A stretch of 64,000 nucleotides of DNA from Diadema setosum (Eukaryota; Echinodermata; Echinoidea; Diadematoida; Diadematidae). Positions 1-64,000 of this stretch are shown here, piece after piece. A program made the position numbers and the translations under genes. The notes below the pieces were generated by a model that did no database searches, was not told the DNA's origin, and saw nothing but the letters and a program-made list of their open reading frames with translations. Position 1 is the stretch's first letter. The number at the start of each line of letters is the position of its first letter. Location: NCBI RefSeq assembly GCF_964275005.1, contig NC_092695.1, positions 12,477,697 through 12,541,696 of the forward strand, read 5' to 3'.

Positions 1-402
1 ATGCAGAAGCCTGGAAAGCGCCTTTTAACTATTAAACACTCCATTAATCTAAGTGTTCATTCCTTTATAGTAAAATCATGTATATAGTTTATGCTTTTGG
101 TGTGTTTTGTATAACCTATTATTAGTGAAGTTCTTTTCCTAGATTTTTCAGTGTATGATTTTGAATACTATTAGTTAATGTTACGCTGCATTTTTATACA
201 AAAACTGGATCAGATCAGACGTCCATATAAGATATCATCAAGATTGATTATTATGTAATGTGTGTGAAATTAAATTTGAAAATTGAGAAAGCGGTTTTTT
301 TTCTTCTGATCAATAAAATCTTAAATTACAATACAAATGGAATCCTATAACAGGAACAATACTGCAGTCTTTCCGTCCCTGATATCTCTCTTTCTCTCTC
401 CT

Positions 403-440
<38 letters not shown>

Positions 441-869
441 GTTAACTCCCTTTCTTTCCCTTTTCTATTCATTATTCTATTGTATCTGCGTGTGCGTGTG
501 TGTTTGTTTGCGTGTACGTATCTGTGTTTAAAGTTCCAGCTTTTATCTGTTAATTTCGGCAGTAATGCAACAAACAGCGCCGTGAGAAAATTGGCTCATG
601 TTGTTGCAGATGATTGTTATCATTTGAAGCATTCAAATATTGGTTGCCTTGAAAAATTACTCATGCCATGATGTGGATGGGCTGTCGCGAACACGGAGTT
701 CATATCGTTGAAGTGTATTGGGTGGTGGTGTTTGCCTTGCCTGTTTTTCAGCATCTCATCACGTAGCCTATTGTTTAAACTTGTACTCCGCTATCAAACA
801 CAATCTGACACGGGTGTGGAATTCCCCACTGAGAACGCAAAACATCCACAAACAATTTGACGTCGTTTA
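1..869. other. No gene seen
   Basis: AT-rich DNA with a (CT)n microsatellite at about 386-439. No coding region or known repeat is recognised. Confidence 0.5.
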
Positions 870-3018
870 CTTTTCTTTAAAGGAGAAGACGTGAAGCCGT
901 TGAGTGAATATGACTACCTCCCAGTTAATTCCTAGACATTATTGAAATGTAAGCTATAAAATGTTAGCGTCTGAATATGTCTCATGTTGAAGGCCTACAA
1001 CGACAGTCATGTGTCTATACAGTTACGATTACACTATTATGTATCATGTAAATGCCGTTACGATTACACTATGTATCATGTAAATCCTTGCGATTAGAGT
1101 TTTTATGGGATAGAATTAATTGTAACTGCTTTATAACTTAACCATCAAAACATGAATTTGTATAGGATATTTTACGGCGCAGACCAATGAAACAGTTAAA
1201 TTGTGGATCCATAACATAACTACTTCAACTTCTTAGCAGTATTGTGATTAGAACCATGGCTATCATTCTGTGAAAACAGAACAAAATTTCTCATATCTTT
1301 CTCATCTTAAGTCCGATTTTGATGAAGCTTCTACGAAGTCGTATACAGCACTTCAGTATCACTTCTTGCCCTAAAAGAGCTAAACTGGGGAATCACAAAT
1401 ATTCAGTGCATTCGAAAGCGAGATGTGAATAAGTCAAACAGTCATCAGGCATGTAAAAACGCATGCAAACGGTCACATACCTTCACTTTTTATCACGCAT
1501 ACAAACCATTACCTCGCATTAGTACATGTACTCCACACAAAGGAGTTACGTCGTATAAAACGATCCAATTAATGTTATATTACACTGTTTTTATTTGATC
1601 TTTATATGAGATTTAATTTGATTTCTCGTTGATTATCAACACAAAGTAAAGTTATTGAGTAATATTTGAACAGAGGAAATGCATGGAAACAGGCAAATGA
1701 TTGACTTAAATGTACAGCATTGTCTTTCTTGATAATGCAAAATGAAGACGAGCGTGTGTCACTTTACGCACGATTAAAAAAAAAAGATTTTACGTATATA
1801 CCTGCTGTTCAAGACGAAATTTAGCAAATCTCTGATATAGAAAAGCACGAGACCATTATCATAATCAGAGCAGAGCAGATGTAAAAGGAAACTCATAAAG
1901 GAAAAATGATTTGCCTTTTCACTTTTAGAACAAAATGGTTACAATTTTCTTTCATCACTAGTTATTCGACAGGAGGAAAGCTGATGTACATTATCCTTCC
2001 TTTTCCAAAATTTTCATCCTCGACATCAACCATAATCTAGAAAGGTTATTACAATATATTGCCCGATGGGCACGATAGTCGAGGCGCTTGAGTGATTCTA
2101 TATAGCAACACTAAAATATGAAAAGACAAAAAGACGAAAAGACAAAACCACAGCTTTTGAACACTCATTAAACTGTCGTATATTCATGAAAGCTGAATGG
2201 TTTCTTATGGTATTATAGGTGGTTTCACGATGGACCTTGACAATGTATTCTTACCTAGATCAGGGATGTGTTACATTATAGATGGAGTGGCAACACTTCA
2301 TAATTCATGCAAACACATGCTTGGGTTCAAAGCGTTGACAATGGGATGTCTAACATTCCACTACGCTTTTAGGTCATGCTCGGCACCGCTCTAGTTGCAA
2401 GACGAAGTTTGGAGACAACGAATGCATTTCACTTTTCATCGAATTCCGAGTTATATTTCACCGTAAAATCTGAAGTGAAATGTTCGAATTGATTGAGAAG
2501 AGTTTACGAAAGAATTCGATATTATAAACATATATTTCTAGTTTCTTCGTAATGCGCAAATCGACATGAAATGAAAATTAGGTCCTCTTTAGAAAACCTA
2601 ATATTCTTCTATGATGTGCACATTTGCGCATGTTATTTTTTTAATCTTTCAATCTGGGATATTTTGATCTTCAAAGTCCTCTGCTAAAGCGTGTTCCAGG
2701 GTGCCTTTAAACTTTTTACTGTTAAAATTGTCGGTTTTACACTGCATTTTGATTCGCTGCTCCAATTCAGAGCACACAGAATAATCTAAATTCATTGTTG
2801 TCATCACATTCAAAGAGAGAGCGAACTGCAGTAGGGGGAAGTATTTCCTGGTGTGAGAGCCCTAGTCCCGATTATTGATGCTCTCTTTTGTCAAAGCACC
2901 TGGTTCCCACCTGCAGTTAAGTGCATAACTTCTCGGCGGTGCCGCACATGACTTCAAAGGAGAGCAGTAGTTGTATGTATCTCCATCTCTCACACCTCCC
3001 TGCCTAACGTTAGATATA

Positions 3019-3131
3019 GTGTGGTCTTGAAAAGGACCTACTCAAGCTCGACGTTTCCGTGTGAACATGCTTACCTGCTTACTAGAACGTCGCGATTGAG
3101 TAGGTCTTTTTAGGTCTTTTTCAAGACCATT
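3019..3131. repeat. Conserved hairpin
   Basis: ggtcttgaaaaggacctact near 3022 pairs with agtaggtctttttcaagacc ending near 3128. The pairing is kept in looser form in D2 at about 22855-22955, so it predates the duplication. Confidence 0.5.
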
Positions 3132-3825
3132 CTCACCTCCAAGAGAGAATACATGGTGTATACCATGAAACCACCTGTACGACCAAAGAGTTCTACTATA
3201 ACAAGGAAAACCTGCCCAAAAAAAAAAAAAAAAAAAATACCTCAATGGTTTCTAGAACGTAAAAGAAAAAATAACAGTATGAAAGACTCTTTCGAATGGA
3301 ATAGACCACGATTGATGTTAGAATCGCGGGCACAAGGCCGTAACAACATTTAATGTATGAATTAAAGTCAACATTTTCTATATCAAGAATCATGCCTTGC
3401 TTGTGCATTCTTAATTGAACACCGTAGACGCCTGATGTACCATACACAATCAATACATGACACACAGAAAAATTACCTACCCGAGTCTCCGAGAAAGTCG
3501 CATAGTATAGTATTTATATACTGCATCTTAACAGTTACTAAATGGATAATAATTATGATCAAGATGTCATTTCAATTACGTCTATTTACAGAATTATTTA
3601 GTATATAGAATCTTAACCATATTAAAAAAAATCAAACATAGATCATTGATTTAAAATCAGTTTTAGTTTTCACACAACTAGTTACCAAATTCACCACTTA
3701 TTACCTTTTGCATTACGTGTTACTAAATTTGCAGCTATATTTTTGGTTACTTTTCAAAAACTTTACTGGCGAATAAGGATAAACCATGGGTACTATTGTC
3801 TTCAAAGTTAAGAACATTTTGTTTA

Positions 3826-3895
3826 AAACAAATAAAGACAGAATAAACTGACCAGAAAGAATATAAATTATTAGTGGAAAAGAGACTTTTCCACT
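3826..3895 (-). mobile_element. 70-bp relic of the tRNA-array element family
   Basis: The 13-bp word aacattttgttta occurs at 3813-3825 and 3896-3908. Between them, read on the minus strand, is gtggaaaag, then tct, then cttttccac followed by the same roughly 45-bp tail as an array unit, ending atttgtt. These are the same outer ends as the 3.9-kb array, with everything between the inverted gtggaaaag words missing. The paralogous D2 segment near 23583-23605 lacks the insert. Confidence 0.8.
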
Positions 3896-4353
3896 AACAT
3901 TTTGTTTAGGACAGTATGACGAGTTTATCAGCGCACATAATTATTTCTGCATAAACACATTCAAGAACATGGACCTCAGTAAGAGTATCAACATATATCA
4001 TGATAGTGACTGCAATGTCGAACAAGGGAGGGGTAGGCTCTATGGTTAGTGGTTGTCTGAAATAACTTAATAATTTGTACCACAGTCCACAGGAATGACT
4101 TAAATTTGATTCGTTTCGAAAACACATCGCTTGAAATTAATCCAGAAGAAAAGGTATATTGTATGATTACTTCATTAATTATCCTATCTACCAATTTATT
4201 TGTGCTTGATTGGTATAGCAACTATGCGCAGAATGGGTGGATGGTGATATTGATATTGATCTAGATATTAATAATATTCTGTTATCAGTATATCATTCAG
4301 TTCATTCTTTTTCCCTCGTAGACCTGTGACTCTATTTCCAAATACAATTCGAC

Positions 4354-4563
4354 ATGAAGTTAACGTTCATTATCAGATGCATTGTTACTCAAAACACCCA
4401 GCGTAAAACATGGATAGGGTATCGTGCTTTGTCCGTTATGGGACCAAAATTGTGGATTCAGTTATCTATTCAGTTAAGGCAAGTGTCATCTACAGAAACA
4501 TCCGAATCCAAACTTAAAACGTTCTGTTCCTCTCACACTGAGTACTATAACTGCAGTCTATAA
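4354..4563 (+). mobile_element. LINE reverse-transcriptase C-terminal fragment
   Basis: The translation has GYRALSVMGPKLWIQLSIQL then LRQVSSTETSESKLKTF, the pattern of the C-terminal domain of CR1/L2/Jockey-type ORF2 (..ysF.v.gP.lWN.LP..lR...s...FK..LKt.lf). It is a short, 5'-truncated relic; start and end are approximate. Confidence 0.6.
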
Positions 4564-4995
4564 TGTTTGGAACAAATGTATTCTTTATCGGTTATGTGTT
4601 TGTTGTTTGCCATTATTGTTCTTCTCTGCTTTCATGTTTGAACATGCATATATATGTATCAACCTTTACATGTTTAGCCACTAAAATTATTAGTATTATT
4701 ATGATCATTATTATTATCTAGCGATTTGACTTTAATTCGTGTGACGATTATTGTGCAGATTGGGCGGATCTCGTCACCGTGACAGAAAACACACCGTTCT
4801 CCTGAACGTGGCAGACGTGACCAACTCTGACGAGCTGATTGGAGCCCTATATACAAATATATGCTTCGGTTGATAGCGTTCAAAGTTTGGCATAAAGAAT
4901 GTCTATGATATTGTGAGCTTTTCGTAAGAAAGTTTAGAGGTGCATGCATCCTAAGTCTACATAACTATGAGCTATTCGCAAGTACGTTCAGAGGT

Positions 4996-5885
4996 TCAAC
5001 CTGCTACGAGGCGGATATTCATGGCTATGAAGGACTGCTTTCCAATTTTGTTGTGTTGCAGAGTTGCCGAGTCCTGGTCCAGTGGTTTTCCAGTGTGTGT
5101 CAAGATCTGCTGTTCGGGCGCGAAACCGATTTTCGCGTGAATCTTTCTCTTGAGCACACCGATTGTGTCCTCACTACACGTGTCAATGGTAATGTTCTTC
5201 CCTCCAGGTGTTCGTACGAACACCTGGAACGTGTTCCGTACCAGCTCTGCGGTCCTTGGGCGCCCATTTGCTCTGCCTGAGGTGTTTCCCAAGGTTCCTT
5301 AGAAAAGATATGAGATCACCCCTTCAGTATTTTGTTTCATTTTACTTCCTTCAACATCATTTCATACATAAATCAAATTTCTTTTCAGTAATGTCACAGA
5401 AAACATCGATACACGAATTACAATATAAATCGTTCGAAGAAAAAAAGTAAATGTGTACATTAATTTCATGAATAAGATTTGTATTGTATTGCCAAATTTA
5501 CAAATAATCAACCAAGAAATTATGCAGGACTGTCACTATGAGCGGTTGCTTGTGCACGTTACAGCCAAGAAAAACTACGGCGAGGGAGGGTATAGAGTTG
5601 GGTAGAACTCATATTTTTGCGAGCAGCATTAGAGTAGGATAACTCAGTACAGTATAGGGTACACTATAGAACAATAATCATTCCTTCAATGACGGACTTT
5701 TCAAATGAGCACCTGAGATTTAGATGCACGTTAAAACGTGCCAAAACAGCAAAGTGTAATTATTCTCAAAACAAATCGATCGACTCAAAGATATTGAAGA
5801 GTACAGCATTTCTTGAAAACAGAACGTGATTGTGATAATTAATATAATATATATATACATTATGAATAAATGAATATATAAATAT

Positions 5886-5920
<35 letters not shown>

Positions 5921-6825
5921 GATGAAAGAAAAGATATTAATTCATTATCTAATATATTGTCCTACAAATTTTGATAGTTGCACCAATTTTCAACGTGTCA
6001 CCCGTCTTTTTTACGGTTTTGGACACTTACAGCCTATAAATATATATATATATATATATATACATTGGCGGATCCAGAGGGGGCGCAACCGGCGCACGCC
6101 CCCCTTTATTTTTCGTTCAAAACAAAAACAAAAGAAATAAAAAGAAAAAATGAAATGAAACCCGGAAGTGGCACCAGAAATATTAGTCACGCCCCCCCCC
6201 CCCTTTACAGAATTCCTGGATCCTAAATGCGGATGAACCTGCAGTCAATGAACTTGTTTCATTACTTCTGCTGTCAAAAGCTCTATACCTTGAGGACATC
6301 GCGCACTCTCCATTGTAGGATAGAATCACCATGTTTATAATGTGAGATATGAGAAAGGAAGGAGAAATCGGTGCTTAAGTTTGACATCATTATTCCTCTT
6401 ACTGGTCCTCCATTCGGAAAAGCGCAAGAGTTGAAAACTTGGTCTCCATCGGGAATCGAACCATGGTCTTTGGCATGGAACCCCAACGCCTTAACCGCTC
6501 AGCCACGGAGACGTCATTATGCGCATATTCCTTTGTTTTTTTTTTGGGGGGGGGGGTGGGAGCAGAGAGTTATGAATAACTACCAGCTGCGTGCCTCAGC
6601 TGGATCTTCTAATGAGATTCTCGTACCGGTGAATGAATTGGGATAATATTTTGCGTAAGAAGTCACCGCTACAACAGCTTTTTGGGTTCTCCTGAATAAT
6701 TTTGCATATGTGAGATATGAAAAAGGAAGGAGAAATCGGTGTGTAACTTTCACATCATAATTCCTCTTTCCTCCTTTTCGGAAAAGCGCAAGAGTTGAAA
6801 AAAAAAATATATATAGGGACCTATG

Positions 6826-6880
<55 letters not shown>

Positions 6881-7038
6881 GTAATCGTTATCATATACCC
6901 TTGCATCCATGTACACTTACCACTTGCGGGTTTGTCATGATATGGATAAATACACACCAGAAGTCCAGTTGCAATAGGACTTGGAATTTGCAACTCTAAA
7001 CGTTCTTCGCTATAAAAATACTTTCCTCGCCGTTTTCT

Positions 7039-7071
<33 letters not shown>

Positions 7072-10000
7072 TTTTTTGGGGGGGGGGATTAAAAACATGG
7101 AACATTTTCTAGGCACTGGTATGTTTGTTTGTTTGTTTGTTTGTTTTTTGGTGGGGGTTGTTTTTGTTTTTGTTTTTGTTTTTAGCACAACATAACATAC
7201 CAGCGGTCCCGCTGTTTGCTACTCTCATGTTGATCCGTGAGCGGTGTACGATCCTACAGTCCTGCAGAGAGCTAGTGTCGTCACACGCTTCCAGGACTCG
7301 TGTGTGAACACGATTGGGCCCTTCAATGACGTCGACACTCAGGTGCTGTTCATTTGGATGAACACTGGTTCTCTCCTGTACGCAGGTTCGCAATTCGCGT
7401 ACCGTCCTGTCCTGGTCGATGGAAATCTTGTGGTCAGTCGTCCCATCATTCAAGAAAACGTTAATCATGCTGATGCCTGGTAAATCTGGTAGTGGAACTG
7501 AGCAGGCTTCTGTCGGTAAGAGACAAAGAGAGAAACTGAGCTCATCACAACCCTTTGATCATGACAGAACAAAGCTAAAACAGTATACATTTAATATACT
7601 ATAATCAGAAAAAGCAAATCTATACAGTGTTGCTTTAAATTGTATTTCTGGTACATAGACTATGCGCTTTGCGTAAATATTCGAATATCGAATATCAAAT
7701 CTAGAACGTCGAATATCAAACTCGCTGCCACCTGAGTTCAGAAGTGCTGAAACAGCTGTTCGATCGTTCTCCAAGTAAGCAAGAAACTTGCTGCAAATGA
7801 TCCTCTTTTCGTTATCTTGTGCTCCCTCGCAAAAAGAGATCAAATATAATATACTTGTATTTCTCTCTTTCGCGTGATTTTTAGAGTTGAAACCATTCGA
7901 TGTTTCCAATTTTGTAAACGTGCATCAAGATATGTATTCCATTACTCTCTAGGGATTAATTTCAATGCAATACTCAAACAGTTAAAAGAACCAATGAACG
8001 CGTATCCGTCGGAGCTTATACCACCAAGTAACGGTTTAGAAGTCAACCCCTTTCATGAGGGAGAAAGGTTTGCGGTAGCACCATGTGTAGGGTCCCAGTC
8101 GTAGTCCATGTAAGGATCGTTCAACAGCCTAGAAAGGGGAGAGTTGAGTGCTCCCCATACACTTGTCACTATTTGCCTTCCTTTAATACACTCTCCCTAT
8201 GTCGCTTCCCTCCTCAACTCTCCCCTTTCTAGACTCTTCTTTTGCCCAGCAATGATCACTGTGAGGACTACGTAAACATAGTGTTATATTAAACGATTCT
8301 CCCTCTTTTACTTCACCATGCAATCCTCCATGCAACACACTTCTTTATTTATTAGTTAAGAAGGAGATGAGGTTCAGTCAGACTTACCTTGGCCTTTGCC
8401 AGGTGTAAACGCCGAATTCGAAGCATAAGCGGAGACCCCCGATGTCGAAGATCTGGCGTCATTAAGTCGTCCCGTTCTATGGTCATATGATAACGATGAC
8501 GATGAACAGATGCCAACTGTCTGTTTTGCAGCAAATTGGGGTTCCCAATATCGACTTCCGAAACAGCCATTTGGCACATTACCAGTCCGTCTATAATCCC
8601 CTATATGAGACCAGGAGAGGAATCCGTAATATCCTTACAGGCCTGCCGCTATAAAACATCCATACACGTATTTATAAAACTATATCATATACTAGTATTC
8701 GCGTGTTGGTAAAATAATAATTATCATCTACAATAGGAGAACAGAATTCAAGAAATGTATCATGTTGTCAATATCAACAGTTTATTTACAGAACACAGAA
8801 ATTTTCCGGTATCCTGCCTTCGTTTCTTTTCTTGCATTTAATTCTTCTTCTTTTTTTAAAAAATATTTTGCTCTACTAATGTTTGATGTTTTATTCTACA
8901 AACAACTGAAATAGATTTCATCTTAATCTTAATCGTTTCCGATAGAAAAGGGGGTACTAATAGGGTGCCTGAAAATTTCTGTCCACCGTAAATTATAAAC
9001 TGTTGGGCCTTTTAAGGCCGTGTCACACCTTTCCGGGCAAGCCTTGCGTTCGACTTGCAAAGAACAGTTTTTACTACCCGGAGGTCCCCAGAATGAGCCG
9101 CACATGACAGTATCAAGCACGTATATCACCCGTAGTCATCCGGAGGTGTGCACGCAAATATTTTTACCCGCAACCATGTTTAGCCCCCGTCACACCTTTC
9201 CAGGCAAGCTACGCAGGCTTGTTGTGTGAAGGGATTTTCCAGCGTATACCGGACAATTTCTGAGGGCGAACAAGGATTTGGGCGAGTCAGTGCATGTGTG
9301 TTACTTGCTGGACGCGTTCTTCCTAAATTCTACTTGCGGGTATACTGTGTGACCTTTGTACCAGTCGCATGGGGGCTGACAACTCAGTGAAGGAATTCCT
9401 CTGAAGGAATGGCAATAGTCCCACGGAATGTCATTATCTTGGCTGCATACGGGGGCTGCGAAGTACCTGCGTGGGAGTTGCCTGCGAAGCGCTGCCGCTA
9501 AGGGCCTCCTGCTGGCGCTCTGCGTGGACCTCTCCGGGCACCCCCGCGACTTACCCGGAAAAGGTTTTGGTCATGCTCAAAATTTGGCTGCGGTTAAATC
9601 GGACTTGCGTGAGCACCTCCGGGCAACTACAGGCGAGATACGCACTTCATAGGTACTGTCAGGTGCGAACCAACTGGGGAAAGCTCCGGGGAGCAAATTT
9701 GTTTGCCCGCAAGTCAAGCGGCAAAACTTCCCCAGATACAGTATGACAAGGCCTTGAGCATATTCAAAACTTGTTCCGAGTGACTCGTGGGGGTTCGCTC
9801 GCAGAGGTGCACGCAGAACACCAGTAGGAGACTCTTACCGGCAGCACCTCGCAGGCAACTCCAACGCAGGTACTTCTCAGTACCCATAAAGGCCGTGTCA
9901 CACCATTTCGGGCAAGCTACGCGGGCTTGTGGCGAGGAGGTAGTTTCCAGCACGTAGAAGATTTTCAGCGGGCGAACAAGAATGTTTGCAATTTTCATTC

Positions 10001-10554
10001 ATGCCTTGTCATACCGTACGGGGGAACTTCTGCGGTTTGACTTGCGGGGAAACAAATTTACTCCCCGGAGCTCTCCGCAGTTGGTCCGCACCTGACAGTA
10101 TCTAGCGCGTAGTTGCCCGGAGGTGCTCACGCAAGTCCGATTTAACCGCAGCCAAGTTTTGAGCGTGACCAAAACTTTTTCCTGGTGAGTCGCGGGAATG
10201 CCCGTAGAGGTCCACGCAGAACGCCAGTAGGAGACCTTTAGCGGCAGTACTTCCCAGGCAATTCCCACGCAGGTACTTCGCAGTCCCGTATGCAGCCAAG
10301 ATAATGAAATTCTGTGAGATCTCAGCCATTCCATTAGAGGAATTCCTTCACTGAGTTGTCAGCCCCCACGCGACTGGTACAAAGGTCACACAGTATACTC
10401 GCAAGTATAACGCGTCCAGCAAGTAAGACACATGCGCTGACTCGCACAAATCCTTTTCCGCCCTCATGAATGTCCGGTATGCTAGAAAATCCCTACACGT
10501 AACAAGCCCGAGTAGCCTGCCCGGAAAGGTGTGACAGGGCCTAAACACGGTTGC

Positions 10555-10600
<46 letters not shown>

Positions 10601-12598
10601 GCAAGCGCACCTCCGGGCGACTACTTTTGAGATACGTGCTAGGTACTGTCATGTGCGGATCATCTACGGGGACCTCCGGGTAGTCAAAATTATTCTTTGC
10701 AAGTCGCACGCAAGGCTGGTGTGACACGGCCTTAAGTCGCTCGCAACAGAAAACGGATCGGTTTCAAAGCTCTCACGCAGGTCACACGGAATGCACGCAA
10801 GTAGAAGCTAAGTAGCACGCGTCTATAGTAGGTAAGAAACAAGTGCGAAAATTGCAAAACATTCTTCTTCGCCCGCGGAAAATCTTCTACGTGCTGGAAA
10901 CTACCTCCTCGCCACAAGCCCGCGTAGCTTGCCCGGAAAGGTGTGACACGCTGCATTGCAATAATGATCCTCTTTTCGGTATCTTGTGCTCCCTCGCAAA
11001 AGAGATCAAATATAATATACATGTAGTTCTCTCTTTCGCGTGATTTTTAGAGTTGAAACCATTCGATGTTTCCAATTTTGTAAACGTGCATCAAGATACG
11101 TATTCCTTTGTTCAATGCAATACTCGAACAGTTAAAAGAACCAATGAACGCGTATCCGTCAGAGCTTATACCTCCAAGTAACGGTTTAGAAGTCAGCCCC
11201 TTTCGTGAGGGAGAAAGGTTTGCGGTATCATCATGGGATTGTGTAGGGTCCTAGTCGTAGTCCATGTAAGGATCGTTCAAGAGCCTATAGAAAGGGGAGA
11301 GTTTGAGTTGAGTGCTCTCCATTCAGTCAGACTTACCTTGGCCTTTGCCAGGTGTAAACGCCGAATTCGAAGCATAAGAGAAGACCCCCGATGTCGAAGA
11401 TCTGGCTTCATTATGTCGTCCCGTTCTGTGGTCATGTGATAACGATGACGATGCAGATGGACCGATGCCAACTTTCTGGTTTGCTGCAAATTTGGATTCC
11501 CAGTATCGACTTCCGAAACAGCCATTTGGTACATTACCAGTCCGTCTATAATTCCCTGTATGAGACCAGGAGAGGAATCCATAAGATCCTTACAGGCCCG
11601 CCGCTATAAAACATCCATACACGTATTTATAAAACTATATCATAATAGTAGTATTCGCGTGTTGGTAAAATAATAATTATCATCTACAATAGGAGAACAG
11701 AATTCAAGAAATGTATCATGCTGTCAATACCAACAGTTTATTCACAGAGCACAGAAATTTTCGGGTATCCTGCTTTTGTTTCTTTTCTTGCATTTATTTC
11801 TTCTTTTCTTTTTTTTTCTCTACTAATGTATGATGTTTTATTCTACAAACAACTGAAATCAACTCCATCTTAATTCTTGATCTTTTCCGATAGAAAGGAG
11901 GATAGTGTGCCTGAAAATTTCTGTCCTCTGTAAATTATAAACTGTTTGGCATGAGCAGCATGGTATATGATCTGGAGTTCTGTTTGATTATTCATGATTA
12001 AGTTTACACATTGCCGACAAGAATACACTGGAAAAATAAAAACCAACTTAATTTTAGACGATTAATGCATGCTGTTTTTATTCTACAAGCAACTGAAATA
12101 GTCTTCATCTATATTCCCTATATTCATCCATTATAAAGCTTATCCTATTAAAATCTGATACATTCAGTGTGAATCGGTCCAAAACACTTTGCGATCAAAC
12201 GTAACTATAAGTTTCACTTTCTATTTAGCTCAGGTGCTGTTCATTTTTTCCCCTTCTTTTCGTATTTTCAAACTTAATTGCTTAGGTATCGAAGTATTTG
12301 ATGCACTGTTCAAGCACTTGTTCGTCATAGCTTACGATCCATGGATGGTTCCTCAATCCTTCTTTTTGTGTATTATCGTAGGAGTTGAGGTCCCCTTACC
12401 TTGATGGCCGGTGCCAGATGTCAACGTCGAGTTGTAGTGATGGGAAGAGACACCCGATGTCGAAGGTCTGGAGCCATTATAATATCCCGTTCCGTGGGCA
12501 TATGATGACGATGACGATGACGATAGCGATGGAGCGACGCTCTCTCCGATGCCGCTATCAGAATCACCACAACACCCTTTAGCGGTGGTTTCATCCAT
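4996..12598 (-). CDS. UBL gene 1: Ser-rich protein with two ubiquitin-like domains (402 aa model)
   Basis: Five exons read right to left: 12400-12598, 11337-11555, 8388-8600, 7201-7476, 4996-5297. Every internal junction is phase 1, with GT donors (GTAAGG, GTAAGT, GTAAGT, GTATGT) and AG acceptors, and the sum is exactly 403 codons. Residues 1-66 are Ser-rich, starting MDETTAKG and containing SDSGIGESVAPS. Residues 67-139 and 140-210 are two sister exons of the same Ser/Gly type, both with RSSTSGV and FTPGKGQG. Residues 211-302 form ubiquitin-fold domain A, starting ISMINVFLNDG, with a few extra residues in its second half. Residues 303-402 are a short linker plus ubiquitin-like domain B. The C-terminus is RLVAG, so the conjugation-type Gly-Gly is lost. 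The first ATG directly follows an AG, so an upstream non-coding exon is possible. The family is ISG15-like in layout; function is inferred only from the fold. Confidence 0.78.
6065..6224. mobile_element. MITE-like element with ggatccag ends
   Basis: It starts ttggcggatccagagggggc and ends ttcctggatcc, an inverted pair, with C- and G-runs just inside. A related start is seen at 14518. Confidence 0.45.
6335..6513 (-). mobile_element. tRNA-derived SINE
   Basis: The head at 6441-6512 reads on the minus strand as a tRNA-like sequence with A box TGGCTGAGCGG and B box GGTTCGATTCC. The body that follows (cttgcgcttttccgaa ... aatcaaagg type) recurs without the head at 6711-6800 and in part at 37771-37840. 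Confidence 0.6.
6711..6800 (-). mobile_element. SINE body fragment
   Basis: ggaaggagaaatcggtgtgt and ttttcggaaaagcgcaagag match the body of the SINE at 6335-6513. The head is missing; a (TA)n tract follows at about 6831-6873. Confidence 0.5.
7797..11900. repeat. Tandem duplication of a Ser-rich exon region, split by a foldback cluster
   Basis: 7797-8935 and about 10971-11890 are near copies, covering intron, exon and flank. Exons 8388-8600 and 11337-11555 are therefore recent duplicates. The DNA between them (about 9011-10950) is a cluster of related inserts. Confidence 0.75.
9011..10950. mobile_element. Nested foldback/MITE cluster with ggccgtgtcacacc ends
   Basis: The end word ggccgtgtcacacc occurs at about 9014 and 9892. 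Its reverse complement occurs at about 10529 (one change), 10720 and 10934 (altered). Inside, 9427-9640 and 10108-10320 are inverted copies of each other. A long A-run lies at 10560-10597. No protein is encoded. Confidence 0.65.
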
Positions 12599-12948
12599 CT
12601 GTGAATCAGAGGGGTAAAATGCTGCTTACTTTTAGTCCTGACCAGTGAGGATATATCAGTTGCAGTTGCAGGATACTTAGTAGTTGTTCCACATCAGCAT
12701 TTGATAGTAGCACAAAACATCGAATTTTGTTTTACTGTATATTTTGTGAAACCGTCGTACAATAGCATTAAAATGTTGTGAACAACGATTAATTCGAGCG
12801 AACGGGATAGAAGGCAGTTTGGTGACCAAATGCGGTTCCAGGGGAGTGAAATCTCTTAATGTACTTTGTATCAGCATGATATTCTGTCGCAATCGCTGGA
12901 TTTGGGATTCTCCACTTACACAATACACGCGTATTGGTAAAGGCTGTC

Positions 12949-12970
12949 GACGTCACAGAACATTCTAGAA
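12949..12970 (-). promoter_or_regulatory. Heat-shock element and CRE-like site upstream of UBL gene 1
   Basis: GAAcaTTCtaGAA at 12958-12970 is a perfect run of three alternating nGAAn units, the binding site of heat-shock factor. GACGTCAC at 12949-12956 beside it is a CREB/ATF-type half site. They lie about 360 bp upstream of the ATG at 12598. An inverted CCAAT box follows at about 13160. Heat-shock control is known for polyubiquitin genes in many animals. Confidence 0.55.
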
Positions 12971-13247
12971 TCCAGGTGCATGACACGCCATTAACAGGGC
13001 ATGGCAGGCGAAGATTGCGATACGTCGAGAACGGCGATACACGAGATTTGGGCGCTGTCTCATGATTATCGCAATCAGACAGTCAGATAATTTCTCTCTT
13101 CGTTTGAAAATATCGCACAAAGGAAAAAGGGACAGAACCCAGACTATCCCGGGCCTAGACCAATCATAGTTCAGGCAATCTTTGGCTGTCGAAAGTCACC
13201 CGCAAATCAAGACAACGCTGGAAGCTTCACATGCAGACTGATACCCC

Positions 13248-13321
13248 GTTTATACTGAGGAAAAAAAGGGTTCTGAAGCCTCCTATAGCAGCCTCGAGCA
13301 GCCTTTAAGCTCAGTATAAAC
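13248..13321. repeat. Short inverted pair at the left end of the composite
   Basis: gtttatactgag at 13248-13259 pairs with ctcagtataaac at 13310-13321. It could be a separate 74-bp hairpin or part of the left end of the larger element. Confidence 0.45.
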
Positions 13322-13425
13322 AAACAAAATTCAGAAAAGGAGATCCGATCAAGTGCAATATTTTAATGATTAGAATACGCGTTTTTGATGTACTTTGTTT
13401 AGTGTTATGCTTCTTACCTTTCATT

Positions 13426-13472
<47 letters not shown>

Positions 13473-13473
<1 letters not shown>

Positions 13474-13649
13474 ATGTTACAATAGAGGAATGCATTAAAT
13501 GCCAATTGTCTTGATTTTAATTAAAAAACCGAATTTTCGGGGGTCCTCCCCCTTCGTCACGGATTACAGTGCGAATGAATTTTCACTGTGAAGATTTTTT
13601 ATTAAAATCAAGACAATTGGCATTTAATGCATTCCTCTATTGTGACATT
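13473..13649. mobile_element. MITE-like hairpin with 49-bp arms
   Basis: Arms 13473-13521 and 13601-13649 are inverted copies with one mismatch. The 79-bp loop has no coding potential. The near-perfect pairing suggests a young insert or maintained pairing. Confidence 0.65.
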
Positions 13650-14517
13650 ATTATTGCTATTTCTAGTACTGCCAATACGCGGAGCAACTACATATATATA
13701 TAATAATATATCTATTTTCCTTTATATGTGGAATTTTGAAATGGAGACTGTTGAGAATTTTTTTGCCTTAGTGCATTATAATAAATGACATGAATCTTGA
13801 ATCTTGATCAGGACAGGTTCTGAAACCAGTGGCTTAACTACTGGGGGCACGAGGGGGGGGGGGGGGGCAATCCGCTGGTAAAAAAAAAGTAAATACAAAT
13901 AAACAAAATATACTTACCAAAATGGTAATTCAAGGGTTAGCAAACTGCTTTTGAATTCGACATGAAAGGGTAATCACGAAATAAGATATTTTTCTAAGAT
14001 TTCTTTTAACCATAATCAAAGAGGTACATATGTATAGGTATAGGTATATAGTGTGGAACATTGTTCAAAAAGCCCGGAGCCGACAAAAGATTGTGATTCA
14101 GCGTGATTCCTGGTTGGCATTCTGAATTTAAGCATGCAGGATGTGCGCAGTGTACTCAGAACATCCGAACGGCAAAAAGAGTCGCTGTAATATTGCGCAG
14201 TGTAGAATGTAAACCTTTGTACCTTACGCTTCGTTATATCAAAGCTAGACCATTGGTTTTCCAGTGTTGCTTTACATACTTGTCTATATAAAATGTCTTG
14301 CATTGCCAATAAAAAGACTTGACCTGAGCTATTTCCTAACTTTTCGATGTATATAATACACACACACACACACACACATACACACACAAACACGCACAAT
14401 AGGGGGATGCTCTAAAGTGCAGTTTTTGGACATCCTTCCCCCGCTTGGTCACTTCGACGCCACCTCGCTGGTCATACCTCCCCCAATCATGAACATAAAC
14501 CGACACCCTTGACTACC

Positions 14518-14896
14518 AGTGGCGGATCCAGGGGTGGGGCCGGGGGCGCACCGGCGTCCCCCCCCCCCCCAAAAAAAAAAAAAAAAATCCAAAGCTATGG
14601 ACTGCAAAATGTCAAAATTTTCAAGCTCGCTCGCTCCACTCGTTATGCCATTCTCCTGATGTTACTGCCAGTAATTGCCAGCAGTTGCGCCCGGTGCACC
14701 CCCCTTAATTTCCAAAGCGAAAAAATATGGCTACAAACGGCAGTTTTGGGACTGTAAAATGTTAAAATTTTCAAGCTCGATCGCTCCGCTCGCTCGCATG
14801 TAATCGCTATGACATTCTCTTGATGTTGCTGCCAGTAATTGCCAGCAGTTGCGCTCGGTGCCCCCCCCCCATGTCTTGACCCACGGTACGCCACTG
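14518..14896. mobile_element. MITE-like element with cagtggcg ends and internal tandem repeat
   Basis: It starts cagtggcggatccagggg and ends acggtacgccactg. Inside, a block of about 170 bp (gactgcaaaatgtcaaaatt ... ttgccagcagttgcgc) is present twice. Confidence 0.6.
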
Positions 14897-15298
14897 TCTG
14901 AAACCACCTTCAGGGGGAAGTGTAGTCCAGATACTGGACGATTTTAATCGTCCGCATTCCCCACACTAACACACGCATACACAATCATGCATGCACCCAC
15001 ACAATGCGCCCAACCGCTGATTGCGACACTCCACCAATTATTGGTACTCCCGAAGGAGGGGTGATCTTGTGTAATACCGTGTACATACAGACACCATCAA
15101 CGTACGTCCGTACGTCACTGCATGTCAGTGCAGGGAGGTGATGCTACGAATACAGTCCAGGAAGTGGACTAGGGGAAGTGTCATAAACAACCCAGGGGTT
15201 TCGACCAATCCCCGCTGAAGAAAGCCTTTCAACTAGCACACTTTCACTCAAAAGTCCGCGCCATATATCAGAGGGAAAGAGCCCGGTGAGTCTGATAG

Positions 15299-15611
15299 GG
15301 CAGAGACTCCAACTCTCCCGTTTTCGACGGGAGATCTGCCGCCGAAAGCCCATTTTTGCAAAATCTCCGTTCTCCCGCTTGAGATTTGATTTCTCCCGCC
15401 CTGGCTCTTCGTCTCCCGGTGGAAAGCATTTCTTACTTATTGCTATCGTATGTTTAAAAAATAAGCCTTAGATAGCACCAGAGAACATCTAGAACTCTAG
15501 GAACTTCGCGCTTCGCACACATCAACTTGGAGTCTCCCGTTTTCTAGGGGTTTCGGGCGGGAGAATCTCCAGATCAGAAGGTACTTGGGGTTGGAGTCTC
15601 TGCTAGGGCCT
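15299..15611. mobile_element. hAT-like MITE
   Basis: cagagactccaac at 15301 pairs with gttggagtctctg near 15601. The flanks gatagggc and gctagggc could be an 8-bp target duplication with one change, the size typical of hAT elements. Confidence 0.55.
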
Positions 15612-16314
15612 GCTAGGGTCTGCTTTGGGCAAGCAGTATGAACAGACGAGAGGCTGCTTTTTCAGAGTGGGCTTTCGAACCTCCTCGAGGAGACTCTGAA
15701 ACCCGCTAGCAGTATTAAATGGGGTACTATACATGCATGCATACACACAAACATCCATAGGGCCACGCACGCATGCAACCATTCCCAGTTTACCGTCGAT
15801 GGTGTACATGGGTATTTATTTGGTCTTTTCTTTCCATCAAGACACTATCTGCCAAGGTCCTTTCCTTCATCCCTTAGCAATAACTTCCCCAACTTCACTG
15901 CCATTGTATATATGAGACGTCCTTCTCCCTCCCCTAAATCCTTTGCTCTCTTTTCAAACACGAACAGGCTATACAATAGAGTTACTTGGGTACCTAAGGG
16001 GGGGGGGGTCACAGTGCACCCCCCCCCCCCAGGACTCCTCGAAACTTACATTTTCAGGATCCTCATGACATACCAAAACATAATCAAGATGTTAACAGGA
16101 ACGAAAAGTGGCTGTTCTAGGTGAAATTTAATGTATTCTATTGTTTTTCATAATTTCTTATGTATTTCTTTGTTTTTCAACTTTTTCAACTTTTGTTTTT
16201 TCTTTGTTTTTCTATTGGAAATTGTCACTGACCACTTTTCTACCATAATTAGCACAAAACTAATCAATGAAAGTGATTAATTGTAAAAATAGTGGAAAAG
16301 TGAGCAAAGAAAAT

Positions 16315-16391
16315 GGGATTCCATCGGGATTCGAACCCGAGACCTCCGGATTGCTAGACCGGTGCTCTACCGACTGAGCTATAGAAAGCCC
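16315..16391 (-). tRNA. tRNA-Ala(AGC)-like, array unit 1
   Basis: A box TAGCTCAGTCGG and B box GGTTCGAATCC are intact, and TTTT follows the 3' end at once, so it is a plausible RNA polymerase III unit. The D stem GCTC/GAGC and T stem TCGGG/CCCGA are perfect. The anticodon loop CTAGCAA gives AGC; the stem has a T31-T39 mismatch. In the standard register the outer two acceptor pairs fail (C-C, T-T); an extended pairing GGGCTTTC/GGAATCCC has one mismatch. Position 3:70 is T:A, not the G:U that marks alanine tRNAs, so charging with alanine is doubtful. Confidence 0.7.
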
Positions 16392-16641
16392 TAGTGCAGT
16401 GTTCGTCCCGGAAACCCTTAATTCTCAATGCTCGGGTGGTCAGAAGCTATAGCAGTGTGTTTGTGTGTGACACACACGCACACACTTGAACCTGGCATAA
16501 ACCCGAAGGATAATTCAACTTGGGGATAAATGCGAGGGATCACCGAAGTGATGCAGCTTTTTTGAGTTTGTAACAAATAAAGACAGAATAAACTGACCAG
16601 AAAGAATATAAATTATTAGTGGAAAAGTGAGCAAAGAAAAT

Positions 16642-16718
16642 GGGATTCCATCGGGATTCGAACCCGAGACCTCCGGATTGCTAGACCGGTGCTCTACCGA
16701 CTGAGCTATAGAAAGCCC
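16642..16718 (-). tRNA. tRNA-Ala(AGC)-like, array unit 2
   Basis: Same sequence as unit 1, 327 bp further on, with the same boxes and TTTT stop. Confidence 0.7.
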
Positions 16719-16968
16719 TAGTGCAGTGTTCGTCCCGGAAACCCTTAATTCTCAATGCTCGGGTGGTCAGAAGCTATAGCAGTGTGTTTGTGTGTGACAC
16801 ACACGCACACACTTGAACCTGGCATAAACCCGAAGGATAATTCAACTTGGGGATAAATGCGAGGGATCACCGAAGTGATGCAGCTTTTTTGAGTTTGTAA
16901 CAAATAAAGACAGAATAAACTGACCAGAAAGAATATAAATTATTAGTGGAAAAGTGAGCAAAGAAAAT

Positions 16969-17045
16969 GGGATTCCATCGGGATTCGAACCCGAGACCTC
17001 CGGATTGCTAGACCGGTGCTCTACCGACTGAGCTATAGAAAGCCC
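16969..17045 (-). tRNA. tRNA-Ala(AGC)-like, array unit 3
   Basis: Same sequence as unit 1, spacing 327 bp. Confidence 0.7.
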
Positions 17046-17295
17046 TAGTGCAGTGTTCGTCCCGGAAACCCTTAATTCTCAATGCTCGGGTGGTCAGAAG
17101 CTATAGCAGTGTGTTTGTGTGTGACACACACGCACACACTTGAACCTGGCATAAACCCGAAGGATAATTCAACTTGGGGATAAATGCGAGGGATCACCGA
17201 AGTGATGCAGCTTTTTTGAGTTTGTAACAAATAAAGACAGAATAAACTGACCAGAAAGAATATAAATTATTAGTGGAAAAGTGAGCAAAGAAAAT

Positions 17296-17372
17296 GGGAT
17301 TCCATCGGGATTCGAACCCGAGACCTCCGGATTGCTAGACCGGTGCTCTACCGACTGAGCTATAGAAAGCCC
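17296..17372 (-). tRNA. tRNA-Ala(AGC)-like, array unit 4
   Basis: Same sequence as unit 1, spacing 327 bp. Confidence 0.7.
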
Positions 17373-17622
17373 TAGTGCAGTGTTCGTCCCGGAAACCCTT
17401 AATTCTCAATGCTCGGGTGGTCAGAAGCTATAGCAGTGTGTTTGTGTGTGACACACACGCACACACTTGAACCTGGCATAAACCCGAAGGATAATTCAAC
17501 TTGGGGATAAATGCGAGGGATCACCGAAGTGATGCAGCTTTTTTGAGTTTGTAACAAATAAAGACAGAATAAACTGACCAGAAAGAATATAAATTATTAG
17601 TGGAAAAGTGAGCAAAGAAAAT

Positions 17623-17699
17623 GGGATTCCATCGGGATTCGAACCCGAGACCTCCGGATTGCTAGACCGGTGCTCTACCGACTGAGCTATAGAAAGCCC
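17623..17699 (-). tRNA. tRNA-Ala(AGC)-like, array unit 5
   Basis: Same tRNA sequence. The 5' flank carries an extra tata at about 17700-17704, the only length variant in the array. Confidence 0.7.
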
Positions 17700-17953
17700 T
17701 ATATAGTGCAGTGTTCGTCCCGGAAACCCTTAATTCTCAATGCTCGGGTGGTCAGAAGCTATAGCAGTGTGTTTGTGTGTGACACACACGCACACACTTG
17801 AACCTGGCATAAACCCGAAGGATAATTCAACTTGGGGATAAATGCGAGGGATCACCGAAGTGATGCAGCTTTTTTGAGTTTGTAACAAATAAAGACAGAA
17901 TAAACTGACCAGAAAGAATATAAATTATTAGTGGAAAAGTGAGCAAAGAAAAT

Positions 17954-18030
17954 GGGATTCCATCGGGATTCGAACCCGAGACCTCCGGATTGCTAGACCG
18001 GTGCTCTACCGACTGAGCTATAGAAAGCCC
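17954..18030 (-). tRNA. tRNA-Ala(AGC)-like, array unit 6
   Basis: Same sequence as unit 1, 331 bp from unit 5 because of the tata insert. Confidence 0.7.
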
Positions 18031-18280
18031 TAGTGCAGTGTTCGTCCCGGAAACCCTTAATTCTCAATGCTCGGGTGGTCAGAAGCTATAGCAGTGTGTT
18101 TGTGTGTGACACACACGCACACACTTGAACCTGGCATAAACCCGAAGGATAATTCAACTTGGGGATAAATGCGAGGGATCACCGAAGTGATGCAGCTTTT
18201 TTGAGTTTGTAACAAATAAAGACAGAATAAACTGACCGGAAAGAATATAAATTATTAGTGGAAAAGTGAGCAAAGAAAAT

Positions 18281-18357
18281 GGGATTCCATCGGGATTCGA
18301 ACCCGAGACCTCCGGATTGCTAGACCGGTGCTCTACCGACTGAGCTATAGAAAGCCC
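18281..18357 (-). tRNA. tRNA-Ala(AGC)-like, array unit 7 (innermost left)
   Basis: Same sequence. It is transcribed away from the array centre. Its 3' spacer has ctgaccgg where the other units have ctgaccag. Confidence 0.7.
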
Positions 18358-18560
18358 TAGTGCAGTGTTCGTCCCGGAAACCCTTAATTCTCAATGCTCG
18401 GGTGGTCAGAAGCTATAGCAGTGTGTTTGTGTGTGACACACACGCACACACTTGAACCTGGCATAAACCCGAAGGATAATTCAACTTGGGGATAAATGCG
18501 AGGGATCACCGAAGTGATGCAGCTTTTTTGAGTTTGTAACAAATAAAGACAGAATAAACT

Positions 18561-18574
18561 GTTAAACAGAATAA
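18561..18574. other. Centre of the inverted tRNA array
   Basis: gttaaacagaataa separates the two arms. The left arm ends in agaataaact and the right arm starts with agtttattct, its reverse complement. The tRNA genes on both sides point outward. The spacer itself repeats part of the arm sequence (acagaataa), as expected of a template-switch join. Confidence 0.7.
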
Positions 18575-18777
18575 AGTTTATTCTGTCTTTATTTGTTACA
18601 AACTCAAAAAAGCTGCATCACTTCGGTGATCCCTCGCATTTATCCCCAAGTTGAATTATCCTTCGGGTTTATGCCAGGTTCAAGTGTGTGCGTGTGTGTC
18701 ACACACAAACACACTGCTATAGCTTCTGACCACCCGAGCATTGAGAATTAAGGGTTTCCGGGACGAACACTGCACTA

Positions 18778-18854
18778 GGGCTTTCTATAGCTCAGTCGGT
18801 AGAGCACCGGTCTAGCAATCCGGAGGTCTCGGGTTCGAATCCCGATGGAATCCC
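18778..18854 (+). tRNA. tRNA-Ala(AGC)-like, array unit 8 (innermost right)
   Basis: Inverted relative to units 1-7; same sequence, both internal boxes and TTTT at 18856-18859. Confidence 0.7.
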
Positions 18855-19104
18855 ATTTTCTTTGCTCACTTTTCCACTAATAATTTATATTCTTTCTGGT
18901 CAGTTTATTCTGTCTTTATTTGTTACAAACTCAAAAAAGCTGCATCACTTCGGTGATCCCTCGCATTTATCCCCAAGTTGAATTATCCTTCGGGTTTATG
19001 CCAGGTTCAAGTGTGTGCGTGTGTGTCACACACAAACACACTGCTATAGCTTCTGACCACCCGAGCATTGAGAATTAAGGGTTTCCGGGACGAACACTGC
19101 ACTA

Positions 19105-19181
19105 GGGCTTTCTATAGCTCAGTCGGTAGAGCACCGGTCTAGCAATCCGGAGGTCTCGGGTTCGAATCCCGATGGAATCCC
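19105..19181 (+). tRNA. tRNA-Ala(AGC)-like, array unit 9
   Basis: Same sequence as unit 8, spacing 327 bp. Confidence 0.7.
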
Positions 19182-19431
19182 ATTTTCTTTGCTCACTTTT
19201 CCACTAATAATTTATATTCTTTCTGGTCAGTTTATTCTGTCTTTATTTGTTACAAACTCAAAAAAGCTGCATCACTTCGGTGATCCCTCGCATTTATCCC
19301 CAAGTTGAATTATCCTTCGGGTTTATGCCAGGTTCAAGTGTGTGCGTGTGTGTCACACACAAACACACTGCTATAGCTTCTGACCACCCGAGCATTGAGA
19401 ATTAAGGGTTTCCGGGACGAACACTGCACTA

Positions 19432-19508
19432 GGGCTTTCTATAGCTCAGTCGGTAGAGCACCGGTCTAGCAATCCGGAGGTCTCGGGTTCGAATCCCGAT
19501 GGAATCCC
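19432..19508 (+). tRNA. tRNA-Ala(AGC)-like, array unit 10
   Basis: Same sequence as unit 8, spacing 327 bp. Confidence 0.7.
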
Positions 19509-19758
19509 ATTTTCTTTGCTCACTTTTCCACTAATAATTTATATTCTTTCTGGTCAGTTTATTCTGTCTTTATTTGTTACAAACTCAAAAAAGCTGCATC
19601 ACTTCGGTGATCCCTCGCATTTATCCCCAAGTTGAATTATCCTTCGGGTTTATGCCAGGTTCAAGTGTGTGCGTGTGTGTCACACACAAACACACTGCTA
19701 TAGCTTCTGACCACCCGAGCATTGAGAATTAAGGGTTTCCGGGACGAACACTGCACTA

Positions 19759-19835
19759 GGGCTTTCTATAGCTCAGTCGGTAGAGCACCGGTCTAGCAAT
19801 CCGGAGGTCTCGGGTTCGAATCCCGATGGAATCCC
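19759..19835 (+). tRNA. tRNA-Ala(AGC)-like, array unit 11
   Basis: Same sequence as unit 8, spacing 327 bp. Confidence 0.7.
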
Positions 19836-20085
19836 ATTTTCTTTGCTCACTTTTCCACTAATAATTTATATTCTTTCTGGTCAGTTTATTCTGTCTTTAT
19901 TTGTTACAAACTCAAAAAAGCTGCATCACTTCGGTGATCCCTCGCATTTATCCCCAAGTTGAATTATCCTTCGGGTTTATGCCAGGTTCAAGTGTGTGCG
20001 TGTGTGTCACACACAAACACACTGCTATAGCTTCTGACCACCCGAGCATTGAGAATTAAGGGTTTCCGGGACGAACACTGCACTA

Positions 20086-20162
20086 GGGCTTTCTATAGCT
20101 CAGTCGGTAGAGCACCGGTCTAGCAATCCGGAGGTCTCGGGTTCGAATCCCGATGGAATCCC
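20086..20162 (+). tRNA. tRNA-Ala(AGC)-like, array unit 12 (outermost right)
   Basis: Same sequence as unit 8. The array stops 72 bp beyond it at atttgttac, inside what would be the spacer of the next unit. Confidence 0.7.
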
Positions 20163-21469
20163 ATTTTCTTTGCTCACTTTTCCACTAATAATTTATATTC
20201 TTTCTGGTCAGTTTATTCTGTCTTTATTTGTTACAATTGTAAAAATAATCAGGTTTTCATGACCTTCATGACAGAGCACCTGTTTTCCATAGGAAATGTA
20301 CACAAAATCACAAAATTGTGCCCGTTTTGGGGAGACATACCGTTACAATAATGGGCGTGACTTCGCAAAAGTATACGCGGATGTTGCAAATTTGGTCTCA
20401 AAAGTTGTGCGAGACCTGACCAAACAAAGTCAAGAAGCCTCGCGACAGATTTATAGCGCGAAACTTTGAGGGGGGAGTGGCGGATCCCCCCCCCCCCCCC
20501 CGTCCTTATGTATGTATGTATATAATATATATGTGCTTACATGTAGGGCCTACATAGTAGGGTACTAAGGGGGGGGGGGGGGTCACAATGCACCCCCAGG
20601 ACTCCTCAAAACTTACTTGACTTTGTTATGTTCAAGTCTCACGCAATTTTTGAGACCAAATTTGCAACTTCCCCGCATACTTTTGCGAAGTCACGCCCAT
20701 TTTTGTAACGGAATGTCGTCCCAAAACGGGCACAATTTTGTGCTTTTGTGTACATTTCCTATGGAAAACAGGTGCTCTGTCATGAAAGTCATGAAAACCT
20801 GATTATTTTTACAATTAATCACTTTCATTGATTAGTTTTGTGCTAATTATGGTAGAAAAGTGATCAGTGACAATTTCCAATAGAAAAACAAAGAAAAAAC
20901 AAAAGTTGAAAAAGTTGAAAAACAAAGAAATACATAAGAAATTATGAAAAACAATAGAATACATTGAATTTCACCTAGAACAGCCACTTTTCGTTCCTGT
21001 TAACATCTTGATTATGTTTTGGTATGTCATGAGGATCCTGAAAATGTAAGTTTCGAGGAGTCCTGGGGGGGGGGGGGTGCACGGTGACCCCCCCTTAGGT
21101 ACCCGACTAAGTATACACACGTAGGCCTACCCATGCACTCACGGGAAAGAAACAATGGGAAAAGAAAACAAAAATCAAATCACTATTCCAAGGTGCTCAC
21201 ATTTTTCAGTTATGCAACATGATCTCTTAAAAATATTCAAATAACAAAAACGAACAATCCCATAAGATCTGCAGTTACTTCCAGATTGATTCCACGCTGA
21301 TTTAGATTACATTCAATTGCAAATACCTCCAAGTACAAAAAGGAACAACTAATGTTAGCCTTGATTAAAATCGGGAAATATTGTCCATTGCCTTATGCCT
21401 GCTTGTCTTCACAAAAATGTTTCAAGCTCCTGCTCCTACTGCACAAATGATAATGATAGTAGCGATGAT

Positions 21470-21511
21470 GATTATAATAATAATAATGATAATAATAACA
21501 ATAATAATAAT

Positions 21512-21552
<41 letters not shown>

Positions 21553-21566
21553 TAATAATAATGATA
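21470..21566. repeat. (AAT)n microsatellite conserved among the three blocks
   Basis: It is homologous in position to the tracts at about 29925-29995 and 40880-40985, all upstream of a UBL gene after the word ccttgat(t)aaaatc. So it was present before the duplications. Confidence 0.6.
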
Positions 21567-24483
21567 ATATTGTAGTAATAGCTAGTAATTAGTTACACTG
21601 TATATATTTCTCCTTCTTAAATGACACATTGTATTGTACTCTATTATTGTATAGTATTATACTCTCATGTACTATACAGAGTGTTGCGTATAGTCTTACC
21701 CTTCCCTTTTCTTAAAATGAAAATACATGAAGCCGTTGAGTAAGGCTTTATACAGAATATTACAATCTTCCTCAATTAATCCCGAGACATTGTTAGAGAT
21801 AATAATGTATGATATCAATGTTAGATCACAACGTAGCGTCTGATGAATGTCTCATGGTGCATAAATATACCTACAACTACAGCCAGTGTTATGTAGGGCC
21901 TACATGATTACACTGTATCATGCAATTGCCGAATCCTTGCAATTAGAGTTTTAATGGGAAAGAGTTAATTGTTATTGCTTTATAACTTGACCACCGAAGA
22001 ATGAATTTAGGATATTTTTTACGGCACAGACCGATGAAACAGTATGCTGTGGGACGATGACATCATTACCCCAACTCCACGGTACTGTGCGATTTAAACA
22101 AAGATCCTAATTTTGTGAAAACACAGGATTTTTTTTTTCATTCCACATCTTTCCTAGGTCTTAGGTTGTTAACGCTTCTATACCATATACTTCCTCTTTT
22201 GAAGTGGTATATAAGCACGTAAAATATCAGACTTTTTTTGGCAGAAAGTGCTATAAACTGGGCAATTTATAAAAAGGCACGTACTCGAAGCACATTATTG
22301 TGAAAAGCCAAACGCAGGCATATATACCGCATAAAACAGTCATCCGCGTTCGCACTTTCTCACACATACATGACATAAAAAAGAATTACTTCAATCAGGA
22401 GACAGATGAAACATAGTAATCCACACAAAAGGAGTCACGTTATAACTATTCAAATAATCATAATGTCACATTGTGTTTATTCTATATCTTCATCTGAGAT
22501 TCAAGGGAAACTCACTCAACGAACAATGCCGAACTCGTTTACTTTTTAAACCAAATGCTTACTATATCTCTTTCAGTGATCAACATGAGAAAAGCTGATG
22601 TTGCATAACACACGTTTCCTCTCTTCTTTAAGCTTTTCAAGATTTTATAATTGGAAAAGTCTTTACAATGTCTTGCGTGGGCTAGTTAAGTGATACTAGC
22701 AGCGCTAATAGGTTAAAAAGACGAAAAGTCAATTACCCCTACACAATCATTGTATTATACTGTCCTATATTCATCATAGCTGAATGGCTTCTAATGGTTG
22801 TAATGTAGGTGATTTCAAGGTGCACCATGACATTGTATTCCTTCTCGGATATATGGTCTTGAAAATGACCACTCAATCTAAATGCTTCTTTAAGAATATG
22901 CTTGCATGCTTATCAGAATGTGGCACCTGAGTACATTCTTTTCAGGACCACACTTACATGAAAATAAAAAACAAAAACAAAAACGATGTACTATGAAACC
23001 ACCACCATATTAACCATGGAAACCACCAAAGAATACCTCAACGGCTGCTAGTTTGTAAACAAAAAAATAAACAGTACACTTCCGCATGGAATAGACTACG
23101 GTTGATAAGAATCGCTTGAATGCAGATTATGTACCAACAAATTTATAAAATAAAGTCACTATTTTCCAAGTTAAGAAACATGCATTTCTTGTGTATGCCT
23201 TACTTCAAAACCATACAGAATCCATATTATAATAATGATACATAGAAAAATTACCTATCCGAGTCTTCGAGAATCTTGCATATCAATATCTACATTTCTT
23301 ATTAACGTCTGATGAATTAATGATTTTTATCAAGGTTTCATTTCAATCACATCTCTTTACAGAATCATTGAGTAAAAATGGAATCTTATTCAAAATACAA
23401 ACTTTACAGCATGTAAAGTCAATGATTTGAATCTATAGATTTAATTCATACTACTAAAATATTCTGCATTTTTAACTTCTTGCATTACGTGTTAATGAAT
23501 TTTCAGTTACAATTTTTGTTACTTTCTTATTTGTACTGGAGAATAAGAAGAAACCGGGGTACAGATGTGTTCAGATTAAAGAACATTTTGTCCGAGACCA
23601 TAACTATGACGAGTTTATCAGCGCACATATTATAGGCTACATAAATACATGAACTGGAACCTCAGTAGGCGTATATCAAGCATGTTTTTTTTTTCTATTC
23701 AATTCAATTCCTTTTTTGTTATTTTCCATCCAACTAAGAGTGAAACAAAATTCAATATAAAGCATGCGTTAAAAAGATCATATTGTATAATTGTTTTCAA
23801 TCAAAGAAAAAAGGAATACATAACGCAATGTGAATCGCAAAGTATGTAACTAAAAACATGCTTTGAAGGATAACAAAAAGCAGGTATGGAAAATGAATGG
23901 TCCACTTAAGAAGCAAGACCTGTAATACATTGATCACCCAAAAAAAAAATGAATACATATATATATACATCATTATAAACAGTAATTATTTTGAGGTACA
24001 GGAAATACAATTTCATGCTGATCTAACAATGTTCAAGTTGTAGGCAATATGCGATGAGCCTTGATGTAAGCATAATGTATAGTTGCTGTCATGCAAAGGA
24101 TACGATAGGCTCTATATAGTTGTCTCAAATAACTTAGCTTGAACCACAGTTTACAGAATGACTCAAATATGATTAGTTTAGAAAACACATCACTGGATAT
24201 TGATCCAGATGGATATCAAAATGTATATATATTCATAATATATCCTATCTACCAATTTGTTGACGACTTATGAGTAGATTGGGTGGATGATGCTGTCAAT
24301 TTATCAAATGACTTTGATTTCGCGTGGCAATTATTGTGCAGATTTGGCGAATGTCGTCGTCGTCACAGGGAACCACCGTTCTCCTTCACGTGCCGTATAC
24401 AGTATGACATGACCCACTCTGCCGAGACTGGAACCCTATTTACTCATGTCTCGGTTGGCAGTGTTGAAATTTTGGATGCACTT

Positions 24484-24806
24484 CACGAGACCGATACCCA
24501 CAAGTCATACAGCTCACGAATCATACAGCCCATGAGTTATACAGCTCTCGAGTCATACAGCCCATGAGTTCGACACTAAGCTAATAAGGGTCACGAGACC
24601 GACACAATTAAGCCCCGTGTTGTATCTGTCGAACTCGTGGGCTGTTTTTACCTAGTGTCGAACTCATGGGCTAATTATTTTGCCTATACAAGGTGTACTA
24701 GTATTGTCGAACTCATGGGCTGTATGAGTCGTGACCTGTATGACTCATGGACCTGTCTTCAATGTCGAACTCATGGGCTGTATGTCTCGTGGGTGTCGGT
24801 CTTGTG
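24484..24806. mobile_element. Foldback minisatellite element
   Basis: The ends cacgagaccgatacccac and gtgggtgtcggtcttgtg pair. The interior is made of gtcgaactcatgggctgtat-type units, in one orientation on the left half and the other on the right. D1 has no insert at the matching place near 4890. A second member is at 59574-60430. Confidence 0.6.
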
Positions 24807-24856
24807 GGATGACCCCCATATTTTGTCTCTATGGAATATCTAGAATAACTAACGAG

Positions 24857-25566
24857 CTATTCGCAAGTACGTTCAGAGGTGCAACCTCCTCGGAGGCGAG
24901 CATTCATGACTATTGTAGACTGCTGTCCAATTTTGTACTGTTGCAGAGTTGCCGAGTCCTGGTCCAGTGGTTTTCCTGCGTGTGTCAAGGCCTGCTGTTG
25001 GGGCGCGTCACCGGTTCTCTCTTGAATCTTTTTCTTGAGCTCACCGATTGTGTCCTTACTACACGTGTCAATGGTGATGGTCTTCCCATTGAGTGTTTGT
25101 ACGAGCACCTGGAACGTGTTCCGTGTCTGCTCTGCGGTCCTTGGGCGCCCATTTGCTCTGCCTGAGGTGTTTCCCCAGATTCCTGAAAAAAAAAGAAGAA
25201 AGAAGAAGACATTAGTATTTTGCTACCTGCCAGCCTCAGAGAAGCAAAGAGTGGCACACTAGAACAATAATCCTCCCTCCAGGGAAGGACTATCAAATGC
25301 CGGAGCAAATGTGCCAAAACAACAAAGTGTACTTGTTTTTACGAGTTAGAAATTGCTCCACTCGAAGATGTTGAAGATTACAGTATTTCTTGAATGAAAA
25401 CATGAGTGTGTTATGCTATATACATACATTCATACAGACTGATTGAAGAACAGATACTGATGCATTTTTATTTACGTTCAACAACTCTTAATAGGTGCAC
25501 CAAATTTTCAACGTGTTACACGTCTTCTTCATGGTTTCCGACAAATATGTAAATATGTATATCAAT

Positions 25567-25606
<40 letters not shown>

Positions 25607-28594
25607 GATATATGTTTCATCCCATCCCTTAAGTGGTACCTGTATTATATACACACTTTCATGCATGCACATTTACAACTTGTGGGTTGGGCTTTGTCAT
25701 ATACGGACAAATACACAACCGAAGTCCAGTGCAATAGAGGACTTGTAACTTCCAACTTGAAACTTTCATCAGTATGAAAATATTCTCCATGCCATTTTTT
25801 TTTTTTTTTTTGAAGACATGGAATTGCAAAACATAAAATTCTCATCGCATTATATCAGGCACTGACATGTTTTTTTTTTTTTTTTTTTTTGTTTTGTTTT
25901 TGTTTTTTTGGCACAACATACCAGGGGTCCCGCGATTAGCTACTCTCATGTTGATCCGTGAGCTGTGTGCGATCCTACAGTCCCGCAAAGAGGTAGTGTC
26001 GTCACGCGCTTCCAGAACTCGTGTGCGAACACTAGGCCCTTCAATGATGTCGACACTCAGGTGCTGTTCATTTGGACGAACACTGGTTCTTTCCTGGACG
26101 CAGGTTCGCAATTCGCGTACCGTCCTGTCCTGGTCGATAGAAATCTTGTGCTCTGTCGTCCCATCATTCAAGAAAACGTCTATCATGCTGATGCCTGGTA
26201 AATCTGGTAGTGGAACTGAGCCGGCTTCTGTCGGTAAGAGACAAAAAGGAGGACTGAGCCCACCACATTCCTTTCTTCACAACATAGCAAAGCTAAAGCA
26301 GTATACATAGACTATATCAGAAGAGCAAATCAATACAATGTTGCTTTAAATTGTACTTCTGCAACATAGACTATGCGCTATGCGTAAATATCCGAATATC
26401 GAATGTTAAATCTAGAACGTCGAATATCAAACTCGCTGCACGTGAGTTCTATAGTGCTAATACAGCTGTTGAATTGTTCTCCAAGTAAGCAACAAACTGA
26501 GTGCAATTATCCTCTTATCGGTATTTTTTACTCCCTTGCAAAAGAGGTCAATTATTAGTTCACATGTAGTTGTCTCTTTCGAGTTGTATTTCAGAGCTGA
26601 AACCATTCAATGTTTCTAATATTGTAAACTCATCAAGATGTGCATTCCATTACTGTCTAGGGGTAAATCTTAATGAATTTTCAAACAGGTAAAAAAACAA
26701 CAACAATGAACGCTTGTTCGTCAGACCTTACCACGTGGTTTATTTAGAAGTCAACCCCTTTCATGAGGGAGAAAGGTTTGCGGTAGCACCATGTTTAGGA
26801 CCCCAGTCGTAGTCCATGTAGGGATCGTTCAAAAGCCTATATAGAAAGGAGAGAGTTGAGTGCTCCCCATACACTTACCACTATTTGCCTTCCTTTCATA
26901 CACTCTCCCCATGTCGCTTCCCTCCTCAACTCTCCCCTTTCTAGACTCTTCTTTTGCCAAACACCGACCCCTACAAGGACTATGAGTACACATGGTGTTA
27001 TAGTAATCCTTCCTCCCTCATTTACTCCACTCCTTTCACGTAATAATTAAGAAGAGGATGAGGTCCAGTAAGACTTACCTTTGCCAGGTGTAAACGTCGA
27101 ATTCGAGGCATCAGAGAAGACCCCCAATGTCGAAGACCTGGCGTCAACATGTCGTCCCGTTCCGATGCCCCCTCCGGTGCCGTTGTCAGAATGGCCCGCA
27201 TGATTATGGTGGGTGTGCAGGTTAGTATATCCGTCTGTGAATACATTATATAAAGCACATTATGCTCAGTACTCTCAAGTTATGATAATCATGTACATAT
27301 CATTACAGTATACGTGATGTTTATTGAACAACTCCTTGTTGACTATAACCATTCTATTCTATTTAGAAACTGTCGTATATTGTACCACGTATCAACGACG
27401 AAAATCTGAGTGAAGTTGGTAAGTGGATTTTGTATAAATGAATAAAAAATAAATAAAAGAGCATTCAATGCGGTTCAAGGTGCGCGAAGCCTCCTAATAA
27501 ATATGCCAACAACTGTCTGGTTTGTTGCCAATCCGATTCCCAATATGGAAGTGCGAAACAGCCACTGGCACAGTCCGTCTACAACTGTATGAGATCAGGA
27601 GAGAAGTACATAAAACCCTTACAGCCCCCCCCCCCCCCCGCGTATATTCATGCACGTGTACCATTATTAAAATTCATAGTGGATAATTTATCATCAGTAG
27701 AACAGAACTCAAGAAATGTATCACGCTGTCAATACCAACAGTTTATTTACAGAGCACACACATTTTCGGGCATCCTGCCCCCCCCCCCTTTTTTTAAAAT
27801 TACTTATGTATGCTGTTTGTATTCTACAACAACTGAAATAATCTTCATCTTAATCTTAAGCTTTTCCGATAAAAAACGGGCACCGTGACCGAAAAGTAAC
27901 TTTCTGTGCATTGTAAAGTGTTGGCATTAAAATCATGATACAGATTTGGGAGTTATGTTCTCCTATTATTGATAATTCAGTTTACATATTGCCCACTCAA
28001 ATACACTGATAAAAAAAAAAACAACAACTAGGTTTTAGACGATTTGTTTTTTGCATTCTGTTTGTATTCTATAAGCAACTGAAAAAAAATTCAATTTTAT
28101 TCCTAATATCCATCCGTAACCAATGTTAGATTTACTATCTGACATATTCTATTCAATTCGTTCCCAAACACTTTACAATCAAGCGTTACTAAGTTTCACT
28201 TTGTGTTTAGTATGTTTGGTATAATACGAACATGATTTTTTTTTTCCCTCTTCTAAACTTAATGGTTCAGGTATCAAAGTAGGCACATTTGGATGCGACA
28301 TGCACTGTTCAAACGAGGAAAATAATCACTAGGCGCTAATTGTTATTCAGAGCTTACGACCAAGCTATATATCGTAGGAGTTGAGATCCCCTTACCTTGA
28401 TGGCCGGTGCCAGATGTCAACGTCGAGTTGGAGTGATGGGAAGAGACACCCGATGTCGAGGATCTGGAGTCATTATGATATCCCGTTCCGTGGGCATGTG
28501 ATGACGATGACGCTGACGATAGCGATGGAGCGACGCTGTCTCCAATTCCGCTGTCAGAATTGCCAGCATATCCTTGAGCGGTGGTTTCATCCAT
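24857..28594 (-). CDS. UBL gene 2: Ser-rich tandem ubiquitin-like protein ending LRGG plus extension (317 aa model)
   Basis: Four exons right to left: 28396-28594, 27079-27234, 25922-26194, 24857-25182. All internal junctions are phase 1 and the total is exactly 318 codons. Residues 1-66 are the Ser-rich exon (MDETTAQG, SDSGIGDSVAPS). Residues 67-118 are a shorter Ser/Gly/His exon with RSSTLGVFS. Residues 119-209 are ubiquitin-fold domain A, and 210-317 a linker plus domain B. Domain B is close to ubiquitin: TLNGKTITI, ELKKKIQERTG and HAGKPLD align to its residues 7-13, 25-35 and 45-51. It ends RLRGG, then CTSERTCE and a stop, like a ubiquitin precursor that needs C-terminal trimming. Lysines matching ubiquitin K11, K27, K29 and K48 are present; K63 is Gln, and the I44 patch is altered (Thr, with Asn at 70). 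This copy looks most able to act as a conjugatable modifier, which is inference. Confidence 0.8.
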
Positions 28595-28926
28595 CTGTGA
28601 ATCAGAGACGTAAAATGCTGCTTATTTTCAGTGCTGACCAGTCAGGATATATCACTTGCAGTTGCAGGATAGTTGTTCAACATCAGCATTTAATAGGAGC
28701 TCAAAGCATCGAATTCTGTTTTCTTCTATTTTGAAACCGTCGTACCATACCATGAAATTTTAGTGAACAACGACAAATTCGAGCGAATGCGGTAGAAGGC
28801 AGTTTGATGCCCAAATGCGGCTCCAGGGTAGTGGAGTCTCTTAATGTACACTATATCTGCGTCATATTCTGTCGCAATCGCTGGATTGGGGATTCCCCCA
28901 TTTACGCAATATTGACAAAGGCGGTC

Positions 28927-28948
28927 GACGTCACAGATCATTCTAGAA
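28927..28948 (-). promoter_or_regulatory. Weakened heat-shock element and CRE-like site upstream of UBL gene 2
   Basis: This is the paralogous position to 12949-12970. TTCtaGAA at 28941-28948 is intact and the first unit is GAT instead of GAA. The GACGTCAC block is kept at 28927-28934. A CCAAT box is nearby at about 29248. Confidence 0.45.
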
Positions 28949-31146
28949 TCTCGTGCCTAGTCTAGCTTCTGGATTCTTTTTACTTGTAGAGGTTGTTCAG
29001 TATGTGTACGCGAAAAACCGTAAGAGGGCATGGCAGCTGAGAATTGCAATAATATTCTGTCGAGAACCGCAGTATATGCGAGTTAATTGGGCGCTCTGTC
29101 TCGAATATCGGAATCACAAAAATTTTCGCCCTCTCTTCAATTGGCTTGTGGCAATTGGCAAATAGATACCGCACCAAGAAAAAAAAAGTACGGAACTTAG
29201 ACTATCTCGAGTCTGGAATACTATTAAGGCCTACTCCGCGACCGACCAATTATAGTTCAGGTAATCTGGCTTTCGAAATTCATCGGTAAATCAAGACAAA
29301 GCTGTCAGCTGTTATTATTATATTATTATTATTATAGCTTCACATGCAGACATAAATAAACATGCACACATACACACAAACATTAATAGGTCTTACACGC
29401 ACGCATGCAATCATTCTCAGTTTACCATTGATGGTGTACATCATACCTATTGGTCTTTTCTTTCCATCAAGACACTATATACATACAAAGTCCTTTCAGT
29501 CATCCCTCAGCAATAACTTCCTCGACTTCACTGCCACTGTAGGAGACGTCCCCCTAAATCCCTTGCTATCTTTTCTTGGCAAACACACACGTACCCATGC
29601 ATACACAGGAAAATAAAACAACACTCCAATGTTACTCTATAAGGTGCTCATATTTTTCAGTTATGCAACACGAACTCTTAGATAACTATGTAAGCGAACA
29701 ATTGATCCCATGAGATTTGCAGTTGCTTCCAAATTGATTCCATTCCAGGTTTATCTAAATTATATTCAATTGCAAATAACTTCAAGTACAATGTTACAAC
29801 CAGTGATATAGCCTTGATAAAATCAGGCAATTATTGTCCATTGCTTAAAGGTGTCTATTGCTTAAAGGGTACTAGTCCACATAAGCTACTGTTCTTATAG
29901 TGCGTAAAATAAAATAAAAGATATTAGTAATGATAATGATAATAGTAATAATAATAATAGTAATAATAATAATAATGATAATAATAATAATGAAACGAAA
30001 ATAATGATAACACCAGAAATACACTAAAAAGTGTTATGAAAATCTAGTAGCGAATTCATTTCTATTCTTTTATCAAGTGCACGCATTGCATCATAGTATA
30101 TCAATGCATTTCTCTCATGTCATCCTAATATTCCATAGCATCTTACATACAGTAATACTTTCCCCGTATAAGTCGATAAGACCGTTGGGGGCGCCACAAA
30201 CGACCTCACAGCCTGCTTTCTCCATCACTTCGTTCTCCTCTGCCTCTCTTTGTGCCTCTCTCAGGCAGTTTTAGGCCTGTCCAGTCTCACAAGCACCATA
30301 GCATACTCATGGCTATGAATTCCTTATGTTCTATTGTTTTAATACATACAGCAATCATACACGGATAAAGAATAACATATTATTTGTATCCAAATGTATA
30401 GTCCTACTATATTCAGTCAGAATAGATGATTTGCATTTTCATATTGATAAAAGATTAACTAAATTGTTGTAGTGAGGTAAAGTTACAAACCCCAAGATGT
30501 TCCAGCAGTCGCCAATGAGTGTGGTTGATGTCTATTGCTCAATCTCGTCATGAAGGTTGTTTTTATCAATCTGTCTAAATATTTGATTTGGGATGTCGCA
30601 ATGGACGATAGACGTTTTTCAACAGCAGTCAAACGGACTTTGCATTTGTCGATAAAAATCGTACCAATGCTCTCATAGTATATAAAGGATGTTTGAGAAA
30701 TTCGACTTCATATCAAGGTGACTTCACACTAAATAGAACAAAATCAAAAGCTCCATCATGTCTTGTATACAAAGCAGTCACATTACAGAAATACAATCTA
30801 AATGTCATGTGACTGAATGAATGTTTGCGTTAATTCTCTTACAAAATAAATTTTCACTCATTTTCAAGTTTTAGGTAAGTTAGAAGGAACACATTATAAC
30901 ATTTTGCTACAGATCATCATAGACTTGTAAAAACTTACAGGGCTGCAAGCATGTAATTACTAAATTGCATAAAAAAAAAATGTTTGTGTGTGTGCGTATG
31001 TTTAATCCAGTTTTAATTTTTGTTTGTAAAGAATAATATTACATTCGTTTTTAACATTACACAACACATATATCAGAAAAAAGTCGACGGAATGTTTATT
31101 TTCATATGTGGAAGAATGTGGAAAAATAAAGATTATTGGAAAAAAA

Positions 31147-31193
<47 letters not shown>

Positions 31194-31990
31194 AAGAATA
31201 GATAAAAGATCACTGTTGTGCATTTGTGTGTGTACGCGTAGCCTGAAAGACGGAAACATTGTACGCCAAGTACGAAATTCTGTACTGTAGTACGACCTTG
31301 TCATCCTCATCACTCATCTTATCGATCCAGGCATAGTCTCACCAGCACGTGCAACAAACAGTCACCTATGAGGCTCTGCCGCTCGAACTGCTCCAGGCGT
31401 CACTGAACATGTCAATCTGTACTTCCGGGATGAATGGGCTGTGTGGCATTCATAGTTAGCTATTACATAATAATATTCAAGGGAGAAAGCCCTATACACG
31501 GACAGGTATCGAATTTAGGATTTTTCGTTTGGTCTCATTTAATAGTCCAGATTGTTCGTCACGACACAACAATACTCCCTATTAAGTGACAGGAAAATAA
31601 CTTACAAAATACTGCTAAAAGTGATGCCGCTTATACATAAATACAGTCACATTATAAAGGTATGGTAACACTGAGGCAATGCTTGAAATAACATCAACAC
31701 CAATGAAAATGGTTCAAATAAATATGGTTTTCACTATACATATAAACCATCGCTAATCACAGTGGACTCTGTGCATAATTAATGTTCTCGTTCTGGTGAA
31801 ACTGATTTATTCAATTTACATTTGATGAATATCACGGTATCAAAATTACATATACATTTGAAAATTGACGATCATGGACAATCTAGTCTGTAGCAGTCTG
31901 ATTTCACTTTTGACAGAAATACGAATACACTGTTTACATTGTATAAGGAAGAAAATAGAGTATATGTAACAACGCCACAATACTGATAAT

Positions 31991-33068
31991 CTTTGCTTGT
32001 AATTATCTTGCTTACAAGATTTCCACCTTGAAGTAGGTGTTCAAGAGGTGTTGCAGAGGATCAAAGCATTCGAACACTACAGCCTATATAGCAAATCCAC
32101 ACACGTCCTATTCTATCAATTATCGTCAGTTGATTTGATAATTATTCCAAGGCCGTCCTTTGTGCTTCTCGGGATTTGTCAGACGTTCAGTCTACAGCTT
32201 ACTGTCTGCGTATGCTGCTTTCCTATCACATAAAGTTTGACACTAAATGTAGAATTCCCATGTAGAAGCCCAAACAACAAAAGCAATTTACTACCCTTTT
32301 TTATCTCTGTCTGAAATGAAAAAACAAAACAAAACAAAACGAAACAAAACAAAACAAAGTCTTGAGACTGATACCTTCTGCCCGACAACCTTCGCAATGA
32401 TCTTCAGAGATATCGTTTCTGAAGTCACATACTATTGCACAGAAAGCAGAGATATCAATAAATGTCTTTAGAAATAGAGCAATTTCATGATGCAGTTCTG
32501 ATTATTTTGCAAACATTGCAACATAGCGGGAAATATGGAAGGGAATGCTGATGAAGACAGGCCATAATAACTACTGATTTAAATGCTACCTTTTCACGGT
32601 CTCCAAAGTGTTTTTTCTTACATCATTATAAAATATTGAATACAAACAACATCTAAATAGAGATCATGAAAATGAAATAACATCTCTAGGTACTGTACTT
32701 AAAAGAGTAAGAAAATAGTGTGTTTACATCACAAATCACATTTTAATTTCATGTTGTTCTCATATTTACCTTGATCATTGATAGCGATCATTGGTAGTGG
32801 CTTTAGCTTTTGCAGCAGAAGCTGACATTATCGGTATAGATAAAATCGGTTCCATCGAGAATATTTACGTGCATTTAATCATCACAAACAAGAACATGAT
32901 TGAATACATTATTTCAGTATGCACCACGTTTCATCCTTTTCTGTACGGATTTCTCACTGAGAAATCGTGAAGATTATTATACTTCAGTCTTGAGAAATAG
33001 TCATGGCTATAGTATACATTTAAATATCATATCATAAAACTTCTTGGTACATAAGTCATGAAATCGAT

Positions 33069-33106
<38 letters not shown>

Positions 33107-33878
33107 AACACCAATACCACAAAGCGTCACGTGATATGAGAACAAAGTTGCATCTCACATGCCTGTGAATGCTTCTACCTCGATGTAATTGTTTTTTTTT
33201 TTCCTCAATATCTCAACAACTTCTTTAAAATTGAACCTGATATTTAATCAGTGCCGGCGCGCAAAATGATCATATTTCTTTTTCAGTACTGATACAACAC
33301 CAACCACCATCTTATCGTCTTTCAGTCATACTACCTGCCATCTCGGAAATAATGTTTCATTACCAGAGAATGACCAGAGAATGTTTTGTGTAGTAAATTG
33401 TGCTGTTGTTTCGGGATCAAAAAAAAAAAGGGGGGGGGGGGGCAAAGTGGTGACACCTATTTGTGTCAGATCGAGATACCAGAGAATGAACCAGTGCAAT
33501 CTGTGCATTGAATTGTGCTGCGCTATTGATTTTACCAAGTATCTTCTTATGGGAAACAAGTGCATGACAGCCAGATAGTGACGTCATACAAAGTGGGTAC
33601 ATTACAGGGTTTTACGTGTACACATATAGGGCTTGAGGATACTTATTTACAGTTTTAAACAAATGTATAGCCACGGCAACTGAAGTTTATTTGCATTGGG
33701 GTAAGAGTGGATTTAAAAGGGGAGATTCTAACCTTCAACTTTCTCCACCAAAATTCTTTACTCGTCACCATTCCCAACTCTATAAGACATAGAAGTGATT
33801 GATTTGTAAAACAAACTAATAATTATTGAAGAATCAGTCACTGGTTGTCTAGTGTGGTTCAATACCACATAGACCCAA
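31991..33878. other. DNA between D2 and UBL gene 3, no gene seen
   Basis: AT-rich, with a (TA)n tract at about 33069-33101 and an A/G run at 33420-33442. I find no domain B exon or other coding exon here. Confidence 0.5.
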
Positions 33879-36800
33879 TTACCATTGCTTATATTGCATA
33901 CTGCCACCCCCACGGTTAGCTATTCTCACGTTGACCCGTGAGCGGTGTACGATCCTACAGTCCCTCAGAGAGCGAGTGTCGTCACGCGCTTCCAGAACTC
34001 GTCTACGAACAACACGATTGGGCCCTTCCATGATGTCCACAGAAAGGTGCTGCTGACTTGGATGAACTCGGGTTTTCTCCTGTACGCGAGTTCGCAGTTC
34101 GCGTACCGTCTTGTCCGGGTTGATCGAAATCTTGTGCTCTGTCGCGCCATCTTTCAGGAACACGTCTATCATGCTGATTCTTGGTAAATCTGGTACTGTG
34201 CGGGCCCTGTCGGTAAGAGGCAAAAATAAAGACTGAGCCCATGCGCTATACAATCCTTTGTTAAAAAAACAAACAAAGCAAAAGCGGTGATGAAATTGGT
34301 TTAACCACTGGTTCGCAATACGGTGAGTTTGTACACTAACTAGTCGTAGTTGTATTGTCCATCCAATGTTTTATTTTCAGTCTAACAACAGTATATGTCT
34401 CCCCCCCCCCCCAAAAAAAAAAAAAAAAAATACAACCACATTTTCGCATCGATAACACCCAATATGATGAAACTGTCTAAACTGTCTAAAAGACTTCAGG
34501 GTCTTATCTTAGCTATATTTTGCAGAAAACCCCATTCAGTTTGGTTAAGCGGTCACAGAGAAACGTGGATTGTTGTAAAGCATGTCATGAGTCTGATTCT
34601 TCCAAGTTTAGCACTTCCATGCTCTTGTGTGTGAATACAATAGACAGAACTTGGAGGGAAGAGATTCCCTATATATCCTCTATACAAAATTCCTCACTTC
34701 TCTTTGACCACTGAAGCAAATCGAATGGGGTTTTCTGTAAGGTGTGGGCAATGAGTTATAGTTTCATACCCTGAATTTGTATTTAGATTGATTCACTATC
34801 TTTAAAGAAATCATTGCGGAGGGTCCCATTATTATTTTTTTTTTTTGGGGGGGGGGCATACGGTACAGTTTACTTGCATGATGTCAATCAAAGAGGACGA
34901 CACCGAAAAATAGCTTTTAATTGTCTGAATACTCGGGCAAATTACACTTAAGTGTTGATCCAACTGTTGAACTGTTCCCATACAAACGACAAATTATCAA
35001 AGTGCAATTGATCCCATCAAAGTATTTTGCACTCCCGTGCTAAAGAAGCTGTATGGTATTTCTCTCTTTCGCGTGATATTTCAACGCTGAAACTTTTCGA
35101 TGTTTCCAGCATTTTAAACGCACGTCAAGACGGGCATCCCATTACTGATCTAGGCAGATTAATACCGGCATGACTATGCAACAGTTATGCCTGCATCACA
35201 GACGAAAACAAATAAAACTTCCACTTTGTCATCAAATTTATCCGTATTGATCAAAATGTGGCTTCGGGATGAGTAATTTAGACACAAAGGCAATTTAGCC
35301 TCGGTTACAATGCTTTTAACGAGGTTAATGTTAGAACAATATAGATTTAAAGCCAATGAAAGAACGTATTCTTTTGGATTTTATTTCTTAAAAGGAAATC
35401 CAGCGAAGATGTATCTACAGCACTCTAGACGACTTGGGAAGTGATGACATCGTCACCTCTCGTAATTTGCGTAATAGATTATTATGACTGCTATCAGTCA
35501 CTGTGAAAACAGGTGGAAAATAAGAACATTCCCAAACAAATTTTAATTAACGTCTAATCCGTCATGGATTTCTGCCATGATAATGTGTGTTACGTTGTAT
35601 AAAGAAAGGTAAATTTGAATATGGAGTGACACTGTATTTTGATATTTGCAACATATTTTGCAAATATCTACTTCATCAAAACCCTTACACAAAATTCATA
35701 CATTATTTTGTCTCTTGAAGGATTGGTTTAGTCTTTACAGTCCACGTGACGGTCAAATCAGGCAAACTATCCAGAGTAAAGAATGAATTTGAGGAACGGT
35801 TTTGTCATTCTGTAATCATTTTCTTTTTGAAGGTCATAAGTGGCTGAGTTACCACGGTAACCCATATATTGAACAGAATATAATGTCATGGTTAGCTCAA
35901 CATTAGCAAAGGGCCCATATAAAGAGCTTTGTATACAGTAACATCATCACATTGCTACGGTACCAAATTTTCTTTCATTTTTGTCAGTGACTTAGCAATT
36001 ACAACCCTTCCCCTTATAAAGAAAGAGAAAATCTTGCTGATTGATTAATTTGATGCGAACGGTGTAACTTATTCTGACCAACCACTGTCGAATTCATTTC
36101 CAAAAAGGGAAACAGTTTTCATGATTCTCGTGAAAACTTGTGTCGATGAGAGACTTGTGTGTGCTGATGACATCATTACCTTCTCCAATTTGCATAATGT
36201 GGTTGCCACCAATGTCATTCTTTTTCAAAAGCAAGTGAATATCTGAAATTCCAAAGCAATCTTATTTTAGCTCTGATGATTTCAGTGAATTCTGTACAAT
36301 TCTACTTCTCTCAAACTCCATGGTACAGGACACCGTAGAGGGACGTAGAATGGATTTTAACACAAATCGCTTGTTCGTCCGAGCTACGAACAAGCGATGG
36401 TTCCACGGTCCTTCATTTTGTGTACTATTGTAGGAGTTGAGACCCCGTCATCAGACTTACCTAGGCCTTTGCCAGATGTCAACGTCGAGTTCGAGTGATT
36501 GGAGAAGACACCTGAATCCGAAGATCTGGCGTCATATTCATGACGATGTGATGACGATGACGATGTAGATGGACCGACACTCTGTCCCACGCCGCTGTCA
36601 GAACGACCAGCATGCCAAAGGTAGGTGTGGTTACCGCCATCTGTGAAAAAGACGCAATGACCTGCTTATTCCCAGCGCTGACAAGTTTCGTTAGGTATTA
36701 TGTACATGGCAGTATGGATGTTTTTGCCACTTCTCTCCCAAAATCTTCTGATAAACAAAGAAGAAAATAGAAAAAAAAAGGTCTTCGCACTTTTGCCAGC

Positions 36801-37717
36801 CACTTCTCAACAACATAGTCTGAGAAGGAGCCCCTACATAGTCTGAGAAGGAGCCCCTGGAGATTTCCAGTATCGAATGTAAACGAAACAGCTAATCAGT
36901 TTCCGTCCGGGAAAGTTAGCATTGCGCTGGTACGAAAATGTTCGCAAAGAGTTGGAAAGTGGGAGCCGTCCAATCCCCTCAATCTGCCTGCTACGTGGTG
37001 TCCACAGAATCTAAGTACATGCATAATTATACTACACACACACACACACACAGTATTATATATATTATGCCCTTGTGATTGATAGACATGAAACAGGTGA
37101 TGAATTTCACTATGTTTTCGTATATATGCCCCTTCTTTGAAAAGGAAAGACAGTTATATTTAAGCAATCATTATTTGGTTAAACGTCCTTGCTCAGTACA
37201 CATGTCCAGATTATTTTCACGTTCGCATTTAGGACAGCTTAAAAGATTAGTATTATTTGTTAGGCTGATCATGTCATATTTTGCAAATTTTGCAGAAGCC
37301 TGAACAAGTTGAGTGTACTTTAGTTAAGAAAGAAAATATTGTAACTCGTAGTGGTAGAAAAATTAAGCATCCAGTGATACTCGATCTCTAGTACATATTT
37401 TGTAGCTGTATGTCACGATTGTTTGGTCGTATGGTTCACAATTATGATTAGTTAACCTTGCTTGCAAATTTGTATATCACTGTTTATATGTTTAGTAGGT
37501 ATTGACTATTTTATATACATCATTGTAATATGTCACAAACATGTGTTCTTTGATACTGTACTGACCATACCTTGTATTTATGTGTTGTACTCTCATACCC
37601 CGGAATGAGGTCGGAAGAGTCGAATAAAATCCATAAATCTATAAATCTAATAGTTATTCGATTCAAATTTTCAGCGGCCTCCGCCTTCTAGAGGAACCTA
37701 GGCCTTTTCCAGATGTA

Positions 37718-37772
<55 letters not shown>

Positions 37773-38912
37773 GTGAGATGAAAAAGGAAGGAGAAATCGG
37801 TGGGTAGCTTTGACATCATTATTCCTCTTACTGTTCTTCCTACATACATATTTTATACATGTATACACAAGCGTAAGCCTTTTGCAAAGGCGGCCCTCAA
37901 TGGACTCGCGCGCACACAGCGATCGGATGGGAGCAACTCTCGCAGCTCGCCGGTCGCGCGCTGTGTGTGCGTGTGCTTGAATTATAGCGAGCTGCCTTTG
38001 CAAAAGATAACATACGATACATATTCAATGTAATCCTATAATCATGAGTGTGAGGTGTGAAATATCTTTACTCATACGAGGTGGACGTCCTTAAACGAGC
38101 AAATAAATGGCGATATTTTCTCATCTATTCACAGTGAACCAATTTGTTTACATTCATGAAGCATTTGCATTTTCCATGCTAACTTAATTTATTTATGATC
38201 AGATTATGATTATAATCGCTTTATTGCTTCTTTTCGTTTAATTATGTTATGTTGTACCACACTGCAAAAAGTCCGGTGTTAAATAGTGAACACCGAGCTG
38301 GTGTTAAATTTTCGGTGCTCATTTATGGTGCTAAATTAACACCTTCGGGTGTCATTTCCGAATTTTAAACTGTTTGTTGAAGAGTTTCTTAGTAACTGCA
38401 CTTCTTGTTGATTTTTAATCTAAACAAGACGATCAAGAATTTTACATAAAAATACTAGATTTTTGAAAAAAATGTGAAAATAAATTTACACCAAAGTAAC
38501 ACCAGCTGGTGTGGTCTCTTATTAAAGCTGGACGGGTGTTAAACCATTGATATTAACACCACCAAATATCAAATCAACACCATGTGGTGTCATTTTTGAA
38601 TAACACCAGTACAGTGTCAAAATAACACCAGGTACAGTGTCAAATTAACACCACGAAGTGTCAGGTGAACACTTTTCAACGCCATCACAGTGCATTTTTA
38701 ACACCTGTGGGTGTGGTCCTCTCTTGAAGTTTGATCGGTGTTAGATTTAACACCCGTGGTGTTAAATCTAACACCAATGTTTTTACAGTGCATAGACCCG
38801 ACCAAGACCTATAAAGGCTCATAGCCTGAAAAAAAGAAGTGCTGGAAATCCATGTCAGGGGATGTGCACTTCCTCAGTTAATTATATGATGTGTATAATT
38901 TTTATATAATAG

Positions 38913-38954
<42 letters not shown>

Positions 38955-39640
38955 TGCATCCAGGAATAAACTCACACAATGTACATAGGCCCATGCAAAC
39001 ATTGCTGACAAAATATAGGCCTAAACACCAATGAACACTAAGAAAAAATAAAGCCTACCAGTTGATAGATGATATCTATGTCTGCTGATTACTTGTGTTC
39101 TACGAAAAAAGAAACTGAACAAATCTTGTTCGACGTTCATCCATACATGTATATTCTATCAAGTACTTAATGCTTATAGTAATTCTATGTGATATAATAT
39201 CATATTTGATTCGGTCCCAAAATACTTTGCGATCTCACGTTTCTAAGTTTCAACTTGTGTTTTACATTTGTTTATTCTTCTAAAATCCATGGTCAGGTAT
39301 CAAGAGGCAAATTCGTATCCACTGTTCAAACAAGATGAAAAAAAAAATCACCAGGCGCTTGCTCGTCAGAGCTTTACGACCAAGCGATGTTTTCGCAGCC
39401 CTTCCTTCTTATGTAATATCGTAGGAGTTGAGGTCCCTTACCTTGATGGCCGGTGCCATTTGTCAACGTCGAGTTGGAGTGATGGGAAGAGACACCCGAT
39501 GTCGAGGATCTCGAGCCATTATAATATCCCGTTCCGTGGGCGTGTGATGACGATGACGATGACGATAGCGATGGAGCGACGCTGTCTCCAATGCCGCTGT
39601 CAGAATTGCCAGCAAACCCTTGAGAGTTGGTTCCATCCAT
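33879..39640 (-). CDS. UBL gene 3: Ser-rich protein with a single ubiquitin-like domain (231 aa model)
   Basis: Three exons right to left: 39442-39640, 36461-36640, 33879-34195. Residues 1-66 match the first exon of genes 1 and 2 (SDSGIGDSVAPS). Residues 67-126 are a second Ser-rich exon with SDSGVGQSVGPS and RSSDSGVFS. The rest is ubiquitin-fold domain A (ISMIDVFLKDG...). The usual acceptor before domain A has shifted by one base here and would break frame; an AG just upstream (exon from 34195), or a second one six bases in (from 34189), restores frame exactly. I see no domain B exon between 29 and 33.8 kb. Reading past the usual donor gives NRGGGSMQYKQW and a stop, so the product could end in RGG plus eight or nine residues. 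A donor at 33901 (GTATGC) would also keep phase 1 if an unseen exon exists. The model totals 232 codons. Confidence 0.65.
37080..37650 (+). mobile_element. Possible LINE 3' end
   Basis: A weak reading frame at 37079-37303 is followed by an AT-rich stretch ending gaataaaatccataaatc, the style of a LINE tail. The match is by general look only. Confidence 0.3.
37876..38006. mobile_element. MITE with agccttttgcaaagg ends
   Basis: agccttttgcaaagg at the left pairs with cctttgcaaaag at the right. A second copy with the same ends and interior is at 45432-45588. Confidence 0.6.
38260..38790. mobile_element. Non-autonomous DNA transposon with cactgcaaaaa ends and ggtgttaa repeats
   Basis: cactgcaaaaag and tttttacagtg are inverted ends of hAT style. 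The interior is packed with ggtgttaa and ttaacacc words, so it can fold on itself in many ways. No coding potential. Confidence 0.6.
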
Positions 39641-39960
39641 CTGTGAAGCAGAGATGTAAAATGCTGCTTATTTTCAGTGCTGACCAGTCAGGATAATTGT
39701 CAATTGCAGTTGCAGTATACTAGTAGTTGTTCCAATCAGTATTTGATATTGGCACAAAGGATCGAATTCGTTTTATTCTATTTTGAAACTGTCGTACTTT
39801 ACCATTAAAATGTGACCGAAAAATTCGAGCGAACGCGACAGAAGGCAGTTTGGTGACCAAATGCAACTCCAGGCGAGTGAAGTCTCATATAATGTACTTT
39901 GTATGAGCATGATACTAGTATTCTGTCGCAATCGCTGAATTGGGAATTCCCCACTTCACA

Positions 39961-39973
39961 GATCATTCTAGAA
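39961..39973 (-). promoter_or_regulatory. Weakened heat-shock element upstream of UBL gene 3
   Basis: GATcaTTCtaGAA keeps two of the three units, as in gene 2. The CRE-like block is lost because the DNA between the element and the gene has a deletion here. A CCAAT box lies at about 40223. Confidence 0.4.
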
Positions 39974-40931
39974 TCCCGTGGCTAGTCTACTTTCTAGACT
40001 CTTTTTACTTGTAGCGGTTGTTCAGTGTACGCGACAAGCCGTAATAAGATGGCATGGCACCCGAGGATTGCAATACGTCGAGAACAGTTTATACATGAGA
40101 GTTGGGCGCGTACAGTCTCACGATTATCGCGATCAGATAATTTCTTTCTCCGTTTGAAAATATCACACCAAGGAAAAAGGAACGGAATCCAGACTATCCC
40201 GGGCCTAAACTACTCCGCGACCAACCAATCATAGTTCAGACATCTGGCAAATCAAGACACAGCTGGTAGCTTCACATGCAGATATACATGCATGCATACG
40301 CACTTGAACATCCATAGGGTCAAACACGCATGCAACCATTTCCAGTTTACCATTGATGGTGTATACGAGTATTATGATATCAATTTGGTCTTTTCTTTCC
40401 ATCAAGACACATACCAAGGTCCTTTCCTCCATCCCGTAGCAATAGCTTTCCCGACTTCACTATACCTTCGTATGAGGCGGATACCTTCTCCCCTCCCCCT
40501 AAACAAGCACACATACTCACACATAGGCCTACCCATGCATACGCAGGAAAGAAACAATGGAAAAATAAAACAACACTCCAATCACTACTCTATATAAGGT
40601 GCTCATATTTTTCAGTTATGCAACATGAACTCTTAAATATATATAAATATATATATATATACGAACAATCCCATAAGATTTACAGTTGCTTCCAAATCAA
40701 TTCCATTCCATGTTGATCTAAATTATATTCAATCGCAAATTACTTGAAGTATAAATGTTACAACCAGTGATAGCCTTGATAAAATCGGGCAATTATTGTC
40801 CATTGCTTAAAGCGTACTATACAGTCCATATAAGCTCCTGTTCTTAAAGTGCGCAAAATTAAAAAGAAATACATGTAGTAGTAATGATGATGATGATGAT
40901 GATGATAATGATAATAACAATGATAATAATG

Positions 40932-40967
<36 letters not shown>

Positions 40968-42363
40968 TAATAACAATAATAACAATTATGATAACACCAG
41001 AAATACACTAAGTGTTATGAAAATCCAGTCGCGAAATCATTTCTATTCTTTTCTTAGATTAAGTGCACACATTGCATTAAAGTATAATAATGTATTTCTC
41101 TCATGTCATCCTAATATTCAATAGCATCTTACATACAGTAATACTTTCCCCGTAGTCGATAAGACCGTTGGGGGCGCCACAGACGACCTCACAGCCAGGT
41201 TCCTCCATCCCTCCGTTTCCCTGTGCCTCTCTTTGTGCCTCTCTCATGCAGTCCTAGGTCTGTCCAGTTTCGCAGCTACCATAGCATACTTATGTATAGT
41301 TAAATTTTTATGTTCTATCTTTTTAATACATACAACAATCATACAGCAATCATACACGGATAAAGAATCACACATTATTTGTATCCAAATGTAGTCCTAC
41401 TATATTCAGTCAGAATAGATGATTTGCATTTTGATATTGTAGTGAGGTAAAGTTACAAACCCAAAGACGTTCCTGCAGTCGCCAATCAGTGTGGATGACT
41501 TGTGTTGCGCAATCACGTCATGAAGGTTGCTTTTATCAATCTGTCTAAATATTTGATTTGGGATGTCGCAATGGACTCAGAAGTTTTACAACAGCAGTCA
41601 AGCGGACTTTGCATTTGTCGTTTAAAATCGTAACGTTGCTCTCATCGGCTTTCTAGCATTTTTTCTTTTCATTTCTTTTATTTAACAGAAATTAAAGGGG
41701 GAGGGGTGCACCTGGTGCACCATCCCCCCCCCCCCCCCTCCTGATTCACCACTGAAAACGAACTGCTCCAGTGTTCTCCACATACCAATTTGTACTTCTG
41801 GGAAGGAAGAGCTGTGGCGTTTGGGGGTTGGCTGCATACATGGAGGTATACACTGGGCAGGATTTGAATTTAACATCGTTTCCGTTTGTTTTGTTTTTTT
41901 GTCTTTGCTTTTTTCTTGCTCATTTACTCGTCGAGATTGTTCGTCACTACACAACAATGCTTCCTATTCATTGGCAAAAAAAAAAAAAATACATGTACTG
42001 GTAAGCATGATCATAATACGTATACATTGTGCAATCATACAGTCACATAGGAAGGTACCATATTGTGTCACTGCAGCAATTCTTGAAGCAAACACCAATG
42101 ACAATGATTCATACACATTTGGTTTTTACTACAAATAAACCATCGTAATCACGGTGGACGCTACACATAAATTTTTCGCTCTTGTGAAGCTGATTTATTC
42201 AATGCACATTAGGTAATATGACGGTAACAAAGTAACATGTTATACACATGAAAATTGATAATCAGGCAAAGAACAAGCTATTTTTTTTTTTACATTCTGA
42301 TTTCACTTTTGACAGAAATAAGAATACATCATATAAGAAAAATCACTGCATATCCAAAGAAAA

Positions 42364-43151
42364 AACTTTAGAGGGCTTCTGTTTCATAAATGTCAACTAT
42401 GGAGAGTGTAATGTTGGTTTTGAGGAAAGGGGAACTCTTCCTCTATTCCATTGATTTAATTGTGTTGGCAAATGTCATGCATGACTGAGCAAATTCAACT
42501 TTAAAGCCAACAATGACAAGTAGCACTTTTTCCAAGTTTGAGCGTTATCATGAAGGAACATTGAGTGTCTCACCAAAACCAAAATGGAGGAGATATGTCA
42601 ATGAAAGTGGTCGAATAAACAAGCCAGCCTGCATGACTGCAAGTTTATGGTCCACAAACTTCAATATGGAAACCTGTTGGATAACCTATTCACTGCCATA
42701 CGGGCCAACCCACATAATCCATTTCTCTGTTCATATGCAAAGACATGGTACATTGTATTTCGCTGCGAGATATGTGTTGAATACGACAGAGAAAAATGGA
42801 TTGTGTGGGATGGACTTTGTGGCGTAACCAAGTGGCCAAGCTGACTCTTATGGGTCATAAAAAGTAAGCAAAAACCTAAGCACAAACCTGAAGTCGTGCA
42901 GGCTGGCCTGTTTATTTCACCACTTTCATTGGCAGGTCTCATTCATTTCAGTGAGACCATAGAGACTCTCAATGCTACTTCATGATAAGTGCAACTTGTC
43001 ATTGTTGTCTTTAAAGTTAATGTGCTCAATCATGCACGGCATCTGTCAAAACAATTAGGTATCAATTAGGAAAGAAGAAGAGTTCCCTTTCTTCACAACT
43101 ACTATTGCACTCTCCTAGTTGGCATTTATAATACAGTAGCCCTCTAAAGTT
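42364..43151. mobile_element. 788-bp snapback element
   Basis: The left arm begins aactttagagggcttctg and the right arm ends tagccctctaaagttgg. The arms pair over most of their length around a centre near 42765. It sits inside D3, and D2 at about 31945 is the matching site without the insert. Confidence 0.65.
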
Positions 43152-45431
43152 GGATTACCTTTTTTTATATGCACTGTATAGTATATGTAACAACATCATA
43201 TAAACTTGCTAATAACATGTTAGTTATATTCCATTTCAATTATCAAAAATATAGAACACAATATATTGATTAAGGCATGGAAACACAATTTGTCAAGAGA
43301 TTCGTAAATCAGTTGTTTATTTTGCTTGCAGACGATTGCCACTTCGATATGAAAAAACACTGTAACATTCCACGATCTTAACACTGTCACAACCAAAACT
43401 ATCGTGCATCACTGCTATTTTTAGACATGGCTCTGAGAGGGTTTACTATTTGGTGATCTCTGTTGATTCTATAAACGGTTTAAAGCAAGATGAGTGTAAT
43501 GTTGTGAATTCCCCTTACAACGTGTTTCACATTGACTCCTGTAAGTTACGACATACAATGCACTCCTTGCAACAACTCTCTTTAAGGATAAATCACAGTT
43601 GAACAATACACAAAACAACCTCTGTAAACTATACATCACAAAAAATGAAAAATACATGCTAACCTAGCTTTTCCGGGGTCAGTACACAACAACCTAGAAG
43701 AATACAGCTAATGGCTGATAGCAACGTTGTTTCCAGAGTCTAATAAATAAACGTTCTCTCTTTAAATATCATATTCTTTTTTCCATATACTATACACAGA
43801 TTAAGAGACATATGAATCTCAATAAATGGCACAAACAACTGTACATGACACTTTCTCTAGAATTACAGCAGAAAAAAGAAAGATAAAGAGCCTTAGTACT
43901 GATTAGCGAAGATAGCGCATTGAGACTGTGACAATATAATCAATAATGTACTAGCTATTCCACACAGAAAAATGTATTTCATACCTTGTACTGAAAAGTA
44001 GTAACAAGTTCTGCATCAAGCATGGCGATAAAGAAGATCTCTCAGATTCCAGCGACAGAACTGGTGAGGGACACTGTTACCTGCGTGTAGCAGTCCATCA
44101 TTACCCCCAAAGGAGTTACAGTACTCTACATGAGTCAGTGAAGAGAGCCCTCTAGTGGTGACATGATGATAACCACACAAAATGAATGTTGGAGAAAGAC
44201 CAAACTTTCAAGTTCACCTTTAACCACTCAGTTCCACCCATCTTGACCATCTGTTTGCAGTGTTCTCCTTTCACCTCTTCAACCTTGGTCAAATACTTCA
44301 CATTGACCTTTGATCCCTGACCTCTCATATGACAAATGGCAAATTTGGTGACTTTCTGTCAGAGTCTATGGCCTTTACAAGTCTGTTCTCTAAAACTTTG
44401 TTAATACCTCTGGCAAACTTCATGCAACTTCTGGCAAACTTCATGGTGATTCATATTATTTTACGATCTACTTTATGCTTTGATGCCTGACACTAGGATG
44501 TATGAAATTATAATAATGATAATGTAACTGCTCTTATAAACTTCACATTTGCAGCATTTTTTTTTTGTTCTGATTGTGACAAATATTTTGAAATTACTTG
44601 ACCATCATCAGATTGATGTTATCAGTGGCCTGAATCGCAATGACCTCTTTACTTTTTTCCAGGTACTACCACACAGTCATGGAGAAAAAATATCTGAAAG
44701 ACAAAGAAACCTTAAAGAAATAAACATAAGCAAGCCTTCTGTTCATGTACTCACAAGGTAATCTAACATGCTCTAAATTTCACATAATTACATCTAAGTG
44801 ACCAAAAATAAGTATGGACTGTTTCTCAAAATATTTATAGGAGCATCATTAGGCCTATTCACATGAAGTGGTCACAACGATGTTTTTAAAGTTGCCCACA
44901 ATCTTGGCACAGAGGGCACCCTTGAAAGTCAAGCAATCAATCAGTCAATCCTTGTGTTTGATGAACGATTTCTCACACTTAATGTGAGTCAGCTTTACAC
45001 CCTTGCTAAAACTGCAACCACTGCCACAATTCCACACAGCCAGCAATTTCTCGACATCAATCTTTAACTTGAGCTTTGTCAAAATGAAATTTCTGAGTGG
45101 GTTCCCAGAGGCAAAACATTCCACCAATTTCAAAATTCATCCCAGTGGCGACAATTTTGTCAAATCCTGAAGGTGCTGAACACATCAAAGTAAGCAGGAC
45201 TGGAGCATTGGAATATTTCATATCATATACTGCCATTCTATACAAATCATTGCTTACGGCAGTATACTTCTTCATGTATAGTTAATACAAGGTGCAGTGA
45301 TCCTGGTAACCTGCAATAAACCATTGTCTCAGCTTGCACTCATCACTGCATGCAAAAACACAATGTTGACATTCATAAATTCATTGACGAGTCGACAGTA
45401 AGTCCCTTATGATAATGCTTTCGATATGTTA

Positions 45432-45588
45432 GTAGCCTTTTGCAAAGGCGGCTTCGCAATGGACTCGCAAACGGCAGTGGACACGCGCGCACATAGCCAT
45501 CTGATGGGAGCAAGCTCTCACAGCTCGCCAGTCGCATGCTGTGTATGCTTGTGCTGAAATTATAGCGAGCTCCTTTGCAAAAGGCTAC
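45432..45588. mobile_element. MITE, second copy of the 37876-38006 family
   Basis: gtagccttttgcaaaggcgg pairs with cctttgcaaaaggctac. The interior shares cgcgcacatagc and gatgggagcaa-type words with the first copy. Confidence 0.65.
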
Positions 45589-45904
45589 TTTTGATACTGA
45601 AACTCTACCATTCAGTCTACGTCTTGGGGCAGAGACTGTTTGTTGCTGGGAAGTCAGACGCTGAGCAAACAATGTCTATGAATGAGAACATGCACATATA
45701 AATGATGTAGGACTGCACTCAGGTACAGCACCACAAACTTCATTTTCTTTCTTTAAAGTTAAAAAAAAAACAATAACAAACAAACAAGCAAAGGGAAGCT
45801 GTGTTAATACCTTGTTCCCAATCATGCATGCAGGAACTTGTATGGCAGAAAAATGAACATTGAGTTAAACAGCCTTGCTATGCGCAGAAGGTTTCATAAT
45901 ACCA

Positions 45905-46130
45905 GTAATAATCATAATCATTATTATTGTTGTTGTCATTATTATGTTTATGATTATGATGATGATGATTATTATTATCAATATTATTATTACCATTGTT
46001 ATTATTGTCATTATTATTATTACCATTATTGTTATTAGTATTATTATTACCATTGTTATTACTGTCATTATTATTACCATTATTGTTATTATTATTATTA
46101 TCATCACTATCATTATTATTATTACACTTA
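45905..46130. repeat. Long (ATT)n-type microsatellite
   Basis: About 225 bp of att, atg and gtt triplets on one strand. Confidence 0.8.
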
Positions 46131-48610
46131 GTATTAGTATGATTATTGTATGATTGTATGATTACTGGTACTTCATTGTACTACTACTTTGGTAATGATC
46201 ACCATTACTGTGGAATTAAAAGAGCTGATAATGGATAACTGGGGGAAAACATAATATGAATGAGGACTGGCAGGGTAAGGAGCAAACAGTATAGCATATC
46301 AAAACCTGAGATTAAAACACGTACCTTCAGCATGAATTTTCTGCGGTAGCCATTTTTACAGCATCACCACATCAGTACGCTGCAACACTGTGCCCCATAC
46401 ATGAAAGACCCAGGTTCATTAAATGACATTTCTGTGTATGTACATGTCACATTACACAATACATTTTTGTTTTCTTTTCAGTTAATTGCACTTAAAACAT
46501 AATTTTTGTGTCATTTGGTATCATTTCATTTCTTTTTATGGCCAGTCCATGGTCATTGCTGGATGTGCAATGAGCAGAGTTTTAGAGAAAATTCAAGGCT
46601 TTGCTTTGACGTACATTCCACTACAAATCTATAATCATTTTTCTTTCCAATGACCAGTAGCTACATATTGTCCAGGCAGCACTTTTTCAAACACTACTGT
46701 GACAGAAACTTACAATCTACTCCCAATTTCATTGGCGAACACCGCTTGATACTCACCACACGATGAAACTACATGTGAGAGGAATGGACTTGCAAGGAAA
46801 GCTTTCATTATACTGCCGCATTTGACAATTCATCGATTGGTTTGGGTGGGTTTGTGCATTTGAGCAAAATATGCAAACTTCGCATGCAGTCGACCGAGGC
46901 GGGGGTGCGAACATGGCACATAAAGGACTTTACATCCCAAGACAGGGGAAAGAAAGTTACAACCTCCCTGAAATGGTATTCAAAGCCCTGTGGTTGGTGA
47001 CTATTACTCTATAACAGAATTCATCATCTGTTACATCAAAAATTGTATCATGGTACTTGTAGTAAGAACACTTGCTTTTCAACTTGTCACAAAAACTATA
47101 CTCAGCCTGAAGTACAGATGGTCTGAAGGCACTCTGAAGGCTTGCAAAATTGAAATGGATCTTATCAGACTTCCAATTAGATCATAGACCTTTGAACATT
47201 CATAAATCTCTCAACAATTCATATACTGTAATTGCATAGAGTTGAAAACTCATTACATGAATTTGAAAAAGACAACATCCTATTGTATATCATTTGCCGG
47301 TAGAAGGAAATAAAAATGTTCTGTCTATTGGTGAATATGACAAATAGTGTTCCATTACTATTTGTCATCACACACTGTAAAACAAGGTGTTTACGCTGCA
47401 TGATTTTTTTTGCATATTGGAGCCGACAGCCTATTTTTTGCAGCATGAAATTTTTACAAATTGCCACTGGCATTTAATACACAGTGTAGACAAAAACTTT
47501 TGTATGCATTTCAATTCCGCGAATCTTGATCTTGAAAAGCAGTCAAATAATTCTTGGTATACAGAAGGTGATTGGTACCGGTACTTGACTCCCCAATAAA
47601 ATGCTGTGAGTTTTATTTCAATCATTTCCTCTTATTGCAGGGAATGAAGCTTTTTAACTTCTATCTAATGTGTTTGTAGGAGAGCTAGGAGCATTAGAAT
47701 AAACAGGTGATTTATAACTCAAACAAAATTTTTTAAAAATCTGTAGCGGTGGGGCATACGACTGCACCTGAAACAAACTTATAAGGCATTTGTTTATACT
47801 GTATAATATATATATACTATAAATAATTAGAAAGTTGTGTGTCTGTACCATACCTGATATATACACAAACACACACGTTTATTGTAAACTATGTATACTG
47901 TACATATTAAAGAAAACATTTCTGATATAATGGACTGCTAGCTTTACTTCAACGTATAATTCTATCAGAAACAAACAATGAAAAAACACCACAATGAAAA
48001 ATCCCCTTTAAGAAACTGCATACAAGTGAGTTGCATTGTACCAAAAAAGAAAACGAAATCAGAATCAAAGGCACTACCTCCTCCATAAAAGAAACCAAAC
48101 TGAATGACAGAGAGGCAACTGCAAGATTTTACTCTGCTTTGTTGCTGTTCCACCAATTTCAAAGCAGGAAAACATTCTTAACCTCTGAACTCTATACGTG
48201 ACACTGAAGTTGGAATCATAACTACATAAGAAAGAGAAAAGGTCATTCAGATTTTTTAACAGAAGATTTGAAATATCCAACCCTATACACAACCATTAGA
48301 TAGTCAACTACATACAGTGTATTTCAATAATGATTTATTTAAAGTACAGTTGTATCTCCCAATGCCCAAATAACCAACAACTCCATTCTCTTAACAAACA
48401 AATAAACAATCAAACAAAGAAAGCAAGCACAACTTTTAGGATTACATCTTTGGGAATGGAAAAACATCAAGCCTGACAACATTGGTCACTGAATCCCGTG
48501 ATGATATTCTCATGGTGTGAGGCAATAAACATAAACACTGCCATGACTGGCACTGCTTCTACCTCAGCAGGGCTCATCATCTCCCTCCCTGGATGAAATC
48601 TCTCCCGTTT

Positions 48611-51600
48611 CTATGACTCCTCCTCATCATCATCCTGAGCTGTAGTGGCAGCTGCTCCCACAGTACAGCAGACGCAGCAGCAGCCAAGTCCGCACACGAT
48701 GTAGATGACTGTGATGATCCAGAAGGAGAAGTAGTAGAGGACCGGGTGGCAGTAGTCTTCCTCTTGCTCAGGATCAGTTGTGTTGACCACACGATAGATG
48801 CCATAGACCCATACATTGCCTGGGAAAGAAAAAATGTTTCAAAGATTTAAGTTAGTCGAAAAAAGAGCAAATTTTCTTTGCTCAATTTGCCACTAATAAA
48901 TTATATTCAGTTCGGGTCAGTTTCCTTCTGTTTGCGTTTGTTAAAAATTGAGTTAACGAATCCTCAGACTACATAGGTGGTCAATAGCAAAGAGGTTATT
49001 TCTCCTGTGTATTCGCTAAATCCATGGAAGTTATCGAGCAGATCCAGATGCAGACTTGCTAGGTACTATAAATTCTTCATGAGTTAAAGTCGCTTGAACA
49101 CTAAAACTTGAAGCTGCCCCTCCACCCCACCCCCTGATAAAATCCTGTTTAATCCTCATGCATTTAGGTCTTCTTTTTCTTTTCTTTTTAATTCACTGAG
49201 ACAAACTTGAAAAAGTCAAATGTTGGATATAAGTTGAAGGGAAAATCCAGGAACTTCCACTGCCATAAAGTAAACAATCAAAGTCACCGAGTGAGTCAAA
49301 CTACAAATCTGATTTCCCCAGACCTCAAGTGGAATAGTCTTCCCACTATCTTACAACGCAAACTGACATCACACAACAACCTCCTTATAACCCCAATACC
49401 CTCTTGGTAGTTTTTGCGTGTGTGCCGTACATTAATGGATATTTACGCAATTTGACCGGTCAGTCCTGTTCCAAAGTCTTAAAAAAAAATTTTTTTTGGT
49501 GTGTGATGTATAAAGCTGCAGCTTATCAATTGCACTTTTTCTTTCTTTTTTTATATGGAGTCTACATTGTGATTCTCTGATTTCAATCATGAATACATCA
49601 AAGTTTTAAATGACTGTGGTGACTGTTTTTGGATTCTGAGGCAAGGTAGAAAATAAGCACTTGTGTGATTGCCCAGGGCAAGTGAAAATCAAAGTCAGGC
49701 TAAGTGTTTTGGAACAATAAGAAAAAATGCTTGCCAGAATTCGAATTGCGAAAGCAAAAAGTTTTGTAGCCACCTTTTTTTTTTTTACACTTTTTCCCCC
49801 TTCAAACCCACATAGTCAACCATACAGAAACTCAAAGATGATGATTGTTTAGTGATGCAATGCACTTCAATTTCATTTCAGCAACTTTTCAACACTTACA
49901 TGAAGAAGCAACAATGAAATGCAACACATACATTTGACCGAACCACGTTTGTTACTCCAATGTGTTTGAGTGTGCAAATCAATGTGTACTGTTTATTCAA
50001 ATGATTGTGTTTTATCATGAAAGCCTTTGACTACAAGAAATTTTCTTTATCATTTTCCTATATTTTGGGAACTTCCTTTTTGGGGAGGTAAAATTCATGT
50101 TGGGGCAAATGTTCTGCCCGTGCGAGCAAGTGGGGAAAAAAAAAATGTAGCACCCTGTCTGAGGACTTACTACTTATGTATGGCCCACTCTCTACACTTA
50201 ACGTTAGCAAGTAAATCAGCAATGGTCTTGGAATTAAATCATGGTTGCACACATGACCCCCTGGCCACCCGATCTCAGAGTGATTCCTAAATATCCCCTT
50301 ACATACTTTTCCTGCATTCACACTATGTCCCATGTAGGGGAGCAGTTGCAAGAGATCTTATTTTTATTTTATTTTATTTTTTTACAATTGCCTGTCCGCA
50401 CTAATACTTGACTGTCCCAAAGCTGCAGGGGCAAATGGGGCTTGGGTCAGTTCCTGGCATTTGACACAAAAGTTTGCACATGTGCACAGTTTATGAATAT
50501 GCCTGGGCACCACAAATACAAGCCCAAGGTCACTCTCCCTTCCAAATGTTGTCCCTGAACATGACAAGCTTTGCAGGGACACCGGAAAAAGTCCCAGTTT
50601 CTGGACCTGACAAGCTCCTGTTCCTGGACCTGACAAGCTTTGCAGGGCAAAGTCCCAGTGAACGTCCACACCACGGTTTCAGAGGGGAAAGTCCTATGGG
50701 ACCTTGTGTGAACAAGGGGTATGTGTGGGTAGGGGTAGGGGTATAACAAAGAAAGGGACATATTACTAGAAACTCCCTCCCATCTTGTTCACAACCTCCT
50801 CCTCATCTCATTAAAAAAAAAAGGTTCTCTGCTGCCAATCCATTCAGCCTACCTGTGATGAAGAAGACGAAGAGGAAGCAGCCCATGAGGTGGCTGATGA
50901 AGCCCTCGTACTCCTTGCGGTGCCGCACCTCATCCTCTCTGCCACCCGGGTACTTATACCGGTTCCTCAGATCAGATAGGTTCTTCATTATGGACACGCC
51001 CCCCATGACAACAAGGAAGATCGGGATACGGTGATCAATCGGGCAACGTGTAAAGTATATCCCACCTGCAAGACACATTAGAAGCAGGATTCTCAGATGT
51101 CTACAGCAATGTCAAAGTTTCACACATAGCATTTCATAGAGAATTTGGGGGGAATTTCGAGTCAAGATTGAAAAGTTTTAGTATGACTGTAACTCTGCAA
51201 AAGTTACAATCATAAGAAAGTAGCTAGAATGTAGTGCAGAATACTTGGTACTCTGCCAAATACATGTTGATTAACTTCCACTTTTGAAAAAAGAAAAGAA
51301 AAGAAGAGTTTAGCTATCCCAACTTGATCTACATGTCGATAAGGCCTATGAAGAATTTAGAGAGATGATATAGTATTGGTGGAGATGAGGATTGGGCTTT
51401 TAACTTTTTTGCGAGACACCAAGAAACCACTGATGAAATAGTACAGAGCATACCATTCTAAAGGGAATTCAAAGTTTATTTGATGAAAATTGGTTTTGGA
51501 ATGGCTGAGACATCCAAAAACAAAGTAAACAAAGCGATCATTTGTAATAAAAGGTGGGACACCTTTTATTAGGATCGCTCTGTTTTTGCATACCTCAGCC

Positions 51601-54600
51601 ATTTCAAAACCAATTTCATCAAATAAACATTGACTTCCTTTTGGAATTACATTCCCTTTATATTACATGAGAGGTTTCTCACTATCTCTCCAAGAAATGT
51701 TAGAAACCTGAAGTTAGTTCTCAACCAAAACTATACGATCCCTTTAACTTACAAATGGAGCACACATATTTGCATGTGAATTTACTTTTCGCTATGGATA
51801 TAAAAAAGGTCCAAATATTCAACTTCTAAAGCCATGTTACTAAAGCTATCTTCTTCTTCAAATTTCACTTACATTGTACATATTGTACATACATATCACA
51901 AAAAAAGAAAAAAAAAAACCTCTTTTCTTCATAACAGTGCAGAAAAACATAGACAGAGTCACAAAAGCAAAGTCTTCAACTGCCACAAAGTAACCATTTG
52001 GTTTGAACCATTGTCTCTGACTCACCAACAGCAATCATTGCAATAGGGATGGCCAGTGAGACGACCAAGAAGATGGATACAATGGCTGGAGAAAGAGAAT
52101 AAGAAGATGTGATTGCAATATGAATCAAACACTTCCTCTGAATACAGTGACCTTTGACCTTGGCTTGTAACCATTCACTACTATCATTTTATCTTTCGTG
52201 GAAAAAAAAAAAAAAACTCTCTGCTTATTCTTATTTGTTCCCCCAATGTATTTACCACTGGTCATTCCCATATGAAGTTAAGATTGAAAAATCCCATTTT
52301 TAGCTAAAAGTTCAGTGACCATTGACATTAGACCTTGGTTACCATTTCAATGCAAAAGCTGTAGGAACAATAAGAAATCAATCTGGGAGTGTATGATTCA
52401 AACTGGATCAAGCTTTGTTTTTTGTTTTTGCATGGGTATAGGGGAGATGGTTCAACACATCATATGTCCAAGAAAATACTGGACACATTCAAAATTTCAA
52501 AATTTTCCACTGCCTTTTCACTTGTTTCTTCACATTTTACTAGCACCAAAATGTTATTAAAGTGACATTGAAACAAAAAAGGAAACCCAAAAGAAACTCG
52601 ATTTCAAAACCGTTTGAAGAAAATGATATCAATATCACATTGGATGCAATGTCTGTTCAGCCCCAAATTGAAGCAAATACTGTTTACTGAAAGAACGCAT
52701 TTGTATGGTTGACAGATATGAGAAATGTATGCATTCTCAAATCTTGACAACAAATTGGTATTGTTGCAACAAAGATAAAACATGTCGATCATAATGCATA
52801 ATTGAATAACTTAAACCATACTATAAATAATCAATACTGTTGCTGGTATAAAATGAGACAAAAAAAAACTAGAAATGTCGCTTTGGCGACTGGTATGCCT
52901 CCGCCATAATGCATGATTTTCCCAATAGGTCTAGATAGTACATGTGGACAATGTGTGATTACATTTTCACGAAATTGGCAAAATACTGAAATGACAAGTT
53001 TGTCACAATGTCTTAAATGTTCACCTTCCTTGACCTAGGTTTAATTGGATGAATAGGAGAGCATGTATCTAGGGATTTAAGGACTTTAACTTGACTTTGA
53101 CCCATTCATACATTTAGGCATTGAGTAATTTTCAAGGTACAGGTGTGGAGAAAAAGTGCAATTTCTGAATTGAATAGTAAATTGTTACCATTTTCATCTG
53201 GCCCTTGACCCTAAAATTCATAAGATAATCACTTTCAGGTAGAACATGCATAAGATGTACTAAGTTTCAAGATAACTTGAGCCACTTCGAGATATGGAGG
53301 AAAAAGTTAGTTCAGCACTTTCACTTGATCTTTGACCTTTTGACCTTTGAGGCAAAAAAAGAAGAAAAAAAAACTTTCCAGAAAATTTCTATTAGGTTAC
53401 ACATGCATACACCAAGTGTAAAAAAATAATAACCCTGCTGGCATTGCATAAATATGAGGGAAATAGTAAAATTTTGAAGTGTTGCACTTGACCGTTGACC
53501 CCTGACCTTTGACCCCATGAACCCTACATTCTCTAGATAATCACTTCCAGTCAGTACATGTATATACTATGTTCCATGAAGATACCTTGAACAATTTTCC
53601 AAGGCATGGAGAAAAAAAAGAAGTTTTGATATTTTTACTTGACCTTTTGACCTTTGACCTTTGACCTCATGACCCAAACTTTCACCAGAGAATTTTAATT
53701 GGGTAATACATGTTTACACTAAGATTCAAGAAAATATCTTCAGGCATTCAATAGATATGGCGAAAATAGTGAAATTTCATGTATTTGACCCTGACCTTTT
53801 GACCTTTGACCTTTGACCTCATGACGCAAACTTTCACCAGAGAATCTTAATTGGGTAATACATGTACACATGTATACACTAAGTTTCAAGAAAATATCTT
53901 CAGGCATTCAATAGATATGGTGGAAAAAGTGAAATTTTATGTATTTGACCTTGACCTTTTGACCTTTGACCTTGAGCATGTGCACCCAAAAGTTGATAGG
54001 CACAACTTCACCCCCTAATACACATACATGCCAAGTTTCATTAGGATACCTCAACAGGTTTTGATAGTTACCTTGTCCACAAAATTCATTACGGACGGAC
54101 GGAAGGACGCATGGACGGACGGACGGACGGACGGACGGAAGGACGGACGGACGGACAACCCGAAAACATAATGCCTCCGGCACCACTTCGTGGCGGAGGC
54201 ATAAAAAAAAAGACAGAAAGGTCACATTTCCTCCAACTCGCTTTTGTCCGCAGGGTTTTGAACAGTCTAAAAGGGCTGACCATGCAGCACATGTCAAGGG
54301 GCACAAGACACACACAAATATAAACTATGCACTTGACACAATTAAATACTCACGCCAAGTTTATCAGCATGCGGCACATTGATTTGCTGATGTACATGTA
54401 AGTCAACATTGCAGAGATTAGGACTATGAAAAACACTGTTGCAGATTGCGCATTCTCATTGTGTTTCACTGCCAGTCATAGAAGTAAAATACTTGTTGAC
54501 TTATGCGGGGTGATGAACACAGAATTTTCCTAGGGTTCATAGCCACATAGGCCATTTGTTGACTTGTAAATGTCAACTCACGCAAAGAATTTCATTTGAA

Positions 54601-57600
54601 ATCACATAAGCAAAAAGGAAAAAGTATAAAAAAGAGACCTTTTTTCTGCGCAACTCCTGTGATAAAGTGTAAACACATACATACAAAATACAACAAATTG
54701 CTGCTAAACAGCATCTTACTAATATTTACCTGTGCTAAGGAGCAATTGAAATGCCCTTTTTAGGTAATCTACTGGGTTGTTGGAGTCCCTTTTGGCATCT
54801 TTCATTTTGCCAAATAGCGAGTTGTAGGAAGGGGGTGCATCTGGAGGAAAGATAAAACAACACATACGACTAAGTAGAAAGGATGAATGAATGGATGTAA
54901 TAATCTTTAAAAATACATCAGGGCTGCACAATAACCCATTTTTTTTTCTATTGGACCAACTTGTCTGTCGGACCAATATGTACCCAGTTTTTCCATTTCT
55001 TACTGGTCCATTCCTGAAAAAGTTACTGGTCTGACAGTGATTTTTACTGATCCTGACCAATTGATTAGTGCCTGTGTGCAGTGTTGCATACATGTAACTC
55101 ACATCTATGTTTGATGTGGAAAAGAAGATCAACAATTGAGAGGAACTGAATGAGAGTAACGTGGACATCAGAAAAAACAGTAAAGATGCATTTTTTTTTC
55201 AAATAAAGTTGTAAAGTAATATAAAGTAATCAGTAGAAAGGCCAAAGCAAGATTTTTCAAATAAATAAATATCAAAGATCACATTAAAAGGAACAAAAAT
55301 CAGATACGTGAATTTTCAATTCCATGTACATGACATTCAAGACGGCTTCATAATGATGATTGCAACAAGGCATTACTTATACTTGAGACAGACACATACA
55401 TGCATGCATTTGCAGCCTACTATGCAATGAACTGTGTGGGATAAGCATGATAATGAAAGTGTTTATGACTGTGTTGAACACATCATACATTGCATCAATC
55501 TCATAAATCAACCAACTGGATAGTGGTGCAAATTGCATGAGCCACCAAGGGGTATGCATCAAAAGTTTGGCATTTCCATTCTACATTCATGTGCCTGCTT
55601 TGTATTGGAATTACAATCTCCTATAGATGCAATGCACACTGTAGATGCCATGTTGATGTCATGCCCTTACAAGCTTTCTATATCATGCTAAGATCATCCT
55701 ACTTGCTTTCTAAATACAGCAAGAGGACATCATGTTCTTGGCTCTGAATTATTCCAGAGTTGTAACTGTTATGTAATGATGATGACTTGTGCATAGGATA
55801 AGGTCTTAGTTATCATACAACGTCCGAGTAGATCCTTGTAATTTGATTGGAGGATTGTTGGTGACATGATATTCAATAAGTACTGTACTGCATGTACTGT
55901 GTGTTGCATATTGAGGATCGCGTCGAGCATGCAGCTAGCGCAGTGTATGTGTGCGGTACATGCATGCGCGTATGTAGGCCTACTTAGTGCTAGTGTACGA
56001 GCGCTAGCTGTGACCTGTCTCTACACTGATTGCACAAGCCAGAAAGAGAATCGCAGTGGATATACATGTAAGTATGGCTATATTTTTCATACAGACTTCT
56101 AGGCCTACTTAGACCTACCCATCCACAATCCTCCAATCAAATAACAAAGATCTACTTGGACGTTGTACAAAACAAATAGTGTATGGTCTTTACTTGTGCA
56201 ATGGAACGAGATTTCGCACTCGGTGAAAGATGAGGCACACTATTCAACTCGGCTTCGCCTCGTTGAATAGAGCGTCTCTATCTTTCACCTCGTGCGAAAT
56301 CTCGTACCATTGCACTCGTGACCATTCACTATTTGTATACTAATTTTATAAACCTTATATCACCTTGTCTAATCTACATTCAGTTATGTCATTGAGACTA
56401 GCAATACCACTGTTTCACAGTTGAATTATAACACCATCTCCTTGACTTTACCTGTATGTTTGAAGAACATGGATTATTCTATTTTGATGTCTAGTACAAC
56501 TGTACACAGGAAGCAAAACAATGCCCTACATTGTGGTTCACTACAAGACAAGACAAGACAAGATGTATGACAAAGCCATCTATTGCTACCTTGTCTTCTG
56601 GCTGCAATATTATAGGCTGGAGGAGGGGCGGCCTCTGGAGCTGCAGTGCCCATCACTTCACTGGAGCCATAGGCGGGAGGTGGTGGGTTTTCACTGATAC
56701 CCACCTCCACATCCTGAGTAAACAGAGAACAAACAAAATATCAATGATAGATCCAGACAGTGGGAGAGAGAAAGAGAGGAGGGCTGTCCGGTGTAGAGAC
56801 ATACATTGTTTAATTATTCAAAGTATGAAAAATATGGAAAACATAGGTGTTTTTGTGTGGGACAGGAAAGGTGAAACCTTTAGACTCAATCTAACAGTGC
56901 TGGGGGGGGGGGTATACAAATATTGTCATTAAACAAGGGATCTTTTAGTGTGGAGGTCCAGTGGATAAGACAATTACACTCCTAATTATAAATAATCTCA
57001 TGCATGTTCTTTGGCAGCAGCAGTGACCACTCTGGAACAGCACAGAGAAAATGACAGGCTAATTATGATGTACAAAATACACAATAATCTTACTCCTCTT
57101 TCAGCACAGGACTATATTATCAAACAGGCTACTCAGTTGACGAGAGCCTCGCAACCACACTCCTATCAGGTACCATATTCGAGAACTGAATCACATCGCC
57201 ATTTGTTCTTTCCAAGAACTGTAAGGAACTGGAATTCCCTGTCGTCAGAAATTGTTTCAGCGCCATCTGTGGGATCATTTCGAAACCGTCTAACGAGTAA
57301 CGGTTGATCACAGTGCCAGTGGCTAGTTATTTTCGTCAAATTTTCTATGTGCTTGTAAATATCTGTAAATAAATTGTACATTATAATGTAAATAGCACCA
57401 GTCTGCAAGAATCTTCAATCTATTGAAGGAGGCAGACTTAATCAGAAGAAGAAGAATACTTGTTAAATACTAGGACATGAATCATTACTGTTGTGTTTAC
57501 CATAGCACAGACGGTCAATCAAGTCCTTTACGACCTCCAAGTTTCCACTAAATTTCACGTCTTGATGGCAATAAATATGAGTATATAGACTATAGCATAA

Positions 57601-58092
57601 ATATATGCAATTTCATTATAGTAGCCATAGATCTAGTAGTCATTGAGAAGAACAAAAAAAAAAAAAAAATACCCTTTCAATTTGTTGGAATCACAACTCG
57701 ATCAATACAATTCATCTGTCCGGAGGAATTTTATATAGACTCTAGCCTATAGATCTATATAATAAATATATATACATTTTTTTTTATTTTTTTTTTTACT
57801 TTTTAAAGGACAAGTCCACCTTCTGTAGATTGAGAGAATGCAGCAAAAGCAGAGCACATTCTACACGTCGCATCAACTAGCAACTCAAGTCATGAAGTGA
57901 AATAACACAAAATTCAATGTATGGGACCGTTCAACGGGTTTTTCGTTCTCCGGTCATACATCCATCAAACTATGAATAATTATGATCATATCGAAATGTG
58001 GTCACACCAACAACGGCATACTCGTGTGAACGACGTTAACCACATACGAAATATGCAAGTTTGATATCATATCATACCTGAGGAGCTGCCAT
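48611..58092 (-). CDS. TMEM272-like: Transmembrane protein 272-like, four-pass membrane protein (243 aa)
   Basis: Six exons right to left: 58078-58092, 56590-56713, 54730-54840, 52026-52085, 50853-51065, 48611-48819. Phases agree at every join (0 then four times 1) and the sum is 244 codons with the stop. The start exon encodes only MAAPQ. Residues 15-52 are Pro-rich with three PPxY motifs (PPAY at 17-20 and 36-39, PPSY at 49-52), the kind bound by WW-domain proteins such as NEDD4-type ligases. PPSYNSLFGKMKDAK marks the TMEM272-like family. Hydrophobic segments lie near residues 74-108, 117-130, 153-185 and 203-226, the last ending in a Cys cluster (GLGCCCVCC). The tail is acidic (DDDEEES). 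Family function is poorly known; a plasma- or endomembrane role with ubiquitin-ligase recruitment is inference. Splice sites and family pattern make the model firm. Confidence 0.9.
48861..48942 (+). mobile_element. Diverged relic of the tRNA-array element family
   Basis: A short hairpin gagcaaa / tttgctc is followed by aatttgccactaataaatt and a tail ending in gtttgtt, matching the array unit from ctttgctcac to tttgtta with scattered differences. Possible degraded flanking repeats are agttagtcgaaa and agttaacgaatc. It lies about 40 bp upstream of the last TMEM272-like exon, inside intron 5. Confidence 0.6.
51353..51745. mobile_element. Foldback MITE in intron 4 of the TMEM272-like gene
   Basis: ggttttggaatggctgagac on the left pairs with ctcagccatttcaaaacc on the right, around a central aaaaggtgggacacctttta. 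It is the same family as 60846-61234. Confidence 0.6.
52870..54206. mobile_element. Dispersed repeat with atgcctccgcc ends and TGACCT direct repeats
   Basis: It starts tggcgactggtatgcctccg and ends gtggcggaggcat, an inverted pair. Inside, blocks of roughly 175 bp repeat (aactttcaccagagaat ... atatcttcaggcattc), separated by tgacctttgacctttgacct. A (GGAC)n tract lies at 54090-54155. It sits in intron 3 of the TMEM272-like gene. Confidence 0.6.
55816..56168. mobile_element. MITE with about 47-bp inverted ends
   Basis: acaacgtccgagtagatcct (left) pairs with agatctacttggacgttgta (right), and gattggaggattgt pairs with acaatcctccaatc. It is in intron 2 of the TMEM272-like gene. Confidence 0.65.
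56171..56334. mobile_element. Palindromic repeat next to the 55816 MITE
   Basis: acaaatagtgtatggtc pairs with gaccattcactatttgt, and cgagatttcgcac with gtgcgaaatctcg. A gttgaatag / ctattcaac pair closes the centre. No coding potential. Confidence 0.6.
56952..57456 (+). mobile_element. 5'-truncated LINE in intron 1 of the TMEM272-like gene
   Basis: The frame at 57011-57307 encodes TLEQHRENDRLIMMYKIHNN, then FFPRTVRNWNSLSSEIV and SVGSFRNRL, the C-terminal region of CR1-like ORF2 (YKI.N, FFPRT...WN.LP..iv). An agaagaagaagaa tail follows at about 57440-57455. It is antisense to the host gene. Confidence 0.75.
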
Positions 58093-59127
58093 TTTCTCGT
58101 TCAAGTACGCTCAGGTATCTGTCATGCAGCGAGTGATGGTAGGCCTGTTGTAGGTGCAGAGCAGAGCTAGATTAATTACTGCAGTTAGACGAGACTTGAC
58201 GTAATCTGTATTCTAGGCGAGACTGTCACCCCCCGTTTGACGTCACTTCTATTCATGAGGCCAAAGTCTAGAATACAACATGCGGTTTGTAAAATACCAG
58301 TCAGCCATCGGACTGATAAACATCACAATATGTATAAGCGGACTTATTGTGGTCCCTTATTGTTTCTTTGTAAGTTCTCTGGATCTGATAAACAAGTTGC
58401 AAACCTGACAAGAACATCATAACGCCATAATTTACATGGCACTCAGTTTGGACACGGACTGCGCTCGTGCATAGGACACGCAAAGATCTTTTTGCATAAA
58501 GAAGAAATCCACTCCAAAATTTTATCAATTTCTTAAGAAAGAGACTCGAAATTCCTGCAGAACAGTTGAAAAAAAAAATGATCAAAATCGGATAGGTAGC
58601 GAATGAAGTAAGGCAGTTATGACAATTTGAAATTTCATAAATTTTCGGAAAACACTTCTTGTCGAATAGTTATGAATAATAAAATCAGCAAGCTGAGTGT
58701 GTTATGCTGTCACAATGATTTATTTCTTATTCTTTTCATATACAAAAATGACAAAATCTCATATCTGCTGTATGAAAACTTTCCATAAACCACCCAAAAA
58801 AAAAAAAAGACAAATGTTACCTCTGTATGTTTTGGTATGGGAAAATGCTTTTACCTGTAGGCCTTTTAGCTAAAAATGATTCTTTCCCGAATTTCATAGA
58901 GGCCTAATATACATGAAAAATTGTGAGGGCATGACACTAGTTATCAACTCGCTCATTTGAACATATTCAAGAGGACTGATGGTCAAAAAAAGAAATGTTC
59001 TGCGAAAAAATGTGACATCTTAGCATGTAATATCTTCCCTATTTCTAATCCGATTTTTTTTTTCATTTTAGGAACGTTCTGTAGGGTTTCTCTCTCTCCC
59101 TCCCTCTTTTTCCGGACCCCCTTCTCC

Positions 59128-59192
<65 letters not shown>

Positions 59193-59337
59193 TGCCTAGT
59201 CTGTACAAGTCCTTATGAAAAGCCACCTCAGTCAATGCAACTGACTAAGTTGTCTGTTTTCGATGTAAATATAAACACCAATAGTTCAGTACAGTACTTT
59301 GGTATAACATAGCATGATTAAAAATCAGGGGCATCTG
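58093..59337. other. Upstream of the TMEM272-like gene; no other gene seen
   Basis: Probable 5' untranslated part and promoter to about 58.2 kb, then AT-rich DNA. A long (CT)n tract lies at 59088-59187. Confidence 0.45.
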
Positions 59338-59578
59338 ATGAGACTCGAACCCACGATATGATATTGCTAGCCATCAGGGGCCCGTTGCATAAAACTTACC
59401 ATTGAATTTCAATGGTAACTACCGTCAAAATTAGGCATCACAGCCAATCAGCATCAAGGATTATGAAATTTACCGCTGATTTGAAGACTTACCGCTAGAA
59501 AGGAGCGGTATGTCCAGCGGTAAGGGTTTTATGCAACAGGGCCCAGGTGCCATATCCACTAGACTACCGAGCTTTCAC
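59338..59578 (-). mobile_element. tRNA-like sequence split by a 167-bp MITE
   Basis: The minus strand reads gctcggtagtctagtggat, then the insert, then a B box gggttcgagtc. The MITE at 59378-59544 has the inverted ends gggcccgttgcataaaactt and the complement of ttttatgcaacagggccc. Confidence 0.55.
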
Positions 59579-60430
59579 GTCGTGAGTTCGACACCACGAG
59601 TCATCATACAGCCCACCTCCCAGAAGTTATACTTATTTGTTCATTTCCATCTGAAAAGATGGCTGGATAGCCCATCTATTCAGCTATAAGCTATAGTCTT
59701 CCATGGGGTCCAGTTGGATGTGAGGCGGAACCACTTCACCTGGTTAAACACCCTGGTATTATTTGTGATGAATGAATGAAGCAGGATCTTTTACGTGCAT
59801 GAGTTATGACTCTCTCATACACGGGACCTCCATTTTAAGTCCTATCCGAGGGACAGAGTGTTTTGCCTCTTGCTAGAGGGGACGGTATATGATTACACAC
59901 AGCATTGCTCAGTCCAGATTCGGGTACGAACCCGGGTCCTTACCGTGCATGAGGCAGACGCGCTACCGACTGAGCCAACTCACCGCCCATACTGCTCAAG
60001 AGTCATATAGCCCATGAGTCATGATTATCTAGTCCATGAGCTCGACACTTACGCAAATAAGGCCCCCGAGTCCAACACTATGCAAGCAAGGCCCATGAGT
60101 TCGACACAAGCAAAAAAGACCTACGAGACCGACACATCAAGCCCCGTGATGTAATGTCGGTCTCGTGAGGTTTTTTGTTTTTTGTTTTTGTTTTTGTTTT
60201 GTTTTTGTTTTTTGTTGTTGTTGTTTGTTGTTGTTGTTGTTGTTTTTGTCTCACGTCAAACTTGTGGGCCTTGCTTGTCTATACCGTCGGACTCATGGGC
60301 CTTGTCTGCCTCAGAAATATCGAGCTCATATTATGGGCCGTAGAATAATGGGCTGTATGACTCAGGCCTTTCTGCAATGTCGAACTCATGGGCCGTGTGA
60401 CTCATGGATGTCGGTTTCATGGGATGACCC
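59574..60430. mobile_element. Foldback minisatellite element, second copy
   Basis: It has the same gtcgaactcatgggcc-type units and the same right end (gggatgaccca) as 24484-24806. The left part is interrupted by the SINE-like element, and the centre carries a (GTTTTT)/(GTT)n tract at 60168-60248. Confidence 0.55.
59600..59988 (-). mobile_element. tRNA-headed SINE-like element
   Basis: The minus strand starts ggcggtgagttggctcagtc, with A box TGGCTCAGTCGG and a B-box-like GGTTCGTACCC, then a body of about 300 bp. It interrupts the foldback minisatellite that resumes near 59995. Confidence 0.55.
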
Positions 60431-60845
60431 AAAGTATATACGAAGCAAACAAACAAACCAAATTGATTCTTGCATGGAATTATTGTTTTCATTCCAACTG
60501 ATTGACAAGCTGTCCTTCATCGACTTAGAACAGTTAATACCGATCGTTCGATGTTTTTGTAGTAGCCCATGATAAACATCACGGTCATTCATACAAGGTT
60601 GGAGTAATGCATATTAATTCAAATTCATGATTGTTGTGTTGAGTTGTCCAACTCAGAACGCTTGATTATCGGTGTTCATTTCGGTGTCGAAGAAGGACAA
60701 GTTTTTAATCAGTAGCATAGAATTATAATTTGACGCGACGCAACATTGTATGAGGAGGACATGCTTTATTGTACATCTGTAGGGTATGCCATATAGTGTA
60801 TATTATTTCCTGAGCTAAGTATACTTTTATGAAAATTATATCTAA

Positions 60846-61234
60846 AGGGTGTGTACAGTTCTGGTCGAGGTGAGGATTTAGCTTTTAACGTTTTGCGAGA
60901 TATTCAGAAACCACTCTATGAGATGTCAAAGAGCATGCAGTTGTAAGGGGTATCAAAAGTTTATTCTATGGAAATCGGTTTTGAAATGGCCGAGATATCC
61001 AAAAACAAGGTGAAACAAAGAGATCCTAATAAGGTTGTGGCATGTCGCCTTTTATTATTAGCACTTTTTTGGATATCTCAGCAATTTGAAAACCAATTTT
61101 CATCAAATAAACATTGAATCCTTCTTAAAATTACATGCTCTTTCATATTTCATAAGAGGCTTTTCATTATCTAACTTAGGAATGTTCAAAACATGAATCC
61201 CCACCTCAACCAGCACTGTACAGTCCCTTTAATA
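60846..61234. mobile_element. Foldback MITE, second copy of the 51353-51745 family
   Basis: The ends aagggtgtgtacagttctgg and cagcactgtacagtcccttt pair. The interior matches the intron copy (aaccactctatgagat, catcaaataaacattgaa). Confidence 0.65.
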
Positions 61235-61686
61235 TTCAGATAGTTTCAGTTGTGATGTTAGTATTGAATTAGTTTTCCTTAAGTTTTTTAATGGGAAATA
61301 TAGTTTAAGAATACTATGAACCCATACAGTTAGTTTCGCGTTTTTCACATGTATTGTGTGTGTGTTTCATGTTGATACTATGCTCATTTTTTCTTGTCAA
61401 ATAAATAGCAAACTGTATATCTGATGTCACTTATTCGTGCATGTATTTTGATTTTCTGATTAACATCATTCATTCATAAACGTATTACCTATTCACTTAT
61501 TTTGAATTTTTTAACTTCATTAGAATTCATTACTGTGTTAATAACAAGTGTCAAATAATCACAGATAATGCAATGATCTACAGAAATATCAATGAATATC
61601 ATTGATCATCCATTTTGATAATCTAACTCAATTCTAAGAAAGCGCATGACTTGTAATCATACGGGTAAATCTTAATGCATAAGACA

Positions 61687-61745
<59 letters not shown>

Positions 61746-62282
61746 TCATCTTGGAATTTTCCACGTGTTGGACTTCGAATGTTGTAATTATTAGAAGAAA
61801 GAGTCTCAAGTACGCCATGGATCCAACGACTACAAAAAAATTTTATTACAAAATTTTCGGTCTGCCTCAGTCCTTCGTCAGTGCAAAGACAATGATGGAC
61901 AATGATAAACATGAATCATAACAACAATGCTATGCGCGTCATGCGCGTAGTGCGTTGCCCTGGAGCTGCGTTGTCAAGGAGAAAGTGAAATCTCAATGAA
62001 TACTGAACTCAGACTCAACAAAAGTTTCAAGTGCTTGTTTGAATCATACTATGCTATATATACTCTTTATAAAAATACAAAGCTTTATATACGTCCTTGT
62101 AATAATAGACTTTAGCGATTCTATTTTTTTCGTAAACTTCGAAGAAAAGACGCATATAAAGCAATGATTACAAATTTGTAATCAATGTAATCTGTAATTT
62201 GTAATCATATATATAATACATACATATATGTGTAAAGATATAAATATGTATATATATATATACATATATGCGTGTAAAGATA

Positions 62283-62351
<69 letters not shown>

Positions 62352-64000
62352 CTTGCTCTTACTATAACAACAATTAGCGGATATTCTGAAATATTGACAA
62401 AACATACAAGAGTACACATACGTACACACAGACATTGATAGTGTTGACAGTACATTGTAATTCACGTGACGAAGAAAACCATGGTTTCTTGTGGCTCCAT
62501 AAACAGGATAGTTTTGTATTTCCATGTTTGCGTATATGTAATGCTATACAAATGACTGTGTTTGTTGTGGTCTTGTTTTATATGCAGGAACTACCGGTGG
62601 AATAAAGACACATAATAGCCGGTCAAACTCGCATGTCACGGTACGACAGTAGAAATCCAAATTCCTCTTTTATTGCAGTTTCCAAACACTTGTTATGTAT
62701 CATAATACTTGCTATATTATGTATCATATAGATACGCTGTGGGTATTACAGAAAAAGTCAACTTTGAGATTGTTATACAACGTATACATGACAAGTACAT
62801 ACCATTAAGATTTTATCGCATTATGGCCATTACCAATAGCTCATAAATAGTGATGTCATTTATTCTTTATATGCAATAATGCAGCTGCACAGACGTATCA
62901 CTAAAAGTCGATAGTTACAGTCTCCAACAATCCCTGGAATGACTTGCTCGAGCATGATTTCAAGTCGCTATAGAATACTTAGCTTGAGGATCTTTACAGT
63001 CACTTAAACTTTCCATGGAAGCTGCATGTGACGGAACAGATTCTCAAGAAAAGAATAAAGAACAAACTGAATACTTGTCTTATTAGTGAACCATGGCAGC
63101 AACATCATTGAGCATGGGGTTGGGGGAGGTGAATGGAGACAAACTAAATAAAGTACAGTACTAGTGAGATTAGTTTGTATATCGGGTACAGGATGTGATC
63201 TTCTTTTTTATATTACTTTTTGGTCTTCTCTTTATCTCAAAGAGTATAAGATAATAACATGAACGTTCAGCCATTGTCGGAAAACATAGTGAATAAATCG
63301 ATGGTTCCAGATAAGCCGAGTTGTGGCTCCAGTAAACTTTTGACACCTATTCATATTTTTCCTTTTTTGAGATTTTGTTGTTGTTGTTGTTGTGTTGTTT
63401 TTGTTGTTAGTTTGTCCACTCTGTTCCAAACCCGCAACTAAAATCGTTGTCATAAAAGCAGGAGAAACAGACAGAAGGTCCATCGTAAATGGTTCCATGC
63501 GACGTCTTCCTTCGTTTTATTTTTAGTTTCTCTAGTTTTTTGTTTTGTTTTTTGCTATGTTTTTTTGCTTGGTGTTTTATTCATTTGTTGGTTGGTTTAT
63601 TTATTTGTTCGTTTGTTTGCAACCCCTCCCCCAACAAACAAACAAGCAAACAAACCAAGTATTGCGTCTCAATTTAACCCACCGTGTATATACTTGATGA
63701 AGCACATTGCTCCTTAAAAAAAAAAAAGAGAAAAATCTGCTACGCTATGCAACGCAATATTGTAGATTCTCGAATATTTTTTGGCTTATTCTTTTCATAC
63801 AAAAATGAAACATCAGGCTTTCTATCGAAAGAAGGATGATTATAACCACAAAACAAACAAAACTTTTTCTGCAAGAAGTCGGTCATTGTTTCATAACTAT
63901 GGCATTAGATGCTATATATCAAAATATTTTAGTATGGTTGCAGACATTTCTAGAACTAGCATGTTGAATTCTAATTAGCTCTAACTAATACAACATACAG
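61235..64000. other. No gene seen
   Basis: AT-rich DNA with (TA)n tracts at about 61688-61738 and 62288-62345, a (TTG)n tract at 63378-63400, and A/T/G-rich simple sequence at 63530-63660. Confidence 0.5.

Follow-up and report, generated by a model that had tools for sequence, protein, structure and literature searches.

The window (the whole 64,000-nucleotide stretch of Diadema setosum DNA analysed here) contains, between positions 16315 and 20162, twelve ARAGORN calls of tRNA-Ala(AGC), seven on the minus strand followed by five on the plus strand, all twelve of which are also matched in Rfam (55.4 bits each). The calls lie within near-identical units of 327 bp--the exceptions being one unit of 331 bp and one with a single substitution--that TRF reports as 6.9 copies at 16290-18561 and 5.1 copies at 18575-20236. 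These two runs (termed here the A and B arms) end at different points of the unit (about 0 versus about 50); their junction lies at unit positions 24 and 25, and the array as a whole is bounded by perfect 13-bp repeats, AATTGTAAAAATA (Table 1).

Table 1. Features of the array and of the hairpin that hosts it, in window positions unless stated otherwise
Feature	Position	Strand	Remark
Host hairpin, left arm up to insertion	16019..16278	.	alignment to opposite arm
Target duplication, left copy, 13 bp AATTGTAAAAATA	16279..16291	.	final 2 bases also match unit
A arm, 6.9 copies of the 327-bp unit (one copy 331 bp)	16290..18561	-	tRNA-like copies read outward (leftward)
A arm outer end	unit position ~0	-	sequence ..CTTTTCCAC|TA
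tRNA-like copy 1	16315..16389	-	ARAGORN
tRNA-like copy 2	16642..16716	-	ARAGORN
tRNA-like copy 3	16969..17043	-	ARAGORN
tRNA-like copy 4	17296..17370	-	ARAGORN
tRNA-like copy 5 (within 331-bp unit)	17623..17697	-	ARAGORN
tRNA-like copy 6	17954..18028	-	ARAGORN
tRNA-like copy 7	18281..18355	-	ARAGORN
Centre, 13-nt filler between arms	18562..18574	.	by eye partial repeat of nearby unit sequence
B arm, 5.1 units	18575..20236	+	tRNA-like copies read outward (rightward)
tRNA-like copy 8	18780..18854	+	ARAGORN
tRNA-like copy 9	19107..19181	+	ARAGORN
tRNA-like copy 10	19434..19508	+	ARAGORN
tRNA-like copy 11	19761..19835	+	ARAGORN
tRNA-like copy 12	20088..20162	+	ARAGORN
B arm outer end	unit position ~50	+	sequence ..TTTATTTGTTACAA
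Target duplication, right copy, 13 bp	20235..20247	.	repeat of AATTGTAAAAATA
Host hairpin, interrupted arm resumes	20248..20422	.	alignment to opposite arm
Host hairpin, opposite arm, uninterrupted (empty) insertion site	20629..21076	.	13-bp word once, 20804-20816

A preliminary description of this locus had called it an inverted array of 12 tRNA genes; the twelve tRNA-like calls and their division between the strands stand, but probably not their status as working genes. The ARAGORN cloverleaf has C:T and T:T mismatches in the acceptor stem, a T:T mismatch in the anticodon stem and T:A at 3:70, where alanine tRNAs require G3:U70, and the Rfam tRNA match covers only model positions 3-68 of 71. 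Because of the mismatches and the T:A pair, the identity of a working tRNA-Ala gene was rejected, and the twelve copies are best termed tRNA-like sequences that probably yield no working alanine tRNAs. The unit also contains TAGCTCAGTCGG and GGTTCGAATCC, which we take to be the A and B boxes of a predicted Pol III promoter; inasmuch as TTTT runs directly follow the tRNA-like part, however, a Pol III transcript may stop short of the full unit.

Stop-free frames that overlap the array reach 78 aa at most, and no ORF with an RT and a GIY-YIG domain occurs there; hence the element can be at most a non-autonomous passenger. The hammerhead core CTGANGA is absent from both strands of the unit, and Rfam reports no ribozyme family in it at E up to 5.

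Insertion into a host hairpin

The word AATTGTAAAAATA occurs in the window at 16279 and 20235 and, as its reverse complement, at 20804, with no other occurrence. When 16019-16291 is joined to 20248-20422, the resulting 448 bp can be laid without a gap against 20629-21076 (reverse-complemented), 432/448 positions being identical, which indicates that the empty site is real. The pre-insertion site that had been proposed within the opposite arm of the hairpin is therefore borne out, as is the proposal that the array was inserted as one unit.

Related arrays throughout the genome

The tRNA-like core occurs 759 times genome-wide, as compared with no occurrence of a reversed-pattern control. The 40 arrays analysed, which are the best matches of one genome search, are scattered over many contigs and range in size from about 1.4 to 18 units; 24 of them are inverted, and in all 24 the tRNA-like copies face outward. 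A lack of target duplications at other copies had been named in advance as evidence against a mobile insertion. The outcome favours such an insertion: within position limits, duplications of at least 9 bp (counting bases that also match the unit) flank 32 of the 40 arrays, with eight lacking a 9-bp duplication, and 23 of the 24 inverted arrays have at least 12 bp. Such duplications exceed chance, since the best word common to both edges reaches at least 11 bp in 31/40 arrays, but in only 1/389 mismatched edge pairs. (In one of those 31 arrays, L032, the shared edge word is array sequence rather than a duplication.)

The duplications are AT-rich (84% versus 62% for the flanks). Across 23 inverted arrays the target sites share a mirror motif (TGT.. 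and ..ACA), which was derived from the same 23 sites on which it was later tested, with base frequencies that were assumed and p values left uncorrected; in a scan of its spacing, high scores are obtained at 9 to 14 and once more at 17, with the best values at 10 and 13, so that the spacing is blurred.

Two other explanations can be weighed against these data. Perfect inverted repeats can mislead assemblers; yet 40 arrays that follow one grammar while differing in their flanks and duplications, and that carry variants specific to single arrays, leave practically no room for an assembly artefact. Likewise, a functional tRNA gene cluster, grown by unequal crossing-over and moved by DNA-level events, would be consistent with tandem, homogeneous units bearing a tRNA call, but it conflicts with the flanking duplications and with the empty site, and its dispersal over many contigs with target duplications, the degenerate cloverleaf and the two preferred ends described below all make it highly improbable. 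The array family is instead almost certainly a mobile retro-insertion: a 327-base unit with a degenerate tRNA-like sequence is spread as ready-made, often mirror-image strings.

Outer ends, centres and unit homogeneity

The outer ends fall at two preferred sites of the unit, A (about 0) and B (about 50): 62/64 lie within unit positions 324-13 (A) or 41-61 (B), windows that were drawn from these same end data and that together span 38 of the 327 positions. Every classifiable inverted array combines one A end with one B end (22/22, with no A/A and no B/B), the chance of this being at most 0.5 per array. Two of the 24 inverted arrays were set aside from this count: L040, which has one end at unit 154 and no duplication, and L045, which has one end at unit 21 (by eye, a B end with an indel).

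This end rule bears on the possibility that the unit is a tandem SINE, copied through target-primed reverse transcription by an element of LINE type, and that twin priming produced the inverted arrays. LINEs would account equally well for the 13-bp duplications, the variable 5' ends and the short shared stretches, and the tRNA-like part contains predicted Pol III A and B boxes, as in tRNA-derived SINEs; the copies set beside SINEs here comprise about 1.4 or more units in each of the 40 arrays (best matches of one search). A LINE origin is nevertheless unlikely, given that the outer ends fall on a pair of internal sites, both represented in 22/22 classifiable inverted arrays, rather than at a single RNA 3' end, that none of the 44 ends printed has an A-rich tail, and that the targets share a mirror motif.

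The inner (5') ends cluster in the 3' half of the tRNA fold, at unit positions 265-309 (20/64 versus 8.8 expected, for an interval picked after inspection of the ends), and this we count as pointing to an RNA template. Units differ on average by 0.45 within arrays, by 0.39 between opposite arms and by 1.59 between arrays; the variant 211T>C (alignment column) is present in 10/10 full-length units of the window array, in both arms, and in 0/162 units of other arrays. Such homogeneity across the arms, together with this variant, is counted in favour of a template of one unit. The earlier suggestions of a reverse-transcribed multimer copied from a circular or tandem RNA and of target-primed synthesis both fit the data, and the mechanism first put forward is largely upheld. 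A circular template of a single unit is, on balance, somewhat favoured; against it count arrays L010, L016, L034, L040 and L041, inside which unit variants are mixed, because a one-unit circle does not predict them.

At the centres of the inverted arrays, the arms meet more than 11 nt apart in unit position in 16/24 cases and within 11 positions in 8/24 (2.4 expected, p 0.0007). The latter excess is what might be expected if a single cDNA turned back and served as its own template, for which there is a proposed precedent in rotifer Penelope, there on an antisense template according to the portion of that account cited here (Arkhipova 2013). However, such self-priming should place the same site at both ends, whereas A plus B is found in 22/22; moreover, the arms lie further apart in most centres, and the 331-bp unit and the substitution of the window array are each confined to one arm. 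Different sites at the two ends favour two primings on sense RNA and argue against self-priming as the sole route; as the only source of inversion it is mostly refuted, and we regard it as very improbable. The template switch that had been postulated at the centre is likewise unneeded, because each end has a preferred RNA start site of its own and the arms mostly meet at positions more than 11 nt apart.

Comparison with PLEs and retrozymes

The array had been thought to belong to no described element class; Penelope-like elements (PLEs) and animal retrozymes are, however, related known classes, though within a licence-limited literature collection no title or abstract opening describes a tRNA-bearing PLE-type array. 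In the sections of the PLE papers drawn upon here, PLEs are described as forming head-to-head inverted repeats with duplications and an optional tail on one of the two inverted ends, and Penelope pLTRs as able to carry an unrelated gene (PMC3846280, PMC11167929). For PAc of Anolis, reverse transcription is described as having two neighbouring internal start sites on the RNA, the interval between them being the genomic 'tail', and both strands of AT-rich targets as being cut and extended; this two-start mark is there called unique to PLEs (PMC11167929).

The arrays resemble PLEs, so described, in having two adjacent start sites, one tailed end per inverted pair, AT-rich duplicated targets and tandem copies, and the A plus B ends of 22/22 inverted arrays thus match the 'tail' signature. 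They differ in that PLEs encode an RT with a GIY-YIG endonuclease and a hammerhead is present in PAc, whereas the unit has neither; in the length of the duplication (8-10 bp in rotifer Penelope, PMC3846280, versus 13 bp here) and of the tail (30-40 bp in published PLEs, PMC11167929, versus about 45-50 here); and in their stricter one-of-each rule, the start sites reported for the lizard PLE being alike on both strands (PMC11167929).

Animal (non-LTR) retrozymes, in the parts of their description used here, are non-autonomous units of about 170-400 bp that occur as dimers to large multimers, with target duplications, when present, of more than 4 bp and with a circular RNA as the proposed template (Cervera and de la Pena 2020, PMC7229834). 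Non-coding tandem multimers of a 327-bp unit conform to this; but retrozymes are defined by a type I hammerhead ribozyme, which was not found in the unit, and inverted arrays and a two-site end rule do not appear in those parts of the description (PMC7229834). The high-copy, SINE-like Sm-alpha elements of Schistosoma are, as far as the cited text goes, likewise called as a tRNA (tRNA-Gln), but they carry a hammerhead and are linked to a retrozyme-type hammerhead repeat (PMC2770079). Helenus, Ajax and Cassandra, listed as LTR elements in the part of PMC10886601 cited, have the corresponding sequence inside the LTR and a different layout, the arrays here having two different ends.

Proposed mechanism and its significance

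We propose, with a probability of roughly three in four, that this is a retrozyme-like retroelement that is non-autonomous and whose head-to-tail units are copied by the machinery of a PLE (RT plus GIY-YIG). The observations underlying this proposal are the dispersed insertions flanked by duplications, the two preferred end sites, the outward orientation and the homogeneity across both arms. A unit RNA, either multimeric or circular, for which the Pol III boxes of the tRNA-like part may serve as promoter, would be bound near its A-B segment by a PLE protein. At an AT-rich target whose half-sites mirror each other (TGT.. / ..ACA), this protein would cut both strands at a stagger of about 13 nt. 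One target end would then prime cDNA synthesis at site A, while site B, 40-50 nt further along, would be used by the other end, and each primed cDNA would copy the RNA round and round. The two antisense cDNAs would be joined end to end, often via short shared stretches, and filled in, the outcome being a duplication-flanked inverted array that ends at A on one side and at B on the other; single priming alone would produce arrays of one direction.

In the portions cited, a 2020 review describes animal retrozyme repeats as having no conserved motif that tells which retrotransposon moves them (PMC7761336), and PLEs are named only as a strong candidate mover (PMC7229834). The retrozyme-like element described here bears the PLE-type two-start 'tail' mark in 22/22 classifiable inverted insertions, and this suggests that it borrows PLE copying machinery, as is thought for animal retrozymes, without a recognisable ribozyme--suggesting, in turn, that a hammerhead is unneeded for a retrozyme-like lifestyle. 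The arrays also form a naturally occurring data set for studying the way in which PLEs may assemble head-to-head insertions. A bolder and rather doubtful extension is that the element is a mobile, retrozyme-like circular RNA that has lost, or never possessed, a ribozyme and whose circles or unit-length templates would be made by host tRNA enzymes acting by way of the tRNA-like module, with a Penelope-type RT priming both target strands at once on one ring. If true, mobile RNA circles would have a second route of formation, one based on proteins, and the RT responsible for moving elements of this kind would be established.

Candidate PLE partners and minor observations

PLE ORFs do occur in the Diadema setosum genome. 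Two such loci, L049 and L050, share no convincing tail and contain no Rfam hammerhead at E up to 1; their proteins detect no further PLE in the other fetched loci or in the window. A plus-strand search of L050 gave no match to the unit, and the only match in L049 is a 23-nt, 87% antisense match to unit positions 28-50 that lies inside the L049 ORF (E 0.017) and that we take to be due to chance. Other tandem repeats in L009 and L040 (of the GCGAGCGAGC type) were considered as a second retrozyme family, but no Rfam match occurs there up to an E of 0.5. At the centre of the window array and elsewhere, matches to Rfam microRNA families lie below gathering scores; a microRNA identity for the centre was accordingly rejected, these matches reflecting the perfect inverted repeats.

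W and related arrays as mobile insertions

The preliminary description of W, the tRNA-like array of the window, as a single mobile insertion is confirmed: its two arms are separated by 13 nt, a 13-bp duplication lies at both flanks, and the host is a foldback repeat, the opposite arm of which retains the unfilled site (448 bp aligned, 432 identities, no gaps). W and its relatives are, with near certainty, mobile insertions.

The genome searched comprises 912.7 Mb in 102 contigs. On its mitochondrial contig (15,708 bp), COX1 reads as 536 uninterrupted residues under code tables 5 and 9, but not under table 2; table 9, the echinoderm code, was preferred because it translates AAA as asparagine at conserved asparagine positions and because, by eye, COX1 seems to be followed by ND4L and COX2, which suggests a sea-urchin-like echinoderm. 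A DNA search returned at least 204 matches (40 of 1726 candidates scored), and a 55-nt tRNA-like core occurs, at up to 3 mismatches, 759 times genome-wide versus 0 times in a reversed control. The sample used here consists of 40 arrays, that is, W and 39 further clusters discernible among the matches listed; these are the closest copies and hence a non-random sample. Units run in opposite orientations in 24 of the 40 and one way in 16. In all 24 inverted arrays the tRNA-like copies face away from the center, as they also do in at least four additional inverted clusters outside the sample (among core places listed, which end within contig C8). The longest array of the sample, L015 (5976 bp; on C60, a 135-kb contig), contains 18 full-length units, every one of which matches the majority row. 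The joined flanks of another array, L022, match a stretch of the window across the insertion point, so that the window contains an unfilled relative of the L022 host repeat.

Positions of arrays, unit sites and other features
Feature	Position	Character	Remarks
W, whole array	16279-20247	arms in opposite orientation	327-bp units, 6.9 + 5.1 copies
Foldback element around W	window 15990-21090	inverted arms nested	G- and C-runs near ends
Site A	unit position 324-13	ends ..CACTTTTCCAC	
Site B	unit position 41-61	ends ..TCTTTATTTGTTAC	
L050	C4:41438500-41442600	PLE-like open frame, 961 codons	inverted repeats on both sides
Match to joined L022 flanks	window 57130-57456	84%	
tRNA-Gly(TCC) call	window 6441-6512	single, weak, 32.1 bits	perhaps a SINE head
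Tandem repeat in L009	5189-5711	about 143-166 bp	GCGAGCGAGC words
Tandem repeat in L040	6512-6791	about 143-166 bp	GCGAGCGAGC words
Tandem repeat in window	53638-54022	160 bp	TTGACCTTTGACCT words
Repeat in L023	1980-2431		

Ends and targets

Outer ends, read outward in the RNA sense, fall at one of two unit sites, A or B, in 62 of 64 cases. Every classifiable inverted array (22/22) has one A and one B end; excluded from this count are L045, which has an end at unit position 21 that is, by eye, an indel-bearing B end, and L040, which lacks a duplication and has an end at position 154. The 16 one-way arrays have an A end in 12 cases and a B end in four.

With position limits applied and bases common to the unit counted in, duplications of at least 9 bp flank 32 of the 40 arrays, the exceptions being L009, L017, L023, L026, L027, L032, L036 and L040; 23 of the 24 inverted arrays have duplications of at least 12 bp (unit-shared bases again included). 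Among mismatched edge pairs, which served as a control, 4 of 389 reach 9 bp and 1 of 389 reaches 11 bp. The duplications are 84% AT versus 62% for the flanks. At 23 inverted sites, positions -6, -5 and -4 upstream of the duplication are T, G and T in 17, 13 and 16 cases; the mirror positions beyond it are A, C and A in 16, 10 and 14; and the first two places past it are G in 10 and T in 15. The approximate consensus is TGTaac-[duplication]-GTtACA, with a blurred half-site spacing: in a scan against shuffled sites, spacings of 9-14 score high, as does 17, with the top scores at 10 and 13. The unit's own B end, GTTACA, resembles the target half-site, possibly by coincidence.

Template and joining of arms

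Among 172 full-length units, mean differences are 0.45 within an array, 0.39 across opposite arms and 1.59 between arrays; that is, units are near-identical inside each array, both arms included, and array-specific variants are fixed. Moreover, 30A and 30T (alignment column 30) are mixed in none of the 35 arrays having at least two full units. This uniformity suggests repeated copying of a single unit, for which a ring would be the simplest form. Counter to a one-unit template, however, variants are mixed in L010 (6 of its 15 units carry 270A>G), L016, L034, L040 (30T with a deletion at column 30) and L041, which points to some longer templates or to later conversion. A ring template is plausible. 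Inner ends, where synthesis would have stopped, fall within the 3' half of the tRNA fold more often than expected (20 of 64 versus 8.8), as would follow from slowing of the enzyme by RNA folding. In 16 of the 24 inverted arrays, the unit positions at which the two arms meet differ by more than 11; in the other eight they lie within 11 positions, versus 2.4 expected, so that the two cDNA ends were likely joined via short complementary stretches.

The tRNA-like part has A and B boxes that appear intact, as judged against the box consensus, and is taken, by analogy with SINEs, as a putative Pol III promoter or processing module. Because TTTT runs directly follow it, transcription by Pol III would require read-through, the alternative being that the RNA comes from a different polymerase. 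It is probably not a working alanine tRNA gene: the ARAGORN cloverleaf has two acceptor mismatches and one anticodon-stem mismatch, and lacks G3:U70.

Relation to Penelope-like elements and retrozymes

Penelope-like elements (PLEs) are retroelements combining a reverse transcriptase (RT) with a GIY-YIG domain, and it is likely that their machinery moves the arrays. For the lizard PLE, Frangieh 2024 (PMC11167929) describes cutting and extension of both target strands, with reverse transcription beginning at two adjacent internal RNA sites and the stretch between them forming the genomic tail. Arkhipova 2013 (PMC3846280) describes, for Penelope, inverted and mostly head-to-head pLTRs, one of which may bear a 31-bp tail, along with 8-10-bp duplications and mobilization of a foreign gene. 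Animal retrozymes are described as multimers with units of 170-400 bp, for which PLEs are strong candidate movers (Cervera and de la Pena 2020, PMC7229834). The arrays are consistent with a PLE passenger of retrozyme-like type. Because no RT or endonuclease was found in W and no hammerhead in the unit, the arrays fall outside the strict definition of both families.

The genome has at least 51 GIY-YIG matches (150 of 247 candidates scored). Two PLE open reading frames were read: that of L049 encodes RVT_1 and GIY-YIG domains, and L050 encodes a protein with 35% identity to the L049 product across the RT part. The inverted repeats of L050 are identical over at least 421 bp, reaching the end of the examined stretch, and L050 is perhaps a recent insertion. 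The segment between sites A and B was not convincingly common to either locus; L049 has one 23-nt antisense match to unit positions 28-50 (87%, E 0.017), and L050 had no unit match on the plus strand searched.

Other tandem repeats

The tandem repeats in L009 and L040 are alike, and no Rfam match was found in them. The L023 repeat resembles, by eye, the 160-bp repeat of the window.
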